This document shows positions 1 through 64,000 of a stretch of DNA of 64,000 nucleotides, one piece after another. The notes under the pieces are model-generated. The model ran no database searches. It saw only the letters and a program-made list of their open reading frames with translations, and was not told where the DNA came from. This stretch comes from Oceanipulchritudo coccoides (GTDB lineage Bacteria; Verrucomicrobiota; Verrucomicrobiia; Opitutales; Oceanipulchritudinaceae). The stretch's first letter is position 1. Each line of letters starts with the position of its first letter. The position numbers were made by a program, and so were the translations under genes. The stretch lies in assembly GCF_010500615.1 (NCBI RefSeq), contig NZ_JAAGNX010000001.1, positions 759,531-823,530 of the forward strand, read 5' to 3'.

Positions 1-771
1 GATTTTTTTGAAATTAACCACGAGGGCACCCGGAACGTCTGTGACTGTATGCAGGCCCAGGGAATCCAGAAACTGGTCTACTGCAGCACGCCCAGTGTTG
101 TCTTTAACGGGGAGGCCTTCGAGGGTGCGGATGAATCGCTCCCGTACGGACGCAATTGGCTCTGTCATTACGCGGAAAGCAAGGCACTCGCAGAGGAACA
201 TGCCTTGCAGTGGGGGAGAAGTGGCCACGGCAAGGTAATCGCTCTCAGGCCACATTTGATCTGGGGGATTGGCGATCCCCATTTGCTTCCAAAAGTCATC
301 CAGCGAAGCAGGGCGGGGCGCCTTCGTATCATTGGTGACGGAAATAACCGGGTTGATATCAGCCGGGTAGAGAATGTGGCCGCGGCACATTTGCTCGCTC
401 TCGAGGCTCTGGATAGGCCAAGCGCGGTGAACCGGCCCTATTTTATTTCCCAGGGTGAGCCGGTCCGCTTGTGGGAGTGGATCAATTCTCTTCTGCGCAA
501 AGTGGATGTTCCCGTTTTGCAAAAGAAGATATCCCTTTCCGCTGCCTACCGGATCGGAGCCGTCTGCGAAGGACTTTGGGCGCTTGCCCAGCGCCAGTCG
601 GTTCCGCCGATGACGCGCTTCGTGGCTGTGGAGCTGGCCAAGAGCCACTGGTTTTCCATAGAGGCTGCGCGCCGAGAGCTAGGCTACCGTCCGGAAGACT
701 TTCCGATTGAGGAGGGGATGGACTGCTACGCCAAGGCCTGGTTGGAGGGGAATACGCCAGAAGAGGCATGA
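1..771 (+). CDS. oleD: OleD-like NAD(P)-dependent reductase (3-beta-HSD family), 5' truncated
   Basis: The frame is open from base 1, so the N-terminal Rossmann glycine motif lies outside the window. Visible are the NHEGTRNV helix, a STPSV strand, the catalytic YAESK (YxxxK) motif, then RPHLIWG and IGDGNN. This is an extended short-chain dehydrogenase of the 3-beta-hydroxysteroid dehydrogenase type. The blocks LRPHLIWGIGD, AYRIGAVCE and the LGYRP-like end resemble, from memory, OleD, which reduces 2-alkyl-3-oxoalkanoates in head-to-head hydrocarbon (olefin) synthesis. A thioesterase follows 51 nt later. The ole partners would have to lie upstream, outside the window. The family is sure, the OleD role is probable. 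Confidence 0.65.
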   Translation, partial: DFFEINHEGTRNVCDCMQAQGIQKLVYCSTPSVVFNGEAFEGADESLPYGRNWLCHYAESKALAEEHALQWGRSGHGKVIALRPHLIWGIGDPHLLPKVIQRSRAGRLRIIGDGNNRVDISRVENVAAAHLLALEALDRPSAVNRPYFISQGEPVRLWEWINSLLRKVDVPVLQKKISLSAAYRIGAVCEGLWALAQRQSVPPMTRFVAVELAKSHWFSIEAARRELGYRPEDFPIEEGMDCYAKAWLEGNTPEEA

Positions 772-822
772 TCGACCCCGGTTCGTTGACTTCCTTTCTT
801 AAGCGAATATCTAAAAGGTATT

Positions 823-1278
823 ATGGCAGCCCGACTTCCCGGACATTTCTATTTTGAGACAGAGACCTACTACGATCAGTTGGACGGTCAGATGATCCTG
901 CACCATCCCCGATACTTCGTCTTCATTGAGCGGGCCCAACAGGCTTGGATGGAGGCGGTTCTGGGAGCACCCCGCTTTGACTGGCGGAATTTTCCGGACA
1001 TGTACCTGGTCGTACGCAAGCTGGAGGTTGAATACCTCTTTCCCATTGAGGGAGTATGCGACATCACAGTGGTCCTTTGGCCGGAGAGGATTCGCGCCGC
1101 CAAGTTAGTCATGGGTTTTGAAATCCGCAGTCCGGATCTTGAGCGGGTTTATTGCCGGGGCACCCGAGTGAATTGCAAGGTCAACTGCGAGGATCACAAA
1201 CCGGTCTTCTGGACCGACAGGTTTATCGATCTGGTTGAGAGCGCCTGCCTGATGGCAAAACAGGCTCGACAGATTTAG
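823..1278 (+). CDS. acyl-CoA thioesterase, 4-hydroxybenzoyl-CoA thioesterase (hotdog) family
   Basis: A 151-residue protein, the usual length of a single hotdog domain. The N-terminal block DQLDGQMILHHPRYFVFIE corresponds to the YbgC/4HBT active-site signature, in which an Asp precedes a helix reading roughly H-x-x-Y-x-x-x-x-E. The expected role is cytosolic hydrolysis of acyl-CoA thioesters. An AAAGG ribosome-binding site precedes the ATG. It follows the OleD-like reductase in the same direction, so the two are probably co-transcribed and may act on fatty acyl groups together. The exact substrate cannot be read from the sequence. Confidence 0.75.
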   Translation: MAARLPGHFYFETETYYDQLDGQMILHHPRYFVFIERAQQAWMEAVLGAPRFDWRNFPDMYLVVRKLEVEYLFPIEGVCDITVVLWPERIRAAKLVMGFEIRSPDLERVYCRGTRVNCKVNCEDHKPVFWTDRFIDLVESACLMAKQARQI

Positions 1279-1303
1279 GTCTCCTGACCAAGGCTCTTCC
1301 TCC

Positions 1304-2329
1304 ATGAAGGGTTTCCAGAAGGAATGTAATATCCGTTGTGCGGTTATTGGATACGGCGGTGCCTTCAATATGGGCAAGGTCCATCTCGACCAGATGCAGG
1401 CCGCCGGCATGAAGCCAGTCGCCGTGGTGGAAATAGACGCATCGCGGCTGGAGGTTGCCAAAAGCGACTTTCCGGGTATCCAGATTTTCACGACAATAGG
1501 CAGTATGCTGAAGGAGGCAAAGCCGGACCTTGTAACAATCATCACGCCGCACAATACACACGCAGAACTCTCCATGAAGTGCCTTGAATCCGGGGCAAGC
1601 GTGGTCTGCGAGAAGCCCATGGCAATCACGCTCGAAGAATGTGACCGGATGATTGCCGTGGCAGAATCCAAAGACCTTTTATTGTCTGTCTATCACAATC
1701 GCCACTGGGATGGCTGCATCCTGGAGGCAGTCGATCGTATCCGGAACAAGGATGAAATTGGTGAAGTGTTTCGGGTGGAAGCGCATATGGGTGGATTCAG
1801 CCAACCCGGCGACTGGTGGCGATCCAGTCGCAGTATTTCGGGAGGGATTCATTACGACTGGGGCGTGCACCTCATTGAGTATGCACTTCAGGTGATTAAT
1901 TCCAAAGTGGTTGAGGTGAGCGCCTTTTCAAAGGAAGGGGTCTGGCAGACTAAGTGGGGTAAGGATACCAATCAGGACGAACTGACGGCCATTGTCCGCT
2001 TTGCCAATGGATCTTTGCTGAATTTGCGGATCACCCATCTGGATTCGGAACCACCCAAGGGGGAGGTCGTGTTTACCGGCACGGCCGGCAAATATTTCAT
2101 GACCCAGAACGAGTTTGAGTTGGTTCAAGTTCGTGGTGACGAAAAAACGATCAAACGGGGAAAGAATCGTCCAGCGGAGACCGAAAAGTACTATCTGAAC
2201 ATAGCTGCCGCCCTGTCCGGGAAGGCTGAATTGGTCATAACGCCTGATTGGAGCCGGCGGACAATGGAAATACTGGCCCTTGCGACGCGAAGTGCGGCTG
2301 AAGGCCGTGCACTGCTGGTGGATTCCTGA
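1304..2329 (+). CDS. Gfo/Idh/MocA family NAD(P)-dependent oxidoreductase
   Basis: A 341-residue protein with an N-terminal Rossmann fold (IGYGGAFNMGKVH), the family EKP motif (VVCEKPMA, near residue 105) that carries the catalytic lysine, and a C-terminal alpha/beta domain containing GGIHYDWGVHLIEY. Members oxidise or reduce sugars and inositols, or act on related polyols. It starts 25 nt after the thioesterase in the same direction, but no clear Shine-Dalgarno precedes the ATG. The substrate is unknown. Its stop codon is only about 10 nt from the start of a potential structured RNA. Confidence 0.85.
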   Translation: MKGFQKECNIRCAVIGYGGAFNMGKVHLDQMQAAGMKPVAVVEIDASRLEVAKSDFPGIQIFTTIGSMLKEAKPDLVTIITPHNTHAELSMKCLESGASVVCEKPMAITLEECDRMIAVAESKDLLLSVYHNRHWDGCILEAVDRIRNKDEIGEVFRVEAHMGGFSQPGDWWRSSRSISGGIHYDWGVHLIEYALQVINSKVVEVSAFSKEGVWQTKWGKDTNQDELTAIVRFANGSLLNLRITHLDSEPPKGEVVFTGTAGKYFMTQNEFELVQVRGDEKTIKRGKNRPAETEKYYLNIAAALSGKAELVITPDWSRRTMEILALATRSAAEGRALLVDS

Positions 2330-2332
2330 GGA

Positions 2333-2527
2333 AAAACAAAGCCCTCCGGTGGTGCCGGAACGGAAATCCTAGCTCTTATCCTATTGTAAGAATAGGTGGG
2401 TGCCCCTGTTCCCGCTTTTGTCTTCCGGTTTACGGCATGACAGCCACGGGACTTTGGAACTCCCGGTGATGTTGAATCAGGGAAGAGCGCTGCAGAAATC
2501 GCTTCGCACACCCCAGAGGGCTTAAAA
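2333..2527 (+). ncRNA. candidate structured non-coding RNA (unidentified; 6S-like overall shape)
   Basis: This intergenic stretch has strong long-range pairing. AAGCCCTC (2339-2346) pairs perfectly with GAGGGCTT (2516-2523). One internal loop inside, GGTG-g-TGC (2348-2355) pairs with GCACACC (2506-2512) with one bulged G. Inside are hairpins CCTATT/AATAGG (2380-2396) and CGGGA/TCCCG (2447-2465). A closing stem, open centre and apical hairpins over about 185 nt recall 6S RNA, but no family signature was recognised. SRP, RNase P and tmRNA motifs are absent. It could also be a leader of the following gene. No promoter is obvious. Confidence 0.35.
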
Positions 2528-2548
2528 TGAATTCCATACTATGAATCA

Positions 2549-2616
2549 GGCGGAAGGGCTGCGTCAAATGCTTTTGGCCGATATTCGATTCTGAAAGTTT
2601 TTTGTAACCTTCCGCC
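2549..2616. repeat. inverted repeat with 50-nt loop upstream of the secreted protein gene
   Basis: GGCGGAAGG (2549-2557) and CCTTCCGCC (2608-2616) are perfect 9-nt inverted copies. The downstream arm ends 25 nt before the ATG at 2642. It could be a leader hairpin or an operator pair. The function is unknown. Confidence 0.4.
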
Positions 2617-2641
2617 GGATTTGCCCGAATATAGGGGTGAT

Positions 2642-3706
2642 ATGAAAATTAAATTCCAAATTGCCTGGTTTCTTGCCATTGCTGCCCCGACCTTGCCGGA
2701 GGTACTTTATGCAGGGGGCGTGAACGAGAACCAGATCCCTGAAAATGTCGAGTGGCTTGTCCATATCGATGCTGACCAGCTCCGGGCGACCCGCTCGGGA
2801 GCCCTCTTGATTGAGGAACTGATTGCAATCAGTGAGGCTAATATGGGGCCCGAAGTCCCAATCAATCCGGTTCTGGCCATCAATGGCATCCGCAGCCTGA
2901 CAGCTTTCGGCACAATGCCTGACTTTGAGAGTGGCGCTGGCCCGGTGGACGGGGTCCTCGTTCTTGAAGGAACAGAGGAATTGATGCAGGTATTCCGCGG
3001 GCTTGTCTCCGGAATGGAACTGGAGAAACCAGAGGCTATCGAGCGAGTGCAGGTTGGAGACAACTCGATTCTCAAGCTGAAAGGCGAAGATTTCTCAGGG
3101 ATATTTCTTGAGGATTCGCGAATTGCGATTGGTAAGTCCCAGGTTGCGCTGGAAAATTACCTGTCTGTTGAAGGAGGAGAGCAAGCACACCTCTCGTTGG
3201 AAGAGCGCTTTACTACAAACAAACTGGGTGAGGATTCAGGAATCTATGTCGGTGCTTTCATTGAAGGACTGAATGGCCTGCAGCAATTGCCCGCGCAGGC
3301 GAGGATTCTTCAGCTGACCAAACAGGTTTCCCTTCAGTTGGGTGAATCTGGTGACCTCCTGCAGTTATTCGTCTCCCTCGGAACGGATAGTATCAAGACC
3401 GCAACCCAGGTGCATGACGTCCTTCAGGGAATGATTGCCTTGATGTCAATTACCCAGAGTGGCAACCCGGATTTGGCGGCGCTTATCCAGTCGGCAAAGG
3501 CGCTCCGTGAAGACGCCAATGTCCACCTGCAGCTGGCCTATCCAGTCGAGGCGGCAGAAGCCTGGATTGGGATGATTTCCGATTTGATTGCCGCCAAACA
3601 GGCGGAAGAGGCAGCTGAGGCGGCGGAGGCTGCCGCTGCGGAGCAAGAACTCGAAGAAAGCGCTGATGAGGCGCCCGTAGAGGAAAGTGTGCCACCGGCA
3701 GAGTAG
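2642..3706 (+). CDS. secreted protein of unknown function
   Basis: The start at 2642 is chosen because AGGGGTG lies just upstream and the product then opens with a signal peptide (MKIKFQIAWFLAIAAP...). An in-frame TTG at 2621 is less likely. The product is 354 residues, with no transmembrane segment after the signal and an Ala/Glu-rich C-terminal tail of about 45 residues (many EEAAEAAE-type steps), likely a helical or disordered tether. No enzyme motif was recognised. It lies 49 nt upstream of an ECF sigma factor in the same direction, so it may belong to an envelope-stress operon. Confidence 0.7.
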   Translation: MKIKFQIAWFLAIAAPTLPEVLYAGGVNENQIPENVEWLVHIDADQLRATRSGALLIEELIAISEANMGPEVPINPVLAINGIRSLTAFGTMPDFESGAGPVDGVLVLEGTEELMQVFRGLVSGMELEKPEAIERVQVGDNSILKLKGEDFSGIFLEDSRIAIGKSQVALENYLSVEGGEQAHLSLEERFTTNKLGEDSGIYVGAFIEGLNGLQQLPAQARILQLTKQVSLQLGESGDLLQLFVSLGTDSIKTATQVHDVLQGMIALMSITQSGNPDLAALIQSAKALREDANVHLQLAYPVEAAEAWIGMISDLIAAKQAEEAAEAAEAAAAEQELEESADEAPVEESVPPAE

Positions 3707-3755
3707 GGAAGATTTCCGGAAAGGAATTTCCTGGTCTTGAAAAAATGAAAAACGA

Positions 3756-4322
3756 ATGATGAGCTTGGCAATGGTTCAGACAGCCAGCGACTTATACGCA
3801 GCCCGTGGTAAGCCAGATTTTTCATCGCTTGCGAGGCAGTTTTATGAGCCCGTTTATCGGTTCATCCTTCGGCAAGCGCCGACGGCGGAAGATGCTGCGG
3901 ACCTGACCCAGGAAACCTTTATCCGGGCGCAAAAGAATTTCGGGCGTTTTGATCCTGAACGGGAGTTTGCTCCATGGCTCTTCACAATCGCTCGGCGAAC
4001 AGTCGCTGACTTCTATCGCCAGCGCAGGCAATTGCACGAACTGCTTGAGGATGGGCATGCTGACCCTGCTCCCGATCCGCGTGAATGCCTTGATGTGGAG
4101 GAGAGTGTGGAGCAGCTCTGGAGTCAGGCCCGAAAGCTAAAGCCAAAGTATCATCAGGTCCTTTTGCTCCATTACAAAGAGAACTTAAGCCTCAAGCAGA
4201 CAGCGGTTGCGATGGGACTCACCACAGTACATGTGAAAGTCCTGCTGTTCCGGGCCCGCTCCGCCTTGAAGCGCCACTTGCCTGCCAACACCCTTATCGA
4301 GGAGGAAACAAATCATGAATAA
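3756..4322 (+). CDS. ECF-type RNA polymerase sigma factor (sigma-70 family)
   Basis: A 188-residue sigma factor. Region 2 covers roughly residues 20-90, with the DLTQETFIRA helix and FAPWLFTIARRTVADFYR in the core-binding and -10 recognition segment. Region 4 is near residues 120-175, with LLLHYKENLSLKQTAVAMG as the helix-turn-helix for the -35 element. Two ATGs are adjacent (3756 and 3759). The stop overlaps the start of the next gene (ATGAATAA), indicating translational coupling with a membrane protein, the usual sigma/anti-sigma arrangement. Confidence 0.9.
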   Translation: MMSLAMVQTASDLYAARGKPDFSSLARQFYEPVYRFILRQAPTAEDAADLTQETFIRAQKNFGRFDPEREFAPWLFTIARRTVADFYRQRRQLHELLEDGHADPAPDPRECLDVEESVEQLWSQARKLKPKYHQVLLLHYKENLSLKQTAVAMGLTTVHVKVLLFRARSALKRHLPANTLIEEETNHE

Positions 4323-4929
4323 ATGGATCGCTAAACAGTTCATTGCATTTTCGGAAATCACAGGACGACCTGTACCGCGCCTCGTGCACAAACTTGTTTC
4401 CCGGGAGGTTCTGGAAGAGGAGTCCAAGAAGGAGCATCAGTTCACGGAAGCATTGCGTGGAGAAGGCCGGAGAGAATCCATTCCTTCATCGCTGGTCGAC
4501 CAATTGGATCAAACCCTTGGCAAGCAGGAGGTAAGCGCGGCGCGCCAGCCGACCGAAAACAAGTTGATCTTTCCGCTTTGGGCAACAGCTGCGGCAGCAG
4601 TTCTTCTTGTTTCACTTACGATTTTCATGCCTGACCCGTTTGAAGAAGACGAACAAACGCCTGTACTGGTTGAAAGCATTCAAACAGTTGAGACTCCACC
4701 GGCCGAGGTCGCTGTTTCCCCTGTTGAAACCAATCTGCCTGGCTTGCTCTTACAATCGGTCAAGCGTGATTTGGTTGTTCAGCCCATGTTGCGTGAACAA
4801 GAGCGTCTGGCAGCAGACATGACCAATGCTATCCAATACATGGCGGACAGTTTTCTTCCAGACCGCTATGCCGAACGGGTGAATGAAAACCTGCGCTCCT
4901 TGAAAGACGGCGTGACCAAATCCATTTAG
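4315..4929 (+). CDS. single-pass membrane protein, possible anti-sigma factor
   Basis: A 204-residue protein whose ATG lies inside the last codons of the sigma gene (8-nt overlap). A charged N-terminal half of about 80 residues precedes one hydrophobic segment (LWATAAAAVLLVSLTIFM, near residues 85-105) and a periplasmic part of about 100 residues. The topology and tight coupling fit an anti-sigma factor holding the sigma at the membrane. No zinc HxxxCxxC motif is present, so it is not a canonical ZAS-type anti-sigma. GGGGACG/CGTCCCC arms at 4929-4965 could form a weak terminator. Confidence 0.6.
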   Translation: MNKWIAKQFIAFSEITGRPVPRLVHKLVSREVLEEESKKEHQFTEALRGEGRRESIPSSLVDQLDQTLGKQEVSAARQPTENKLIFPLWATAAAAVLLVSLTIFMPDPFEEDEQTPVLVESIQTVETPPAEVAVSPVETNLPGLLLQSVKRDLVVQPMLREQERLAADMTNAIQYMADSFLPDRYAERVNENLRSLKDGVTKSI

Positions 4930-5018
4930 GGGACGTGGCCTTCCCGGGAGAATTTGCCCGTCCCCCTGATCCTTTTGGCTTGGTATATCCCGGAATACGG
5001 TTTGGATGAAGATGTTGT

Positions 5019-6293
5019 ATGAAGTGTCGTTTACTCATCCTCTTCATTGCTATCGGTTTTCCATCTATTTTATTCGCCCTGTTGGATAACGAGCTTGTGG
5101 CGCAATTCATCGAATCGCCTGAAACGGCCCGGTCAGAATTTGCAGCAGGCAAACTTTCCGGACTTGGGGAATCGATCAGTGCGGCGGTGTATGCCAGCTT
5201 GAAGAAGGGCCAATCTGAAAAGGCGCTCACACTCTTGTCAATCGGCGTCGAAATTTTGCCTGATGATCCGCATATCCTGGGAATACAAGGGGTTGTTGCA
5301 GCCTTGGCGGGTGAGATCGAGACCGCACTTGTGCTGTTGGAAAATGCCTATGTCTGGAACCGGGAAAATGCTCTTGTGAACTACAATTTGGGCAATCTGC
5401 TTGTCCAGTCGGGAAGCGTTGCCAACTGGATACGTGGCAAGCATTTGCTTCTCGGGGTCATGGATTCAGATGATGCTGATATTATTGAGCGGGCAGGGTT
5501 GACCCTTCTCGTGAATCAACGGATTCCCCTTCTTCCGGAAGAGACACAGACTGTCCATGCCCGACTCGAAAGCCTTTCCGTTTTCAGGGCGGACAATCCC
5601 GGTCTCTCCGGCGAGGCACGTGAGCTCATTCGCTTGCGTCTGGCGGGTGCGGAGGAAGCAACAAATCCTGTAGTGGAAAATAGTGACACGGCTTCGGCAG
5701 AGGATTTGAGCCTCACGATGGAGGAGGCCAAAGCAACCGATCGTTTTCACGAATTGAAACCACTCGCCTTAGCCGCGATTGAAGAGGGCCGCCCAACTGA
5801 GGCATATAAGGCGCTCTATTACGCATTTATGGCGGGAGTCCCATTTTCCCTGAGTGAATTGAATCAGCTGCTGGATCTGTCGAGAGAGCAGGGGATCTTG
5901 GTGGAAACGGTGCGAATTGCTGAAGGCCTGGTCAAAAAGTCCCCCGATGATCCAGGCTTGCTGAATGAGTATTGTTATTACCGTTTCCTGGCTGGGGAAA
6001 ATGCGGCGCAGACCCTAGGTTCAGCGCGGGAGCTGGTGGCCGGTGCGCCGATGGTTCCTGAATTCAGGACGACCTTGATGCTTGGCCTGCTCGTCTCCAA
6101 GCAGGAGAAGGAAGCCTTGAAAGTTCTTGAGGAAGTGCCGTTCGACCTGACTGTTCCCGATACGCGGATCAAGCTAGTTTATGCATGTGTCCTGGCAGCC
6201 AATGAACAATCTGTAGTGGCTGACGGAATACGGGACAGCATTCCGTTGGAGGATTTACTTCCTGCTGAGCTGGATTTACTTGAGGCCTTCTAA
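5019..6293 (+). CDS. secreted tetratricopeptide-like repeat protein
   Basis: A 424-residue protein with a signal peptide (MKCRLLILFIAIGFPSILFA). Much of the rest is helical with TPR-like pairs: the block from residue 65 to 140 (ALTLLSIGVEILPDDPHILG..., ALVLLENAYVWNRENALVNYNLGNLL) and a second block after residue 245 with LAGENAAQTLGSARELV. It is probably a periplasmic scaffold. It lies downstream of the sigma/membrane pair. It is convergent with the next gene, and their stop codons overlap by 4 nt. Confidence 0.7.
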   Translation: MKCRLLILFIAIGFPSILFALLDNELVAQFIESPETARSEFAAGKLSGLGESISAAVYASLKKGQSEKALTLLSIGVEILPDDPHILGIQGVVAALAGEIETALVLLENAYVWNRENALVNYNLGNLLVQSGSVANWIRGKHLLLGVMDSDDADIIERAGLTLLVNQRIPLLPEETQTVHARLESLSVFRADNPGLSGEARELIRLRLAGAEEATNPVVENSDTASAEDLSLTMEEAKATDRFHELKPLALAAIEEGRPTEAYKALYYAFMAGVPFSLSELNQLLDLSREQGILVETVRIAEGLVKKSPDDPGLLNEYCYYRFLAGENAAQTLGSARELVAGAPMVPEFRTTLMLGLLVSKQEKEALKVLEEVPFDLTVPDTRIKLVYACVLAANEQSVVADGIRDSIPLEDLLPAELDLLEAF

Positions 6294-7408
6294 TTCACGC
6301 CGTGAAGACTCATCAAATAGCGCTCTCGTGGGAGTAGCTGATCCCGTTCTTCCGGGCGGAGAAGTTCGTCCCCGGGCATGCCCAGAAGCATCGCCAACAC
6401 TCGCAGGTGCCGAGCCGTTGAGAGAGGCACATCCGGCATGTCGCGCGCAAGTCCCTGTGCTAATCCTTGCTGGCCGTTCAGGAGAAAGGACAATCCCAGG
6501 ACAAGCCTGTATTCGAAGATCTCTGGATAGCTCGCAAGCAGGGATTCCAGACGCTGGTGGTGCTCTGCCTCATACCCGTCGATGAGCAAGCGCAGATAAG
6601 AGACAAAACTCTCCCATACTGGCTGGGTCTCCAGAGATCTTGGGGCAAGGCGCTCAACAAGTGGAGCCAACGGAGTTGGATTGCCTGCATAGTAATAGGC
6701 TCCAATCAGTTTCACAAGATACTCGGGATTGTCCGGATCTTCAGCCAGCTGTCTTTCCATGAGCTGTTGGAGAAGAGCCCATTCACCTTTTCGAGATAAA
6801 AGAGAGGCCAGCTTGTTTGTTTCCCCGGCATCCGCCGTCGCCACCGCAAGGGATAGATTGGCAACCTCGTAACTTGGCTCAGGCTCCTGCCCGGTTATCG
6901 GGAGATTAACTTGTTCCGCATATGCTTCTGCGCTTCCCATTCTTCCCTGCCGCGCCAAAGAATAAAGCCACAGCCGCTGTGTTTCCGGATTATCGCCGTC
7001 TGCCTGAACCAGCCGGTTCAGGAAAGGGAGTCCGACTTCCACCTTACCTTGCCTGAGGATGGCCCGGGTGACGGTCCGGAGCTCGTCGACTGGCAGATCT
7101 GGTTGATCCAGAACGCGTTCCCACCAGACTACGGATGAGGGATCCCGCTGTTTCAGGAGGGCTCGGGCAACCAGCAGGTCAATGCGGGAATTTCTTGTGT
7201 CCAGATAATGGGCGGCAGTTCCCAGACGGGTGGCGTTCGCCCAATCCTCTTCAAGAAAGGCCGCCTCGGCTTGCGCGAAAAGACGTTCCGACCGGTATTT
7301 GTTCGAGACATCACGGATCTGTGAACGGAACAACCACCCGAGGAGTACGGCTGCACATAGAAGCAGGCCAATACCAATGAGAGCTTTGCGGATTGTCTTG
7401 ATTCTCAT
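6290..7408 (-). CDS. membrane-anchored TPR-like protein
   Basis: The ATG at 7408 is preferred over an in-frame GTG at 7432, which would lie inside the terminator hairpin of the upstream gene. The product has 372 residues with one N-terminal transmembrane segment (ALIGIGLLLCAAVLLGWLF). A helical-repeat region follows, containing AEAAFLEEDWANATRLG and several LP...A...LVQADGDNPETQ steps typical of TPR-like solenoids. It probably works at the periplasmic face as a scaffold. It resembles the convergent neighbour in style, and both may serve the same complex. Confidence 0.7.
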   Translation of the reverse strand: MRIKTIRKALIGIGLLLCAAVLLGWLFRSQIRDVSNKYRSERLFAQAEAAFLEEDWANATRLGTAAHYLDTRNSRIDLLVARALLKQRDPSSVVWWERVLDQPDLPVDELRTVTRAILRQGKVEVGLPFLNRLVQADGDNPETQRLWLYSLARQGRMGSAEAYAEQVNLPITGQEPEPSYEVANLSLAVATADAGETNKLASLLSRKGEWALLQQLMERQLAEDPDNPEYLVKLIGAYYYAGNPTPLAPLVERLAPRSLETQPVWESFVSYLRLLIDGYEAEHHQRLESLLASYPEIFEYRLVLGLSFLLNGQQGLAQGLARDMPDVPLSTARHLRVLAMLLGMPGDELLRPEERDQLLPRERYLMSLHGVN

Positions 7409-7422
7409 GGTTCCAGAAACGA

Positions 7423-7454
7423 ACAAGCCCACGAAGACGGTTCCGTGGGCTTGT
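7423..7454 (-). terminator. rho-independent terminator of the PEP-CTERM gene
   Basis: A perfect 11-bp stem, ACAAGCCCACG (7423-7433) with CGTGGGCTTGT (7444-7454), has a 10-nt loop. On the minus strand it is followed by TCGTTT. It lies 24 nt after the stop of the gene at 7478-8329 and just before the ATG at 7408. Confidence 0.75.
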
Positions 7455-7477
7455 GTCGAATGAAATGGCTCCGGTAT

Positions 7478-8329
7478 CTATTTCTTCAACCGGCGGCGCA
7501 GAACAAGAATCCCTGCCATGCCCAGAACTGAAAGCAGGCCAATCGTGGCCGGCTCAGGGACTGGTGGAGCGATAAACACACTGTTCATGAATCCATCAGC
7601 GGGATAGGTGAGGTTGTCTCGGTTGTCCCAGGCCCAATTGTTCATGTTGAAAGTCATCTCGATATCGTAGAATCCCTGATCGGCCGGAGAAGTGTTGTTC
7701 TCTGTCAGTTGGAAAACAGCCTTCAATGTGCCAGTGACACCTGTGGGTTGATTGGTGGCTTGAATCACGCCGGGCAGGGCTTCGATGCCCTGCAGTCCCG
7801 AGACGGTGACGTCCAGGTTGTAGCTGTGAAAGATCCCAATATCGTTATCATTGTTATAGATGGAAAAGCGCGCTGGCGAGGGTGTCGGGGCCTGGTCGTC
7901 ATCCGAGCCGGAAATTTTCAGGTTGGCTTCCGTCCAATACGTGCCGTCAAACCCGTCAAAGGCCATGCTCCATGTGTCGACGGTCGAAAAATCAGTATCA
8001 TAGATCTGCATGAACCCGGGGCCGTTATTGCCTGAGGTATTGCCTACGCCCGGATTTCCGCTCGGATCGGTCGAGTAGAAAAATGATCCGTAAATCTGGT
8101 TCACGCTTGGACTCCCATCCACAGTGAAAAACCGGATGTCCCGATCCCCGATGGTAACAAAATCCACCGGATTTGTCTTGGTTTGTAAATCAGCCAGGCT
8201 GTTGTATCGGGTGGCTGTTGTCGTGTAGCCAAGACGGTCGGTAATAAAGGCAGTGGGGACTTGGGCCGATAGAAAACCACCGGATAAGAGGAGAAGACTG
8301 AGCGAAAGGAGAGTGCAGCGTGTGTTCAT
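7478..8329 (-). CDS. PEP-CTERM sorting domain protein
   Basis: A 283-residue secreted protein. It has an N-terminal signal peptide (MNTRCTLLSLSLLLLSGGF) and a C-terminal PEP-CTERM tripartite signal: VPEPATIG, then a hydrophobic helix (LLSVLGMAGILVL), then RRRLKK. Such signals direct proteins to an exosortase, which cuts and passes them to the outer surface. The middle 220 residues are beta-rich with many Asp and Asn and no recognised enzyme motif. Exosortase itself is not in this window. A clear terminator follows the gene. Confidence 0.85.
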   Translation of the reverse strand: MNTRCTLLSLSLLLLSGGFLSAQVPTAFITDRLGYTTTATRYNSLADLQTKTNPVDFVTIGDRDIRFFTVDGSPSVNQIYGSFFYSTDPSGNPGVGNTSGNNGPGFMQIYDTDFSTVDTWSMAFDGFDGTYWTEANLKISGSDDDQAPTPSPARFSIYNNDNDIGIFHSYNLDVTVSGLQGIEALPGVIQATNQPTGVTGTLKAVFQLTENNTSPADQGFYDIEMTFNMNNWAWDNRDNLTYPADGFMNSVFIAPPVPEPATIGLLSVLGMAGILVLRRRLKK

Positions 8330-8472
8330 GGTCTGGGTTGTGTAAATGCGTTATATGAGGAAGAGACCCTAATCTAGGGCATTCACGATCTCTGTCAATC
8401 CTTAGTAAGCTCGCGGCTCTGTAAGGATATTGTGCGGGCTCTGTTAATAACCGGTCAAAATATGGTTTATCG

Positions 8473-8491
8473 AATTGTAAAATTGACAATT
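8473..8491 (+). promoter_or_regulatory. inverted repeat over a TTGACA-like promoter element
   Basis: AATTGT (8473-8478) and ACAATT (8486-8491) are perfect inverted arms with a 7-nt spacer. The TTGACA at 8483-8488 overlaps the right arm and lies 69 nt upstream of the ATG at 8557. It could be an operator over a promoter, but no good -10 box at standard spacing was found. Confidence 0.35.
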
Positions 8492-8556
8492 ACGCACGGA
8501 AATTTTTCGTTATCCTCAGCGTTTATCGGATACATATTCACAGGGGGAGACGCATC

Positions 8557-9126
8557 ATGGAAACATTAGCACACACACCAGAAGTTGAGGAAACGGTCAC
8601 GAGTTTGACGGAAAAGGAGCTGTACCGGTTGTGTTGTAACCGGTGGAAGGAAGTCTGCGAGCTATTCTGCCGCAAGCTGGGATTTGAGGTAGAAGAGATG
8701 ACTGGGAAGAACCAGCGGTTTTTTCTCAAGAAGAAAGGCGACAACACAATTTTGGCCTATGCGAAATGCTTCAAGTCCTGGAACCGGGAAATAACGGTTG
8801 GGGATTTATCTGGTTTGGAGAAACGGATGAAGATGATGGGGGTTGAAAACGGGATTATCTTCACCCGTAGTGGCTTTTCTAGAGATGCCCTCGATTATGC
8901 CAAGGGGAAGTCTTTCGACCTGATTACGGTCCGGGTCCTCCTGAATGATATATTAAAGCTAAAGGCTGAGGAAATCCGAGAGATTGAATCCCTGGCGCGT
9001 AAGATTTTCTTCCTCGCTCCCTGTTGTCCACAGTGTCGCAAGCCGATGATTCATGCCAACAATCAGGTTGGTGGGTTCTGGCGCTGTAGCAACTACCCCA
9101 GGTGCAATGTGACCTATATGAATTAG
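8557..9126 (+). CDS. Mrr-like restriction endonuclease-fold protein with topoisomerase-type zinc finger
   Basis: A 189-residue protein. The central part (residues 30-140) has the outline of a PD-(D/E)xK/Mrr-type domain: LCRKLGFEVEEM near the start, an AYAKCFKS strand in the place of the catalytic QAK-type lysine, GVENGIIFTRSGFSRDA and a following helix. The C-terminal 35 residues form a four-cysteine zinc ribbon (CPQCRKPM ... WRCSNYPRC) like those at the end of type I topoisomerases. The likely role is DNA binding or cleavage, perhaps of modified DNA. It stands alone without a methyltransferase, and catalytic activity is unproven. Confidence 0.7.
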   Translation: METLAHTPEVEETVTSLTEKELYRLCCNRWKEVCELFCRKLGFEVEEMTGKNQRFFLKKKGDNTILAYAKCFKSWNREITVGDLSGLEKRMKMMGVENGIIFTRSGFSRDALDYAKGKSFDLITVRVLLNDILKLKAEEIREIESLARKIFFLAPCCPQCRKPMIHANNQVGGFWRCSNYPRCNVTYMN

Positions 9127-9197
9127 GCGAAAGCTGCCCTCAGCCTGATTCCGAAGAGCATAGAAGAATTCTACACTCGGGCGTTCATCTGAGGTTC

Positions 9198-10058
9198 CTA
9201 ACTTTCCTGCGGTAATTGATCTTCGGGATCGCTAGCCAACCAAAGGGCATAAGCCGAACAGATCATCGGGAAGAGGGCTTCCCTTATCTCTGGTGGAGTG
9301 TTAATCCCGAGACTTGCCTGAAATGACCAGTTCAGAAAGGTGAGCAAGCAGCCCAGAAGTATGGCGACAGCCGGGATGGCGGCAGACCTGCGGTGACCCT
9401 TGGTGTACAAGTAGAGCAGTGAGAACAGGAGGGCGATGGCACTGATGTAGAAGGGTTTGTCGATCGCCTGAAAATTCTGGTAGACGCCCAGAAGGAGAAA
9501 GGCATGCACCAAGTACAGGTCTGGAGTACGGAAACCCAGGAAGCGTCTGGATTGTGTCGCGTGGAAGATCAGACCGGCGACGGCGAAGAGGGCGATCCCA
9601 TACCGAACAGAGTGATCTACCAAACCCTTCTCCATGTTGTGCAGGTTGAATTCCTGCTGCTCATTGACTTTGGCAAGTGGTTCCGGTGTCTCAAATCCGA
9701 TCAGGCGCTGCCCCCATGAGATTTCTTCTCCAGCGGCTAGCAGAAACCCTAGGCCGGCAAACAGGAGAACCATTCCCTTGAGTCGGTGATAACCCGGTAA
9801 TCGGGTCGCCCGGTATCCAGCGCGGGCAAGGATGAACCCGGTCAGGGCGAGGAAAATGAAACCCGAATACTCAACCGGTCCGTCCTCCCACGCTAGAATT
9901 TCCAGTAGCGACGGATTGAGGACAAGAATAACGGATGACAATACCAATACAGCAACCGTGGTCCAGAAGGCAATTTGGGACCATTTTGTCGAAGGGACGA
10001 TGTGATCGGCAGAATTCACGGTTAAAGCTCGTAAATTCAACGGAACCCCCTTTGTCAA
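9198..10058 (-). CDS. polytopic membrane protein of unknown function (EEISWGQR family)
   Basis: A 286-residue integral membrane protein with about seven hydrophobic segments. Between the third and fourth are conserved-looking polar residues: GEEISWGQR near residue 110 and EFNLHN near residue 138. Paired Glu and His/Asn residues next to membrane helices suggest metal or lipid handling, but no function is known to me. It is encoded alone, convergent with the Mrr-like gene. Confidence 0.65.
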   Translation of the reverse strand: MTKGVPLNLRALTVNSADHIVPSTKWSQIAFWTTVAVLVLSSVILVLNPSLLEILAWEDGPVEYSGFIFLALTGFILARAGYRATRLPGYHRLKGMVLLFAGLGFLLAAGEEISWGQRLIGFETPEPLAKVNEQQEFNLHNMEKGLVDHSVRYGIALFAVAGLIFHATQSRRFLGFRTPDLYLVHAFLLLGVYQNFQAIDKPFYISAIALLFSLLYLYTKGHRRSAAIPAVAILLGCLLTFLNWSFQASLGINTPPEIREALFPMICSAYALWLASDPEDQLPQES

Positions 10059-10293
10059 ACTTTTGCCGTGCTTCGACTACTGCGCTGGCGCCAATATTTA
10101 TTGTGGGTTGGATAGCCATGGGATTTCTTCCCCAAAGGCTCATCGAAAGGTGTCGTGTTGTTAGAATATTTGGGTCTTTTCACTGCATCGGACCAAGGAT
10201 GTCCGACCCCGGGTGCTAAAGTGATGTGCTTGTGGCGATCGCTACACGCACAAAAGCAACAGTATCAACCCGAAAACGGAAGGAACCACCATC

Positions 10294-11325
10294 ATGACAA
10301 AACATCCCATCAACCGCATTGACGTCCGCGAACCTGTCACCGTGCAGAACCTGACCCTTTTTCCCTTGTATCTGTCGCAAACCGGGGGGCCTGAATACAT
10401 CTCTTCATCGGAGGCCCTTGAGGACCATGGAATGGTCGTCAAGGAAGTCAGCGATGATGGGGCGGTCCCGAACCTTCTGGTGGAAAATCCCTCCAGTCAT
10501 TGTGTTCTGTTGCTTGACGGGGAGGAGCTGCGGGGGGCCAAGCAGAACCGGATCGTTAACACGACCCTTCTGTTGGCTGCCCGCAGCCGAACCGTCATTC
10601 CGGTGAGTTGCACGGAAAGTGGCCGCTGGAGCTATGATTCGCCGACGTTCTCCCACAGCAAGACCGTCATGCCGGCGAAGGCCCGCCGCAAGAAAACGCG
10701 CTCCGTATCGGCCTCGCTCGCTTCGATGGCCAACTACACATCGGATCAGGGAGAGGTATGGAACGAGGTGGATGAGCTGCATGCAAAGGTGGGTAGCTAT
10801 TCCGCGACAAGTGCCATGTCTGATGCCTATGAACAGATGCGCGCGGACTTGGAAAGCGCCATCGGGAAAATTCCCGTGCAGGAGGGTCAGTTTGGCCTTT
10901 TAGCCATGATCAATAACAAGCCGGTTGGCCTGGATTTGATTTCCCGCAAACAGGTGTATCAAGTTTTGCATTCCCAGCTTGTGAAGAGCTACGCCATGGA
11001 GGCGATTGCCGCCCGCCGCGATCCGCAAGCGAGCTCTGCACCGGGGAAAACCGATAAGCCCGATCCGGACCAGAACGCGCTGTTGGCGGCCAAAGCCTTT
11101 CTTGAGCGCTGTGCGGCCATCAAGGGCGATCCGTTTGATTCGGTCGCGCTGGGAACCGACTGGCGGTTTGTCAGCGACTCCATTGTCGGCTCCGGCTTGG
11201 AAGTCGATGATGCTTGGGTTCATATGGCATATTTTGTCGACGAGGCGGAATCGCATCGCCAGTCGAGCCGGCTCCCGGGAACGATCGCGCGGCCGTCCCG
11301 ACGCTCACGGTTTCGCCGGGAATAA
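10294..11325 (+). CDS. ARPP-1 family protein (DUF6569-like)
   Basis: A 343-residue cytosolic protein. The first 240 residues match what I recall of the ARPP-1 domain (ARG and rhodanese-phosphatase-associated protein): PVTVQNLTLFPL near the start, LLLDGEELRGAKQNRIVNT, IPVSCTESGRW and the later GLLAMINNKPVGLDL. The domain name reflects its genetic link to rhodanese and phosphatase genes, and here a rhodanese gene follows 64 nt later. The last 70 residues are variable and end in an Arg-rich tail. The biochemical role is unknown. A regulatory or ADP-ribose-related role is only conjecture. Confidence 0.7.
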   Translation: MTKHPINRIDVREPVTVQNLTLFPLYLSQTGGPEYISSSEALEDHGMVVKEVSDDGAVPNLLVENPSSHCVLLLDGEELRGAKQNRIVNTTLLLAARSRTVIPVSCTESGRWSYDSPTFSHSKTVMPAKARRKKTRSVSASLASMANYTSDQGEVWNEVDELHAKVGSYSATSAMSDAYEQMRADLESAIGKIPVQEGQFGLLAMINNKPVGLDLISRKQVYQVLHSQLVKSYAMEAIAARRDPQASSAPGKTDKPDPDQNALLAAKAFLERCAAIKGDPFDSVALGTDWRFVSDSIVGSGLEVDDAWVHMAYFVDEAESHRQSSRLPGTIARPSRRSRFRRE

Positions 11326-11389
11326 GCGGTGTTGAGGCCTGCCGGAGGGAGCTTGCCAAATCCCTCCGGCGGTCAACACTCCTTTCTCT

Positions 11390-11761
11390 ATGCAATGGAT
11401 TGCCCTCATCTTCATCCTGGCCCTGGTGGTCTTTTTGCTGCCTCGGCTCAGTTGGATTCCCGTTGACCAAGCTGCCGAGCGACTGAAGGCCGGCGCGGCT
11501 CTTGTCGATGTACGAAGTCCCGGCGAATTTGCTTCTCAGCGTATACCCGGGGCTATCAATATCCCGATGGGCTTTGTTGCCGCTGACCTGCAGAAGGAAG
11601 GCCTTGAGCCGGACCGGCAGATTCTCCTGCATTGCGCGAGTGGAGCCCGTTCAGCCGCTGCGATGAAAGAGCTCCAGCGAATGGGGTACAAGCAGGTCTG
11701 GAATGTCGGTAGCTTCAGCCGGGCAAAAAAGGTTGAGCAGGCTACCAAAGCTAATCGTTGA
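11390..11761 (+). CDS. membrane-anchored rhodanese-like sulfurtransferase
   Basis: A 123-residue protein. An N-terminal hydrophobic segment (ALIFILALVVFLLP) anchors a single rhodanese domain with the LVDVRSPGEF entry motif and the active-site loop HCASGARS, whose Cys82 would carry the persulfide. The likely reaction is transfer of sulfane sulfur to a thiol or protein acceptor. It lies between the ARPP-1 gene and a SulP anion transporter, suggesting a small sulfur-linked unit. A strong terminator follows. Confidence 0.85.
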   Translation: MQWIALIFILALVVFLLPRLSWIPVDQAAERLKAGAALVDVRSPGEFASQRIPGAINIPMGFVAADLQKEGLEPDRQILLHCASGARSAAAMKELQRMGYKQVWNVGSFSRAKKVEQATKANR

Positions 11762-11833
11762 TAGCTGCCTCCGCTACTTTTCCCAGCTTAACGGTTTACA
11801 TTTCCTGAGAATAGTCCTTAACCGCCCAAGAGA

Positions 11834-11860
11834 ATGTGCACCCTCGTGCGCATTTTTTTT
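11834..11860 (+). terminator. rho-independent terminator after the rhodanese gene
   Basis: The stem TGTGCAC/GTGCGCA (11835-11841 with 11846-11852, one G-U pair, loop CCTC) is followed directly by a run of eight or more T. It separates the ARPP-1/rhodanese pair from the SulP gene. Confidence 0.85.
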
Positions 11861-11874
11861 TAATCTAATCAGGT

Positions 11875-13491
11875 ATGTTTGATATTTTCAGAAAAACGAG
11901 CGGGTCCTACAAGGACGACATTTTATCCGGACTGACCGTTGCCTTGGCTCTTGTTCCGGAAGCAATTGCCTTTTCCTTTGCCGCTGGTGTGGATCCTTTG
12001 GTGGGGCTTTGGGCGGCGGTTTTCATGGGCTTCATCACCTCGGCAGCCGGCGGACGGCCGGGAATGATATCGGGGGCGACTGGAGCTATCGCGGTTGTGG
12101 CAGGCAAGGCTGTCCAGCATGGGGATGCACTTGGGGATGGCCTCGGGCTGCAATACCTCTTTGCCGTTATCATGCTGGCCGGCCTGATACAAATCCTTCT
12201 TGGGGTGCTCAAGTTGGGGCGTTTTATTCGTCTGGTCCCGCACCCAGTGATGATTGGTTTTGTGAACGGGTTGGCGATTGTCATCCTGATGGCTCAGTTT
12301 CCTTCATTCCAGAACATGGAGACCGGGGAATGGCTTTCCGGTGCACCGCTGATGATTATGGCCGGCCTTGTTATCCTGACGATGCTGATCATTCAGTTCC
12401 TGCCAATTTTGACAAAGGCTGTCCCTTCCTCCCTCGCTGCCATTGTCGTGGTTGGCCTGATCGCTTTTTTCTTTTTCAAGGACACGGCCACCGTATCCAA
12501 TGTGTTGGCCCAGTCGCCGGGTAATCCCAATGGTATTTTATCTGGCTCATTTCCACTCCCTTCGCTCCCGACCGGGATTGCCTGGGGAACCGAATGGTCC
12601 TTCATCCTGAAGACAGCTTTCATCGTGGCCATGGTGGGCGTGATCGAATCGCTCATGACTCTCCAGTTGATTGATGAAATCACGGAGACACGCGGCCATG
12701 GCAACCGGGAGTGTATCGCGCAGGGTGGGGCGAACTTCCTTTCCGGCCTCTTTGGGGGAATGGGCGGTTGCGCCATGATCGGACAATCCTTGATCAACAT
12801 GAAATCCGGCGGGCGCGGGCGCGCATCCGGTCTCACCGCTGCCCTGGCGCTGGCCTTTTTTATCATGGCGGGCGGTCCTGTCATCCAGCAGATTCCGATC
12901 GCCGCTCTTGTCGGGGTGATGTTCATGGTGGTGATCGGGACCTTTGAGTGGTCATCGTTGAAGACCTTCGGAAAGGTCCCTTTCTCGGAGATAATCGTCA
13001 TTGTCGCGGTGACTCTGGTCACGGTCACCCTGCACGACTTGGCCACGGCGGTATTTGTCGGGATTATCCTGTCGGCCCTGATTTTCGCCTGGGAAAGCTC
13101 AAAGCATGTCTTTGTCACGATTGAAAAGGAAACCCCAGAGGAGAAGATCTATGCGCTTCAGGGCTTGCTCTATTTTGGATCTGTCCGGGAATTCATGGAC
13201 CGCTTCCAGGCAAGCTCCGATGTGAAAAATATCGTCATTGATTTTGGTCATGCACGGGTCTGCGACATGTCTGGGCTGGAGGCCATCAACGCGCTTGGGG
13301 AACGATACCGTAAATCCGGCAAGACGCTGCATATCCGTCACTTGTCCGCAGACTGCCGCCGGATGCTGGAAAAGGCCGGGAGCATGGTGGACGTCGAGGT
13401 GTTGCCCGATGATCCTGACTATACGGTTGCCCGCCTGCGGGGAATGCGTTCAACTCCTGAGGATGTGACTGTTCCGGACGAAATGCACTAG
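11875..13491 (+). CDS. SulP family inorganic anion transporter with STAS domain
   Basis: A 538-residue transporter. It starts with the SulP signature (DILSGLTVALALVPEAIAFS), has about ten to twelve membrane segments, and ends with a cytosolic STAS domain (residues 430-515; VIDFGHARVCDMSGLEAI). The family moves sulfate, bicarbonate, molybdate or similar anions. The position after a rhodanese favours sulfate, but bicarbonate (BicA-like) is possible. The pseudouridine synthase gene starts 12 nt after the stop, so the two are probably co-transcribed. Confidence 0.9.
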   Translation: MFDIFRKTSGSYKDDILSGLTVALALVPEAIAFSFAAGVDPLVGLWAAVFMGFITSAAGGRPGMISGATGAIAVVAGKAVQHGDALGDGLGLQYLFAVIMLAGLIQILLGVLKLGRFIRLVPHPVMIGFVNGLAIVILMAQFPSFQNMETGEWLSGAPLMIMAGLVILTMLIIQFLPILTKAVPSSLAAIVVVGLIAFFFFKDTATVSNVLAQSPGNPNGILSGSFPLPSLPTGIAWGTEWSFILKTAFIVAMVGVIESLMTLQLIDEITETRGHGNRECIAQGGANFLSGLFGGMGGCAMIGQSLINMKSGGRGRASGLTAALALAFFIMAGGPVIQQIPIAALVGVMFMVVIGTFEWSSLKTFGKVPFSEIIVIVAVTLVTVTLHDLATAVFVGIILSALIFAWESSKHVFVTIEKETPEEKIYALQGLLYFGSVREFMDRFQASSDVKNIVIDFGHARVCDMSGLEAINALGERYRKSGKTLHIRHLSADCRRMLEKAGSMVDVEVLPDDPDYTVARLRGMRSTPEDVTVPDEMH

Positions 13492-13503
13492 AGGGATCCT
13501 GGC

Positions 13504-14205
13504 ATGCTGGAAATCCTGTATCAGGACGATCACTACATTGCGGTGGACAAGCCGGCGGGGCTGCTGGTCCACCGGACCCAGATTGATCAATCCGAATCAC
13601 AGGCGTGCGTGCAGATCCTGCGCAACCAGATCGGCCGCAGGGTGTATCCCTGTCACCGATTGGACAAGGCGACAAGCGGGGTCTTGTTTTTCGCACTGAG
13701 TCCGGAGGCCCTTGCAGCCGCAAACAAGGTCTTTGCCTCAGGAGGAGTGGAGAAAATCTATCTTGCACTTGTCCGTGGATGGGTCACGGAGGCAGGACGC
13801 CTCGATTATCCGCTTGTCCTTGAAGAGGAGGGCAGGGGAGAGAATACGCTCCCGAAGGTTCAGGATGCCGTCACGGCTTACCGGCCGCTCAAGCGATTTG
13901 AGGTAAACAAACCGCTGGGGAGATACCAGACAGCGCGATTTTCATTGATTGAATTGAGACCGGAAACCGGCCGGCGGCATCAGCTCCGCCGGCACATGGC
14001 GCACCTACGGCACCCGATAATCGGGGACACAACCCATGGAGACGGGCTACAGAACCGCTTCTTTCGAGATGAGTTTAATTGTCATCGGCTCCTCCTGACG
14101 GCAATCTCCCTAAAGCTCGCTCACCCCATCAATGGGGGCGAACTCCACATCCAAACATCTCCCACGGAAGAGTTCTTCCATCTGAATGACAGCGCAATGA
14201 CCTAA
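13504..14205 (+). CDS. truC: RluA-family pseudouridine synthase, TruC-like
   Basis: A 233-residue protein with the opening ILYQDDHYIAVDKPAGLLVHR and the catalytic motif HRLDKATSGV, in which Asp54 is the nucleophile. The small size and RHQLRRHMAHLRHPIIGD block fit TruC, the synthase of pseudouridine 65 in tRNA, rather than RluC or RluD, which carry an S4 domain. It lies 12 nt downstream of the SulP gene. The family is certain, the exact site specificity is inferred. Confidence 0.8.
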   Translation: MLEILYQDDHYIAVDKPAGLLVHRTQIDQSESQACVQILRNQIGRRVYPCHRLDKATSGVLFFALSPEALAAANKVFASGGVEKIYLALVRGWVTEAGRLDYPLVLEEEGRGENTLPKVQDAVTAYRPLKRFEVNKPLGRYQTARFSLIELRPETGRRHQLRRHMAHLRHPIIGDTTHGDGLQNRFFRDEFNCHRLLLTAISLKLAHPINGGELHIQTSPTEEFFHLNDSAMT

Positions 14206-14238
14206 AAAAAGGCCCACCGCAATCGCGGCAGGCCTTTT
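14204..14238. terminator. bidirectional rho-independent terminator
   Basis: The stem AAAAGGCC ... GGCCTTTT (arms around 14207-14213 and 14231-14237, with an inner CCGC/GCGG) has A-rich and T-rich flanks. It therefore terminates both the pseudouridine synthase gene (plus) and the convergent gene at 14267 (minus). Confidence 0.85.
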
Positions 14239-14266
14239 GTGTAGAGTGTGAGTATCTGGATACAGA

Positions 14267-15937
14267 TTAAAACGCTGGAGGAACAGGATCGCCGCCAACA
14301 GCGAAGTAGTGGATGCGATCGCGGGCACCGCCACCAGCACCTGGCGCTGTTGCCGTATATTGAATCGCAATGTGGACGGATTGACCATCGAAAGCGGAGA
14401 GATCTACTGCCCCGCTGTGAGTCACCGTGCTTGTGCCCGTGTCAAGAGTTACGGGGAGCGGGGTCCATGTAGCAAGTGTCGGGTCGCCGCCAGCGTAATT
14501 TGTTGAGACTTGGACAACCAGGACGGGCCCGCTGAAGCGACGCTCGTGCCCAAGTAGCAGATAGCAATTCTGTAGGATGCTCAGATCAATTGCTGGTGAG
14601 ATCAACCAGTCATCTGAAGGACCATCGGAAGCAAATCCGTTTCCTTCCATGTAGTTTTCAACCCCAGCAGTATTGTATGTCCACGTGAGGCTGCCTGCGA
14701 CATCAAAAATAGTGAAGTCATCCAACCCGGTTGTGAATTCCTGTTGGTAGACAAGACCAGCTACATCTGTAACGACGACAAATTCAGAGGTACTGGTACC
14801 ACTCAAATTCGTTACATCTACAAAGCCGGTACCTGCAGCAACTGGAACCGTCACATCGAGAGCGCCTCCGGATTGGGTGAACCCTGCCGCAGTACTGTTG
14901 ATCGTGACAGCTGAAGCCAGTTCCAAATCGTTTCCAGTCACCGTAACCGTTTCGCCGACACCGGCAAAGACCTTGGAAAGGCCAAGTATTTCGGGTGCGG
15001 GAGCAGTCTCAAGGACCTCGACACGGTAGAAACCCTTTTCGCCTGCTAAAGGGATTGTCTCGGTGAATGTTGCTGGTGACCCAGTTCCAATCAAAGCCTG
15101 CCCAGGAACATCCGCAAAGCCGTTCAAAATGGTTGAAGTCTTCAGGCGGTAGAAAACGTCGAGTTCCGTATCAAAGGTGATATCCAAGTCCGTTCCGGTC
15201 ACTGATGGGGTCAATTCAGGAATAAGGATTTCTGGAGGAGGCGGGGGTGCCGTGTCTCCATAAACTTCCAGATTATCGACTAGAATCGTCTCGTTGTTGG
15301 ATGAGTCAGACTGCCGCAGAGCGAAGGAGTCCAAGTTCTCTCCCAAAAAGACTCCAGTTCCGACGATCGTTTCTGCTCCGACCGTCAAGGAGGCAATACC
15401 TGTATCCAGATTAAATTCCAAGGTTACAGAAACGGGCGTATTGAAGCTGAAGTCGGTGGTAAGGGTGGCCTCGGCAGTGCTGCTGCCAGAGGCAATTCCA
15501 AGCGTGTAGTCACCAGTAAGGGGATCGGCTGGTGCCTGAACGTCCACGCGTGCGCGGAAATTAAAGGATCCTTCCGTCATGAAGTGGGCGAAATACTCAA
15601 AATCGGTGCCACCAATGACGGCGTCGTCATTTACCGTGATATCAAATGTGGCAGTCAGTAGACCCGTGCTCTGCGCAGTGAAGAGAACATGAGTATCCTC
15701 TGAGGGTACGCCATGCTGAACGACAGCCTGGTTGCTGGTGACGAGCAGATCACCGAATGTTCCGCTGTGGCTGGTCCAATCGCTTCCCGGTCCTGGGTTG
15801 GGAGTGCTGCCGGTTAGCGATCCGTCTGCCCGGTCAAAATTATCGGAGGCAATCAGGAATGGTTGAGCCGTGGCCTGAGAAGCTATGGTGACCATGCCGA
15901 TGAGGGCGAGGCCAAGTATCTTGAGAGAAGTCTTCAT
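14267..15937 (-). CDS. secreted multidomain beta protein (LamG-like, IPT/TIG-like, choice-of-anchor domains)
   Basis: A 556-residue protein with a signal peptide (MKTSLKILGLALIGMVTIA). After it come a lectin-like beta domain (residues 27-215, opening with SDNFDRADGSLTG), a Pro-rich linker, and a fibronectin/TIG-like region with PEILGLSKVFAGVGETVTVTG. The C-terminal 150 residues form a choice-of-anchor J-type domain (DDWLISPAIDLS). There is no catalytic motif. It is probably an extracellular or cell-surface adhesin or substrate-binding protein. No PEP-CTERM or other sorting signal is visible at the C-terminus. Confidence 0.65.
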   Translation of the reverse strand: MKTSLKILGLALIGMVTIASQATAQPFLIASDNFDRADGSLTGSTPNPGPGSDWTSHSGTFGDLLVTSNQAVVQHGVPSEDTHVLFTAQSTGLLTATFDITVNDDAVIGGTDFEYFAHFMTEGSFNFRARVDVQAPADPLTGDYTLGIASGSSTAEATLTTDFSFNTPVSVTLEFNLDTGIASLTVGAETIVGTGVFLGENLDSFALRQSDSSNNETILVDNLEVYGDTAPPPPPEILIPELTPSVTGTDLDITFDTELDVFYRLKTSTILNGFADVPGQALIGTGSPATFTETIPLAGEKGFYRVEVLETAPAPEILGLSKVFAGVGETVTVTGNDLELASAVTINSTAAGFTQSGGALDVTVPVAAGTGFVDVTNLSGTSTSEFVVVTDVAGLVYQQEFTTGLDDFTIFDVAGSLTWTYNTAGVENYMEGNGFASDGPSDDWLISPAIDLSILQNCYLLLGHERRFSGPVLVVQVSTNYAGGDPTLATWTPLPVTLDTGTSTVTHSGAVDLSAFDGQSVHIAIQYTATAPGAGGGARDRIHYFAVGGDPVPPAF

Positions 15938-16456
15938 GATATAGTGATATTTATTGAGATTACGGTGTGATTGAGAGGTTTACTTGTTAATAGTCATAAA
16001 ATAGGTAAAAAGCCCTACTTGTTGTCTCAAGGATTGTGCATGTCTGGTTAGAAATCAACCCGATAGTGAGACGATTAGAAAAATGTTATTCACAAGGCTT
16101 GGAGATGGAGGGTAGGCCCTGGCCCGATTGGGCCGAAAGAAGTGTAAATGTGCACATGATCGCCTTCTGAAGCGCGCCAGCTCTTTGATGGCTCAAGCAC
16201 TTATTTAAAGGCATGAACCTGAATATCGAAAGCTTATCTAATCTGGCGTCTACAAGGCATAAGGAGCTTAAATTACTGCTTGAACGAAGCGCGCCTATCG
16301 GGATTGAAATTGACCCATTTGCTCAATCAACGGGATAATTCGGGTAGTCCCGGCCTGTATTGGCCACGGTTATGCCGCCCCCCTTTTGCCGTCTGGATTC
16401 ACCAGGAGACAGAGTATTAATAACGACACCCCTCAATAGTATTGGAGAAATTAAAT
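15938..16456. other. 519-nt intergenic region between divergent genes
   Basis: This region separates the divergent genes at 15937 (minus) and 16457 (plus). It is AT-rich near the left gene and must hold both promoters. The only coding signal seen is a 41-codon frame at 16213-16338 (separate entry). No hairpin with a T tract and no recognised RNA motif was found. Confidence 0.5.
16213..16338 (+). CDS. possible small protein or gene remnant, 41 aa
   Basis: The ATG at 16213 (upstream AAAGG) opens a 41-codon frame rich in Leu, Glu, Lys and Ser, with a helical middle (STRHKELKLLLERS). It resembles no family I know and could be chance or the remnant of a longer gene. Confidence 0.2.
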   Translation: MNLNIESLSNLASTRHKELKLLLERSAPIGIEIDPFAQSTG

Positions 16457-17224
16457 ATGAGAAACGGTAAATGGAATCGTCTTGGCCTGATCATGGCTGT
16501 CTGCATCGGATTTGTCAGCCAGATCCTGAATGCTGAGGAACAAAACCTAGCCCAGGTTTATTTTATAACGGCCAAGATGGGTCACGAAGCTGATTTGTAT
16601 GAGAAGATCAAAGAGCATGCGGCCTGGCGGAAAGAAGCTGGCGACCCTTGGGCATGGTCTGTCTACCAGACAGTTACTGGGAGTGAGCTTGGAAAATATG
16701 TCATCCGCTCGGGAAATCATGGCTGGTCCTGCTGGGACGCCTACGAGGAGTTCAATGCCACAGCCTCTGCTGAGTGGAACGAGCATGTGGCCCCGCACGT
16801 TGGATCGACCACGAGTCTCATCATGGAGGATGCGGGAATCGCTGATTGGCCGACGGAGCCCGGATCGGCAAATTTAATTGATGTCTACTGGTACGATTTG
16901 AAACCGGGGACGATGGAAGCGTTTTTCGAGTCGGCCAAGATGTATCACAAGGCCATCCAGGAGAATGATCGCGATGTACATTACTCCTTCGCCAAGACTG
17001 TCAGTGGCGGCCCGTCCAATCGGATTGTCCTTGCCCTCCCGTTTGCCAATTATGCGGCAATGGAAGGACCGGATGAGGATCTGAGGGAGTTTTTCGCACG
17101 CGTCATGGATGAGGAAGACCTCAAGACTGCTGGCGAGAAGTGGATTGGATCCATTGATTCTACTGAAGGCTACATCATTCGCTTTCATCCCGAGCTGTCC
17201 GTGCTTCCTGATCACGAAGAGTAA
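16457..17224 (+). CDS. secreted protein of unknown function with duplicated ABM/NIPSNAP-like halves
   Basis: The ATG at 16457 has GGAG 10 nt upstream; the in-frame TTG at 16442 overlaps that site and is less likely. The product has 255 residues with a signal peptide (NRLGLIMAVCIGFVSQILNA). The mature part seems to have two related alpha/beta halves, starting at AQVYFITAKMGHEADLYE and at NLIDVYWYDLKPGTMEAFFE. Each runs from a strand into a helix, as in dimeric ferredoxin-like (antibiotic monooxygenase/NIPSNAP) domains. No catalytic residue is evident. A strong terminator follows. Confidence 0.6.
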   Translation: MRNGKWNRLGLIMAVCIGFVSQILNAEEQNLAQVYFITAKMGHEADLYEKIKEHAAWRKEAGDPWAWSVYQTVTGSELGKYVIRSGNHGWSCWDAYEEFNATASAEWNEHVAPHVGSTTSLIMEDAGIADWPTEPGSANLIDVYWYDLKPGTMEAFFESAKMYHKAIQENDRDVHYSFAKTVSGGPSNRIVLALPFANYAAMEGPDEDLREFFARVMDEEDLKTAGEKWIGSIDSTEGYIIRFHPELSVLPDHEE

Positions 17225-17249
17225 AGGCAGGACAAGTTTTGTCTTAATG

Positions 17250-17280
17250 AAGGGGGCTCTTACTGAGCCCCCTTTTCTTT
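17250..17280. terminator. strong rho-independent terminator
   Basis: AAGGGGGCTC (17250-17259), loop TTACT, GAGCCCCCTT (17265-17274), then TTCTTTTT. It ends the gene at 16457 and lies just beyond the stop of the convergent DUF1566 gene, which it may also serve. Confidence 0.9.
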
Positions 17281-17288
17281 TTGAATAA

Positions 17289-18809
17289 TCAGTCAATCAA
17301 GCCGCCACGAACCGCCCGTACATAGTTGTAAATGCGGATATCATCTCCTTGCGGACCAAACCCGGTCGGGTAGTCATCCGGATCCCCGGTTTTGGGATCG
17401 CTACGGATAGCCCCGGCACCGTGGACATCGATCAACTGGTAATTGCCGAAGGAATCCTGCATGTAACCAAGGGACTGGCCGAAGCAGACATATGCGGCCT
17501 TCTTGGCGTTGGGTCCATCCACATGGGAGTTATTGGTCCAGAAGTAGGCCTGTTCATTTGAGATCTGGAAGATGGGATCAATGGCGGCCCTGCGCCGGGA
17601 AGGGTCGGACGCTTCGGGAGCTCTTGTGTAGTCGACAATGCTTTGCAGCTCTTTTCCGTTGGGCAGGCGCCAGTCGTCATAGCCGGCATATTCCAGGTCC
17701 TCCGCCCACTCGAGGGCTTGTTCCCAGTTCAGGGTGCCGTCGCCGAATTGGCCTGCCTGCAAGTGGCCGCTATCGATCTTCGTCCACATGAGCCCAGTTG
17801 CCTGGTCGGTGATTGTGCCATCGGCGTTGTCTTGAAAATTGTTGATCCCGTAATCCGTATTGCCGCGGACATATTTGACATCAAACAGCTTCCGGGTGCT
17901 TGGATATCCCTTGATCCGGCCATCGGCAAAGTTAACGCCGAAGACGGTCGCATTGTTGTTCATTGTCGTGCCTACATACTCAGTCGAGGAAACATATTGT
18001 GCATCAATGAAACGCTCACCGGAGCTGGTGTCCCCATACGCAAAATTGAAGAATTCCGTATCGATGTAGGGAATAGAGCCTTCAGCGCTGAAGCCGGTGA
18101 CGCCGCTGTATTGGAATATTGACCACAATTCCTTGATGGTGGGCAGGCGCCAGTCATCATAACCCGCCAGTGCAAAACTGGAAGCGCCGGATGATGCCTC
18201 GGCAAAGGTCAACTTCTGTTCCACGTAATCCTGCTGCCACATCAGTCCGGTTATCAGGTCGGACACGGTTCCGTCCCCATTATCACGGTAACGTGGCTGA
18301 GTGGTGTCATACTGGGCATCCTGCCCGTAAAGGGGCTCTCCTTTTTCAGGCGGACTAATGGCGAAGCCGGTGTTGTTATAGCAATTGACCTGGGCCGTAT
18401 CCACGATCGGATACTTCAGTGTTGCCGAGGGATGGCTTTCACCGAAGTAATCCAACCGCGAGGTGTTGAGGTTGATCATCTCGATGTGTTTCTGCGGTTG
18501 TGAAAGGTGCAACCATGCACCGGATTCCAGTTCATGAATCCAGGGATAATAGGCATCGCTGGCATAGTACCAGCCATTGCCGAGCGCCGACCGGCCCTGA
18601 TGGGAACCGGTCGACGAATTGTAGACAACAAAGCCGGAATCGGATCCCTGAACAGACAACCATTGTGCGCTTTCCGCCGACCAGAGATAGGGCAACTCGC
18701 TATTGTAAAACCATCCCTCTACAGCCTGCAGGGAGGCTGAGAGCGAGAAGGCGATTAGGGCCAGTCTGGCCGAGTGTGTGTTGAGTGCGGATAACTTAAT
18801 GAAGTTCAT
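17289..18809 (-). CDS. secreted DUF1566 protein with N-terminal W-rich module
   Basis: The start at 18809 is chosen because the product then opens with a signal sequence (MNFIKLSALNTHSARLALIA). Longer frames upstream only shadow the EF-hand gene. The product has 506 residues. Residues 28-115 form a tryptophan/tyrosine-rich module (GWFYNSELPYLWSAESAQW, then NGWYYASDAYYPWI). Two DUF1566 (Lcl C-terminal-like) repeats follow, each with the hallmark DNGDGT...D..TGLMWQ and GYDDWRLPTIKEL; the second reads DNADGTITDQATGLMWTK. These lectin-like folds are usually extracellular. The start lies 22 nt after the EF-hand gene, so the two form an operon. Confidence 0.75.
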   Translation of the reverse strand: MNFIKLSALNTHSARLALIAFSLSASLQAVEGWFYNSELPYLWSAESAQWLSVQGSDSGFVVYNSSTGSHQGRSALGNGWYYASDAYYPWIHELESGAWLHLSQPQKHIEMINLNTSRLDYFGESHPSATLKYPIVDTAQVNCYNNTGFAISPPEKGEPLYGQDAQYDTTQPRYRDNGDGTVSDLITGLMWQQDYVEQKLTFAEASSGASSFALAGYDDWRLPTIKELWSIFQYSGVTGFSAEGSIPYIDTEFFNFAYGDTSSGERFIDAQYVSSTEYVGTTMNNNATVFGVNFADGRIKGYPSTRKLFDVKYVRGNTDYGINNFQDNADGTITDQATGLMWTKIDSGHLQAGQFGDGTLNWEQALEWAEDLEYAGYDDWRLPNGKELQSIVDYTRAPEASDPSRRRAAIDPIFQISNEQAYFWTNNSHVDGPNAKKAAYVCFGQSLGYMQDSFGNYQLIDVHGAGAIRSDPKTGDPDDYPTGFGPQGDDIRIYNYVRAVRGGLID

Positions 18810-18831
18810 GGTTCCGTTCCGGTTGATGGGG

Positions 18832-19275
18832 TCAGTATTTTCTATTAGCGTCGTCGCCCTGTCCAAGACTTTCTCGATGTGGTGGCGGGCCGGGCCGTCG
18901 GCTGTGGAGCTCTGTAAAGGTTTCCACCAGTTCGGATTCAGACAGCTGCTGATCTCCATCCACATCAAAGGCCATGACCAGGTCGGTGGCCATTGCGGCA
19001 AGATCCGGTTCCGGCCGGGGTGGACGGTCTGTATCCATCTTGCCACGACGCGGCGGTGGCGGCCGATTTTCATGAAGGAAGGTCAATGCTTCCGTCAACT
19101 CGTCTGCATCAAGCGCCAGAGTCGAATTGGCGTCGAAATCGACGACAATCCGTGCCGCCACTTCTTCCGCGGACGGTGGCTGGGGTCGATTTTCCGGTCC
19201 CTGGCGTTGCCCGTAAGCAGGGGAGTAAATGGTGCTGAGGGCGAGAGCACCCAGCAGAATGCTGATATGTTTCAT
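18832..19275 (-). CDS. secreted EF-hand protein
   Basis: A 147-residue protein with a signal peptide (MKHISILLGALALSTIYSP). Two EF-hand calcium loops are visible: DANSTLALDADE near residue 48, and DVDGDQQLSESE near residue 104 with ideal D-x-D-x-D spacing. A Pro/Arg-rich linker joins them. It is likely a periplasmic or surface calcium-binding protein. It precedes the DUF1566 gene in a probable operon and is divergent from the two-component system 143 nt away. Confidence 0.8.
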   Translation of the reverse strand: MKHISILLGALALSTIYSPAYGQRQGPENRPQPPSAEEVAARIVVDFDANSTLALDADELTEALTFLHENRPPPPRRGKMDTDRPPRPEPDLAAMATDLVMAFDVDGDQQLSESELVETFTELHSRRPGPPPHRESLGQGDDANRKY

Positions 19276-19418
19276 TGTTATTCCTTTTTTTGTTTTTTTG
19301 TTTTAATCAACAGCGGCATCCTACAGGACAAAAATGAACAAACCGGGCACGGTTAGATGACAAAAAATTCATTTTCTAAAACTTGCTCCCTGATGTTTAC
19401 GCTTTTAGACCATTGAGC

Positions 19419-20087
19419 ATGAGGGTGCTTGTTGTTGAGGATGAGGCGAAGATCCGAAGCTTTGTGGTAAAAGGCCTCAAAGCGGAGGGATTCAACGTCG
19501 ACACTGCAGCAAACGGTTCTGATGCGCGCCTTATGGCTCTCCAGACCCCCTACGATGCGATTGTCCTTGATATCATGATCCCCGGTCAGGACGGGATTAG
19601 TATCCTGAAGGAGCTGCGCGAAAAGCGGATCAATACACCGGTGATCCTCGCCACGGCCCGCGGTGGCCTTGAGGACCGCCTACAGGGGCTCAATCTTGGC
19701 GCTGATGATTATCTGCCCAAGCCGTTTCACATAGATGAGTTGGTGGCCCGGCTCCGGGCTGTTTTTCGACGTTCCTCGGGAGCCCTTCTCAATCTTGTCA
19801 AAGTGGAGGATTTGACGATCAACCTGGGTACAAGGGAAGTGAAAAAAGGATCTGAAGCAGTGGAGCTCACACCCAGGGAGTTCAATCTTCTGGAGCTTCT
19901 CATGCGGGTACCGGGCCGCGTCTACACGCGCACTCAAATCCTCGAGACAGTCTGGAACTATGATTTTGATCCGAACACAAATCTTGTTGACGTCTACATC
20001 AAGCGGTTACGGGCCAAAGTCGACAAGGCTGAACCGCGCTTGATAGAAACCGTGCGTGGAGTGGGGTATCGCATCAGAAAGGGTTGA
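19419..20087 (+). CDS. OmpR-family response regulator
   Basis: The ATG at 19419 starts exactly at the receiver domain (MRVLVVEDEAKIRSF); a frame-extending ATG at 19383 adds an unlikely tail. The product has 222 residues, with phospho-acceptor Asp51 in VLDIMIPGQDG, the conserved Lys in LPKPFHIDEL and a winged-helix DNA-binding domain ending IETVRGVGYRI. The stop TGA abuts the ATG of the kinase gene. It probably controls the neighbouring envelope or secreted genes. Confidence 0.9.
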   Translation: MRVLVVEDEAKIRSFVVKGLKAEGFNVDTAANGSDARLMALQTPYDAIVLDIMIPGQDGISILKELREKRINTPVILATARGGLEDRLQGLNLGADDYLPKPFHIDELVARLRAVFRRSSGALLNLVKVEDLTINLGTREVKKGSEAVELTPREFNLLELLMRVPGRVYTRTQILETVWNYDFDPNTNLVDVYIKRLRAKVDKAEPRLIETVRGVGYRIRKG

Positions 20088-21602
20088 ATGAGCTTAAGAC
20101 CAAAAACCTGGCGCGTGCAAATTGTCCTGCTGATGATCCTCGTCAGCGGGATCTCGCTGGGCATATTCATCGTCGTCTTCTGGCCGACTGTAAGGATTTC
20201 CAACTACAAACGGTTTGATGCGGAACTGACCTCAGCCGCGTTGAAGGACGGCCTGCCGTTTGTCTCACTTTTTCATCCACAGGGGCCTCGCCCGCGTCAG
20301 CTCGAGATGACCAAGGTTCAGCTTGATGGGGAAGCCGCAGCCTTTTCCTTTCGCGATCTCAATGATGGCCGGACCTATCAAAGTGGAAATTGGCCGGACC
20401 TTCTGGATTCCGGGGATCTATCGAGGAGAATTGTTGATCTATATGTGGCACAGGGAATGGAATTTCCCGAGGCACCCCGGATTGGACCTGATCGACTGGG
20501 ACGGGAGGGATCCGCCTGGAGACCGCAGCCCCCGCCAGGCGCTCCTCCTCCAATTGCTGCCGGACCCCGCCTTGACCGGGTTGTTTTTGACTCGGTTGAA
20601 GTCGATGATCAACGCTGGCGGGTATTGGGCTTTTCCGACGGCGTACGGGTTTTTGTGGCCGTGCAAAGCCTTGCTGCCGTTGAAGAGGAACTGGCAGACT
20701 TTTCAAAGGCCTTGCTCATGGCGGTTCCCGTGGCCCTTGTCTTTGTCGGCCTTGCGGCATGGGTTTTTGCAGGGCGTGCAATCGCCCCTGTGAAGCGACT
20801 GATCCACGCCACAAGCAGCATCACCGCGCAGGACCTGGATATCCGCTTGGATGCTTTAAACGAACCAGAGGAATTTGCCGACTTGATCAAGGTCTACAAC
20901 GCGATGTTGGATCGCCTGGAAAAGAGCTTTGAACAGGCCGGGCGTTTCAGCGCGGACGCCGCACACGAGCAGAACACCCCCTTAATGATTTTGAAGGGCC
21001 ATCTTGATGAACTTCTCCAATCGGCTGAGCCGGAGTCCCTTGCCCAGCAGCAGGCGGCGACTGCCTTCGAGGAATCAAAACGACTCCAGGACATCATTGC
21101 CAAACTCCTGACTTTGTCCCAGGCAGACAGCGGTCGCTTGCCATTCACGCCTGTTCAGGTGGATTTTTCCGGGCTTATTCTCGAAATTCTCCAGGATGTT
21201 GAGGTGATGGCCCCCGAGCTGACCATTGATCATAAAGTGGCTCCCAGCTTACACGTTAAAGGGGATTACAGCCTTCTACGGCAGTGTGTCTTCAATCTCT
21301 TTTCCAATGCCATCAAGTATAATCGCCCGCACGGTTTCATCCGGGTGGCCCTGTCCGAGTCTGGGGAGTTTGTTCGCTTGGAGATCACCAATGCAGGCGA
21401 GATAATCCCTGTGGATCAGGCAGATCGCCTTTTCGACCGCTTTTACCGGGCCGATCCATCCCGGAATCCCGAAATCGATGGGCGGGGACTCGGATTGTCC
21501 CTGGCGCACGAATTTGCCCGCGTTCACGATGGGCAATTGAGCCTGCAGCGGAATGATCGGGACGCTATTGCGTTCCGCTTGGATATTCCCGTTTCCTCTT
21601 GA
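20088..21602 (+). CDS. sensor histidine kinase
   Basis: A 504-residue membrane kinase. TM1 is at residues 10-32, a periplasmic sensor (about 33-205) includes a Pro-rich stretch, TM2 is at 207-229, and a HAMP domain follows to about 280. The H-box reads SADAAHEQNTPLMIL, with His293 as phospho-acceptor. HEQNTPL departs from the usual HELRTPL, but the His and Pro are kept. The ATP-binding lid is seen in LFDRFYRADPSR and GRGLGLSLAHEF. It is the partner of the response regulator directly upstream. The sensed signal is unknown. Confidence 0.9.
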   Translation: MSLRPKTWRVQIVLLMILVSGISLGIFIVVFWPTVRISNYKRFDAELTSAALKDGLPFVSLFHPQGPRPRQLEMTKVQLDGEAAAFSFRDLNDGRTYQSGNWPDLLDSGDLSRRIVDLYVAQGMEFPEAPRIGPDRLGREGSAWRPQPPPGAPPPIAAGPRLDRVVFDSVEVDDQRWRVLGFSDGVRVFVAVQSLAAVEEELADFSKALLMAVPVALVFVGLAAWVFAGRAIAPVKRLIHATSSITAQDLDIRLDALNEPEEFADLIKVYNAMLDRLEKSFEQAGRFSADAAHEQNTPLMILKGHLDELLQSAEPESLAQQQAATAFEESKRLQDIIAKLLTLSQADSGRLPFTPVQVDFSGLILEILQDVEVMAPELTIDHKVAPSLHVKGDYSLLRQCVFNLFSNAIKYNRPHGFIRVALSESGEFVRLEITNAGEIIPVDQADRLFDRFYRADPSRNPEIDGRGLGLSLAHEFARVHDGQLSLQRNDRDAIAFRLDIPVSS

Positions 21603-21706
21603 ACGGACAGGCCCGAATAGAGTTGCCAGACCCGAGGAATAGAGGAATACTAAGCGCTTACGACGGCCCCCTGAATACGAACCTCAAACCGATCAGGGTG
21701 ATTAAG

Positions 21707-22753
21707 ATGAAACGCGGAATACACAGACTCTTCGGCGGCCTCGTGGCTACCTGTATATGGATATTTGGATTTGGAATTGTTAATGCACAGACCGTAGACA
21801 TCGGGGATTTCCTGATATTGGATTCAGGGAAGACTTGGGAAATGGAAGGAAAGGGAAGCCTGACATTCTCGGGCGTGGTTCTGGCACCGGATGTGATTTT
21901 TGATATCACAACCTCGGAGGGAAGTGTCCTTCATGGGTCGCCGACGCAAAAGATGATTCTTGAGGGCTGGGGTCAGGCCCAATACAGCATTTTCACCATG
22001 TCCTTTTCAGTCGTGCAGACCCTTGAGTTGCGGCTTGATTCAACCGGGCTCTATGTTCATTCCCGCATCGGGGCGATTTATCTCAACGGGGTGCTGCAGG
22101 ATGAGGATCAGGAAGTCTATAACACTCCGGCAAAGATTCTTCCTAGAATGATTACCGTCGGAAATACCTATTATTTCACTGCAGACCTTAGTACCGGAGA
22201 AGTGCCGGATGCCGTTGAAGTGGATAGTATTGAAGTTGTCGATACGTCATTGGGTCCGGTCGAGACAATTAAGCTCAGGCTGTTTTCCGGGGGCGAGCAA
22301 CCCTTCATTCTATGGCTGGGTCGGAATGTCGGGACCGTCAAGGTACAGATTGACACGACAAGCGGCGGGGACCCGTTGGGGCTCTTTGCCATCCTGACAG
22401 ACACAAATGTCCCATGGGCGACGGCTGGTGTGGATGCCCTTTGGTCGGCCACCGTGAACACGGGTGACGGCTGGCGGGAGGCTGAAGGCTTGGGCTCCTT
22501 CTGGGTTCCGGACACGGACTCTCCGTGGATAGGGCATCATGGTTTTGCCTGGGCCTACTGTGACGGTGATCTGACAAACCTCTGGCTATACTTGCCGGGA
22601 GCGGGCTGGTTCTGGACAAGCTCGGAATTCTACCCGTTCATGTACAGTGACAGCCGTGGGGAAATCTTGTACTATTTCGATCTCGAGGGTTCCCGGATAT
22701 TCTGGAGCTTTATCCTGAACGACTATCTGGATCTGGCTGTTTCCGGATCGTAG
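21707..22753 (+). CDS. secreted protein with C-terminal W-rich module
   Basis: The start at 21707 follows AGGGTG and gives a signal peptide (MKRGIHRLFGGLVATCIWI). A TTG-led longer frame overlapping the kinase is rejected. The product has 348 residues. The first 240 are a beta-rich domain of unknown type. The last 105 form a tryptophan/tyrosine-rich repeat module (GSFWVPDTDSPWIGHHGFAW, LWLYLPGAGWFWTSSEFYPF) related to modules in three other proteins of the window. It lies 104 nt after the kinase gene in the same direction. Confidence 0.65.
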   Translation: MKRGIHRLFGGLVATCIWIFGFGIVNAQTVDIGDFLILDSGKTWEMEGKGSLTFSGVVLAPDVIFDITTSEGSVLHGSPTQKMILEGWGQAQYSIFTMSFSVVQTLELRLDSTGLYVHSRIGAIYLNGVLQDEDQEVYNTPAKILPRMITVGNTYYFTADLSTGEVPDAVEVDSIEVVDTSLGPVETIKLRLFSGGEQPFILWLGRNVGTVKVQIDTTSGGDPLGLFAILTDTNVPWATAGVDALWSATVNTGDGWREAEGLGSFWVPDTDSPWIGHHGFAWAYCDGDLTNLWLYLPGAGWFWTSSEFYPFMYSDSRGEILYYFDLEGSRIFWSFILNDYLDLAVSGS

Positions 22754-22758
22754 TTCTT

Positions 22759-23841
22759 CTACTCCGAATCCGGGTGATCCACAACAAGGACATTCGAGGC
22801 CAGCTGGTTGGAGACCCGATGGCCCAGTCCCGTGCTGCCTGAGCGAAGCTGCTGCAGGTCTTTGAGGCGGGTGCCTTCGGGGACCATGCCCAGATTGCAT
22901 ATGGGCTCTCCCGGACTTACCGCGGGCAAGCTGGTCATACCAATGACAACTGCATCAAATGGTGCGTGCAGCGTGTTGCGCTTGTCTCCAAGGAGGGTTG
23001 TGTTGGTGGCAAGCGGTTGATCCTTTTCAATCAATTCCCCCGGCTGAACGTGAAATTGGAGAAAGCCGCCTTTTTCCGCCCGGATCCATTTGGATTTCTC
23101 TATAATGACCTGGTAGATGGGCTTCTGGATTTCCCCATCAAGCATTTCCAGATGTCGGAGAACATTCCTGATCCCGCGAGTCGCCGACTCGACAATACCC
23201 GGCTCAACCTTCCAGACCTCGCCACCCTCCATGATAATGGTTGGACATCCGGCGCGGCAGGCTTCGCGTCGGAGCGCTTTCTCCGGTCCTTTGCCGTTGA
23301 TGATAATTTCGGCCCCGAAAGCTTCTGCCAGTTGTCGGACCTGTTGTCTGCTAAGATCACCGCGTACATTTGGGTAATTGGTTCGCCGGATGGATGCCGT
23401 ATGGATATCGATCCCATAATCACTTCGTGCGACTATCTCATCGAAAATCAAATGTGCCATTCGGCCGGCGAGGCTACCGCCTTCCGAACCGGGAAAGGAG
23501 CGATTGAGGTCGCGGCGATCCGGCAGGTAGCGGGAATGCCTGTCAAAAGCGAGTATGTTGAGAACAGGGATCATGATGACGGATCCGCGTGTCAGTTGGA
23601 ACGCCTCATCTTGAATCAATTGCCGCACAGCACCCGTGCCATTGATCTCGTCCCCGTGCAGGGCAGCCGTGACAAAAACAACCGGACCGGGTTCCTTCGC
23701 CCGTTTCACATGGATGGGAATACGCACCGTCATACTGCTGTAGCTCTCGCTGACAGGGAGATCGATATTGCGCGATTCGCCCGGGAGGATCTTCTCCCCA
23801 AACCACTCGTCGACTGGTTTCTTAACTCTCTGATCAGGCAT
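22759..23841 (-). CDS. succinylglutamate desuccinylase/aspartoacylase family zinc hydrolase
   Basis: A 360-residue member of the M14-like AstE/AspA family. Zinc ligands are seen in ALHGDEING (His62, Glu65) and in the DIHT motif, and the catalytic-site region includes LNRSFPG. The C-terminal barrel-sandwich part (from about residue 270) is Gly/Pro-rich. It hydrolyses an N-acyl or amide bond, but the substrate is not known. Its start overlaps the 3' end of the RimK gene by 8 nt, in the order RimB, RimK, AstE-like. Such trios are seen in several bacteria. Confidence 0.8.
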   Translation of the reverse strand: MPDQRVKKPVDEWFGEKILPGESRNIDLPVSESYSSMTVRIPIHVKRAKEPGPVVFVTAALHGDEINGTGAVRQLIQDEAFQLTRGSVIMIPVLNILAFDRHSRYLPDRRDLNRSFPGSEGGSLAGRMAHLIFDEIVARSDYGIDIHTASIRRTNYPNVRGDLSRQQVRQLAEAFGAEIIINGKGPEKALRREACRAGCPTIIMEGGEVWKVEPGIVESATRGIRNVLRHLEMLDGEIQKPIYQVIIEKSKWIRAEKGGFLQFHVQPGELIEKDQPLATNTTLLGDKRNTLHAPFDAVVIGMTSLPAVSPGEPICNLGMVPEGTRLKDLQQLRSGSTGLGHRVSNQLASNVLVVDHPDSE

Positions 23842-25087
23842 GGCTCTTCTCGTCGTCTTCCTGGTGCGGATTAATTATAGCTGGCTCAGAGTGGTCGGCA
23901 TGGATCTCCGATTCAGGAAGATCCTGGACTGCAGGACGCCGTTTGCGGCGCGTATTGCGCGGGACAAGGTCCCGCATCAGCTCCAGTTTGCCGAAACACA
24001 GAAGTCGGTCTCCGGGTTCCAGGATCCGCTCGGAACGCGGGTTTGGAATAACGGTGGTTCCGCGGTACAGGGTGAGGACATTGATATCCTTTTCGCGCAA
24101 CCCCGATTCACTGATGGATTTCCCGAGATATGTAGAGCCTGTCGGTATGTGGATTTCCGCTACACCGTATCCGCGGCTCACGGTGAGTCGCTGACGAATG
24201 TCGATTTCAGGAAAGTCTACCTGCGCAGCAATATAATCGATAACAGCACCGGCAATATCCAGTTGCGTGCATTGTTCAATTCCCTCCAGTCCGGGGGACG
24301 AGTTGACCTCGACTACCTGTGGCCCGTCTTTCCCTTCAAGAAGATCCACACCGGCAATCCTGAGTCCCATGATCTGGGCTGCACGTATCGCGGTCCGGCA
24401 GTATTCCTCATTCAATTCCACTTGTTCAGTGAGGCCGCCCCGGTGTACATTACTTCGAAATTCCTGACCCTGTGCGACACGCCGCATGGCCCCGACCACC
24501 TGATCCCCGACGACGAAGGCACGGATATCCTTACCCTTGCTCTCTGCGACAAATTTTTGGATAAGAACGTTTTGCTTTTGGCTTTGCAGCAATTCAATGA
24601 TTCCCTCAGCGGCCTTGACGGATTCGGCAAGAAGGACACCAATCCCCTGGGTTCCCTCCAGAAGCTTGATGATAACGGGTGCCCCGCCGACTCGCTTGAT
24701 CGCGGGAAGAACATCTTTCTTGTCCCGGACGAAGGTCGTCTTGGGAATCCCCACGTGATGGCGGCTCAGCACCTGCAGGCTGCGCAATTTATCGCGTGAA
24801 GTGGCAATTCCCGCCGCGGAATTGGCACAGAATACATCCATCTGCTCGAATTGGCGAACAACGGCCATCCCGAAATAGGTGATGGATGCTCCAATCCTCG
24901 GAAGGACCGCATCGTAATTTGAGAGAAGCTTTTGCCGATAATAGAGATCGGGTTCGCCCTGCTCGAGATCAATGGCAAATTTGATCGTGTTGAGGACTTT
25001 GACCTTGTGGCCGCGTGCTTCGGCCGCTTCCCGCAGTCGGCGAGTACTGTAGCATTTTGGACCGCATGAGAGGATGGCAAGTTTCAT
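23834..25087 (-). CDS. rimK: RimK-type ATP-grasp ligase with fused RCK_C (TrkA-C) domain
   Basis: A 417-residue protein. Residues 1-295 form a complete RimK: the N-terminal MKLAILSCGPKCYSTRRL, ATP-grasp lysines in PVIIKLLEGTQGIGVLLA, and VVEVNSSPGLEGIE with the magnesium ligands. RimK adds glutamates to the C-terminus of ribosomal protein S6, or related residues to other acceptors. Residues 310-385 look like an RCK_C ligand-binding domain (TYLGKSISESGL, then LYRGTTVIPNP and LEPGDRLLCFG), which is unusual for RimK. The last 35 residues are charged and probably disordered. Confidence 0.85.
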   Translation of the reverse strand: MKLAILSCGPKCYSTRRLREAAEARGHKVKVLNTIKFAIDLEQGEPDLYYRQKLLSNYDAVLPRIGASITYFGMAVVRQFEQMDVFCANSAAGIATSRDKLRSLQVLSRHHVGIPKTTFVRDKKDVLPAIKRVGGAPVIIKLLEGTQGIGVLLAESVKAAEGIIELLQSQKQNVLIQKFVAESKGKDIRAFVVGDQVVGAMRRVAQGQEFRSNVHRGGLTEQVELNEEYCRTAIRAAQIMGLRIAGVDLLEGKDGPQVVEVNSSPGLEGIEQCTQLDIAGAVIDYIAAQVDFPEIDIRQRLTVSRGYGVAEIHIPTGSTYLGKSISESGLREKDINVLTLYRGTTVIPNPRSERILEPGDRLLCFGKLELMRDLVPRNTRRKRRPAVQDLPESEIHADHSEPAIINPHQEDDEKSHA

Positions 25088-25127
25088 ATGTTTGTTCTTC
25101 TGGAATTTAAAATGTAGCGAAAATTCG

Positions 25128-25631
25128 TTACGCCTTTTTAGATTTTACTTTGCGCTTTGGTTTTCCTGCAAAATAGGATTTGCCCGGGTCAACGAGGAAC
25201 CGCCCCCGAATGGCCTCCCGTCCAAGGAGCATCCGGAAACCCATCTCATCCCGGCTGGCGAGGGTTAGTTCAATGGGTCGGGTAATGCCAAACAGTTCGA
25301 TATTGGTAATGATGACCGGCCTCAGGCTGGCCTTTCCGCTGGAGCTCCGGACGGAGCGGTACTCAAGCACCTTTGCCTCAACCTCAACCGATTTGAGGCT
25401 TTTACGCTGAACGGGGTGGATCTGGAAACGCACCCATTCGCGGCCGCCCCTCTTAAAGGAATGGATATCAAAGGCGTGCAAAGACGAGGACCTTGCCCCG
25501 GTGTCCACTTTGACCTTGATCCACTTGACTCCGAACTCCGGAAGGGCAATCCATTCGCGCCAGCCGATGACCGGCAAGGCCGGGCGCTGCTTCTCGGAAC
25601 TGGGTGGTTTTGGGTTAGATTTGGAGCGCAT
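25128..25631 (-). CDS. rimB: RimB-like retropepsin-fold protease (ATP-dependent zinc protease family)
   Basis: A 167-residue protein with the retropepsin signature VKVDTGARSSSLHA (Asp43), the second strand LEYRSVRSSSGK and the GREAI..RFLVDP closing segment. The family is named for the RimB partner of RimK, which trims glutamate tails from S6. It lies 40 nt upstream of rimK on the same strand, supporting a write-and-erase protein-modification module. Confidence 0.8.
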   Translation of the reverse strand: MRSKSNPKPPSSEKQRPALPVIGWREWIALPEFGVKWIKVKVDTGARSSSLHAFDIHSFKRGGREWVRFQIHPVQRKSLKSVEVEAKVLEYRSVRSSSGKASLRPVIITNIELFGITRPIELTLASRDEMGFRMLLGREAIRGRFLVDPGKSYFAGKPKRKVKSKKA

Positions 25632-25712
25632 ACTCTATTGGACGAGTAAATGCGGATTCAAGCCGCTGTCCAATGTTATCGCTCAAATTGCGGAGTTGTT
25701 CTGGATGTCTAA

Positions 25713-26123
25713 TCAGCCCTGGCCCTCAAGTTCCCCCTGAAGTCCCTCGTTGATGGGTTCCCAGAGCTCGATCTTGTTGCCTTCAGGGTCCATGATATGG
25801 GCGAACTTGCCATAGGGAAAGGATTGCATCTCTCCCACAACCTCGACGCCTTCAGCCTTCAAGACCGGCAGAAGCCCTTCGAGATTCTCCACCCGGTAAT
25901 TGAACATATAAGGTTTTTCCGATGGCTCGAAATAATCCGTATCTGCCTTGAAAGGGGCCCATTGCAGGAGAGTCTCCTTTTCGGGCTCATCGTATTCACG
26001 CCCCTGAAAGAGCGAGCCATACTCATTCACCTTGAACCCCAGGTGCTCCTTGTACCAGGCGTTGATGGCCTTGGGATCCTTGCATTTGAAAAATATTCCT
26101 CCGATACCAATGACACGCTTCAT
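25713..26123 (-). CDS. VOC family (glyoxalase/bleomycin resistance-type) protein
   Basis: A 136-residue protein with two beta-alpha-beta-beta-beta halves of the vicinal-oxygen-chelate fold: GIFFKCKDPKAINAWYKEHL at the start, and a C-terminal AHIMDPEGNKIELWEP block holding the usual metal-ligand Glu. Function is unresolved; members include isomerases, dioxygenases and antibiotic-binding proteins. Confidence 0.85.
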   Translation of the reverse strand: MKRVIGIGGIFFKCKDPKAINAWYKEHLGFKVNEYGSLFQGREYDEPEKETLLQWAPFKADTDYFEPSEKPYMFNYRVENLEGLLPVLKAEGVEVVGEMQSFPYGKFAHIMDPEGNKIELWEPINEGLQGELEGQG

Positions 26124-26236
26124 GCCTTGAGTTTATTACCACTTGCAAGAAGTGTTTCAAGTGATTAGTTCTCTTACCCAAGTTCACGTACCGGTCTACG
26201 GTAGCAGGGCTCAAATCCAGAATGGAGATAAATGAA

Positions 26237-26416
26237 ATGAATGATTCAAAGGATTCAAATGACAAGAGCACATGGGCCATTGGCGGAGGAGTCCTTCTCG
26301 GAGTTGGTGTAGGCTTTTTCTTTCTACAGCAATCTCCGCTGGTCTTTGTCGGCTGCATCATTGCCGGATTGGGTATTGGCCTGATGATGACCGCCCTGCT
26401 TTCGAAAGTACGCTGA
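26237..26416 (+). CDS. small two-helix membrane protein
   Basis: The ATG at 26237 is preferred to 26222 because GGAGAT lies 7 nt upstream. The product has 59 residues: a short acidic/Lys N-terminus then two transmembrane segments (WAIGGGVLLGVGVGFFFL and FVGCIIAGLGIGLMMTAL) rich in Gly. Function unknown. The next gene starts 2 nt after its stop, so translation is probably coupled. Confidence 0.6.
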   Translation: MNDSKDSNDKSTWAIGGGVLLGVGVGFFFLQQSPLVFVGCIIAGLGIGLMMTALLSKVR

Positions 26417-26418
26417 GG

Positions 26419-26925
26419 ATGAAGTGGGAGAAACTAAACAACTGGATCCAGATCATCGGCATGCTCGGGGTGATCGGTTCCCTGGTCTTTGTCGGTCTTC
26501 AGTTGAAACAGTCGCAGGAGATTGCCATTGCCGCGCAGTACCAGGCACGGCTTGAGTCCGCCAGCAGTCATTATACATCCATCCTGCAAAGTAATCCGGC
26601 CCTGCATGCCATTGGGACAGACATTCTGAGCGATATGCTTGCGGATCCAAGCATCCCGGAGGATCTCAAGGCATGGGCTTCTGCTCAACCCGTCGAAGAA
26701 CTGGCTGTTCGCCTTATCGGGGCCATCATTGCCCTTAAAAGTCACGATAACGTCTACTTCCAGTACCAGTCCGGATTTATCGACCAGGAGTCATGGGATG
26801 CCCTGTGTACACAGCTGAAAATCGGACTCGATGATCAACGCACCTGGATGAAAAGCATCTATCTGGAGAACCCAATGGTCTGGCGCGAATCCTACCGTGA
26901 ACTAATCGAGGAATTGATCGAGTAG
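26419..26925 (+). CDS. membrane-anchored protein of unknown function
   Basis: The ATG at 26419, with the overlapping upstream GAGG as ribosome site, gives a 168-residue protein. A longer frame from 26272 only shadows the previous gene. Residues 6-26 are hydrophobic (WIQIIGMLGVIGSLVFVGLQ); the rest is a helical, acidic cytoplasmic or periplasmic domain. Proteins of this architecture are frequent in marine bacteria, without a known role. Confidence 0.65.
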   Translation: MKWEKLNNWIQIIGMLGVIGSLVFVGLQLKQSQEIAIAAQYQARLESASSHYTSILQSNPALHAIGTDILSDMLADPSIPEDLKAWASAQPVEELAVRLIGAIIALKSHDNVYFQYQSGFIDQESWDALCTQLKIGLDDQRTWMKSIYLENPMVWRESYRELIEELIE

Positions 26926-26978
26926 GGCAGGCAGCCATTCGAGAGTCATAGACTTTCGCACCGTGTGTCAGTGGATAT

Positions 26979-27386
26979 CTATTTGTCCATCCAGCTTTCC
27001 ACGCTCAGGTCGCTTATGCGGCTGAAATCGCGCAGGTTGCCAGTCACAAGCGTCAGCCCGGCTTCAAGGGCAGTTGCCGCAATGAGCGTGTCCATTTGGC
27101 CGATGGGCTGGCCTTTTCCTTCAAGTTGAAATCGGATCTTTGCGGCCACTTCAGCAGTCTCATCCGTGAAAGGGATCTCATGCAGGAGGCTCAGAAACAC
27201 GCTGACCTTTTTTGCTTCAGACTTCCGACGTTTTGACGAGCACCGCATCACGCCGAAATGCAATTCATAGCGGGTAATCGAGGAAACTGCGAGGTCGGCC
27301 GGGGAGAGCTGTCTCGCCCGTGCGGTTGCAGTCGCATCACCCCGCAACAAGGCAACGCAGGTGTCTGTGTCCAGCAGGTACTTCAT
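26979..27386 (-). CDS. vapC: VapC-type PIN-domain ribonuclease toxin
   Basis: A 135-residue PIN domain. It starts MKYLLDTDTCVALLRG with the first catalytic Asp, has Glu in ITRYELHFGV, and later Asp residues in GQMDTLIAATAL and GNLRDFSRI. VapC toxins cut tRNA or rRNA. It overlaps the upstream antitoxin gene by 4 nt, the normal VapBC layout. Confidence 0.9.
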   Translation of the reverse strand: MKYLLDTDTCVALLRGDATATARARQLSPADLAVSSITRYELHFGVMRCSSKRRKSEAKKVSVFLSLLHEIPFTDETAEVAAKIRFQLEGKGQPIGQMDTLIAATALEAGLTLVTGNLRDFSRISDLSVESWMDK

Positions 27387-27607
27387 CCTGAAAAGTCGCG
27401 GTGATCCCCCTGTTCCGGGCGATTGAAGTCCGGATCAGTTATCCGGATTTTCCGGAAAAAATCCTTGGGCCATTCCTCCGGTATGTGCGGCTCCACGAGC
27501 CAGCGGTTGCCTACGCGCTCAATCGTGACTTCGCCCTCCTTGGCCCCGAATTTTCGCGGGATGCGCAGGGCCATGGAATTGCCCGATTTGAAAACCTTCG
27601 TTCGCAT
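27383..27607 (-). CDS. vapB: VapB-type antitoxin (AbrB/MazE-like DNA-binding domain)
   Basis: A 74-residue protein. Residues 1-45 form a swapped-hairpin AbrB/SpoVT domain (TKVFKSGNSMALRIPRKF) that binds the operon operator. The C-terminal third (IPEEWPKDFFRKIRITDPD) is the likely toxin-neutralising arm. An inverted repeat directly upstream is the probable operator. Confidence 0.85.
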   Translation of the reverse strand: MRTKVFKSGNSMALRIPRKFGAKEGEVTIERVGNRWLVEPHIPEEWPKDFFRKIRITDPDFNRPEQGDHRDFSG

Positions 27608-27624
27608 GTATATACAGTTTATAC
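27608..27624 (-). promoter_or_regulatory. probable vapBC operator
   Basis: GTATA (27608-27612) and TATAC (27620-27624) form an inverted repeat with a 7-nt spacer, directly upstream of the vapB ATG on the minus strand. TTGACT on the minus strand (around 27640-27635) could be the -35 box. Repression by the VapBC complex is inferred from the family. Confidence 0.45.
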
Positions 27625-27766
27625 TTTTCGGAGTAAAGTCAACATCGAGTTAAAATGAATCAGGTGGATGAACCAACGAATAAATCCGGTCAAAAATGAC
27701 GACTGTGAGCGATCCGAATTTGGTTGATGCTCTGGGTTGTCTGCTGGATTATCCAACAACAAAATC

Positions 27767-28831
27767 ATGAAGTTATTCATTCTGACCTTTCTAGCCGGAT
27801 CATTTTTGATGCTGGCCGGCTGCAATCCGAGCGACCAGGATACGACTCCCTTGCCTCACTGGACATTTTCCCCGGAGATGGTCTTTCCGGCGGACCAGTC
27901 CCTGAACCGCTGTGAAGACGGTGTGGTGCTGGCGGACGGTCGCTTGATCGTGACTGACCAGACAAGCGGATTGCGCCTGGTGAATGCGGATGGAACAAGC
28001 CGGCCCTTTGGGAAGTTTGCGGAGGCGGGCTACGTCCACAATCCGCCCGAAGTGGAAGGCTGCGTCAACGGCAGCTCACTCACGCCGGATGGAAGGCATA
28101 TGCTTGTCGCTGATGTCTTCCGGGGTGGCATTTATCAAGTGGAAATTGCCACCGAGGAAACGGAGCGAGTCTACCAGCATACCTTTGGTGTGAATACGGC
28201 CCGCTTGGACAGCAAGGGCGGGATCTGGTTCTCCCAGTCGACAGAGAATCTTCCCAACGAGGGGAAAATGGGGCTGTTTCGCACTGTTGATGTGCGCAAG
28301 CCCGATGGCGCGGTCTTCTATGTTCCACCAGCTGGGGCTGACGGGCAGCGTGAGGCGGTCAAGGTCGTGGACGGATTATACTTCGCCAACGGACTGGCCC
28401 TTGATGAGGAGAACGGGTTTCTCTATGTCGCCGAATGCATGGGAAGCAAAGTCTTGCGCTTGCGGATCGATGTCGCGACCGGTCAAGTCACTGAGAAGAC
28501 GGTCGCGACCGAGATCAATATTCCTGACAATCTTGAACTGGATGGTGAGGGGCGCCTCTGGATTGCCTCTCCGATGCTGACCGGAATTTTTGTGTACGAT
28601 CCGGCTACGGGAGTGACTGAAAATGTATTTAGAATTTCATCACCTGAGAGCGAAGCATTGATCGAGGAGGCGAACCAGCGCATTGCAGATGGCACACCAT
28701 GGCTCGATCTTATGATTCCGGAGCTTTGGAGCCCGGCTCCCGGTCTTGTCACAGGAATGATTCTCTCGCCGGATGGCGGACCGGTTTACGTTTCAAATCT
28801 TGGCAAGGCCCTGATTCGTCTGGAGCGCTAA
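27767..28831 (+). CDS. SMP-30/gluconolactonase-like lipoprotein
   Basis: The start at 27767 gives a lipoprotein signal with lipobox (MKLFILTFLAGSFLMLAGC). The 354-residue product is a six-bladed propeller of the SMP-30/strictosidine synthase-like superfamily, with NGLALDEENGFLYVAE, NIPDNLELDGEGRLWIAS and the closing VYVSNLGKALIRLE. It may be a lactonase or sugar-acid hydrolase on the outer face, but the substrate is unknown. The methyltransferase ATG follows its stop codon directly. Confidence 0.75.
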   Translation: MKLFILTFLAGSFLMLAGCNPSDQDTTPLPHWTFSPEMVFPADQSLNRCEDGVVLADGRLIVTDQTSGLRLVNADGTSRPFGKFAEAGYVHNPPEVEGCVNGSSLTPDGRHMLVADVFRGGIYQVEIATEETERVYQHTFGVNTARLDSKGGIWFSQSTENLPNEGKMGLFRTVDVRKPDGAVFYVPPAGADGQREAVKVVDGLYFANGLALDEENGFLYVAECMGSKVLRLRIDVATGQVTEKTVATEINIPDNLELDGEGRLWIASPMLTGIFVYDPATGVTENVFRISSPESEALIEEANQRIADGTPWLDLMIPELWSPAPGLVTGMILSPDGGPVYVSNLGKALIRLER

Positions 28832-29821
28832 ATGGAGAAGGACAGCTACGCGGAGGATAACCGTCACGTCTTCTCCCAGTATTCAGAACAGGAACGGATG
28901 CTGGCGGACCAGCCCCGGATGGATTTCTATCATGAAATGATCCGGCGGAAGATCCGAGCAGGAGACCGTGTCGTGGACCTCGGTACGGGAACCGGCATCC
29001 TGGCGGCCTTCGCCTCGTGGCAGGGAGCCTCCAAGGTGTATGCCCTTGATCATTCGACGATCATTGAGGATGCACGCCTTTTGGCCAAGCAGAACAAGAT
29101 CGGGAATGTGGAGTTTCTCGATATGCACAGCCGGGATTTTTCCGTGGATGAACCGGTTGACGCGATCATTCATGAACAGATGGGAGACGGCCTTTTCGAT
29201 GAGGACATGGTCGCGAACGTTGTTGATCTGCGTGACCGAATTCTCAAGAAGGACGGGCAAGTCTGGCCGGCGCGCTTTGAGTTCTATTGTGAGCCTGTCC
29301 AACTCAGCGGGCATGGAAGGGTCCCTTTTATTTGGGAATTGAACGTGAAGGGATTTGATTTTCAGGCGCTTGATCAGTTCCGTCCGGAGAATCCGGAGTA
29401 CTACCAGTTTTCCATGAGCGATACCTCGCTCGTCAGCCACTTCCTGTGCGAACCAACGCCGCTCATGACAATTGACTTGAACACGCTCCGTCGCAGCGAT
29501 TTGCCGATGGAATGGAGCATGGGCTTGCCGGTTGTTAAAGCCGGGCGGATGGACGGCTACGCGGTCTACTTCAAGGCACTGGTCGACGACGACCTTATTC
29601 TGTCGACAAACCCGCTTGATAAGGGTCGAGCCCCGCATTGGGGATTCACGATCCTACGGACTGAGCAAATGGCAGTTAAGCCGGGTGAAGTAATCGAGAT
29701 GACAATCGGCGCCGACAAAGGCTGGCCGAACCGCGATTCCTGGCGCTGGGAGCAAACCCTCTACACCGCTGAGCAATACCGTGATTGCATGTACGAGGGT
29801 GAGGACGACTTAACGGAGTAG
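28832..29821 (+). CDS. PRMT-like class I SAM-dependent methyltransferase
   Basis: A 329-residue protein. The SAM-binding glycine motif is VVDLGTGTGILAAF, followed by YALDHS and NVEFLDMHS. The block AIIHEQMGDGLFDEDMV resembles the double-E loop of protein arginine methyltransferases. The C-terminal half forms the beta-barrel-like part of that family. The gene abuts the preceding gluconolactonase-like gene without spacing, so they share a transcript. The acceptor may be protein or a small molecule. Confidence 0.75.
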   Translation: MEKDSYAEDNRHVFSQYSEQERMLADQPRMDFYHEMIRRKIRAGDRVVDLGTGTGILAAFASWQGASKVYALDHSTIIEDARLLAKQNKIGNVEFLDMHSRDFSVDEPVDAIIHEQMGDGLFDEDMVANVVDLRDRILKKDGQVWPARFEFYCEPVQLSGHGRVPFIWELNVKGFDFQALDQFRPENPEYYQFSMSDTSLVSHFLCEPTPLMTIDLNTLRRSDLPMEWSMGLPVVKAGRMDGYAVYFKALVDDDLILSTNPLDKGRAPHWGFTILRTEQMAVKPGEVIEMTIGADKGWPNRDSWRWEQTLYTAEQYRDCMYEGEDDLTE

Positions 29822-29828
29822 GGTGGAG

Positions 29829-30320
29829 CTATTCGGTTTCTTCCTCGGACGCTGTCTCAATCACTTCATCACCTTCCTCGATCACGTGGATGGCAATTCC
29901 ACGGACAATCTTGTATGTTGTCGCTGTCGAAGTACCGGCTCCGACTGAGACACCCGAATTGCCGGAATAATTACCCGTTCCAACCCCGATTGAGATGCCC
30001 CCGCCCTCGGCATTGGTGATCTCGGTGACAAGAATGCCATTGGCCCCAAGCTTGGCGGCCTGTTCCTTCAAGCGTGCAATGGCTGCATCAATCTTTCCCT
30101 GGTCGGAAAATTCCATCGATCGCTTGCTGTTCGCTTCCAAGAGGGCAATTTCCCCGTAGGTTTTGGGTGCAGTCTGGTAGACCTTGACAGTATCGGTCTC
30201 GATTGCCTCACGCGTCTCGCCTGTCACCACGCTGGATGATGTGGCACACCCGCTGATGATGAGGGAAAGGAAGAGACCGATGAGAGGAAGGCCGTCGGAG
30301 GAAGTGATTTTTTTCTTCAT
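29829..30320 (-). CDS. lipoprotein with glycine/serine-rich segment
   Basis: The start at 30320 is chosen because the product then begins with a lipoprotein signal (IGLFLSLIISGCATS). The longer upstream frame lacks any signal and runs into the divergent gene. The product has 163 residues: a conserved-looking region (APKTYGEIALLEANSK, KLGANGILVTEI) and then a Gly/Ser repeat region (GISIGVGTGNYSGNSG). Its fold resembles small bacterial periplasmic DUF4156/YbjQ-like domains in outline, but no family could be confirmed. Confidence 0.6.
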   Translation of the reverse strand: MKKKITSSDGLPLIGLFLSLIISGCATSSSVVTGETREAIETDTVKVYQTAPKTYGEIALLEANSKRSMEFSDQGKIDAAIARLKEQAAKLGANGILVTEITNAEGGGISIGVGTGNYSGNSGVSVGAGTSTATTYKIVRGIAIHVIEEGDEVIETASEEETE

Positions 30321-30431
30321 GGGAAAAGGTGTTTTTGACGCCCCATGGTATACAGGAAAAGTCGCTTGCTTCACAAGGGGAAATTGTCGGTGCGGCATTG
30401 CCAATCCAGGTGAAAAGGATTTAATAGGGGC

Positions 30432-31436
30432 ATGATTAACGCATACGCCGCATCCGAGCCGAAAGGCGAATTGAAACCCTTTTCCTATGATCCGGGACCT
30501 CTCGGTGAGCATGAAGTCGAGATAGACGTCGAATACTGTGGCATTTGCCATTCGGACCTTTCGATGATCAACAACGAGTGGGGAATGAGCCAGTATCCGC
30601 TTGTCCCGGGGCATGAGGTGGCCGGGCGCATTGCCGCGACTGGATCGCATGTGGCCCATTTAAAAAAGGGCGACTGGGTCGGACTTGGCTGGCATTCGGG
30701 CTATTGCCAGACCTGTGAATCCTGCTCCACCGGCGACCAGAATTTGTGCAGTACGGCGGAGGGTACGATTGTTGGACGGCATGGCGGGTTTGCGGACAAG
30801 GTGCGCGCGGATGCCACGAGCGTCGTTGCCCTGCCGGAGGGAATCCATCCCGCAACCGCGGGGCCGCTATTTTGCGGCGGTATCACCGTATTCAATCCAC
30901 TCGTGCAGTATGGTGTGAAACCGACTGACAAGGTTGCGGTTATCGGCATCGGCGGCCTGGGCCACATTGCCCTCAAGTTTCTCAATGCGTGGGGCTGCGA
31001 AGTGACCGCGTTCTCCTCAAGTGAGAGCAAGGCCGATGAGGTCCGTGAGATGGGTGCCCATCATGTGATCAATTCGCGCGACCCGAAGGCCATTGAGGCG
31101 GCAGCTGGTCGGTTTGACCTCATCCTCTCCACGGTGAATGTGAAGCTGGACTGGAATCTCTACATTTCCACCTTGCGGCCAAAGGGCCGACTGCACTTTG
31201 TCGGCGCGACCCTTGAGCCACTCGATATTGGGGTCTTCGGACTGATCATGGCTCAGCGTTCCATCTCCGGTTCGCCGGTGGGCAGCCCGGCCACGATTGC
31301 CAAGATGCTCGAGTTTGCCGCGCAACACGGGATTGAGCCGATCGTGGAAACTTTCCCCATGTCAAAAGTGAATGAGGCACTTGCTCATCTGGAGAGCGGC
31401 AAGGCACGGTACCGAATTGTGCTCAAGCGCGAATAG
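30432..31436 (+). CDS. zinc-dependent alcohol dehydrogenase (cinnamyl-alcohol/YahK-type)
   Basis: A 334-residue medium-chain dehydrogenase. Catalytic zinc ligands are Cys36 in YCGICHSD and His61/Glu62 in PGHE. Structural zinc cysteines lie in [15 protein letters not shown]. The NADP-binding loop is [15 protein letters not shown]. It reduces a range of aldehydes to alcohols with NADPH, as in the YahK and cinnamyl-alcohol dehydrogenase groups. It is a stand-alone gene facing the lipoprotein gene. Confidence 0.9.
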
Positions 31437-31451
31437 CAATATTCCCCAAGG

Positions 31452-33188
31452 CTATTTCGCCACGTAGGTCCATGCACCGCTTGCGGTGACATGGTCTTCG
31501 GGAAGGTAAATCCATGTTGAGAGGGCATGGCTCCAGATCCATGGTGCTTCTTTGATGTAAATCCATCCCAGCCAATCGCCGGTATCGACATTCGAACCGT
31601 CTGTGGATGTCCAGTTGGCCCAAGTCGTGACCTTCTCCACTGTAGCGGAAAGGTTGGAAAAGGTGATCGAGCCGGTTGAATCCTTCGGGGTTCTGATTGC
31701 AAAACCGGTGAGGACGCCGCTGACAGGGCCAGCCTCAAGCGTGGTCGAAAGGTTAAAATCACCGCTCACCGAATCAATTGCTACTGAGACAGATGCGGGA
31801 AGGGGAGCTCCATTGGAATCGTAAACGAAAATAACTGCTTCCGTAGTGACAGTTTCATCACTTCTCAAGGAACTTGCTGTACCTTGAAAATGCACGATAT
31901 CACCGGGCGAGAAGTCCAGAAAGAATCCTTCAATCCTTGGCTTGAGTTCGGTGTCCTGGAAGAGCAGGTTGGAAGTTCTCGCGCTGCTTCTCGTTCCCTC
32001 ATGGTGATTGAAGGTGATGTTTGTGCCGCTTGTCGTGTCCACATAGGCTGATATATCCGACGCTCCCCGCCACGATTGAAGGATGGCGATCTGCTCGCCC
32101 GTATCCGAGAATAGACTTGTCTGCATCAGCCAGGGAGAGATCCCGGTGGAAAAGTCCGTGTTGAATATCAGTTCATTCCTGTTCTCCAGAGTTGATAACG
32201 ACCTTTTCGGATGACTCCCCCCGTCGACCTCTTCCTTGTCCGTGAAGCCGTCACCGTCTGTGTCCGACAGATATGGATTTGTTTTGAGATTGGCCTCTTC
32301 GAGATCGCTGAGTCCGTCATTATCGTCATCCGGATCAACCGCATCCGGTAATTCATCCAAGTCGTTGTTGAGACTTGGCGTGTCACCCAAATCGTACACC
32401 CGCACATAGTCGACCTCCATCCGCTGCGGCCAGATGTCCGGATCGATTCCCTGCGAACCTCCCCAATCTCCACCGACCGCCAGGTTGAGGATCAGGTAGA
32501 AAGGCTGATCGAAAGGCCAGTCCTCCCAGCCGGTCTGGGGATTCTCATATGTGTAATATTCAACCCCATCGACAAACCATTTGATTTCGCTGGGACTCCA
32601 TTCGACTGCATAGTCGTGAAAAGTCGTATCCACATTTTCGATGGTGGCCGTGTAGCCCACGCCACCTGCACCGGATGCATTGGCCATATGGGCGGTCCCG
32701 TGGACGGCATCCATTTCATGGCCGACATGTTCCATGATGTCGATTTCCCCACTTCTGGGCCAGCGCCCGTAAGCGTGTTTGGCGGTGAACATCCACAGCG
32801 CGGCCCATGTTCCCCGTCCGATTGGTAGCTTGGCCCGAATTTCAAATCGGCCATACTGCCATTCGCCTCGTCCCTGGGAAAAGAGCCTGCCTGAAGAGTA
32901 GGGGGCAGTCAGTCCGAAGCGGTTGACCGGGATGTCCTCCTTGTGCGCCTCAATGACCAGTACGCCGTTTTCCACCCGCGTATTTTCCATGCGCTCTCTC
33001 GTGTAGAACTGCAGCTCCCGGTTGTATCCCAAGCCGTCCTGGTATCCCCACTTTTCCGGATCCGGGAGTCCGTCCACCTCGAATTCATCAGACCAGATGA
33101 GAACAGGCTCGGCGAAGGATGTCGCACATACGGCAAGGCCGTGCACAATACATAAGGTCAGGAGGCGCGAGAGGGAATGATGAAGCAT
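31452..33188 (-). CDS. GH16 family beta-glucanase with TSP3 linker and W-rich C-terminus
   Basis: A 578-residue secreted enzyme. The signal peptide is at residues 1-26. A GH16 catalytic domain (27-270) contains the active site EIDIMEHVG (Glu148, Asp150, Glu153), with the extra Met seen in laminarinases and other beta-1,3-glucanases. Residues 275-340 are calcium-binding thrombospondin type 3 repeats (DPDDDNDGLSDLEEAN, DTDGDGFTDKEEVDGG). A beta domain follows, then a short W-rich end (WLGWIYIKEAPWIWSH, LSTWIYLPEDH). It probably degrades laminarin. Confidence 0.9.
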   Translation of the reverse strand: MLHHSLSRLLTLCIVHGLAVCATSFAEPVLIWSDEFEVDGLPDPEKWGYQDGLGYNRELQFYTRERMENTRVENGVLVIEAHKEDIPVNRFGLTAPYSSGRLFSQGRGEWQYGRFEIRAKLPIGRGTWAALWMFTAKHAYGRWPRSGEIDIMEHVGHEMDAVHGTAHMANASGAGGVGYTATIENVDTTFHDYAVEWSPSEIKWFVDGVEYYTYENPQTGWEDWPFDQPFYLILNLAVGGDWGGSQGIDPDIWPQRMEVDYVRVYDLGDTPSLNNDLDELPDAVDPDDDNDGLSDLEEANLKTNPYLSDTDGDGFTDKEEVDGGSHPKRSLSTLENRNELIFNTDFSTGISPWLMQTSLFSDTGEQIAILQSWRGASDISAYVDTTSGTNITFNHHEGTRSSARTSNLLFQDTELKPRIEGFFLDFSPGDIVHFQGTASSLRSDETVTTEAVIFVYDSNGAPLPASVSVAIDSVSGDFNLSTTLEAGPVSGVLTGFAIRTPKDSTGSITFSNLSATVEKVTTWANWTSTDGSNVDTGDWLGWIYIKEAPWIWSHALSTWIYLPEDHVTASGAWTYVAK

Positions 33189-33343
33189 CTTTGAGGGAAG
33201 ATTGACAGGCCGAAAGCCATGAGGGGTTAGATTATCCCTACTAATGGAGCCTATGTCTCTAGCTTTTTCAAGTGAATTGATAGGGGGGGGCTAGCAAAGT
33301 CGTGGTTGTTTTGCAAATTGATGAAACCTGAATAGCATGTTTC

Positions 33344-33877
33344 ATGCGCTCTTCAGCCATTTTCTGCATTTTTCTCTTCACGATGTCACTTACTCACGCA
33401 GCCGACCAAGCCTTTGCCCGGACGGATCCCGGGGTTATCGAAGTCAAGACCCTCCCGGCAGGCCGCCTGCTGGTTTGCGAGGGCGAGGGTGACTATTTCA
33501 ATCAATCGAACAGCTTGTTCAGGCCGCTTTTCCGTTACATCCAGTCGCACGACATTTCAATGACGACACCCGTCGAGGCGCGCATTGAGCCGGGGACAAT
33601 GATTTTCTGGGTGGCCGCTGACCAGATCGAGAAAGCGGATGAAAGCAATGACGAGGTGCAGGTGATCGATGTTGAGGAGCGGACGGTGGCGGCAATCGGG
33701 AAGCGTGGTGGTTACTCCCAATCAAATTTCGAGGAGGCCCGGGCAGAGCTATTGCAGTGGATTGAAGAAAGGGAAGACCTTGAAATTGCGGGTGAACCCT
33801 ACGCGGTATACTGGAATGGCCCTTTTGTTCCCGGTCCCTTCAAGAAGTTTGAAGTGCAGGTGGAAGTACGCCGATAA
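33344..33877 (+). CDS. secreted SOUL family heme-binding protein
   Basis: A 177-residue protein with a signal peptide (MRSSAIFCIFLFTMSLTHA). The SOUL/HBP domain shows the DISMTTPVEARIE strand and the end motif YAVYWNGPFVPGPFKKFEV. Family members bind heme or other porphyrins. Its role in a secreted form is unknown. Confidence 0.85.
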   Translation: MRSSAIFCIFLFTMSLTHAADQAFARTDPGVIEVKTLPAGRLLVCEGEGDYFNQSNSLFRPLFRYIQSHDISMTTPVEARIEPGTMIFWVAADQIEKADESNDEVQVIDVEERTVAAIGKRGGYSQSNFEEARAELLQWIEEREDLEIAGEPYAVYWNGPFVPGPFKKFEVQVEVRR

Positions 33878-33981
33878 GAGATTTTTGAAAATGGGACCAG
33901 CCCCTGGTTTGTACGAAGTCTTTTTCCTTTAGAATAATCCCTTTGACCCGGGTCTCGCCGTTTGGCTAGGTATCGGCTGCC

Positions 33982-35754
33982 ATGACTTTTGAAATCTGGG
34001 TAGTCTTTCTGATTCTCGCTCTTGCGGTCGTGGCCTTTGTGACTGAGCGCGTCCGGCACGACCTGATCGGGTTGCTTGTCATGGTCTTGCTCGGGTTGAC
34101 AAATGTCCTTCAGCCAGACGACCTCCTCCACGGCTTTGGCAATCGAGCCGTAGTGACGATCGGGGCCATGTTTGTCCTGAGTGCCGCGCTGACACGCACC
34201 GGGATGGTTTCCGCTCTGAGTGGCAAATTAGCGGACTATTCCCGGGGCAACCCCATGCGTTTCCTTGTTTTCTCGTTGGTCACTGTTTGTGTGATGTCAG
34301 CCTTCATCAACAACACGCCGGTGGTTCTTGTCTTCATCCCCGCTGTCCTGACGGTCAGTGCAAAAGTCGGGATGAGCCCCTCAAAGTTTCTCATGCCGAT
34401 TTCCTTTGCCTCAATGCTTGGCGGGAGTTGCACCCTGATTGGTACCTCCTCCAACATTCTTGTCTCCTCCATTTCAGACGGCCTTGGACAGGGCGCAATC
34501 GGCATGTTTGAATTCTCGCAGGTTGGCATCGTGATCGTCTTTGCCGGAATGGGTTACCTGCTCTTTCTGTCCTTCCGCCTGTTACCGGATCGCGTGACGA
34601 TCGCTTCTTCGGCCAATCCGGAAGCTGCCAAGAAATATGTCACGCAGGTGCAGCTGGCCCGGGAATCAAATTTAATCGGGAAAACACTGGGCGAGACACC
34701 TTTTGGCAAATCACGCGTGTCTGTAGTCGAGCTGATCCGTGGTGAGCAGATCAGCCGCCTTGGGCGCGACACGCCCCTTGAATTGGGGGACATCCTACTC
34801 GTTCGTGGAGACTTGAATGAAATTCTTGAACTCGACCGGCAGCACTCGGTAACCATCACGCCCGGTCTGAAACCGGAGGTAGGGGACTTTAAGCGTGTCG
34901 AAATGACCTTGTTCGAGCTCATGATCGCGCCTGATTCCAACTTGATCGGACAGCGTTGCAGCGCCATCGGCTTCCGCCAGGAATATGAAGTATCGATCTT
35001 CGCGATCCAGCGGCGTGGCCGCCATCATCAGAGGGAGATTGGCGAGATTGAACTGAAATTGGGTGATATCCTGCTTGTCCGGGGTTCTATTGAGGAAGCA
35101 TCCCGTTTGCGGGACAGCAATGAATTCATCCTTCTTGAAGGCGTGCACGAGGAGCGCGAGGAACGGCATAAGGCCCCCATTGCCATTGCGACGATTGCCA
35201 CGATCATCCTGCTGGCCTCCCTCGGAGTCTTTCCGATCAGTGTCTTGTCGCTGGGTGGTGTCGCCGTTGTCCTGCTTGCGAAACTATTGACACCGCGTGA
35301 GGTCTACCGGGCTGTGGATTGGCCAGTGCTGGTGCTCATTGCTGGCATGATTGCCCTTGGCGATGCCATGGGCCAGACCGGAGCCCTCGACCTTATCGCC
35401 AGCCAACTTGTCTCCGCGGTTGGTTCCCTTGGGCCCCATGCCACACTGTGGATATTCTACATCATGACTGGCGGGCTCAGCCTCTTGATTTTAAACAAGC
35501 CGGCAGCCGCCTTGATGGCCCCGTTGGCGGTCATCCTTGCCCAGCAACTGAATGTTGATCCGAAACCCTTTGTCATGGCGGTGGCCTTTGCTGCCTCCAC
35601 GGCGATGGCAACCCCCATGGGCTATCAGACGAATCTTCTTGTCTACGGGCCCGGTGGATATGCTTTCAAGGACTTCATTCGCTTTGGTCTTCCGCTGAAT
35701 CTTTTGGTCGGCGTGATTGCTTGTTTTCTTATCCCTTGGGTCTGGCCGTTTTAA
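33982..35754 (+). CDS. SLC13/DASS family permease with two internal RCK_C domains
   Basis: A 590-residue membrane protein. Hydrophobic segments flank a cytosolic middle region of about residues 210-390 with two TrkA-C (RCK_C) domains (for example IGKTLGETPFGKSRV and LIGQRCSAIGFRQEY). The membrane parts show the family motif SFINNTPVVLVFIPA and an end block with PKPFVMAVAFAAS. It is a sodium-coupled anion carrier, perhaps for sulfate, dicarboxylates or citrate. A remnant resembling its C-terminus lies at 38745-38812. Confidence 0.85.
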   Translation: MTFEIWVVFLILALAVVAFVTERVRHDLIGLLVMVLLGLTNVLQPDDLLHGFGNRAVVTIGAMFVLSAALTRTGMVSALSGKLADYSRGNPMRFLVFSLVTVCVMSAFINNTPVVLVFIPAVLTVSAKVGMSPSKFLMPISFASMLGGSCTLIGTSSNILVSSISDGLGQGAIGMFEFSQVGIVIVFAGMGYLLFLSFRLLPDRVTIASSANPEAAKKYVTQVQLARESNLIGKTLGETPFGKSRVSVVELIRGEQISRLGRDTPLELGDILLVRGDLNEILELDRQHSVTITPGLKPEVGDFKRVEMTLFELMIAPDSNLIGQRCSAIGFRQEYEVSIFAIQRRGRHHQREIGEIELKLGDILLVRGSIEEASRLRDSNEFILLEGVHEEREERHKAPIAIATIATIILLASLGVFPISVLSLGGVAVVLLAKLLTPREVYRAVDWPVLVLIAGMIALGDAMGQTGALDLIASQLVSAVGSLGPHATLWIFYIMTGGLSLLILNKPAAALMAPLAVILAQQLNVDPKPFVMAVAFAASTAMATPMGYQTNLLVYGPGGYAFKDFIRFGLPLNLLVGVIACFLIPWVWPF

Positions 35755-35790
35755 GGGGATTTTCCCGAGGTTTCGTGTATAGTATCTGCC

Positions 35791-36597
35791 ATGACAAATA
35801 ATGAGAGTGAAAGATTTTTGAGCGGTCAGGTGGCCGTGGTCACAGGAGGTGGCCGTGGGATTGGCCGTGAAATTGCAAGACAGTTGGCCGCTGTGGGAGC
35901 CCGTGTCGTTGTGACTGCCAGGACACTTTCCCAACTGGAGGAAACCCGCGAATTGATCGCTTCCGAGGGAGGTCTCTGCTCAACCGTCCAGATGGATGTT
36001 CTCGACGAGGTCAGTGTGTCCACCGCCTTTCGCGAGATTCTGGAAGTGAACGGTCATGTAGACCTGCTGGTAAACAATGCCGGAATCTCCGGCAAGTCGG
36101 GTGCGCCATGGGAATTGGACACAGAGGATTGGTGGCGCACTATGGAAGTGAATCTCCGCGGTCCTTACCTGTGTTCCAAGGTGGTGATTCCAGATATGAT
36201 CGAGCGCAAGCGGGGCCGAATCATCATGGTAGGCAGCAACATGGCCTTCTGGCCCTATCCCGTGGCCTCCGCCTACAGCTGCAGCAAGGCGGGATTGGTC
36301 CGTCTGGGTGACAACCTCGCTGTCGCTCTAAAGGAACACGGGATCGCAGTCTTTACCATCAGTCCGGGTCTGGTCCGGACCGAAATGACCAAGGATATTC
36401 CGGAGGAATTTGTTGCCGATGCTGAATGGACTCCCATTGAGAAGCCCGCTGAGCTTTGCGTTGCTCTCGCTTCCGGCAAGGCGGATGCCCTGACCGGCCG
36501 CTATATCCATTCATCCGAACATGATCTCGACGAGCTCATTGCCCGCGCCGAGGAAATCGAGGGTAAAAATCTCCAGACGATGCGGCTGGTCGAGTAG
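35791..36597 (+). CDS. short-chain dehydrogenase/reductase (SDR)
   Basis: A 268-residue classical SDR: TGGGRGIGREIA coenzyme motif, NNAGISG, catalytic Ser in GSNMAF, and YSCSKAG (YxxxK). The end (PGLVRTEMTKDI) is typical. It follows the SLC13 gene by 36 nt. The substrate is unknown. There is a usual NAD(P)-binding fold without further features. Confidence 0.9.
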   Translation: MTNNESERFLSGQVAVVTGGGRGIGREIARQLAAVGARVVVTARTLSQLEETRELIASEGGLCSTVQMDVLDEVSVSTAFREILEVNGHVDLLVNNAGISGKSGAPWELDTEDWWRTMEVNLRGPYLCSKVVIPDMIERKRGRIIMVGSNMAFWPYPVASAYSCSKAGLVRLGDNLAVALKEHGIAVFTISPGLVRTEMTKDIPEEFVADAEWTPIEKPAELCVALASGKADALTGRYIHSSEHDLDELIARAEEIEGKNLQTMRLVE

Positions 36598-36646
36598 GGG
36601 GAATCCGAGCTGCTTTTTAGCTCAGTAGAGTGGTGAAGCCTGTCAT

Positions 36647-37168
36647 TTAACGGATATAGGTATCCCTTTCCCCAAAGAGATCAGGGTCGTCTGAATGTGC
36701 ATGGACGGCTTCCATCAATTTCTCCGTGGAAGTAATGTCCGGGCTGATGATTTCTGGATCAAACGATGAAACAACGAGTTTCCCCTCCTCGATGGTGTAC
36801 TGGACGACCATATAGAGCTTTCCATTTTCCTCCGCCTCTGTCTCGGAATGTCGAGTTTCATCATAGTCCGCCAGAACCTTCATTTGCACGCAGGGGATAT
36901 CGTTGATGAGGATCGGATAAGCGCGAAAGTAAATCGGATCGCGGCCATGGGCAACAACCAGATATTCCCCTTCGTCGAATGCATAGATCGATATCTGATC
37001 GGGATTGCGGCCGACTTCACCGTGCTCGTTTAGCTTGGTCCATGTACCAAGGACAGATTCATCAATGGGAAGCCCCATCGGGTCGGACAGAGCGACTTCA
37101 TATTCGCAGCCTGCCGTGAGCAGGACAACTGCCAGCAGGCTGGCTTGGAGTGTGCTGGGTGGCTTCAT
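36647..37168 (-). CDS. lipoprotein of unknown function
   Basis: A 173-residue protein with a lipobox (SLLAVVLLTAGC). The mature domain has GTWTKLNEHGEVG and DEGEYLVVAHG-type strands, a small beta-barrel pattern similar to lipocalin-like lipoproteins. It carries no enzyme motif. Confidence 0.6.
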   Translation of the reverse strand: MKPPSTLQASLLAVVLLTAGCEYEVALSDPMGLPIDESVLGTWTKLNEHGEVGRNPDQISIYAFDEGEYLVVAHGRDPIYFRAYPILINDIPCVQMKVLADYDETRHSETEAEENGKLYMVVQYTIEEGKLVVSSFDPEIISPDITSTEKLMEAVHAHSDDPDLFGERDTYIR

Positions 37169-37239
37169 TGCAACTTAGATTTTTAACAGCCCGAGGTCGC
37201 GGTGTAAAGGGATTTGGTGTTGGGGAATTGGCGGGCTGG

Positions 37240-37596
37240 TCAATTTTCCGCCATGCTCTCGATCAGCTCAGCAAGAGTCTGATGGCGAGCCTTGGCCTTG
37301 GATTTCAAACGGGCATGTGCCTCTGGTTTAAGACGGATCGTGTATTGCCGGCGGCCGGTTGGTTTGCGCCCGGCGCCGGGGCGTCGTCCACCGTGTCCGA
37401 CCTTTGTGTTTGACCAGTCAATGAAGGCGTCAATTTCGTCCGAGCCCTCGTCAAAGAGTCGGTCGAATTCCTTCAGGGAAATGGTCTGCTTTCCGTCCAG
37501 ACTGCTGACAAAGCCACGCTTAAGGGTGATGGTTGTGCCATCGGGCAGTTTCTTTCTGACGGGCGCGGCGGACCGAAATGATGCGGATGACTTCAT
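37240..37596 (-). CDS. BrnA-position antitoxin with ribbon-helix-helix domain
   Basis: A 118-residue protein. The N-terminal part (residues 20-65, ending DEGSDEIDAFIDWS) resembles the linker that contacts BrnT. The C-terminal half starts GGRRPGAGRKPTGRRQY and continues as a ribbon-helix-helix (TIRLKPEAHARLKSKA) for operator binding. The gene overlaps the toxin by 77 nt, an unusually large overlap. No later Met is available in the first half, so a later non-ATG start cannot be excluded. Confidence 0.65.
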   Translation of the reverse strand: MKSSASFRSAAPVRKKLPDGTTITLKRGFVSSLDGKQTISLKEFDRLFDEGSDEIDAFIDWSNTKVGHGGRRPGAGRKPTGRRQYTIRLKPEAHARLKSKAKARHQTLAELIESMAEN

Positions 37597-37798
37597 GACG
37601 ATAGGTGATGATGGCGCTCCAGAATTTGTTGTTGATAGGACCTGTTACCATGAAGCGCCGTTCCATGGCATAGGGTAAACTGTTCTCCACAAACACACCC
37701 TCCCACAGGTGCTGGGCCTCTTTAAAGTCGATGCCGTGTCGAGCCAGGTTGGATACGCTTCTCACGGGGTCGTATTTGGATTTCTTGAAATTAGACAT
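37520..37798 (-). CDS. brnT: BrnT-family ribonuclease toxin
   Basis: The start at 37798 gives a 92-residue protein of the family's normal size (an upstream ATG at 37822 adds 8 residues). It contains YDPVRSVSNLARHGIDF, the middle MERRFMVTG and the active-site end IRIISVRRARQKETARW. BrnT cuts RNA with a RelE-like fold. The antitoxin gene follows, in the toxin-first order normal for brnTA. Confidence 0.8.
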   Translation of the reverse strand: MSNFKKSKYDPVRSVSNLARHGIDFKEAQHLWEGVFVENSLPYAMERRFMVTGPINNKFWSAIITYRHEVIRIISVRRARQKETARWHNHHP

Positions 37799-37985
37799 TG
37801 CGGAATCAAGATGCGCTGTCAAGGCCCCGAAGCCTGTCGTGATGATTTATTGGGGTGCTACGGTGACAAGTCGTTCAATTGCCCGATTTCAGGTATCTGG
37901 CCCAATCTGATTCAACCATGTGCCGTTATCATTGGATCAGAGGACCTCAGGCATTTAGCCTGGCCCTCGATGGTTGGATTCCCTG

Positions 37986-38456
37986 ATGCGGGATTCAGGC
38001 TTTTCTCCATCAGATGAGGTGCCTACTGTTCTTCGGGAAATGACAGACGGAATAAAATTGTGCGCCTGTGCGAGCGGATTGGCGTATGCGGATTGTTGCA
38101 GGAGCTATCACTTAGGGGTATCCAAAGCGCCGACTGCGCTGGCCTTGATGCGGTCACGTTACTGCGCTTATGTCATTGGGGAAATTGATTACCTCGTTCA
38201 GACCACTCTTCCCGCAGCCCGGAAAGCTGATTTGAGGGATTCCTACAAGTCGACTTATGATTCCATTAATTGGATCGGATTGGAAGTGGTCACAACCTGG
38301 CTGGGTGGAGAGAATGACAAGATCGGGAAAGTTGAATTCCGCGCATTCTATATACAGGACGGCCAGCGTTCCACTCATCATGAGGTATCACGTTTTCGCC
38401 GAAGCAAGGGCCTTTGGTTTTATGTCGATGGTCAGGTGGAAGATTCCCGGCAATGA
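37986..38456 (+). CDS. YchJ family protein with SEC-C zinc motif
   Basis: A protein of about 156 residues (a later ATG at 38040 is possible). It has the SEC-C type motif LCACASGLAYADCC near the N-terminus, which binds zinc, and then the YchJ core (LMRSRYCAYVIGEIDYLVQT, the EFRAFY strand). The function is unresolved; the family lies in the NTF2-like fold. Its stop overlaps the start of the GIY-YIG gene (ATGA), so the two are coupled. Confidence 0.8.
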   Translation: MRDSGFSPSDEVPTVLREMTDGIKLCACASGLAYADCCRSYHLGVSKAPTALALMRSRYCAYVIGEIDYLVQTTLPAARKADLRDSYKSTYDSINWIGLEVVTTWLGGENDKIGKVEFRAFYIQDGQRSTHHEVSRFRRSKGLWFYVDGQVEDSRQ

Positions 38457-38710
38457 AGTGGAGTGTCTACATTGTTCGTTGTGCGGATAACTCCCTTTAT
38501 ACGGGCGTTGCTATCGATGTGGAGCGCCGGTTCACGGAGCATCAATCGCAAGGGCCCAAAGCCGCTAAATATGTCCGGGGGCGTGCGCCGCTGAAACTGG
38601 TGTATACCCAAGCTCTCGGAACACGGTCAGAGGCCATGGCAGAAGAGTGGCGGATTAAACAATTGAGCAAGCTGGATAAGGAAAAACTCATCCGTAGGCA
38701 GATAAATTAA
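38453..38710 (+). CDS. GIY-YIG nuclease-fold protein (YhbQ/UPF0213 type)
   Basis: An 85-residue protein beginning WSVYIVRCADNSLYTGV, the GIY-YIG fold as in YhbQ-type proteins, followed by the Arg/His pair in DVERRFTEHQ and the AKYVRGR motif. It may cut or bind DNA. The ATG lies within the stop codon of the YchJ gene. A 12-bp tandem repeat overlaps its stop codon. Confidence 0.85.
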   Translation: MKWSVYIVRCADNSLYTGVAIDVERRFTEHQSQGPKAAKYVRGRAPLKLVYTQALGTRSEAMAEEWRIKQLSKLDKEKLIRRQIN

Positions 38711-38724
38711 GGGATAAATTAAGG
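38701..38724. repeat. perfect 12-bp tandem repeat across the end of the GIY-YIG gene
   Basis: GATAAATTAAGG occurs twice in direct tandem (38701-38712 and 38713-38724). The first copy contains the stop codon. It may be a slip duplication, or the duplicated target left by an excised element. Confidence 0.8.
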
Positions 38725-39125
38725 GACAGGAAAGTAGTCGCCCAGCCTGCTGGTCTTGGACAAGCCCTTGGTCATGGCAGTGGCATTTGCCGCGTCAGTG
38801 CCTGTTTTCCAATTTGATCGCCGGGATATTTATAGGCACATGCTGTCAAAAGACATTTACATTCCCAATAGGGCCGTCAATCCGGGCATCGGTGGAAGAA
38901 TTACCGTCAATTAGGAACAATCTGTTACCAAACCGGCTAAGCATGCCGGAAAATAGAGTTTTTTCCATGTGCCGGGAACCTGCTGGCGGCGAAGAGCAAC
39001 AATACCCCGATTGTTCCATGGGCCCCAATTGATAAAAATTTATGAATAACTGAGGTATCCGGAAAAACATGATGCTCTGCCGCCTTAAATGCCTTTGTCT
39101 GAAGTGACACAGGAGAATACTACTT
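38711..39125. other. 415-nt intergenic region upstream of the ParA-like operon
   Basis: It holds the tandem repeat and transporter relic, then an AT-rich stretch that must include the promoter of the ParA-like gene. Arms GGAACAATC (38914-38922) and GATTGTTCC (39009-39017) are perfect inverted copies 86 nt apart, the outer flanks also pairing partly (CAATT/AATTG). This may be an operator pair or a structured leader. No protein-coding gene was found. Confidence 0.5.
38745..38812 (+). pseudogene. relic of an SLC13-type transporter gene
   Basis: In one frame the DNA encodes LDKPLVMAVAFAAS, close to PKPFVMAVAFAAS near the C-terminus of the SLC13 protein at 33982-35754. The similarity stops abruptly on both sides. 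It is therefore a short degraded copy of a paralogue, not a functional gene. It begins about 20 nt after the tandem repeat. Confidence 0.5.
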
Positions 39126-40052
39126 ATGGCTAGAAAAATTGCGTTTATTAATTACAAAGGCGGCGTCGGCAAAACCAGTTGCATTGTCAACATTGCGGCC
39201 AGCCTTGCGAACAGCGGCAAACGGGTCCTTCTGGTGGACCTCGACGCCCAGTCAAATACCAGCATCTGGTTGATGCGGGTCGAGCGGTGGAATGAATTGA
39301 ACACGACCGGCCAGGGGTCCGTCTATTCAATCTTCCAACCGGGTGAGCAAACCCTCAAGGACATTGTCGTCAAGGATGTGGTTGAGGAACGCGGCGGGGA
39401 AAAGATCCTTCCCGGATTGGACCTGCTCCCGACCACTTTTGACCTGATTGACCTTGAGCACGAATACACTCCACCGGAAGGTGAACCCGTGTTTGTGCGA
39501 TTCTGGGAACAGCTTCAGCAGATGGAAGCGGATTATGACTATATCCTTTTTGACTGCCCGCCGAATGTCTTGCGTGCCTCCCAGTGTGGCCTGTTTTGCG
39601 CCAACGAAGTGATCGTACCAGCCAACCCGGATGCCCTGAGCTTGATCGGCTTCACTCTGTTGACGGGCAAACTGGTCCAGTTCAACGAGCGCTCCGCCGG
39701 CTTCCGTAGCGTGGGCATGGGCAACCCGGCGATGATCAACGGGATCATCTTCAATAGCATCAAGGCGATGACTGACATCGAGGTGCCGAAGATGCGCATG
39801 CAGTTCCGTATTAATCAATTCCGGAACCAGAAGAAGATTTCGCCGAAGACCCGCATCTTTAATTCCATGATCCGGGATGCGATTGTTGTCCGTCGTGCGG
39901 TCACTCTTGGACTGCCGGTCCTTTGTATTGGAAATGCCATTGGGACGGAGGGAGTCGTGGATGACTACGAGAATCTTACCCGTGAAATCGAATCCCTGGC
40001 CGGGCTGGCTGTTGCCCCGGTCAATCAGTTAAACCACGCCGAAACTGCTTAA
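39126..40052 (+). CDS. ParA/MinD-like ATPase without ParB partner
   Basis: A 308-residue deviant-Walker ATPase. It starts with INYKGGVGKTSCIVNIAA (signature Lys11, catalytic Lys16), has LLVDLDAQSNTS and the Walker B-type FDCPPNVL, and ends with a region unlike chromosomal ParA. An AGGAG site precedes the ATG. ParA proteins position DNA or protein cargo by ATP-driven dimer gradients. No ParB gene follows. Two unfamiliar genes follow in the same direction, spaced 4 and 24 nt. Confidence 0.85.
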   Translation: MARKIAFINYKGGVGKTSCIVNIAASLANSGKRVLLVDLDAQSNTSIWLMRVERWNELNTTGQGSVYSIFQPGEQTLKDIVVKDVVEERGGEKILPGLDLLPTTFDLIDLEHEYTPPEGEPVFVRFWEQLQQMEADYDYILFDCPPNVLRASQCGLFCANEVIVPANPDALSLIGFTLLTGKLVQFNERSAGFRSVGMGNPAMINGIIFNSIKAMTDIEVPKMRMQFRINQFRNQKKISPKTRIFNSMIRDAIVVRRAVTLGLPVLCIGNAIGTEGVVDDYENLTREIESLAGLAVAPVNQLNHAETA

Positions 40053-40056
40053 TCCG

Positions 40057-41013
40057 ATGAACACAACAACAATGGAATCTGGACAAAAAGTACCTTTTAC
40101 CGCTGAAGAATGGGACAAGCTACGCTTTCTGTTCCAAGACTCGGTGATGGCAAAAACCAACCTGTGCAAGCTTGCCCAGAACATGGGCGCGAAATGGCCT
40201 ATCCGGGGCAAGAACGAGACCCCGGGCAAGTATACCGGCCATACCCTGGATAGTTTGCTTGAGATGACCGAGTTCTACGGTAAGGAAAACCGCCTTCCGC
40301 TGCTTTACTCGATTCTCAAGGAAACGCAGTCCCTTGACGATCCGTTCTCGGACATGGTCAATCATTTGGACAAGGTTGCTCACATGGAAAGTGACGCCAC
40401 ATCGGCATTAAAGCAGATGGAGGTTCCCCTGGACTTCCCCGTCGAGCTGGCCAACTTCACCCGCGAGACCCTTTCCCTCTGCCGCTCAGAAGGTATTCAT
40501 ACAATCAGCCAATTTGTTGAGTTTGCACAAAAGAGCGCCAAATCGGTTATCATCAGCGGGGATTATCGCCTGTTGCTGAATGCGCTGACGCAACAGGACA
40601 AGAAGGTCCTCAAGGTGTTTCTTCCCATCCGGGAAGATGAGCCGGGACTCTTTCTTGCTGAGGCGATTGGCCACATGGCACGCCAGTTGGGCGACAACAA
40701 GGCTGCTAGTCTGCTCGAAGCGTATCAAATTTCCACTACACGAGCATCGTGGCAGAATGCCACGCCGCTCGCCAAGCAGGAGGTTCAAGGCCTGATTGGT
40801 GAATTAAAACTGGCGGTAAAGAAGCGCATGGACCTCATGCCGGATGAAGCACAGCAATTGCGACATGCTGTGAATTCCGGAGAGGCCGCTCGCGTACGCT
40901 TCTTTGTCTCCCTGCGTGATCCTGATATTGAAAGCTTGTCCATCGCGATTGCCCTTGCGGCACTCGATGTGAAGCCCAAGTCAAAGGGCTTGCTCGGACG
41001 CTTTCTTAACTGA
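40057..41013 (+). CDS. hypothetical helical protein in the ParA-like operon
   Basis: A 318-residue soluble protein with no signal peptide. It is mainly alpha-helical by composition; the first 70 residues contain EEWDKLRFLFQDSVMAKTNL and NMGAKWPIRGKNET, a possible helix-turn-helix-like or ParA-contact region. It ends with a basic tail (KPKSKGLLGRFLN). No domain was recognised. The ATG is 4 nt after the ParA stop, so translational coupling is likely. It is a candidate cargo adaptor for the ATPase. Confidence 0.65.
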   Translation: MNTTTMESGQKVPFTAEEWDKLRFLFQDSVMAKTNLCKLAQNMGAKWPIRGKNETPGKYTGHTLDSLLEMTEFYGKENRLPLLYSILKETQSLDDPFSDMVNHLDKVAHMESDATSALKQMEVPLDFPVELANFTRETLSLCRSEGIHTISQFVEFAQKSAKSVIISGDYRLLLNALTQQDKKVLKVFLPIREDEPGLFLAEAIGHMARQLGDNKAASLLEAYQISTTRASWQNATPLAKQEVQGLIGELKLAVKKRMDLMPDEAQQLRHAVNSGEAARVRFFVSLRDPDIESLSIAIALAALDVKPKSKGLLGRFLN

Positions 41014-41037
41014 CGCCAACTCCTTATCCCTATAAAC

Positions 41038-41856
41038 ATGTCTACTACAGCAGCAAAATCCAATCCTCCCGAATTCGTTGATTTCCCGGATCCGCGTCCT
41101 GCAGCGCAAAAAAAGCAGATGAATCCCAATGCCGGGCTTTCAATTGATGCCATTCTTCAGCGCACGCATCCGACCAAGCGCCCTGGGAACAGTCTGATTG
41201 ATCTTGGGGTGGAAGAGTGCTTCGCCTCCCTTGAGGCGGAAGAGGATGCCTTGCGCAATCGTGAGCGTGAGGTGGCCAAGCTTCGGGCAGAGGCCGACGA
41301 GCGGGTTCGTGCAGTACGCGAGACGGAGATCCTCCTCGATGCCAGGGAAAGGATATTGAATGACCGCGAGGCGGTTCTCGCCAAGCGCCTTGCGAGTACT
41401 TCAAAGGATGGAAGTATCGCCGCCCTCGACGAGTCGCTCAAGGAAACACGACACGCACTCGGTGAAGCCAACGAGGTGATTATTGAGAAGGATCAGGTCA
41501 TTGCCGCTCTTCGCAAGGAAATGGAAGAACTGAAATCAGCTGCTCCAGTTGCTGCGCCTTCCGCCGATGCCGATCAGGATGGCCCGCTTTCCTACGATGA
41601 TGTCACGCATAAGTCGCTTTCCGAGCAGGTCGCTTTCCTTCGCGAGCGCGAGGCCTTTATCGAGCAAAGCGAAAACACGCTTTTCGACAAGGCACAGACC
41701 CTTCAGGAGTGGGAGACACGCCTTCAGCAGGAGGAGCATGACCAGGACAATGCGCCAGAAGCGGATAACACATCCTCTGCACCCGCAAGGATTCAGCCGA
41801 ATCCGGTTGCCGATACTTCCGATGGACCGATTGATTTTAAGCGCGCCGCGTATTAA
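41038..41856 (+). CDS. coiled-coil protein in the ParA-like operon
   Basis: A 272-residue protein without signal peptide. Residues 58-170 form a strong heptad coiled coil (LEAEEDALRNREREVAKLRA, then ETEILLDARERILNDREA). A second short helix lies at 195-235 (FLREREAFIEQSENTLFD). The ends are Pro/Asn/Asp-rich. Coiled-coil partners are typical of ParA-family cargo systems. It lies 24 nt after the helical protein gene. The function is unknown. Confidence 0.65.
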   Translation: MSTTAAKSNPPEFVDFPDPRPAAQKKQMNPNAGLSIDAILQRTHPTKRPGNSLIDLGVEECFASLEAEEDALRNREREVAKLRAEADERVRAVRETEILLDARERILNDREAVLAKRLASTSKDGSIAALDESLKETRHALGEANEVIIEKDQVIAALRKEMEELKSAAPVAAPSADADQDGPLSYDDVTHKSLSEQVAFLREREAFIEQSENTLFDKAQTLQEWETRLQQEEHDQDNAPEADNTSSAPARIQPNPVADTSDGPIDFKRAAY

Positions 41857-41882
41857 TTGTGTGACGCCAATTTGGATTGAGA

Positions 41883-43028
41883 TTATCTTCCTGCCTCTTC
41901 CCTGAAACGGACCGGCGTTGTGCTGAGATGCTTCTTGAAGATGTAGTTCAGGTATTCCTGGTAATTGAAGCCGCTCCGCTCGGCAATCTCAGGAATGGAT
42001 ATCTTGGTGAAAGCCAGCATATCCCGGGCGCGCCTGAGCTTTACGGAAAGGATAATGTCACCGACGGTGCGTCCAAGCTGGTCCTTGAAACGACGCTGGA
42101 GCACACTGCGGGAAACACCGGCGGATTCCGCAACGTGATCAACGGAAATCCCGTTGCAGGCTTCCTGTCGGATGAATCGCATGGCCTTTACCAAGGCAGG
42201 ATCACTCACGGCCATTGTATCGCTGGACCCACGCGTATAAAGGGAGAGGGGAGGCGTTTCCAGCAAGGTTTCACTTGTGCGTTCATCCGTGATGAGCGCA
42301 TCGAGTAATCGTGCAGCCTCGTAACCAACCCGTGTGTGGTTCGGTTCAATACTGCTGAGCTGGGGCCGGCACAATTCGCAAAAGGACTGGTCATTATCAA
42401 CGCCGACAATACTGATCTCCTCCGGTATTGAAATTCCACTACGCTCACAGGCTTTCATCGCGAGGGGTCCAAACTGGTCGCTGGCAACCAGCATGGCGCA
42501 TGGTTTTGGAAGGCCCTCAACCCACGAGGCCACGTGATCAAGGTTCCGGTGCCAGTGTGCGGGTCCCTGGTGTCTCGGGTTGAGGTGACAAAGGCTCACT
42601 TGGCCATGTTCCTTTTCCAGACTTTGCCCAAAGGCTTCCTGACGCTCAAAGGACCATCGTTCAGAACTGAATCCCAGAAAGGCAAAGTGGCGGTGGCCAT
42701 TGCCTATGAAATGTTCCGCAACCATTCGTCCGATTTTCCGGTCATCACATTTGACTAAGGGAAATGGGGATTTTTGGACATTTCCGAGAACGTCGACGAT
42801 ATGCGTATTTTTCGCTTTCAGGTTCTTCAAGATGGCGGGATCGGAAATGCGGGCGATGATGCCATCCCCATCCCAATCCACCAGTCCGGCGATGTCGGTT
42901 GCGCCCATGTATCCGGTGGGATGAAAGACGGACCAGTCGTCATGTTCCCTGATGTACTGGCTGATCCCGGCAAGGATATTCCGCCCCGAGGCAAGGGCGG
43001 TTTCGACTAGGATGGCAACGCGCTTCAT
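41883..43028 (-). CDS. XylR-like AraC-family transcriptional regulator
   Basis: A 381-residue regulator. Residues 1-265 form a periplasmic-binding-like sugar sensor (ILVETALASGRNILAGISQY, then VGVDNDQSFCELCRPQLSSI) as in XylR/LacI. Residues 280-381 are an AraC-type double helix-turn-helix (DHVAESAGVSRSVLQRRFK, then EIAERSGFNYQEYLNYIFKK). It is transcribed away from galK. The shared intergenic space and an inverted repeat suggest that it controls the gal operon, with galactose or a relative as effector. Confidence 0.85.
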   Translation of the reverse strand: MKRVAILVETALASGRNILAGISQYIREHDDWSVFHPTGYMGATDIAGLVDWDGDGIIARISDPAILKNLKAKNTHIVDVLGNVQKSPFPLVKCDDRKIGRMVAEHFIGNGHRHFAFLGFSSERWSFERQEAFGQSLEKEHGQVSLCHLNPRHQGPAHWHRNLDHVASWVEGLPKPCAMLVASDQFGPLAMKACERSGISIPEEISIVGVDNDQSFCELCRPQLSSIEPNHTRVGYEAARLLDALITDERTSETLLETPPLSLYTRGSSDTMAVSDPALVKAMRFIRQEACNGISVDHVAESAGVSRSVLQRRFKDQLGRTVGDIILSVKLRRARDMLAFTKISIPEIAERSGFNYQEYLNYIFKKHLSTTPVRFREEAGR

Positions 43029-43048
43029 GACCTGACCTGATTTATTAA

Positions 43049-43074
43049 AAATTAGGAAGAATATTATCTAATTT
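43049..43074. promoter_or_regulatory. candidate operator between the XylR-like gene and galK
   Basis: AAATTAG (43049-43055) and CTAATTT (43068-43074) are perfect inverted arms with a 12-nt spacer in the 112-nt divergent intergenic region. They would place an AraC/XylR dimer between the two promoters. Confidence 0.45.
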
Positions 43075-43140
43075 CCAAGTATAAGACTGTGATATGCTTA
43101 TTCTAAAGCAAACAATAAATTTTACAAATTGACCGATTAT

Positions 43141-44322
43141 ATGAAAATACCTCAATCCGCTGAAGGCCTTATTGATAATGTAAGGGAACAATTCAAGATG
43201 AACTTCGGAGACGACGCTGAGATCGTCGCCTTCGCCCCTGGCCGGGTAAATGTGATCGGTGAGCACGTCGACTACAATGGCGGCTGGGTGCTGCCGGCGG
43301 CGATTGACCGCTTTCTTGTGATGGCGGTAAAGGCCCGATCGGGCAAGGAGGTACGCTTGGCCACGGCGACCTACGACGGCCGGGTGGAATTCACCCTTGA
43401 TGAGATTGCCCCCGGCCGGTCCCGCGGTTGGGATCGTTATGTGCGTGGGGTTCTTGCCGGGATAATCGGGGCCGGGAATGACCTGACGGGATTTGATGCC
43501 TGTTTTGACAGCAATATTCCGATCGGCGGCGGCTTGAGCAGTAGTGCCGCCTTTGAAGCGGCCACCGGATTGGCTGCCTTGGCCCTTTGTGGTGGGGAAA
43601 TGGACCGCTTTGAACTCGCCAAGTTGTGTCAGCATGCCGAGCATGAATATGCGGGTGTGCCATGTGGGATTATGGACCAGGCGGCAGTGCTCAACTGCAA
43701 GGCTGGTCATTTGCTTTTCCTCGACTGCGAGAACGAAACCTTCGAGCAGGCCCCATTCAAGGCAGACGGCTGGCGCCTGATGATCATCAATTCCGGAGTG
43801 GCCCATGAGCTCGCTGACGGCGAGTACGCAAAGCGCCGAAAAGCGTGTCATGATGCCGCGGAAATAATTGGAGTCTCCTCATTGCGACACATTGCCATTG
43901 AGGAACTGGACGCGACGCTTGCCAACGAGTCCTTGAATGAAGAGATGCGCAAGTGCGTGCGACACAACGTGACGGAGAACGACCGCACCCATAAGGCGGT
44001 GGCCGCCCTTGCCGCAGGGGACATCGAGGAGGCCGGCAAGCAAATGAACTTGAGTCATGCGTCCCTTCGAGATGACTATCGCGTGAGCTGCGACGAGTTG
44101 GATTATATCGCGGAAATCGCACAACCCCTTGAGGGTGTTGCGGGGTGCCGGATGACCGGCGGGGGATTTGGTGGCTCCTGCATTGCCCTTGTCAGGGAAG
44201 AAGTTGCTGAGAACGTGTCGACCCTGATTTCCACCGCCTTCAGCACACGCTTCAAACACGCACCGAAGATTTTCCTGACGACGCCTGAGACCTCAGCGCA
44301 CGCCTTCAAGACGGGAGTCTGA
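43141..44322 (+). CDS. galK: galactokinase
   Basis: The ATG at 43141 is chosen; the in-frame TTG at 43129 adds only four residues and no ribosome site is clear for either. The 393-residue protein has the galactokinase signature (GRVNVIGEHVDYNGGWVLP), the GHMP ATP-loop GGGLSSSAAFE and the end motif MTGGGFGGSCIALV. It phosphorylates galactose at C1 with ATP in the cytosol, the first step of the Leloir pathway. It leads galK-galT-galE. Confidence 0.95.
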   Translation: MKIPQSAEGLIDNVREQFKMNFGDDAEIVAFAPGRVNVIGEHVDYNGGWVLPAAIDRFLVMAVKARSGKEVRLATATYDGRVEFTLDEIAPGRSRGWDRYVRGVLAGIIGAGNDLTGFDACFDSNIPIGGGLSSSAAFEAATGLAALALCGGEMDRFELAKLCQHAEHEYAGVPCGIMDQAAVLNCKAGHLLFLDCENETFEQAPFKADGWRLMIINSGVAHELADGEYAKRRKACHDAAEIIGVSSLRHIAIEELDATLANESLNEEMRKCVRHNVTENDRTHKAVAALAAGDIEEAGKQMNLSHASLRDDYRVSCDELDYIAEIAQPLEGVAGCRMTGGGFGGSCIALVREEVAENVSTLISTAFSTRFKHAPKIFLTTPETSAHAFKTGV

Positions 44323-44328
44323 AAAGCC

Positions 44329-45342
44329 ATGGACAAGGAACTTTTACCGCATCGTCGACGCAACCAGTTAACCGGGGAATGGGTACTCTGTTCACCGCAC
44401 CGGGCAACCCGTCCGTGGCTGGGCCAACAGGAGGAAGTCCACAAGGAAGAGCGCCCCGAACACGATCCATCTTGCTACTTGTGCCCCGGCAATCGCAGGG
44501 CCAACGGGGTCGACAACCCCTCCTACGAGGGGACCTATGTGTTTGAGAACGATTTTCCGGCCCTTCTGAATGAAGATCCTTCGGACGATGCTTCCGAGCA
44601 CCATCTCCTCCGCTGTGCCAATGTGCAGGGCACCTGCCGGGTTATTTGCTTTTCCCCACGGCATGATCTCACGCTTGCCAAGATGGAGCCTGCAGACATC
44701 TGCCGGGTTATTCAGACCTGGAAAGAGCAGACCGCCGAGCTTGGACAAAAATACAAGTGGGTTCAGGTTTTTGAGAACAAGGGTGCGATAATGGGCTGCT
44801 CCAATCCGCACCCGCACGGCCAGGTTTGGGCGATGGATGCCATTCCCACACTGCCCCTTCAGGAGGACGCCCGCCAGCGGGAGTATTTCGGGAATCATCA
44901 CGACCGGTTGCTCTTGAATTATGTCGAGCTTGAGATCGAGCGCAAGGAGCGCATGATTTGTCAGAATGACGATTGGGCCGTTGTTGTGCCATACTGGGCG
45001 ACATGGCCCTTTGAGACGCTCTTGCTTCCCCGTTTCAAGATCAGTCGGATGACCGAGTTAACGACAAACAAAGCGGAGTCTCTCGCTGTTGTCATGAAGG
45101 AATTACTACAGAGATATGACGGCCTGTTTTCATGTGACTTTCCCTATTCGATGGGTTGGCACGGTGCTCCGTTCAATGGGTCGGCTGGCGAACATTGGCA
45201 ACTGCACGCACATTTTTATCCGCCACTTTTGAGGTCAGCCACCGTGAAGAAATTCATGGTTGGGTTTGAGATGATGGCTGAGCCGCAGCGTGATATCACA
45301 CCGGAAACCGCGGCGGATCGCCTGCGGGAAGTTAAACTTTAA
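44329..45342 (+). CDS. galT: galactose-1-phosphate uridylyltransferase
   Basis: A 337-residue enzyme with zinc ligands in YLCPGN and the active-site triad [10 protein letters not shown], where His163 becomes uridylylated. The C-terminal HAHFYP motif binds the metal. It swaps UMP between UDP-glucose and galactose-1-phosphate. Only six bases separate it from galK. Confidence 0.95.
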
Positions 45343-45367
45343 CAACAACCAAATTGGAAACAGAACA

Positions 45368-46345
45368 ATGAAAGTACTAGTAACAGGTGGGGCCGGATAC
45401 ATTGGAAGCGTCGCAACGGAGATTCTCCTGCGCGAGGGGTATGATGTCCTGGTCTTCGACAATCTCCAGCAGGGTCACAAGGAGGCGGTTTCCGAAGGGG
45501 CCTCGTTCATTGAGGGTGACCTTAGCCAGTATGAGCAGATTGAGGCGGCCATTGCCGGATTCAAGCCGGATGCCGTGATGCACTTTGCCGCCAATTCGCT
45601 TGTTGGCGAATCCATGCAGGAGCCATTTCTTTATCTGAATGACAATGTCGTCAATGCGCTCAACCTGCTGAAGGCAATGGAAGCGCATGGAGTGGGGAAA
45701 ATCATCCTCTCCTCCACGGCCAACCTCTTTGCCGATCCCCTGAAGATGCCGATTGAGGAAGACGAGCGGATCATTCCGGGCAGTCCCTATGGTGAATCCA
45801 AGGGAATCATCGAACGGTTCCTTCATTGGCTTTCGATTACCAAGGGGCTCAAGTTTGCTTGCCTCCGCTATTTCAATGCGGCCGGCGCAACGGAGTTGCA
45901 TGGCGAAGATCATGATCCCGAGTTGCACCTGATCCCGATCATTCTGCAGGTTGCTCTGGGGCAGCGTGAAAAGGTCTTCATGTTCGGAGACGATTACGAT
46001 ACGCCCGACGGCACCTGCATCCGCGACTACATTCATATCGAGGACCTGATTTCCGCCCATATTCTGGCGCTTGAATCCCTTGATGCCGGAAACCGCACCT
46101 ACAACCTCGGTAATGGCAAGGGATTCTCGGTCAAGGAAGTCATCGAGGCCGCCCGGAAGATTACGGGTCATCCCATTCCGGCCGACATCGCGCCGCGCCG
46201 CGCCGGTGATCCGGCAACCCTCGTGGCCGGTTCGGATAAGATCAAATCCGAACTGGGTTGGAATCCCAAGTTCACCGACATCGAGTCGATCATCGAGACC
46301 GCTTGGAAGTGGCATTCCGCCCATCCCGATGGATATGGCGGGTAA
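45368..46345 (+). CDS. galE: UDP-glucose 4-epimerase
   Basis: The ATG at 45368 starts at the Rossmann motif ([16 protein letters not shown]); the longer frame is not needed. The 325-residue protein has SSTANLFAD with catalytic Ser/Thr and the YxxxK in SPYGESKG, and RYFNAAGA. It converts UDP-galactose to UDP-glucose with bound NAD. A large antisense frame exists but is a shadow. Confidence 0.95.
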
Positions 46346-46375
46346 AGTAAATGACAATCCCTCTTTGCACCAATC

Positions 46376-47266
46376 ATGAAATCCATACTCCTTAAACTTG
46401 TTGCCGCTCTTTGGCTTATTCCTCCTGCTTTCCTTGTAGCCGGTCCGCCGGAACCGCCGTCCGGATGGACCGAAGGGTATGTCATGGCAAATGGGATACG
46501 TCTGCATTACTGGCGGACAGGAGGAGACAAGCCGGTAATGGTCATGGCCCACGGGTTTTCCGACGATGGCTTGTGCTGGACCCAACTGGCCGTGGAGCTG
46601 ACGGATCAGTTTGACCTGATCCTTTTTGACGCGCGCGGGCACGGCTTGTCTGATGCGCCCAACCGGTCAGATCCAGCGGATGCCCAGGTCGAGGATCTTG
46701 CCGGTTTGATCAAGGCCCTTGAGCTCAAGAATCCAATTCTCATGGGACATTCAATGGGAAGCGCCTCCGTTGCCTGGTTTGCCGCACGCTACCCGGATGT
46801 CCCCAAGGCGATTATTCTCGAGGACCCGCGCCTCGTGGGAAGGTCTCCGCTTTCAAGTGGGGAAGTATCCGAGGAGGATCTCAAAAAGCGCGCCGCCACG
46901 ATACTGGAACAGAACAACAAGACTTACGATGAGATTGTTGAACACGGCCTGAAACAAAATCCTTCCTGGGGTGAAGCGGAAATCCGCATTTGGGCGGCCT
47001 CCAAACAGCGTCATCATCCCAATCTCGTTTACCGTACTTTCTCCCAGGACCGTCCTTCAACCAGTGACCTCTTCAAAAAGATCACCTGCCCGACGCTGAT
47101 CCTCAAGGCGGATGCAGGGGAGAAGCTCCGCCGTGAAAACGAGCAGGTCGCCGCACATCTGAAGAATGGCAAGCTTGTGCACATCGAAAGCGCTGGGCAC
47201 AATGTCCGACGCGAACAGAAGGAACGCCTGCTGCAGGCGCTCATGCCTTTCCTTCACAGTCTTTGA
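46376..47266 (+). CDS. secreted alpha/beta hydrolase
   Basis: A 296-residue protein with a signal peptide (MKSILLKLVAALWLIPPAF). The alpha/beta-hydrolase core shows AHGFSDDGLCW, RGHGLSD, the nucleophile elbow GHSMGSA (Ser126) and the late catalytic His in ESAGHNVR. Substrate unknown: an ester or lactone hydrolase. It lies 30 nt after galE in the same direction and is followed by a strong terminator, so it may be the last gene of the gal operon. Confidence 0.8.
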   Translation: MKSILLKLVAALWLIPPAFLVAGPPEPPSGWTEGYVMANGIRLHYWRTGGDKPVMVMAHGFSDDGLCWTQLAVELTDQFDLILFDARGHGLSDAPNRSDPADAQVEDLAGLIKALELKNPILMGHSMGSASVAWFAARYPDVPKAIILEDPRLVGRSPLSSGEVSEEDLKKRAATILEQNNKTYDEIVEHGLKQNPSWGEAEIRIWAASKQRHHPNLVYRTFSQDRPSTSDLFKKITCPTLILKADAGEKLRRENEQVAAHLKNGKLVHIESAGHNVRREQKERLLQALMPFLHSL

Positions 47267-47287
47267 GTCATCAGGGTGATTAACGAA

Positions 47288-47322
47288 AAACCCGTCACCA
47301 GTACTGGTGACGGGTTTGTTTT
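47288..47322 (+). terminator. strong rho-independent terminator of the gal operon
   Basis: A perfect 15-bp palindrome, AAACCCGTCACCAGT with ACTGGTGACGGGTTT (47288-47317), is followed by GTTTTTAAA. Confidence 0.9.
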
Positions 47323-47367
47323 TAAACGATTCTATTTAAAGGAGAAAAGCTCTTGCAGGGCAACTTT

Positions 47368-47715
47368 CTAGTTGTCGCCTATCTTGTCTTTCTTGCTCAT
47401 TTTCATTTTCTTGTCGGCCTTGTCCTTCATTCCCTTTTTATCCTTTTTGCCTTTTTTGGCGGTAGCGCCGCCAACTTCGTCCTCGGAAAGGACGCCGTCT
47501 CCATTTGCGTCGCGCTCCTTGAAGGTTGCCATTGATGCCTCGGTATCAAAGGCCTTCCCCTTTTTCTTCGCCTGTTTTTTGTCCCGGTTCATCCATTCGG
47601 ATTCCGATACCTGCCCATCCGAATTCTTGTCCAAGGCATCAAAGAAACTCCATTCCTGGGCGTTAACGCTTGTCGAAAGCAGCGCGATGGCTGCGAGGGT
47701 CATTAGTTTTTTCAT
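47368..47715 (-). CDS. secreted EF-hand protein with Lys-rich tail
   Basis: A 115-residue protein with a signal peptide (MKKLMTLAAIALLSTSVNA), two canonical EF-hand loops (DKNSDGQVSESE and DANGDGVLSEDE) and a C-terminal Lys-rich tail (many KKDKK steps). It is likely a calcium-binding protein at the envelope. It lies downstream of the esterase gene on the same strand. Confidence 0.8.
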   Translation of the reverse strand: MKKLMTLAAIALLSTSVNAQEWSFFDALDKNSDGQVSESEWMNRDKKQAKKKGKAFDTEASMATFKERDANGDGVLSEDEVGGATAKKGKKDKKGMKDKADKKMKMSKKDKIGDN

Positions 47716-47748
47716 TTTGTGTTATCCTTTTTTGGTTTGTTGAAATGA

Positions 47749-50700
47749 TCAGGGTTTTTTGATGATGCGAATTCTGAAGAAATCCGCGCCGGAAGCTGCC
47801 AGCACTTGAAATGTGACAGGGCTAACCACGTCGCTGTCCAGTGCGTCGATCGATTGCCACATGCCCTGCAAGTCCGGCGAGTAGTCGAGAATGTAGAGGC
47901 GCCCACCGGTTTCGATGGAAGGACTGATTTCAAACTGGCCTGCGCCGGTCCATGAAAGGAGCAAATTCAGGAAATCTGAGGGATCATCTCCCTGTGTTCC
48001 CGCGACATACTCGGAGTAGTTGCTTTGCCCGTCCCCGTCGAGGTCAAGGGCCCCGTCGGATTTCAGGTCCGGATTGAGTCCCCAGCTTTCCTCGATGGTA
48101 TTGGGAATGCCATCCCCATCCATGTCGGATCCAGCGGCCTGGGTAAAGGCAATGTTGTCAATGTTGAATGCGCTGGTGGTATTGTCTGCATTCGCGATGA
48201 CGATCTGGAAAGTCGCGCTCTCGGAATTTGCGAGGGTGTAGTCATCAAGCACCGTCAGGTCCGCATCCACGTCGGCATAGTCCCCGGTGTTGCCGAGGAC
48301 ATCCCCGGTGTTGCCGATGAATGAAAACACGGAAGGCGTTCCCGATAAATCAAGGTCACCGGATTGGTAGCTCACATCCATGTCCTTTGCGGCTGGCGCA
48401 AACGCCCGGCTGTAGTCAAAGCGAAGGGAATCGAGGACAATGTCGCCACCCGTGTTGTTGGTGATGGTAAGGGTAAGGGTGCTTTGTTCTGCGTTGGAGG
48501 TCTGGAGTTTGACGGCATTGGCCGTCAACGGGCTGTCCGGGAAAGGAAGGGTGCCAAATGAATCGTCAGTGGAGTTGGCATTCGTCTTGACCTCCTTGCC
48601 CCCGGCTATCGAGCCGGAAATCCCCGGCAAGACATAATCCGGTGTGGTGTCGGGGGTGGACGGGTTGGTGCCCTCATCCGGGGTATGCCATGCGAGGAGT
48701 ATGGGGGAACTCGCGGACTCATAACCGGGTGTGGTGACAACCACGGAATCCGAGGCGGCCGTTATGTTGCCGAGGGAATCACGCATGGTCACGGTGTAGG
48801 CGTATGTCGTCTGGGGAAGCAGTCCTGTATCGGTATAGTCAATACTGGATTGCCATCCGCTGCTTGTCCCGCCGAAGTTACCCGTCGTCTCTGTGAAGAA
48901 GTATTCAACGGTGCCAACACTTGTCAGGCCTGTGACGGAAGACATGGTGACCTCATTCGGACTGCCAGGGTTCGGCACGGCGGAGAATTCCGCCGGATCG
49001 GGGCTTAAGGGTAGGGCGGCCAGGTCGAAGACTTGAATCCCTCCGATGGCTGCGTCTTCCCCAGCAATATTATCCAGTGTAAAAGTAACCGCATCATCGC
49101 TGTAAGGCCCGAAGACGACAAAGGTCGCTTCCGGATAATCAGCGGCCGGCGGCGACGTTTGGCTGGTCCGCTGCAAAGGATAGTTGAAGTAGTGAAAGAC
49201 CGGTGAAGGGTCTGTTAACCTGACCAGCGAACTGTGCATCAGGTCAGGCGACTGGAAATAGAAGGTCGAGGCGCCGTCGGTGATCGTTGCCCCGGTGTTT
49301 CCGGGGGTCGCCTTGTTGATCACGTAGGACTTTCCGTTCCCGTCGGGGATGGGATCCCCGTTTGTATCAAGCGGGAATTCATAGGTGGGCTTTTCCCCGG
49401 TCAGGTAGACAATCGCGTAATACCCGTTTGGAAAATCCGTATTCAGGTTACTGAGAGTGACGCTTACCGGCCCGGATGTCGATGCCGTCCGGTTCAAACC
49501 GGCTTCCATGGGCGAATGCGGTCCAGCGTTAAAATTTCTTGAACCCTCTGGCTGGATCGTGCTGAGCTCAACCGAGCTGGTTGAGCCGTCGTCGAGTATC
49601 AAGGATCCCGCTGATGCCGTTCCAGTGGTGTTGTTCCAGTTTCCGGCAAGGGTGCCGAGTGATTCAACTCCGAATGATTCCGAGGAATCGATCAACTGTG
49701 CATTGACCGCGCTTTCATAGAAATTGAGGCTGAGGATTTTTTCGGAAGGGAGGCTGCGGTCGCGCCGCCTTTGCTGAACCATCCATTTGAGAAAGTCATC
49801 ATCCCCGATCTTGGCGGGCTCCCCGGCAATGCCGTGCGTGAATCCCGGGAAAACCGTGAACTTCGCTTCCGATCCGGAGCGGGTCAGATACTCGCTCATT
49901 TCCTTGGCGGGCCGGATATTGACGGTCTGGTCCTGGTCCCCGTGGAAGATCCAGAAGGGGACATGGTTCTGGGTCATGGCGAGCGCCAGCGAGCGGTCGT
50001 AGCTTCCGGTGTTGCCGGCCATCACGCCGACAGCGCTGAAGGTGTTGCGTCCGCTTTCAAGCTCGCTGAGGGTCCAGCGCCAGACACCGGCGGCACCCAT
50101 GCTGTAGCCCGATGCATAGACCCGGTCTTCGTCGACTTTGAATTCTGTCTTCAGGTAATTCAGAAGCAGATTCATCTCCGAGAGGTTCCATCCACCATTG
50201 GAGCGGGGCCTGACGGCAATCAATTGGAAGGGATTGCCGGGCTCAAACTCAGTTCCCTGATTTACCCGCAACTTCGAAACGTGCTCATTCTGGTTTCCCG
50301 CACCATGCAAATGGATGAGAAGCGGCAGCTCAGGAGATGCATCGAAGGTCTGCGGAAGATAGAGGAGGAATTTGTCCGCCACTTTGGATGTGTCGATATT
50401 CACACCGTCGGGCAGCTTGATGATCATCTGCTCGGCCCGTGGCAGGTCCGCCACCGAGTTGACCGGGATGATTGTCATGGTCTCGCTGTCGAGAGAACCG
50501 TCGTTGTTGGTCAGACGCACCCAGTAGTTGGTGGTCTCCGTCAAATTCGGGGTGGTGTATCCAATTTGGGTTGCCCCGGATATTGGCTGGGAGGTATCAC
50601 CCTTGGTTCCCGCATACCATTGGTAAGTGTAATTCACATTGTTGGGAACATCGAGCGTCAGCTCGTCGCTCTGTCCCGTCCAGATGTAGACTGTCTCGGT

Positions 50701-50802
50701 CTGGTAAAGGATTGAGGGAAGGGCAGCCTGGGCGGCAACACCCGATACCAAGGCAAGAAGCATGGCCCAGATTCCCTGGGAGGTGAGGTGGCGAATTTTC
50801 AT
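47749..50802 (-). CDS. large secreted alpha/beta hydrolase (carbohydrate esterase/PHB-depolymerase-like)
   Basis: A 1017-residue protein: a signal peptide, an Ig-like domain (40-115), then a lipase-fold esterase (130-345) with nucleophile Ser234 in GYSMGAAG, Asp289 or Asp291 in FHGDQDQ, and His323 in FTHG. Beta domains follow. Near the C-terminus are TSP3-type calcium repeats (DMDGDGIPNTIEESWG, DLDGDGQSNYSEY). The esterase core resembles PHB depolymerases and feruloyl/acetyl esterases. It may deacylate a polysaccharide. Confidence 0.75.
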   Translation of the reverse strand: MKIRHLTSQGIWAMLLALVSGVAAQAALPSILYQTETVYIWTGQSDELTLDVPNNVNYTYQWYAGTKGDTSQPISGATQIGYTTPNLTETTNYWVRLTNNDGSLDSETMTIIPVNSVADLPRAEQMIIKLPDGVNIDTSKVADKFLLYLPQTFDASPELPLLIHLHGAGNQNEHVSKLRVNQGTEFEPGNPFQLIAVRPRSNGGWNLSEMNLLLNYLKTEFKVDEDRVYASGYSMGAAGVWRWTLSELESGRNTFSAVGVMAGNTGSYDRSLALAMTQNHVPFWIFHGDQDQTVNIRPAKEMSEYLTRSGSEAKFTVFPGFTHGIAGEPAKIGDDDFLKWMVQQRRRDRSLPSEKILSLNFYESAVNAQLIDSSESFGVESLGTLAGNWNNTTGTASAGSLILDDGSTSSVELSTIQPEGSRNFNAGPHSPMEAGLNRTASTSGPVSVTLSNLNTDFPNGYYAIVYLTGEKPTYEFPLDTNGDPIPDGNGKSYVINKATPGNTGATITDGASTFYFQSPDLMHSSLVRLTDPSPVFHYFNYPLQRTSQTSPPAADYPEATFVVFGPYSDDAVTFTLDNIAGEDAAIGGIQVFDLAALPLSPDPAEFSAVPNPGSPNEVTMSSVTGLTSVGTVEYFFTETTGNFGGTSSGWQSSIDYTDTGLLPQTTYAYTVTMRDSLGNITAASDSVVVTTPGYESASSPILLAWHTPDEGTNPSTPDTTPDYVLPGISGSIAGGKEVKTNANSTDDSFGTLPFPDSPLTANAVKLQTSNAEQSTLTLTITNNTGGDIVLDSLRFDYSRAFAPAAKDMDVSYQSGDLDLSGTPSVFSFIGNTGDVLGNTGDYADVDADLTVLDDYTLANSESATFQIVIANADNTTSAFNIDNIAFTQAAGSDMDGDGIPNTIEESWGLNPDLKSDGALDLDGDGQSNYSEYVAGTQGDDPSDFLNLLLSWTGAGQFEISPSIETGGRLYILDYSPDLQGMWQSIDALDSDVVSPVTFQVLAASGADFFRIRIIKKP

Positions 50803-50825
50803 GGTTTTCGGGATTGGATGTAAAC

Positions 50826-53800
50826 TTACTGCTTCAAAAGGACCGTTTCAGCCGAGCTGAAGTCGTATACCCAGCGGTTTCCAAAAATGTATGACCAGGA
50901 CCCGCTTTCAAAATCGTAGATCCATGGAAATTCCATCCAGGCCCATCCGGAAGTATCCGTGTAATTGTAGTCATTTCCTGATGACAGCTCACGGGCCTGT
51001 AAATTTCCGAAAAAATAAAACCATGAACCGGCATCGGCATTGTAAGCCCAGTTGTCATCGTGCCAGATAAATCCGGTGGCGAAGACGGGTGGGGGAGGGG
51101 GTCTCTTGACGGTCAGGATCCGCACGGCTCCCGCCGGAATATTGATGGCAATTGCATCGGCACTGCTTTCCAATGTGCCGAGCGGGACCTCCTGTGAACC
51201 GAACTGGTCGAAGACTTCCCACTTTCCTTGAGTACTGCCGAGTTTCAATTGCACGGTGCGATTTGTCGGAGTGAGCAAGTTCGAATCCAGCAGCGCGACA
51301 AAGTAGGTGTCCGGGTCGTCCTTCTGTTGTGTGACCTGCCAGAAGCATTCGTTGTCCACGTAAAACAGTTGGTTGCCGCGCTGGGTCACCAGCTCATTCA
51401 TAATGGAGTCCCTGGCCTCTTCCAGACTGGCAAATTCGCTCCATGTGTCGCCATTTGTTTGATACGCCCGGTTGCACCATGGCAGAGCCTCGAGCTCTGC
51501 CCGCGTGGCATAGGGAACGATCGGCGAAAATCCACTGGGCGAGGTGGGGAGAAGGTTATCCCAGCGCCTTTTTGCATTGAGGAGGATGGCGGTCCCGTCG
51601 ACATCGGGAACATCCGTGTAGGCGTCCCAGCAAGCCAGCCGATTGATGACATAATTCCTGGCTGGGGGCGCATACTTGTAGTAATCGTGATTGATGCTCT
51701 GCTCACGGAGACGGATAAAATTCGGATCGTGAAGGGCTGCCGCGACCGGTGAGAGGCCCTTGAGCTGATCGCGTTCAGGCGAGTTGGGATATACACCGCT
51801 TTCCACCAGACGGAGGAAGTTCCAGATGCCCTGACGGTAAGGGTTACTCCACTTCAACGCGGGGTCGTTGGTGTCTCCAAGCAGATACATCGGGTTGTCC
51901 CGGTTGATGATTGAGGTGATCCTGAATGAATTGGCGCCCATCAGATACTGGGAAAACAAGTGCCGGAAGACGACATGGCCATTGCGCATGCCGCCAAACT
52001 CGACAACCCGGTTGGCGGCAAGGTTGTCCCCAATCGAATTGCAGCCCCAGTTCTCCACGTCACCATTGAGCCACAGTCCCACTCGCTCGGCGAAGCTCAG
52101 GTCGGGCACTGTGACGTTTGAGTTCTCGACCCCGAGGGTCAGGACATCCTTGTAGGCGGGGAACAGGGCGCTGGCCTTGTCCGGTGCAAGTGCGGAAAAA
52201 ATGGCCCCCTTGCCACACAGCATGAAATAGGGCGGGGCCACTCCGAGTTGCGCGGAGCGGGCGAGCAGGGCGTCCATGTGGGGAATATATTCATCGATAT
52301 AGGTGCTTTCCCGGAGCTCCTTTGAACGGGCCAGCATGTAGGTTTCTCCCTCGAAGATGGAAGCTTCGAAGCAGTCAGCGAGCGTTTCCGGGTCGATGAA
52401 AATCCGTGACCCGTGCCCGACGATAAACATGAAGTGCACCTTTCGCTCAGCGAGGGCCCGACTGAAGTCAGTGAGGGCTTGCCGGAGGTCGATCGCCCCG
52501 TTGTTGGTCATCCGGTCCACTAACCCGTCAATGTCCCCGATTGAGGAGACAAACTTGACCCGCTCCGGTTGGTATCCGGAAACTCCACCCAGTTCGTCGC
52601 GCCATTCCTGGACGGCGTTGCGGATCGAGTTGGCCCGCGAGCGGATATTCGATTCTGTCATACGCCATCCCATGGAGCCGTTCATGGTACCGATGTAATA
52701 AATCGGTTTTCCCGCGACTGCCTCTGTGCCGGAAAAATTCTGAATATCCGCGTGGAGTTCATCCAGCGCATCGCGGACTTCCCTTAAGACGCCCCGGCCA
52801 TCGATCGTCTTGGCGTCCGTTGTCCACTGGCCCGTTGACAGGTCGACAAGATAGAAGTGATCATCCCCGTTTGGCGGCCCTGCAAGAATCATCTTGTCGA
52901 GCCCGCCGTTGCGGTCCTCGAGGCGTGCCCCGTCGGTGAAGTGATAGAGGGTGTGTGCGTATCCGTGATCGGTCGGACGGAAGACCCGGAACCTGTTCAG
53001 GTCGACGCTGTTTCGCGTGTCATAATTTACCAGATACAAATCATCCCCGTAAATGGTCAGCATTTCCGGCCCGGGATAATTGTTCCAATCCCTGAAATCG
53101 CCGGGAACACCCTGTTGCAGGAGGTATTTGCCCGTATTGGTGGTCTCGGAAACATTTTCGTAGTGGAGTTCCAGATCCAAGGCTTCCCCGGCAGGGAGCA
53201 TTGTCGAAAGGAGCCGGGTTCGCGCACCATCTTCCGGATGAAGAACGCCCCAGTGGGCGACGAGCTCGTCGTCCCCGTCGCCGTCCATGTCGTAGGCCCA
53301 TGGCAACTGCTTGTCGGTCCAGCCAAATGCCTCCTGGATGTTGTTGTAATTCAGCCCGTTTGAGCCCCAGTAGGCCGGTCGTTCCATCGTGTCCAAATCC
53401 GTGATCTCAAAGTAGTTTCCCCCGCTGAAATTCAACTCGTCGTAAAAGGAAATGACCTCGTCCCCGCCGATTCCGTCGTAGTTGCCCACCACTACACGCC
53501 GTATCACGCCCGGAACACTGCTCCTTGTCGAAGGGGGGAAGATCGTTCCCACCGTTGTTCCGTCTTCGGCAAGTATATAGATCCGGCCATTCACTCCACC
53601 TGTGACGATCCGGATTTCCCCGGCACTGTTCTTGCCCGTGTCCGCCGAATACAGCGCTCCCGGGAATCCGGTCCCCGTTTGTGGCGTCCAGTCGCCCAGC
53701 AGCACGCCGTCCCTGGACAGGATCCGCAGGTGGCCGTCTGTTCCGGGTAAAAGCACCTCTTCCCCGGGGTTGGCACTGTTGGCCTCCCCGGTCGCTAGCA

Positions 53801-54068
53801 TGATGCCAAAACTCGTCGGCGGAGTATATTGCCACAGCTGGTTGTTCTCCTCCGGATCCGAGATGGCCGGTCGGTCAAAGGCGATCACCTTCCCGTTCAC
53901 CGTCATACCCACCACATAATCCTTCGCCCCCACTGCATCAAAGTCCGCCGTCCGCACATGGATCAGGTTTTCCCCCTGTGTGGTGTAGGGCTGGAAGGTG
54001 CTCTGCCCACTCAGGACGCCTGCAGCAGTTGTTGAGAGTAATAAAATCAGGCTTTGGGCTAGCTTCAT
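50826..54068 (-). CDS. large secreted beta-propeller protein, candidate lambda-carrageenase-like (GH150) enzyme
   Basis: A 1080-residue protein with a signal peptide (MKLAQSLILLLSTTAAGVL). Residues 20-400 form a beta-propeller-like region with FG-GAP/VCBS-type loops (VVVGNYDGIGGDE, DMDGDGDDELVAHWG). Residues 450-960 form an alpha/beta part without a known catalytic signature (HFMFIVGHGSRIFID, LACWDAYTDVPDVDG). The C-terminal 85 residues are a W-rich module (GWAWMEFPWIYDFESGSW). An N-terminal propeller joined to a unique C-terminal part is what is described for lambda-carrageenase. With sulfatase and galactose genes nearby, that identity is attractive but unproven. Confidence 0.4.
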   Translation of the reverse strand: MKLAQSLILLLSTTAAGVLSGQSTFQPYTTQGENLIHVRTADFDAVGAKDYVVGMTVNGKVIAFDRPAISDPEENNQLWQYTPPTSFGIMLATGEANSANPGEEVLLPGTDGHLRILSRDGVLLGDWTPQTGTGFPGALYSADTGKNSAGEIRIVTGGVNGRIYILAEDGTTVGTIFPPSTRSSVPGVIRRVVVGNYDGIGGDEVISFYDELNFSGGNYFEITDLDTMERPAYWGSNGLNYNNIQEAFGWTDKQLPWAYDMDGDGDDELVAHWGVLHPEDGARTRLLSTMLPAGEALDLELHYENVSETTNTGKYLLQQGVPGDFRDWNNYPGPEMLTIYGDDLYLVNYDTRNSVDLNRFRVFRPTDHGYAHTLYHFTDGARLEDRNGGLDKMILAGPPNGDDHFYLVDLSTGQWTTDAKTIDGRGVLREVRDALDELHADIQNFSGTEAVAGKPIYYIGTMNGSMGWRMTESNIRSRANSIRNAVQEWRDELGGVSGYQPERVKFVSSIGDIDGLVDRMTNNGAIDLRQALTDFSRALAERKVHFMFIVGHGSRIFIDPETLADCFEASIFEGETYMLARSKELRESTYIDEYIPHMDALLARSAQLGVAPPYFMLCGKGAIFSALAPDKASALFPAYKDVLTLGVENSNVTVPDLSFAERVGLWLNGDVENWGCNSIGDNLAANRVVEFGGMRNGHVVFRHLFSQYLMGANSFRITSIINRDNPMYLLGDTNDPALKWSNPYRQGIWNFLRLVESGVYPNSPERDQLKGLSPVAAALHDPNFIRLREQSINHDYYKYAPPARNYVINRLACWDAYTDVPDVDGTAILLNAKRRWDNLLPTSPSGFSPIVPYATRAELEALPWCNRAYQTNGDTWSEFASLEEARDSIMNELVTQRGNQLFYVDNECFWQVTQQKDDPDTYFVALLDSNLLTPTNRTVQLKLGSTQGKWEVFDQFGSQEVPLGTLESSADAIAINIPAGAVRILTVKRPPPPPVFATGFIWHDDNWAYNADAGSWFYFFGNLQARELSSGNDYNYTDTSGWAWMEFPWIYDFESGSWSYIFGNRWVYDFSSAETVLLKQ

Positions 54069-54097
54069 ATATCAAGAATTAGGGTGGTGGGGTGGTT

Positions 54098-54385
54098 CTC
54101 CAGGAAGAGAGGGGGTGGACGGGAGAATCTTGATTTGCCCAAGTTGGAAGACAAGAATAAATGTAAGTGTTGCGTAAATATATAATCTTTTACATAAGGG
54201 CTGTATGGTGAAGGAGCGAAGGTGGATAAATGGATGGAGATGGGCGATTGGGCTGGTGCTGCTGCCTTCCCTGGGACAGGGGGCGGAGGTAAAGGTCGAG
54301 GATTTCAGTGGGATTCAAGCGTTCAAGATAAGGAATCTGGTGGGGACCGAGGTGAGTCTGACGAATTATGGGGCGCGGATTGTTT
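54098..54385. repeat. repeat unit, left half: galM promoter and 5' end (intact copy)
   Basis: The segment from about 54098 through the first 60 codons of galM is clearly related, with indels, to 58473-58750. Shared blocks include the TTGCGTAA element, the start ATGs (54205 and 58579) and CAGTGGGATT. This is the intact original. Confidence 0.8.
54170..54197 (+). promoter_or_regulatory. imperfect dyad in the galM promoter
   Basis: TTGCGTAAA (54170-54178) and TTTACATAA (54189-54197) form an imperfect dyad (7 of 9 positions) with a 10-nt spacer that contains TATAAT, 8 nt before the galM ATG. A degenerate copy is seen at 58544-58571. It may be an operator of the LacI-type regulator at 61264. Confidence 0.4.
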
Positions 54386-55317
54386 CTGTGGTTGTGGCGG
54401 ACCGGGTCGGTGAGAAGGCGGACGTGGTTTTGGGCTATGACTCGGTGGAGGGCTACATCAACGGGATCAAGCGACCATATCTGGGCTGCATGGTGGGCCG
54501 GACGGCGGGCCGGATCAGCGGGGGGCGATTCATGCTGGACGGGGAAGAAATCCAGCTGTCGGTGAATCGCGCACCGAACCACCTTCACGGCGGGGAGAAG
54601 GGCTTTGACAAAGTGGTGTGGGAGTCGGAAGTCGTGGAGAACGGGGTCAAGTTCAGTTATCTTTCACCTGACGGGGAGGAAGGGTATCCGGGGAACCTGT
54701 TTGTGGAAGTGGTTTACACGCTTGGAGAGGACAATGCGCTCCGGATCGCCTGCACGGGGAGGACAGACAAGGCAACGCCGTTAAGTCTGACCAATCATGC
54801 GTACTTCAACCTGGCTGGGGAGGGAAGTGGGACGGTGTTGGATCATATGCTGGCGATGCCCGGGGAGAGCTACATGCCGAGGGACGGAACGGGTATTCCG
54901 CTGGGAGGCTGGGAGAAAGTGGGGGACAGCCCGTTTGACTTCCGCGCACCGAAGCGGATCGGGCGGGACATTGTTTTGGACCACGAACAATTGATTCTGG
55001 CACGTGGATATGACCACAGTTGGGAAATTCCGGACACTGGGCTTGAGCTGGAGCTGGCGGCCACCCTGCATGAACCGGAGAGCGGGCGCTTTCTTGAGGT
55101 GTATACGGATGAGCCAACCTTGCATGTGTACACGGCCAATTATCTTGATGGACAGCTGAAAGGGAAATCCGGGAGGCCTTACGGGGCCCGCGAGGCAATT
55201 TGTCTGGAGACACAGCACCTGCCGGACAGTCCGAATCATCCAGATTGGCCCGACACGATCCTTCGGCCGGGTGAAAGCTACTCGAGCACGACGGTGTATA
55301 AATTCGGAGCGAAGTAG
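54205..55317 (+). CDS. galM: aldose 1-epimerase (galactose mutarotase), secreted
   Basis: A 370-residue protein with an N-terminal signal (WRWAIGLVLLPSLGQGAE). It has the mutarotase core: NYGARIVSVVV, RPYLGCMVGRTAGRI, APNHLHGGEKGFDKVVW (catalytic His) and LTNHAYFNLAGEG. It interconverts alpha and beta anomers of galactose or glucose, here in the periplasm. Related DNA recurs near 58.5 kb as a pseudogene. It is divergent from the propeller gene. Confidence 0.9.
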   Translation: MVKERRWINGWRWAIGLVLLPSLGQGAEVKVEDFSGIQAFKIRNLVGTEVSLTNYGARIVSVVVADRVGEKADVVLGYDSVEGYINGIKRPYLGCMVGRTAGRISGGRFMLDGEEIQLSVNRAPNHLHGGEKGFDKVVWESEVVENGVKFSYLSPDGEEGYPGNLFVEVVYTLGEDNALRIACTGRTDKATPLSLTNHAYFNLAGEGSGTVLDHMLAMPGESYMPRDGTGIPLGGWEKVGDSPFDFRAPKRIGRDIVLDHEQLILARGYDHSWEIPDTGLELELAATLHEPESGRFLEVYTDEPTLHVYTANYLDGQLKGKSGRPYGAREAICLETQHLPDSPNHPDWPDTILRPGESYSSTTVYKFGAK

Positions 55318-55359
55318 CCGGGCAGGCGGACTTTTGAAATCCCACGGATACAATTCATT

Positions 55360-56079
55360 ATGCAGACAACCACAATGACACAAAAAATGGCAAGACGAGC
55401 ACTCGGTACCCTTCTATTGATGACAATCGCAGGCCTCTCCATCGAGGGCGCCTCAACCAGCGTCAAGCTGCTGCAGGGAGGCTCTCCCGGATACCCGGTG
55501 GAGCTCAAGGAGCAGGGCGAAGAGGGCGTTGCGAGGATCAGGGTCGTCATTGGCGACGTGGGCAATGTCATGGACGCGAGTATCCAATCCGCGAGCCATC
55601 CCGCCTTCGGGGAGGCTGCTCTTGACGAAGTGAAAAATTGGCATTTTGCCCCGGCGACGGAGGACGGCGTACCGGTAAGCCAGACGGTGACCATCCCGAT
55701 CGAGTTCAAGTTGCCCTTTGAGGACAAGCTGAACGCTGCCATGAAACGGAAGGTATTCGTCAATCTCGACGAATTGACGGACACGGTGTACAGCGCAAAG
55801 AAGGATCTCGGCCAGCGGATCAAGCCGAAGGGAAAAAACAGCAAGACCGGTGCGTATCCCAAAAAACTGAAGGGCAGCGGCCTGAGCGACAAGGTCCGTG
55901 TCGAGTATGTGATTACACCCGAGGGCCGGGCGGTGAATCCGAAAGTCGTGCAGATCGAGCACCAGGAATTCATGATCCCGGCGATTATTCAGGCGGCCAA
56001 ATTCCGCTTCAATCCACCGACCTTGAAGGGCAAGCCCGTCTACGCGGAGGAATTTTACGTCATCGAGTTTTCCGAGTAA
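55360..56079 (+). CDS. secreted protein with two TonB-C-like domains
   Basis: A 239-residue protein with an N-terminal signal or anchor (RRALGTLLLMTIAGLSIEG). Two TonB C-terminal-like domains are visible. The first covers residues 38-130 (GVARIRVVIGDVGNVMDASI, then ALDEVKNWHFAPA). The second covers 165-239 (VRVEYVITPEGRAVNPKVV, then AAKFRFNPPTLKGKPV). It may deliver energy to an outer-membrane receptor or act as an envelope protein. Its 3' half is duplicated at 58748-58975. Confidence 0.75.
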   Translation: MQTTTMTQKMARRALGTLLLMTIAGLSIEGASTSVKLLQGGSPGYPVELKEQGEEGVARIRVVIGDVGNVMDASIQSASHPAFGEAALDEVKNWHFAPATEDGVPVSQTVTIPIEFKLPFEDKLNAAMKRKVFVNLDELTDTVYSAKKDLGQRIKPKGKNSKTGAYPKKLKGSGLSDKVRVEYVITPEGRAVNPKVVQIEHQEFMIPAIIQAAKFRFNPPTLKGKPVYAEEFYVIEFSE

Positions 56080-56106
56080 ACCCGATCAACCGGCAATGCC
56101 GATCGG
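55852..56106. repeat. repeat unit, right half: 3' end of TonB-C gene plus symporter tail (copy 1)
   Basis: This stretch is near-identical to 58748-59002 (constant offset of 2896 nt). The last 21 bases (56086-56106) are identical to the 3' end of the symporter gene (58982-59002), although no symporter gene is present here. Confidence 0.9.
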
Positions 56107-56107
56107 C

Positions 56108-56355
56108 CAGTTGACGAATGTCGCCGACCTCAGCCTTAAACCGTTCGAGTAGGAAAAGAACGAGATTGAGAAGACACTGGATGTGATGGATCCGCTCAAG
56201 CGTTACCGGGCTATTCCCTTACCCCGGACCGTGACTGGGTTCCTCCCGAGTGGCTTGCGGATCGCCAATTTGGATTCATGAAGTCCTTTGAAGAGGAGGA
56301 CTATCGCCTCGTTCAGCTTGATCTGGCTGCTCGCCCGGATAACCCCCATGCTTAG
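56108..56355 (+). pseudogene. truncated, frameshifted 3' remnant of an unidentified gene
   Basis: From the duplication breakpoint the frame reads QLTNVADLSLKPFE, a stop, EKNEIEKTLDVMDPLKRYRA, then in another frame YSLTPDRDWVPPEWLA and FMKSFEEEDYRLVQLDLA to a TAG at 56353. Together they resemble the C-terminal end of a real protein with one in-frame stop and one frameshift. The family is not recognised. The 5' part is missing at the breakpoint. Confidence 0.5.
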
Positions 56356-56448
56356 GCACGAACAAATGAAGCTCCTGGAAGATTTGGCATCTTTTCGTCT
56401 AAATTCAGGTAAAGGACCTGCTGCTCCATCTAAAGCGGGTCCAGCGAA

Positions 56449-56613
56449 ATGATGGGCATGGGAAATGCCAAGTCTATCCCCAGCACCGTGATCCCGGTTG
56501 GTGATCCGCAAGCTATTGAACATCATGCGGAACTCGCCAGAACTGGACCGGCTGTGGGGACATGCATAACGTCTATCAAAGGAAAGCTGCCTGATACCCG
56601 GGGGGGTATTTGA
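56449..56613 (+). other. 54-codon open frame, probable remnant
   Basis: ATG at 56449, TGA at 56611, product 54 residues (starts MMGMGNAKSIPSTVIPVGD). No ribosome site or known domain. It may be part of a decayed gene. Confidence 0.2.
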
Positions 56614-56788
56614 GGAATCTTTTATTGTAGAACACTAACGTGGGGTCCCTCTACAGGCCTGTCGGTTTGAGAGATATCTGGATTTCTCCATTTCCCACAC
56701 AGGCGCAGGCTTTCTTTGGGGTGATATTTGCTCGAATATTTTGCCATCGAAACCATCGATCTTGGAATTTACCATTAAGAGAGTCGCC

Positions 56789-56875
56789 TCAAACGGTGTC
56801 ATTCCCGATCACATTGCCTTGCGCCGCTACGAGGACGGGGAGCAAAAGCGAGGCGAAGACCCAGACCAGCCTCAT
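56789..56875 (-). pseudogene. signal-peptide relic of a secreted protein gene
   Basis: Beginning 16 nt beyond the GH43-like stop codon on the same strand, an ATG (56875) encodes MRLVWVFASLLLPVLVAAQG, a convincing signal peptide, then seven residues and a stop at 56789. The rest of the gene seems lost or shifted in frame. Confidence 0.45.
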
Positions 56876-56891
56876 CGAAGGTTGCTGGGCA

Positions 56892-58436
56892 CTATTGATC
56901 TGAGACCTCCAATCGAATAAAGACGGGGGCTCCGGTGGGCACCGAAATTTCGGCCGTGACTCGCTCAAAGATCTCGTCGAGGGTTTCCGTCCCGATTTCG
57001 AGCTCGGGCGCATCGACCCAAGAATCACTGAGGAGGGTGGAAGAAGTCTGCGGCATATAGGACACTCCGGGGTTGGCCGCGCTTCGCCGCCGGTAGCGGA
57101 ACTCAATCCCATTCTCAGTCGCCACCAAAGTCGGCAGGATATCGGGTTCGCTGGCGACGAGCGGATTCCCGCCGAGGGCAAACTCCATGAGGTTCAGGAG
57201 GCCGTCGCCATCTTCGTCCCCTTCCTTGTCGCCGACGCTATCGGGCCCATTCTCGACATTGTTCAGATTGGCCCAAGCGCGGAAGGGTTTGATTTCGCCA
57301 TCAATCTCCCACGACCATGGCGTCTGCAGGCTCCGGTCGGTTGTATTTTCACCCTCCCAGCGCACGGTCGGGTGGCCGTTTTCGTCCCAGTCAATCGGGC
57401 ACATGATGACGCGCCCCTTCTCGACCGGATGAGAGGTGACCTCCTGAAGCGGGTAGCGGTCGCCGCCATAGACCCACTGCTCCCCAATCTTCATGATCCA
57501 GCGATGCTGCGAGGCATGCGAGCGCATGATCCGGTTGGCTTCCGAGCCAAGTGGACGGAAAGGATTCATCCCGATTTGGATCTCTGCGGGCGCATCGTTC
57601 GGGTCGGGAGTATAGGTCGGATACCAGGGGCCTTCCAAAGCTGGAGCGGTTCGGTAATAGCAATCAGACCCCATCCAACCGCCGACCCCGTCGAAAGACA
57701 TATAGTAAATGTTGTTTCTCTTGAACAACCAGAACGCCTCGCGCTGTTTCTCCACCTGATCGGAAACGATCGGAGGGAGGATGTTGTTGCTGGCGTCGCG
57801 CTTCAAGCCCGTGAATTGCTCGTTCAATTCAAAGATATCGACAAAGCGGGTTGAACCTCCAGTCGGGTCGTCGAGTTCCGCACATTTCATCGAGACAATG
57901 ATAAAGGCCCGGTTGCCTTCACGATAAGCGGACATGCCGCCCGACTCATAGTGCGTGAAGGTATCATTGGCAACATACCCCGGGTGTCGCGGCGTCAAAT
58001 TCACCTTGGGGGTGATTTGAGTATAGGTGCCCTCGACATCGTTGGTATCGCTTTCATAGAACCAGATACCCTTCCCGATTAAGACGTACCGGTCGGTATT
58101 CGGGTTATAAAGAAGAGTCACATTTTTCGTTCCCTCGGACGACTTGGCCAAGCGCCTTACCCACGTCCAGTCATCACTGCCAAAGGTCTTGGATTTATAC
58201 AGATGGATGGAATCATTAGTGGGATTGCTGCCGACCCAATAGTAGGTGTCGCCCACAATCGTAATGTGCTGGCCCATACTGGCATTGATCTCAATCCCGC
58301 GGTCATCATACCACTGAACGTCGTTCGTGATCGTCGCGGCTTCCACGACCGAAACAACCGAAAGGAACGCCATTGTGGCAAGGGAAAGATCGCGCCAGCT
58401 CTGGCGGAAGACTTGTTTGTAAAACAACATTTTCAT
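56892..58436 (-). CDS. secreted GH43-like glycosidase (galactan 1,3-beta-galactosidase type)
   Basis: The ATG at 58436 is preferred to an in-frame TTG at 58448. The product has about 514 residues: a signal peptide, then a five-bladed propeller opening WYDDRGIEINASMG and TYYWVGSNP, a pattern like the INAHGGG...YYWYGE of GH43 subfamily 24 exo-beta-1,3-galactanases. The usual His is replaced by Ser here. Near the C-terminus is a calcium-type hinge (DEDGDGLLNLMEFALGG) and a beta domain common in these organisms. It is likely to act on galactan. Confidence 0.65.
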   Translation of the reverse strand: MKMLFYKQVFRQSWRDLSLATMAFLSVVSVVEAATITNDVQWYDDRGIEINASMGQHITIVGDTYYWVGSNPTNDSIHLYKSKTFGSDDWTWVRRLAKSSEGTKNVTLLYNPNTDRYVLIGKGIWFYESDTNDVEGTYTQITPKVNLTPRHPGYVANDTFTHYESGGMSAYREGNRAFIIVSMKCAELDDPTGGSTRFVDIFELNEQFTGLKRDASNNILPPIVSDQVEKQREAFWLFKRNNIYYMSFDGVGGWMGSDCYYRTAPALEGPWYPTYTPDPNDAPAEIQIGMNPFRPLGSEANRIMRSHASQHRWIMKIGEQWVYGGDRYPLQEVTSHPVEKGRVIMCPIDWDENGHPTVRWEGENTTDRSLQTPWSWEIDGEIKPFRAWANLNNVENGPDSVGDKEGDEDGDGLLNLMEFALGGNPLVASEPDILPTLVATENGIEFRYRRRSAANPGVSYMPQTSSTLLSDSWVDAPELEIGTETLDEIFERVTAEISVPTGAPVFIRLEVSDQ

Positions 58437-58472
58437 GTTTGAACTCAAGGGTCAGGGTTATAGGGTGGATTC

Positions 58473-58750
58473 TCCCTTAAGAGAGGGGTTTGAGGCAGGA
58501 ATCTTGAATTGCCGGGAAGTGAGGACAAGCCAAAATGTAATTGTTGCGTAATAAATGTATCTTTTGCATGAAGAGAGTATGATGAAAAGGGAAGCTGGAA
58601 AAACGGATGGAAATGGGCCTTGGGGCTGTTGATGATGCCACCATTCGGGCATGGGGCGGAGGTAAAAATTATGGCATTCAGTGGGATTAATGGGTATTAT
58701 TTAAGGAGCTGTGAGGGGACGGAGGTGTGTGCGACGAACTACGGGGCGCG
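58473..58750 (+). pseudogene. galM pseudogene (promoter and 5' end only)
   Basis: The sequence follows the galM promoter and 5' end (copy at 54098). ATG at 58579 matches the galM ATG at 54205, but a frameshift yields a stop after 17 codons. Similarity ends at 58750 (GGGGCGCG), where the TonB-C fragment begins. Confidence 0.85.
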
Positions 58751-58975
58751 TATCCCAAAAACCTGAAGGGCCGCGGCCTGAGCGACAGGGTCCGTGTCGA
58801 GTATGCGATTACACCCGAGGGACGGGCAGTTAATCCGAAGGTCGTGCAGATCGAGCACCAGGAATTCATGGTCCCGGCGATCATTCATGCGGCCAAGTTC
58901 CGGTTCAATCCACCGACCTTGAAGGGCAAGCCCGTCTACGCGGAGGAATTTTACGTCATCGAGTTTTCCGAGTAG
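58748..58975 (+). pseudogene. TonB-C gene fragment (second copy, N-terminus lost)
   Basis: It encodes the last 75 or so residues of the TonB-C protein with few changes (VRVEYAITPEGRAVNPKVV, then PTLKGKPVYAEEF). An ATG in the galM part (58727) could give 82 residues, but there is no signal peptide or ribosome site. It is joined to the galM part by a deletion of 1478 bp, relative to the original. Confidence 0.85.
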
Positions 58976-58981
58976 GCTCAA

Positions 58982-61015
58982 TCAACCGGCAATGCCGATC
59001 GGGCTGAAGACCACGTAGAGCATCAAGGTCAGGATAACGACTCCGATGCCGGCGATCCGGGCCCCTTTGGAGGCTTCCAGGGCAACGGCGTTGTTGGCCT
59101 TGAAATCAATCGGCTTATCCAGCGGCTTGATGAGGGTGATGATTCCCATGACCAGAATGCATAGGAAAAAGCAGATTGCCATGCGGTTGAGGAAGTTGAT
59201 GTCTGGCGCGGCAAATTTCAGGGCCGGGTAGGCGATGATGTTGGTTAGGAGGCCGACTACACCGCATATGCGGGGTCCCCGGTGAAACAGCAATCCGAAG
59301 GCGAAGACCGCGAGGATGCCCGGGGAGATGAGGCCCTGGCCTTCCTGGATGACCGTGAAGATGCTGTTGCTGATCTTGGGATTTCCCAGCATCGGGGCAA
59401 GGACGACGGCAATGACCGCGAAGACCGCCACGCTGGACCGGCCGAGCACGACAATCGTTCTCTGGGAGGCGTTCTTGTTGATGTGCTGCTTGAAGATATC
59501 CATCGAGAAAATGGTCGAGGCCGCATTCAGCATGGCGGCAAGTGAACTGACAACCGCTCCAAGAAGAGCCGCGAGGACAAAGCCGAGGAGGCCGGTTCCC
59601 TGAGGGAGGACATTGGAGAGCAGCTGTCCGAGGGCCGTGTCGTATTTGTATCCAAGTAGTTTTTCCGTGGATACAGAGGCATTGGATGCCCTGACTGTCT
59701 CGTTGTAGACGGCAAGCTCAGCCGCCAGGGCTGGATTGGCGCTGGCAAAAGCGTAGTCGTCGCTCTCAAAGACGACCGCTGCGGAGACGCTGGCCTGAGC
59801 CGCATTGAATTGATCCTGGCTGAGCGGGAACACGTGCCCGTTGAGCATTTTTGCACTGTTGACGCTGTCGAGATCCGGGTAGACGGCCAGGACATAGCGG
59901 CTGTCAGGGATCGAAGCCAATTGCTCCACCGAGGGGGCCATTTCCACGCTGACGACTGCGCTGGCCGGGTTGGCGGCAAGATACTTTGCAAGGACCGGGC
60001 CGTTATCCTTGCCAGCGGCAATGTGCATGTTGCCGGCAAACAGATTGAAGGCCATGATGCCGGGAACAACGATGACAAACGGGATCAGGAGCTTCATGAA
60101 GGCCGAGAAGACAATGCCCTTCTGTCCTTCAGCGAGCGAGGCCGAGCCGAGTGTCCGTTGTGTGATGTACTGGTTTAGTCCCCAGTAATAGAAATTGGGA
60201 ATCCAGAGGCCGAGCAGCAGGGCCGTCCATGGCAAGGTGCTGTCGGTCGCCGGCAGGAACATGTTCAGGCGAGTACTGTTCAGCTCCATGAAGCGGGCAA
60301 AGGCGCCCGTTTCCGGACTAAAAGTACGGATGACCACCTCGCCGGTCTTCACATCGGCAATGCCTGCCAGCGATTCGGCGCTGCCCAGCATCCCAAAGGA
60401 AAAATACATGATGATACCGCCTCCGATGATGAGCGCGCTGCCCTGGATAAGGTCGGCCCACGCACAGGCCTTGAGCCCACCGGCGATGACGTAGATCATC
60501 GCAATCAAACCAATCACAAGCGCGCCCAGCTGAAGCGAAATATCGACGCCGCGCTCAGCCGCGATTGTCCGGATGGTGAGGGCACCCGAGTATGTGACCG
60601 CTCCCAGAAGTAGTAAATAAATGAATACCGTTCCCGCGGCCATGATGATGCGGGCCCCCGAATTGTAGCGGTATTCCAGGAATTCCGGCATTGTGTAAAT
60701 GCCCGCCTTCAGGAAATAGGGGAGGAAGGCAAAAGCCACCACGACCAGCGTGATTGCCGCCATCCACTCGTAACTCGCAATCGCGATGCCAATGTGGCTC
60801 GCCGCGTTGCCCGACATCCCCACGAATTGTTCGGTGGAGATGTTGGCGGCGATCAGCGAAAAGCCGATCAGCCACCACTTCAGTCCGCGGCCAGCCAGGA
60901 AATAGTCACTGGCAGCGTGTTCGCCTTTCAGGTCCTCGCCGCGGCTTTTATATAGCCCGATGGAGACAACAGCCGCGACAAACGCGAAGAATACAATCAG
61001 GTCAAGGATGCTCAT
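58982..61015 (-). CDS. sodium:sugar symporter (SSS/SGLT family)
   Basis: The ATG at 61015 gives MSILDLIVFFAFVAAVV at the first membrane helix. The 677-residue protein has about fourteen membrane segments, with SLIAANISTEQFVGMSG and the sodium-binding area SSLAAMLNAASTIFSMDI. A polar stretch of about 125 residues (roughly 365-490) lies where vSGLT has about 35, likely an extra periplasmic domain. It probably imports a galactose-type sugar. It is divergent from the LacI gene. Confidence 0.85.
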   Translation of the reverse strand: MSILDLIVFFAFVAAVVSIGLYKSRGEDLKGEHAASDYFLAGRGLKWWLIGFSLIAANISTEQFVGMSGNAASHIGIAIASYEWMAAITLVVVAFAFLPYFLKAGIYTMPEFLEYRYNSGARIIMAAGTVFIYLLLLGAVTYSGALTIRTIAAERGVDISLQLGALVIGLIAMIYVIAGGLKACAWADLIQGSALIIGGGIIMYFSFGMLGSAESLAGIADVKTGEVVIRTFSPETGAFARFMELNSTRLNMFLPATDSTLPWTALLLGLWIPNFYYWGLNQYITQRTLGSASLAEGQKGIVFSAFMKLLIPFVIVVPGIMAFNLFAGNMHIAAGKDNGPVLAKYLAANPASAVVSVEMAPSVEQLASIPDSRYVLAVYPDLDSVNSAKMLNGHVFPLSQDQFNAAQASVSAAVVFESDDYAFASANPALAAELAVYNETVRASNASVSTEKLLGYKYDTALGQLLSNVLPQGTGLLGFVLAALLGAVVSSLAAMLNAASTIFSMDIFKQHINKNASQRTIVVLGRSSVAVFAVIAVVLAPMLGNPKISNSIFTVIQEGQGLISPGILAVFAFGLLFHRGPRICGVVGLLTNIIAYPALKFAAPDINFLNRMAICFFLCILVMGIITLIKPLDKPIDFKANNAVALEASKGARIAGIGVVILTLMLYVVFSPIGIAG

Positions 61016-61191
61016 GATGGGGTTTTGTATGGTTGTATTGGGGAGTTCTCGTTCAGAATTGGGCGGCAGCAAGAGCCTGTGCCGGCTTTCGTTCGTTTCC
61101 TTAAGTGAAGTTCTGTTGTAATACAAACGAAAAAGTTACGAACGGAGGTAGCCGGCAGGCTGTGCAAATTCATGCCATCCTTCTCGAAACC

Positions 61192-61210
61192 TTGCGATTC
61201 CCGATCGCAA
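61192..61210. promoter_or_regulatory. probable LacI-type operator
   Basis: TTGCGAT (61192-61198) and ATCGCAA (61204-61210) form a perfect inverted repeat with a 5-nt spacer. It lies 54 nt before the LacI ATG, upstream of a TTGACC at 61225-61230. This fits autoregulation and control of the divergent symporter gene. Confidence 0.55.
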
Positions 61211-61263
61211 GTGTTGCATATATATTGACCAAGTTGAATTCACTGTCTTATTTAGGGACTCAC

Positions 61264-62256
61264 ATGTGCGCGGATAATCCTCAAAAAACGCGGTCCTCGA
61301 AGAAGAGCCGCCCCACCATTTACGACCTTGCCGAAATGGCGGGGGTGTCGACAGGGACGGTCAGCCGGGCCTTGAACAACCGTCCGATGGTCAGCGCTGA
61401 AACACGGGAGCGAATCCTCGACATGGCTCACCGCATCGGGCTCAAGCCTCAGGCGGCAGTCCGGATTCACCAGATTGCAATCATCAGCGAACCGACTTAC
61501 CGGGATCATGTGGTGGGCTACGCTGCCGCCATGACGGCCAACATTTCCCTCGCCCTGGCCAAAAAGGGGGTTGGCATCATCGTCCCGTCCGATCCCCGGA
61601 CCCTTCTTTCGGGATCCTTCTTTGATGGCATCATCGCCGTTACCTGGGGGCCCGAGCTCAAGGACTTCCTCAAAGAAATGGAATCCCGCGTGCCTGTGGT
61701 CTACCTCGATAACTTTGCCGCCGATTCCAGGCAGTATGTTGTTTCCTCCGATCACTACGCCTCCGGATTTCAGGCCGCCAAGCTTTTCCTTGAGAGAGGT
61801 CGCAAACGCCTCGCCATCGCCACCCACAAGGCCGATCCCATGCAGGAACGCCTGCGTGGCTTCCGGGACGGCATCAATCAATTTGGAGGAACCGCCGACG
61901 AGCGGCTCCTCGCCCTTGCTCCTGCTGGCGAGAGTCTGTATTCGATCGTCAGCCGCCTCGTCCGGCAGAAAGCCGACGCCGTCTTTGTCCCTGGTGTCAG
62001 CATGGAAGTGATTGAAGCCCTCCATGTTATCAAGAATGTCATGCGCCTCAGAATACCAGAGGACCTCGCTGTCATCGGCGGGGAAAATGAGAAAATTTCC
62101 AAGTTCCTGACCCCGCCCCTGACCGCCATCGACGAGCCCATCAAAAAGATGGCGGAGGCGGCGACCGATATGGTCCTGGCCCTCTCTGAAGGACAAAAAG
62201 TGCCGACCCGTCAGGTCCTCTTCCCGGTCGAGCTCATTGAGCGCGAATCTGTCTAA
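61264..62256 (+). CDS. LacI-family transcriptional regulator
   Basis: The start at 61264 places the helix-turn-helix near the N-terminus (PTIYDLAEMAGVSTGTVSRA). A longer frame from 61105 has no homology-like content. The 330-residue protein has the periplasmic-binding-like effector domain (ISEPTYRDHVVGYAAAM through LTAIDEPIKKMAEAA). It probably senses a sugar from galactan breakdown and controls the symporter, sulfatase and other genes. Confidence 0.9.
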   Translation: MCADNPQKTRSSKKSRPTIYDLAEMAGVSTGTVSRALNNRPMVSAETRERILDMAHRIGLKPQAAVRIHQIAIISEPTYRDHVVGYAAAMTANISLALAKKGVGIIVPSDPRTLLSGSFFDGIIAVTWGPELKDFLKEMESRVPVVYLDNFAADSRQYVVSSDHYASGFQAAKLFLERGRKRLAIATHKADPMQERLRGFRDGINQFGGTADERLLALAPAGESLYSIVSRLVRQKADAVFVPGVSMEVIEALHVIKNVMRLRIPEDLAVIGGENEKISKFLTPPLTAIDEPIKKMAEAATDMVLALSEGQKVPTRQVLFPVELIERESV

Positions 62257-62279
62257 CTGGAGGAAAGGGATTCTTTTCC

Positions 62280-63764
62280 ATGAAATTGCGGAATTGTTTG
62301 CCATCCATTAATAAACAGTTACGGCCTGAGTGTATGAGTAACCTTTCCAGACAACGAGCAGGGGTTGTGCTGACCGGGATCGTGATGGCGGTTTGTCTGG
62401 TGGCAAGTGCATCGGCTAAGGCGCCAAACATCGTGTTATTGCTGGCGGACGACCTTGGGTATGGGGAGCTGGGGAGTTACGGGCAGGAAGCGATCGAGAC
62501 GCCTGTGCTGGACGGATTGGCAGCGACTGGCATGCGGTTCACAAATTTCTATGCGGGAGCGGCGGTCTGCGCACCCTCACGGTCGGTCCTGATGACGGGC
62601 AAGCACGGTGGACATGCGACGGTGCGGGGCAACTCGGGGTATTATGGTGGAGGCAAGTGGAGCCGGGTTCCCTTGAGGAAGGACGAAGAGACGTTGGCAG
62701 AGATGCTGAAGCGGAGTGGTTACGAGACGGCCTTCATCGGGAAGTGGCATCTGGATGATCCGGATGATCCGACGACCTGGGCCTTTGCGCGCGGTTTTGA
62801 CTTTGCGGTCCAGCCAAACTGGCCCTCGCGCTTTGAGGGGTATTCCTACGATGAGGATATCCATTATTTCGGGAACAAGGAGCGCTCTGTCACGTATGAC
62901 TGGCGGGAGAACGACTGCATAGATTCCTTCCGGACGGACCTGATTCTGGAATATCTTGACGGTCGCACGCGGGAGAAGCCGCTCTTTTTGTTCATGTCTT
63001 ACCGGACGCCGCACACGCGGGAGAACGTGATCCGGGACAGGGAGATGTATGCTGACTGTGGCTGGAAGGAAGTGGACCGGCGTCATGCGGCGCGGATCAC
63101 GATGCTCGACCAGCAGGTTGGGCGGCTTCTGGCCAAGCTGGAAGAGCAGGGTGAGCTGGACAATACCCTGATCCTGTTTGTGAGTGACAACGGCCCGCAC
63201 TCCGAAGGCGGTCACGATTACCGCTTTTTCGACAGTTCGGGCGGATTGCGCGGATACAAGCGCGACCTGTATGAGGGAGGGATTCGCGTCCCCGCAATTG
63301 CGGTTTGGAAGGACCACATCAAGGAAGGCTCCTTATCGACGCACCTGGCGGCCTTCTGCGACATCATGGCGACCTTTTCGGAAGTTTCCGGTGGGAGCCC
63401 GGTCATCGGGGATGGCATATCCTTTATGCCGGAGATGCTGGGCCAGCCCCAGAAAAGCCATGAATATCTTTACTGGGAGCTCCAGTTGGACGGCTGGAAT
63501 CGCCGGCTTAGCGACGGGGGCTTCAGACAAGCCGTGAGAAAAGGGGACTGGAAAGCGGTCCGCTATGGTGCAGGTTCCGCCATTGAGCTTTACGATCTCG
63601 GGTCGGATCCATTTGAAACCACGGATGTGGCCTCGGCGCATCCGCTGGTTGTGACGGAGATGGCGGCGATCCTGAACGAGGCTCGCACGCCAAGCCCGCT
63701 TTATCCGTTTGCCGGGTTGCCTCAATCGCAGGCGAGCCGCGACACCTTCAACCTTGTCAGGTAG
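62280..63764 (+). CDS. secreted formylglycine-dependent sulfatase (S1 family)
   Basis: A 494-residue enzyme. The ATG at 62280 has GGAGG upstream; ATG at 62334 is possible. A signal segment (GIVMAVCLVASASA) precedes the sulfatase domain. It has LLADDLGYGELG and the active-site motif CAPSR, in which Cys97 would be matured to formylglycine. IGKWHL and FVSDNGPH are other family motifs. It removes sulfate from a sugar, likely of galactan type. The maturase is not in the window. Confidence 0.9.
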   Translation: MKLRNCLPSINKQLRPECMSNLSRQRAGVVLTGIVMAVCLVASASAKAPNIVLLLADDLGYGELGSYGQEAIETPVLDGLAATGMRFTNFYAGAAVCAPSRSVLMTGKHGGHATVRGNSGYYGGGKWSRVPLRKDEETLAEMLKRSGYETAFIGKWHLDDPDDPTTWAFARGFDFAVQPNWPSRFEGYSYDEDIHYFGNKERSVTYDWRENDCIDSFRTDLILEYLDGRTREKPLFLFMSYRTPHTRENVIRDREMYADCGWKEVDRRHAARITMLDQQVGRLLAKLEEQGELDNTLILFVSDNGPHSEGGHDYRFFDSSGGLRGYKRDLYEGGIRVPAIAVWKDHIKEGSLSTHLAAFCDIMATFSEVSGGSPVIGDGISFMPEMLGQPQKSHEYLYWELQLDGWNRRLSDGGFRQAVRKGDWKAVRYGAGSAIELYDLGSDPFETTDVASAHPLVVTEMAAILNEARTPSPLYPFAGLPQSQASRDTFNLVR

Positions 63765-63776
63765 CGTTTTTCCCTT

Positions 63777-64000
63777 ATGCAAACCCCATTTCTGAAAAAG
63801 ATCATAATGAGTCTTCTAGTCAGTGCCGGATCCATTCCCGTCTGGACATCTGCCGCCGGTGTTCCGGAGGCCCGCATGCGCCTTTCCGAGGAGTGGAAGT
63901 TTATCCGATTCGAATCCGCCCGGGAGGAGCCCGCTGGACTTCAGGAGCCCAATCTTGAGGACAAGCATTGGCAATCCCTCAACCTTCCCCACGACTGGGG
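63777..64000 (+). CDS. GH2 family glycosidase, N-terminus only
   Basis: The ATG at 63777 lies 12 nt after the sulfatase stop. The 74 visible codons start with a signal peptide (SLLVSAGSIPVWTSAAG) and end with DKHWQSLNLPHDWG, the sugar-binding start of GH2 beta-galactosidases and related enzymes. The rest lies past the window. The likely role is release of galactose residues. Confidence 0.7.
   Translation, partial: MQTPFLKKIIMSLLVSAGSIPVWTSAAGVPEARMRLSEEWKFIRFESAREEPAGLQEPNLEDKHWQSLNLPHDW

Follow-up and report, generated by a model that had tools for sequence, protein, structure and literature searches.

The polysaccharide locus of Oceanipulchritudo coccoides raises the question of how the promoter and 5' end of an aldose 1-epimerase gene (galM) came to be fused to the 3' end of a TonB_C gene, and whether the product is a gene or a relic. 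All coordinates below refer to the window, which is the whole stretch of 64,000 nucleotides that was analyzed. A first-pass annotation had read the fusion as a hybrid pseudogene left by a recent segmental duplication followed by a deletion, and we assessed this reading by self-comparison, reading-frame analysis and searches of related genomes.

Two duplicated blocks form the hybrid

The comparison of the 50-64 kb region with itself revealed exactly two families of direct repeats and no inverted repeats, and BLASTN refined their limits. The 3' block matches 55849-56106 with 58745-59002 (93.0% identity, E 2e-108), and the 5' block matches 54072-54380 with 58445-58753 (73.2%, E 4e-41), with the order and orientation of the blocks alike in both copies. 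When the hybrid was used as a query against the whole 3.5-Mb genome, only two other places matched (E 3e-107 and 3e-39), the remaining matches having E values of about 0.9, so chance similarity is excluded. The self-alignment that the first-pass annotation had proposed as a check thus yields two strong blocks rather than short random similarity, and the duplication within the locus is borne out. The hybrid occupies 58445-59002 and is built from the galM and promoter block (54072-54377) and the 3' third of the TonB_C gene (55852-56106). The limits first given for the TonB_C block (55852-56106 and 58748-59002) were correct; the galM block begins at 54072 and 58445 instead of 54098 and 58473. The high identity that the first-pass annotation had named as support for both blocks holds for the TonB_C block, whereas the galM block is only about 75% identical and contains indels.

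The 5' block starts with the intergenic, divergent promoter part, which spans 54072-54204 in the intact copy and 58445-58577 in the hybrid copy (about 77% identity). The motif AATGTAANTGTTGCGTAA is conserved between the two promoter regions. We considered it as a regulon operator and rejected it, as these are its only two exact sites in the genome and other matches occur at control level. No sigma-70-type promoter was found in either copy. As to RNA genes, the window has no tRNA, and its only Rfam match is a 6S RNA far from the hybrid (2339-2522, minus strand; RF00013, 64 bits).

The intact copy encodes two proteins on the plus strand. The 370-aa galM product (54205-55317) matches PF01263 over residues 40-366 (E 1.3e-82), that is, over nearly the whole protein, which places it among the aldose 1-epimerases (GalM); it also matches TIGR02636 with an E value of 1e-94, under that model's curated cut-off. 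The adjoining gene (55360-56079) encodes a 239-aa protein with two TonB_C stretches, which belongs to the TonB_C family by its PF03544 domain (E 9e-29).

The junction and the reading frames of the hybrid

The two halves of the hybrid meet at a GCG common to galM and the TonB_C gene (58748-58750). On the galM side the copies are offset by 4373 bp (GGGGCGCG at 54370-54377 and 58743-58750), and on the TonB_C side by 2896 bp (GCGTATCCC from 55852 and from 58748), so that 1477 bp are missing in comparison with the intact copy. The sequences across the junction are GGGGCGCGTATCCC in the hybrid, GGGGCGCGGATTG in galM and GGTGCGTATCCC in the TonB_C gene. The internal deletion and the GCG microhomology that had been annotated are real, the latter being visible as a 3-bp overlap in the alignment; the TonB_C-side offset was also exact, and the galM-side offset and the size of the loss, given as 4374 and about 1478 bp, are each one base smaller.

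On the plus strand, the galM remnant (58578-58750), which comprises the signal peptide and first codons, is about 74% identical to the galM 5' end and carries a frameshift near its start, caused by a 1-base deletion. Translation from its own ATG runs for 17 codons before a stop. Past the deletion, the galM-matching frame ends in GTEVCATNYGARIPKT-stop, four codons beyond the junction (NYGARIPKT-stop). The TonB_C remnant (58748-58975, plus strand) retains the second TonB_C domain only (PF03544 E 4e-9) and is 93% identical to 55852-56079. It lies in a different frame from both galM frames, neither of which enters it. The only start for this frame is a GTG at 58727, whose ribosome site is poorly spaced. 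A functional gene fusion was rejected on the basis of this out-of-frame junction. The hybrid has both homology to intact parent genes in the same genome and disabling lesions in its reading frame. It is a dead pseudogene without coding continuity, in agreement with its original annotation as a pseudogene. The search of 54 relatives with the hybrid DNA gave no match outside its own genome, which says little because none of the 54 carries the locus.

The symporter tail indicates the original site

The shared 3' block does not end with the TonB_C gene: beyond its stop codon it takes in the final 21 bp of a convergent sodium:solute symporter gene (58982-61126, minus strand; PF00474 E 8e-53), which is followed by genes for a LacI-type regulator and then a sulfatase. 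In the intact copy the corresponding segment (56085-56106, minus strand) holds these 21 bp and one further base (PIGIAG-stop), is identical at 22 of 22 positions to 58981-59002, and has no symporter gene attached. A congeneric genome encodes a symporter homologue, 82% identical, whose C-terminus is FSPLGIAG, and the closer of the homologues from other groups and phyla share the ending FSPxGxA[K/R/G]-stop. Judged by these C-termini, the 21-bp tail is native to the symporter and 56085-56106 is an orphan. Most simply, then, the intact galM-TonB_C pair at 54-56 kb would be the derived copy, duplicated away from the symporter, and the wreck would stand at the original site. The tail within the block, and the polarity that results from it, had not been part of the first-pass account. 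A 21-bp scar of a neighboring gene can thus distinguish an original from a derived copy.

On the left, two unrelated, divergently transcribed enzyme genes, one carrageenase-like and one GH43-like, adjoin the block, and similarity ends at their start codons or a few bases short of them. The carrageenase-like gene (50826-54068, minus strand) encodes a 1080-aa secreted protein that shows a weak match to a lambda-carrageenase middle domain (PF25290, E 1.5e-9) and a sub-threshold beta-propeller match, and has no sequence relative among solved structures; it is possibly a distant carrageenase-like enzyme. The GH43-like gene (56892-58448, minus strand) lies between the copies, divergent from the hybrid. 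Its predicted secreted product matches no Pfam family at E values up to 0.001 and a solved glycosyl hydrolase, 3nqh_A, weakly (E 6e-6), a match that neither proves nor contradicts the GH43-like label. It appears improbable that the duplication owed its retention to promoter capture in the polysaccharide locus, in which a second copy of a shared divergent promoter came to lie before another secreted enzyme gene and the galM-TonB_C wreck was left as a by-product.

The orphan symporter tail is separated from the GH43-like gene by a degenerate spacer of 785 bp (56107-56891) without a recognizable gene, the short frames of which gave no Pfam match. Within it, a 147-bp stretch (56556-56702) recurs once in the genome, at C1:389428-389572 (77% identity), in the intergenic gap before a gene named Fic-like from its translation; this repeat is possibly a remnant of a mobile element. 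An IS-mediated duplication was considered and set aside, as 50-64 kb contains no inverted repeat of at least 25 bp and no transposase family among its scanned proteins.

Unequal divergence and the history of the locus

The two halves of the hybrid have diverged unequally from their intact counterparts. The galM block has 74 mismatches in 304 aligned columns (228 of 302 sites identical) and several indels of 1-2 bases, whereas the TonB_C block has 17 mismatches in 255 sites and no indel (p 8e-9 over all sites). The difference persists at third codon positions, with 19/56 (34%) in the galM block against 9/75 (12%) in the TonB_C block (p 0.0045), and is not significant at fourfold sites alone (4/17 against 4/32, p 0.42). 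The TonB_C block has a pN of 0.034 and a pS of 0.14, values compatible with a functional copy paired with one that lost its function recently. One recent duplication after which the hybrid decayed neutrally cannot account for the divergence of both blocks: the age first assigned to the event does not fit a galM half of this identity, nor does one uniform event fit the two halves. Either a later homogenization of the TonB_C end or a longer constraint on the TonB_C genes until a late deletion is needed. Attempts to polarize the amino-acid differences between the copies gave no decision, the available homologues being too distant.

We consider the following history probable. In the ancestor, the present 58.4-59.0 kb region would have held the divergent promoter, galM and the TonB_C gene, arranged tail-to-tail with the symporter. 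A local duplication would have copied a segment reaching from just before the start codon of the divergent neighbor to 21 bp inside the symporter gene. Of the two copies, the upstream one (54.1-56.1 kb) would have remained intact, retaining the orphan symporter tail, while the redundant copy beside the symporter decayed by frameshift and substitutions and lost 1477 bp, from galM codon 58 to the second TonB_C domain, through illegitimate recombination at the GCG. Gene conversion with the intact gene as donor probably reset the TonB_C end of the wreck or kept it from diverging. The two blocks, their junction, the dead frames and the native symporter tail are observed, whereas we infer the sequence of events, the way in which the deletion arose and the conversion; the GH43-like gene and the spacer between the copies fall outside this account. 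Conversion is only suggestive, given that the fourfold sites do not differ significantly and that the copies disagree at four of the six bases spanning the TonB_C stop and spacer (56079-56084). A change point in divergence was located at column 293 (support 283-309), with the junction at 304, and was set aside as evidence for conversion, since the gene itself changes at the junction and the change therefore falls there under any model.

A possible but less favored history dispenses with conversion: duplication was followed by one late deletion, both TonB_C genes having long been under selection while the galM leader and promoter drifted. This requires the fewest events, expects faster drift of leader and promoter, and sits well with the fourfold sites and with a TonB_C pN well under pS. 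However, the third-position contrast is not readily given by protein constraint alone, and the indels are confined to the galM block. A one-step origin is rather unlikely: a break in a galM remnant already old and decayed would have been repaired by switching template at GCG to the intact TonB_C gene and copying through to the homologous symporter end. One event would then explain both the junction overlap and the drop in divergence there, but the change point does not discriminate and an overlap of 3 bp gives weak support to template switching. That the hybrid is a small functional gene for an 82-aa TonB_C domain (58727-58975) is very improbable: the frame is open, its final 23 codons match those of the intact gene exactly and the PF03544 match is retained, but the product would lack a signal peptide and the first domain, its GTG start lies about two bases behind GGAGG, and the hybrid is unmatched in the 54 relatives. 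An assembly chimera is scarcely credible, for although the draft assembly comprises 52 contigs, this region is internal to one of 1.46 Mb and the copies differ by 7-25%, too much for a collapse of identical repeats.

Comparison with other genomes and known systems

The prediction that relatives would show a single galM-TonB_C-symporter order was not confirmed, as this order was found in no relative searched. Among 79 public symporter loci, a galM homologue was present in the fetched flanks of 10, mostly adjoining a symporter gene, and the TonB_C gene in the flanks of none. The same-genus symporter homologue, on a 12-kb contig, has neither gene adjoining. The ancestral order proposed above consequently rests on the symporter tail and the anatomy of the locus. 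Across 372 genomes of the order, the TonB_C protein had no relative above 43% identity and no close relative outside its own genome, and a search of a genome-contig collection gave no confirmed match. Its best relative is a second protein of the same genome (43% identical), encoded on contig C2 (L035 7969-8700; G000:C2:809995) directly before a sulfatase-like gene and not beside galM, which links the protein type to sulfatases at that second locus.

In the literature we found nothing directly on such an arrangement, and two known systems offer the nearest comparisons. The locus resembles galM-linked sodium:solute symporter loci (PF01263 near PF00474) in having a galM homologue near a symporter; in those loci galM mostly shares the symporter's strand and has no TonB_C gene with it, whereas here galM and the TonB_C gene stand tail-to-tail with the symporter. 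The hybrid itself resembles duplicated (unprocessed) bacterial pseudogenes with an internal deletion: two parent genes are recognizable, the junction has a short overlap, and a frameshift and early stops mark a sequence redundant with a nearby intact copy. It differs from them in that two adjacent genes have had their ends fused by the deletion and its halves are unequally diverged. The hybrid raises no new question of mechanism and offers a clean case in which a sulfated-polysaccharide locus records local duplication and decay, possibly with gene conversion. It is an ordinary duplication-and-decay scar of a well-known kind and not a novel type of gene, with a history older and more complex than had been described.

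Follow-up and report, generated by a model that had tools for sequence, protein, structure and literature searches.

Partial segmental duplication with decay of one copy, gene conversion between paralogues and deletion at short shared bases are well-known ways in which bacterial DNA is rearranged, and they are the closest described systems for the locus reported here. It lies in a window of 64,000 nucleotides from Oceanipulchritudo coccoides (the window being the whole stretch of DNA analysed, whose own positions are used throughout), and centers on a 21-bp repeat, TCAACCGGCAATGCCGATCGG, with exact copies at 56086-56106 (site A) and 58982-59002 (site B). We consider it likely, with a probability of about 0.8, that a partial segmental duplication took place in a gene cluster for using a sulfated galactan and that the 21 bp mark its end at the breakpoint. 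A limited literature search on the mechanism gave no evident bacterial parallel among the papers listed, and we do not claim that the locus itself is undescribed.

The 21-bp repeat and its two sites

The window search recovered both exact copies of the repeat, and the one at B encodes, as the original prediction had stated, the C-terminus of a symporter (...SPIGIAG*) on the minus strand. No third site was found in the 64-kb window at up to three mismatches, and none of 100 shuffled sequences contained two matches. In the organism's own genome (3.52 Mb) the same two sites are the only exact ones and nothing further matches at up to two mismatches, which rules out a common genome repeat, an outcome that would have refuted the original prediction by its own terms. 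A single site with three mismatches (C3:53651-53671) has no symporter among the listed ORFs of at least 150 aa in its region (L065), ruling out a second symporter as the source of that match. The full exact match is one base longer than the repeat (22 bp, 56085-56106 = 58981-59002), and it is one of only three exact direct repeats of at least 20 bp in the window, all of them at an offset of 2896:

55945-55974, exact direct-repeat run of 30 bp
56008-56078, exact direct-repeat run of 71 bp
56085-56106, exact direct-repeat run of 22 bp

The only exact inverted repeat of at least 20 bp in the window is a perfect 30-bp palindrome, AAACCCGTCACCAGTACTGGTGACGGGTTT, at 47288-47317; an ORF ends 22 bp before it, at 47266.

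The copy at 56.1 kb had been described as isolated, a lone relic of the symporter. It is instead the end of a 257-bp homologous block (block 1, 55850-56106 versus 58746-59002; 239/257 identical, 93%), gapless and at the constant offset of 2896, which takes in the 3' third of a TonB-C gene (its last ~76 codons), the final 21 bp of the symporter and the 6 bp that separate them. Another block (block 2) occupies 54069-54366 at A, ~1.5 kb upstream of block 1, and lies directly upstream of block 1 at B; 94 of 136 aligned bases are identical in its intergenic part (69%) and 114 of the first 161 aligned bp in its galM part (71%, with one gapped codon). Genome-wide, each block occurs at A and B only, and the two are collinear, with the same order and orientation at both sites. 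The features of the locus are as follows:

50826..54068, minus strand, lambda-carrageenase-like gene, divergent neighbor of copy A (Pfam CGLA_M, 1.5e-9)
54069..54204, no strand, divergent intergenic (promoter) region, copy A (94/136 identical to copy B)
54205..55317, plus strand, galM, intact copy A (Pfam Aldose_epim, 1.3e-82; 71% identity with B over the first 161 aligned bases)
55360..56079, plus strand, intact TonB-C gene of copy A (two stretches matching Pfam TonB_C, 8.7e-29)
56085..56106, minus strand, 3' end of the symporter gene as present at copy A (exact over 22 bp, where the homology has its right edge)
56102..56358, plus strand, 3' end of a decayed sulfatase gene (tblastn with an intact 625-aa own-genome paralogue)
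56478..56699, plus strand, relic of an insertion sequence (IS) right end: transposase C-terminal coding part and end ...CATTTCCCACA (alignment to G002 L199)
56892..58448, minus strand, GH43-like gene, divergent neighbor of copy B (weak PDB matches, 3nqh 6e-6 and 3vsf 0.16)
58439..58578, no strand, divergent intergenic (promoter) region, copy B (alignment to copy A)
58579..58744, plus strand, galM' relic, first ~160 bp, frameshifted near the start (114/161 identical, one gapped codon)
58745..58975, plus strand, TonB-C' relic with the gene's 3' third (an 82-aa frame keeps the second TonB_C domain open)
58982..61012, minus strand, sodium/solute symporter, intact (Pfam SSF, 7.9e-53)

At site A, the lambda-carrageenase-like gene (minus strand; its protein has a propeller-domain match below the cut-off and no PDB match) is followed by the promoter, galM, TonB-C and the symporter end, up to a breakpoint at 56106/56107; the site thus stops 21 bp inside the symporter and continues with the decayed sulfatase 3' end. 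Site B consists of the GH43-like gene (minus), the promoter, galM' fused to TonB-C', a 6-bp gap, the symporter (minus), whose last 21 bp are the second copy of the repeat, a LacI regulator and a sulfatase (plus). Homology between the sites breaks off abruptly within the symporter gene (56106 / 59002), which B has intact, and on the other side the alignment of block 2 reaches the start codons of two unrelated leftward-reading genes. The motif TGTTGCGTAA (54168-54177 and 58542-58551) is confined, in the whole window, to the two promoter copies, and is possibly a candidate regulator site for the nearby LacI-type gene.

This arrangement partly supports the proposal that the TonB-C gene had once sat directly beside the symporter. 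The truncated copy at 58745-58975 is still 6 bp from the symporter stop, so that a TonB-C/symporter adjacency persists at B, but the 21 bp do not show that the intact gene ever had an adjacency of its own; at A they may be a copy made from the TonB-C/symporter junction. As had also been proposed, other material lies between the intact TonB-C gene and the symporter, namely the decayed sulfatase 3' end, the IS end and the GH43-like gene.

The relics at B meet at a readable fusion. The sequence is GGGGCGCG|GAT in galM, CCGGTGCG|TATCCC in TonB-C and GGGGCGCGTATCCC at site B, so that the junction in B is GGGGCGCG/TATCCC, with GCG common to both parents. As read from the alignment, this single junction is shown to account for what B has lost, the greater part of galM and roughly two thirds of TonB-C. 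We think that the 82-aa frame of TonB-C' is dead, though its use is conceivable; both TonB-C' and galM' at B are relics that annotation should not list as genes.

Block 1, whose copies differ at 18 of 257 sites, is more alike than block 2 (93% versus 69% and 71%; Fisher 1.7e-9 and 3.5e-9), and synonymous sites show the same contrast (15/37 versus 7/50 differ, p 0.006). The differences in the TonB-C block are unevenly spread: 56008-56078, a run of 71 sites, has none, for which the chance is 0.0014 at the rate seen upstream, and 3 of 6 bases differ in the spacer between the TonB-C and symporter stops. The symporter end, non-coding at A, is unchanged over 21 bp there; this would have a chance of 4e-4 if it diverged like the intergenic region and of 0.22 if it diverged like the TonB-C block. 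The pN/pS of the TonB-C block is low (0.034/0.140, from small counts of 6 and 7 differences).

The interval between the copies

The sulfatase relic starts at the breakpoint; its matched part ends at 56289 and the frame continues to a stop near 56358. It was identified solely through an own-genome paralogue, an intact 625-aa sulfatase at C1:864555-866432, which in tblastn matches 56102-56215 (47% over 38 aa, E 3.9e-5) and, collinearly and with ~77 codons skipped, 56209-56289 (48% over 27 aa, E 0.017); the relic pieces gave no informative match in Pfam, NCBIfam or the PDB. The paralogue carries HEAT-type repeats behind its sulfatase domain and is the last in a row of same-strand ORFs (C1:856-866 kb), several of which are sulfatase-like.

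These matches weigh on another reading of the locus, which we regard as possible though improbable: a larger duplication would have included the symporter, regulator and sulfatase, a later deletion at A would have left 21 bp of the symporter and the sulfatase end, and conversion would have homogenized the TonB-C ends. The order at A (TonB-C rightward, symporter end leftward, sulfatase end rightward) does match that at B (TonB-C' rightward, symporter leftward, LacI and sulfatase rightward). However, the relic at A resembles the 625-aa sulfatase encoded elsewhere and not specifically the 494-aa sulfatase beside B (the 625-aa protein matches the relic at 47% and the 494-aa neighbor at only 22%, in another part of the protein), and no other remnant of a symporter or of LacI was seen between A and B.

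Further into the interval, the IS end recurs in the genus. At locus L199 of G002 (same genus) similarity stops at the same end (...CATTTCCCACA), and at C1:389428-389572 of the own genome (locus L086, which shares 56556-56702) it stops within 3 bp of that end; a more distant relative in G011, 51% over the piece, is a 390-aa transposase with an integrase core (rve_3). In all, two genomes of the genus carry the end at three places (56478-56699; L086:1500-1646; L199:1503-1723), one copy adjoining what we take, from the translations, to be a Fic-like ORF and another a presumed VapBC-like pair, and a tRNA scan for an integration site at L086 found none. Whether the DNA of the GH43-like gene, or copy A itself, arrived with this element appears doubtful: the interval does contain its right end, and the genome has related ends at other places, as does G002, but the end is internal, touching neither edge of the duplicated blocks, and the IS DNA search (one window match only) found no left end or second copy in the interval.

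The stretch 56700-56891 separates the IS end from the GH43-like gene. The likely start of this gene is the ATG at 58438; its protein falls into no Pfam family at E 0.001, and a search of 88 other genomes of the order gave nothing for it at E<=1e-20, with a single weak Streptomyces record among plasmids; NCBIfam gave nothing useful for it or for the carrageenase-like protein.

Symporter, galM and TonB-C in relatives

The original prediction had suggested looking for galM, TonB-C and the symporter as adjacent genes in relatives, and no such arrangement was found. The nearest symporter (82% identity) belongs to G003, of the same genus, and neither galM nor TonB-C is on its 12-kb contig; the same holds for the 1.5-kb flanks of eight relatives' symporter loci, G003 included. 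In a scan of named genomes, TonB-C was present at none of the best 80 loci of 586 confirmed symporter relatives. At least nine of these 80 have galM near the symporter, always on the same strand (L102, L110, L117, L141, L149, L167, L173, L176 and L179), a count that is a lower bound since many of the 80 loci have short flanks; the nine records are named as Planctomycetes-type, Verrucomicrobia-type and Sumerlaeota bacteria. The pairing suggests a hexose transporter-mutarotase unit. The galM-symporter partnership is thus recurrent, whereas the convergent order of galM-TonB-C and symporter is known only from the relic itself.

From the TonB-C side, neither galM nor a symporter of this type is present at any of the loci from 13 other genomes of the order (the neighborhoods covered were these 13 plus G043 and G030, out of 20 listed besides the own genome), and G043, G030 and G020 have neither gene among their ORFs of at least 100 aa. 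The TonB-C protein gave 58 pattern matches in the genome collection, none of them a relative, and searches at the DNA level and at high protein identity found the locus in no close strain. None of these relatives shows the proposed ancestral order, which is a point against the partial duplication favored below.

Proposed order of events and comparison with known systems

In the partial duplication that we favor, the order galM and TonB-C (rightward) facing the symporter (leftward) would have been present at B before the deletion. The promoter-galM pair would go back to an older duplication, and the TonB-C/symporter end, being far less diverged, would have passed from one site to the other at a later time, through gene conversion or another duplication, with A's symporter end, itself without function, coming from B. 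The contrast in divergence does not agree with one duplication of uniform age, and identities of ~70% versus 93% call for at least two steps. The low pN/pS suggests, within the limits of its small counts, that both TonB-C copies were functional for much of their divergence, and the deletion at B was therefore probably late; B's upstream part would have been retained as the promoter of the GH43-like gene.

On the sequence evidence, then, the 21 unchanged non-coding bp at A and the divergence contrast make the promoter-galM pair look old and the TonB-C/symporter end look young. Against a second copying or conversion stand the 6-bp spacer, with its 3/6 differences, and the uneven TonB-C differences; neither would be expected from a single age or from a simple conversion tract. 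Faster evolution of signal-peptide and promoter DNA could also explain part of the contrast, which weakens the inference of two ages. It is a long shot that the relic at B still recombines actively with the working gene, conversion keeping the TonB-C 3' ends alike while promoter and galM drift, and that the 82-aa TonB_C domain is made as a free-standing domain.

An assembly artefact, in which the copies stem from misjoined or mixed-strain contigs, is very improbable: the genome is a 52-contig draft, but both copies are on one 1.46-Mb contig and differ at 18/257 and at ~30% of sites in the two blocks, with different flanks. Least credible of all is a repeat due to chance or function (e.g., a terminator) and not to descent, since chance is ruled out by the shuffles, none of which reproduced the repeat, and by the single diagonal of all direct repeats of at least 20 bp, and since the 21 bp, although they hold the short inverted repeats CGGCAATGCCG and CCGATCGG (read from the sequence), are collinear with the 257-bp block, fold no better than shuffles (z -0.30, 0.71, -0.91), have no terminator-like site or Rfam match and do not recur at other gene ends of the own genome at 0-2 mismatches.

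The locus is an ordinary and fairly well resolved rearrangement that involves no new principle: one sulfated-sugar cluster rebuilt by copying, deletion and IS traffic, in which some of the steps can still be put in order from what is left. With partial segmental duplication and decay it shares the two collinear blocks, the intact set next to a truncated relic and the sharp edge inside a neighboring gene, and it departs from that pattern in the unequal divergence of its blocks (~70% versus 93%). As in gene conversion between paralogues, one stretch of an otherwise old pair is far more alike, but donor, left tract edge and direction are unreadable here, since the middle of both galM and TonB-C is missing at B. 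Finally, the galM'/TonB-C' fusion at GCG (5/6 in GG[C/T]GCG) resembles deletions at short shared bases, with an overlap so short that chance is possible.
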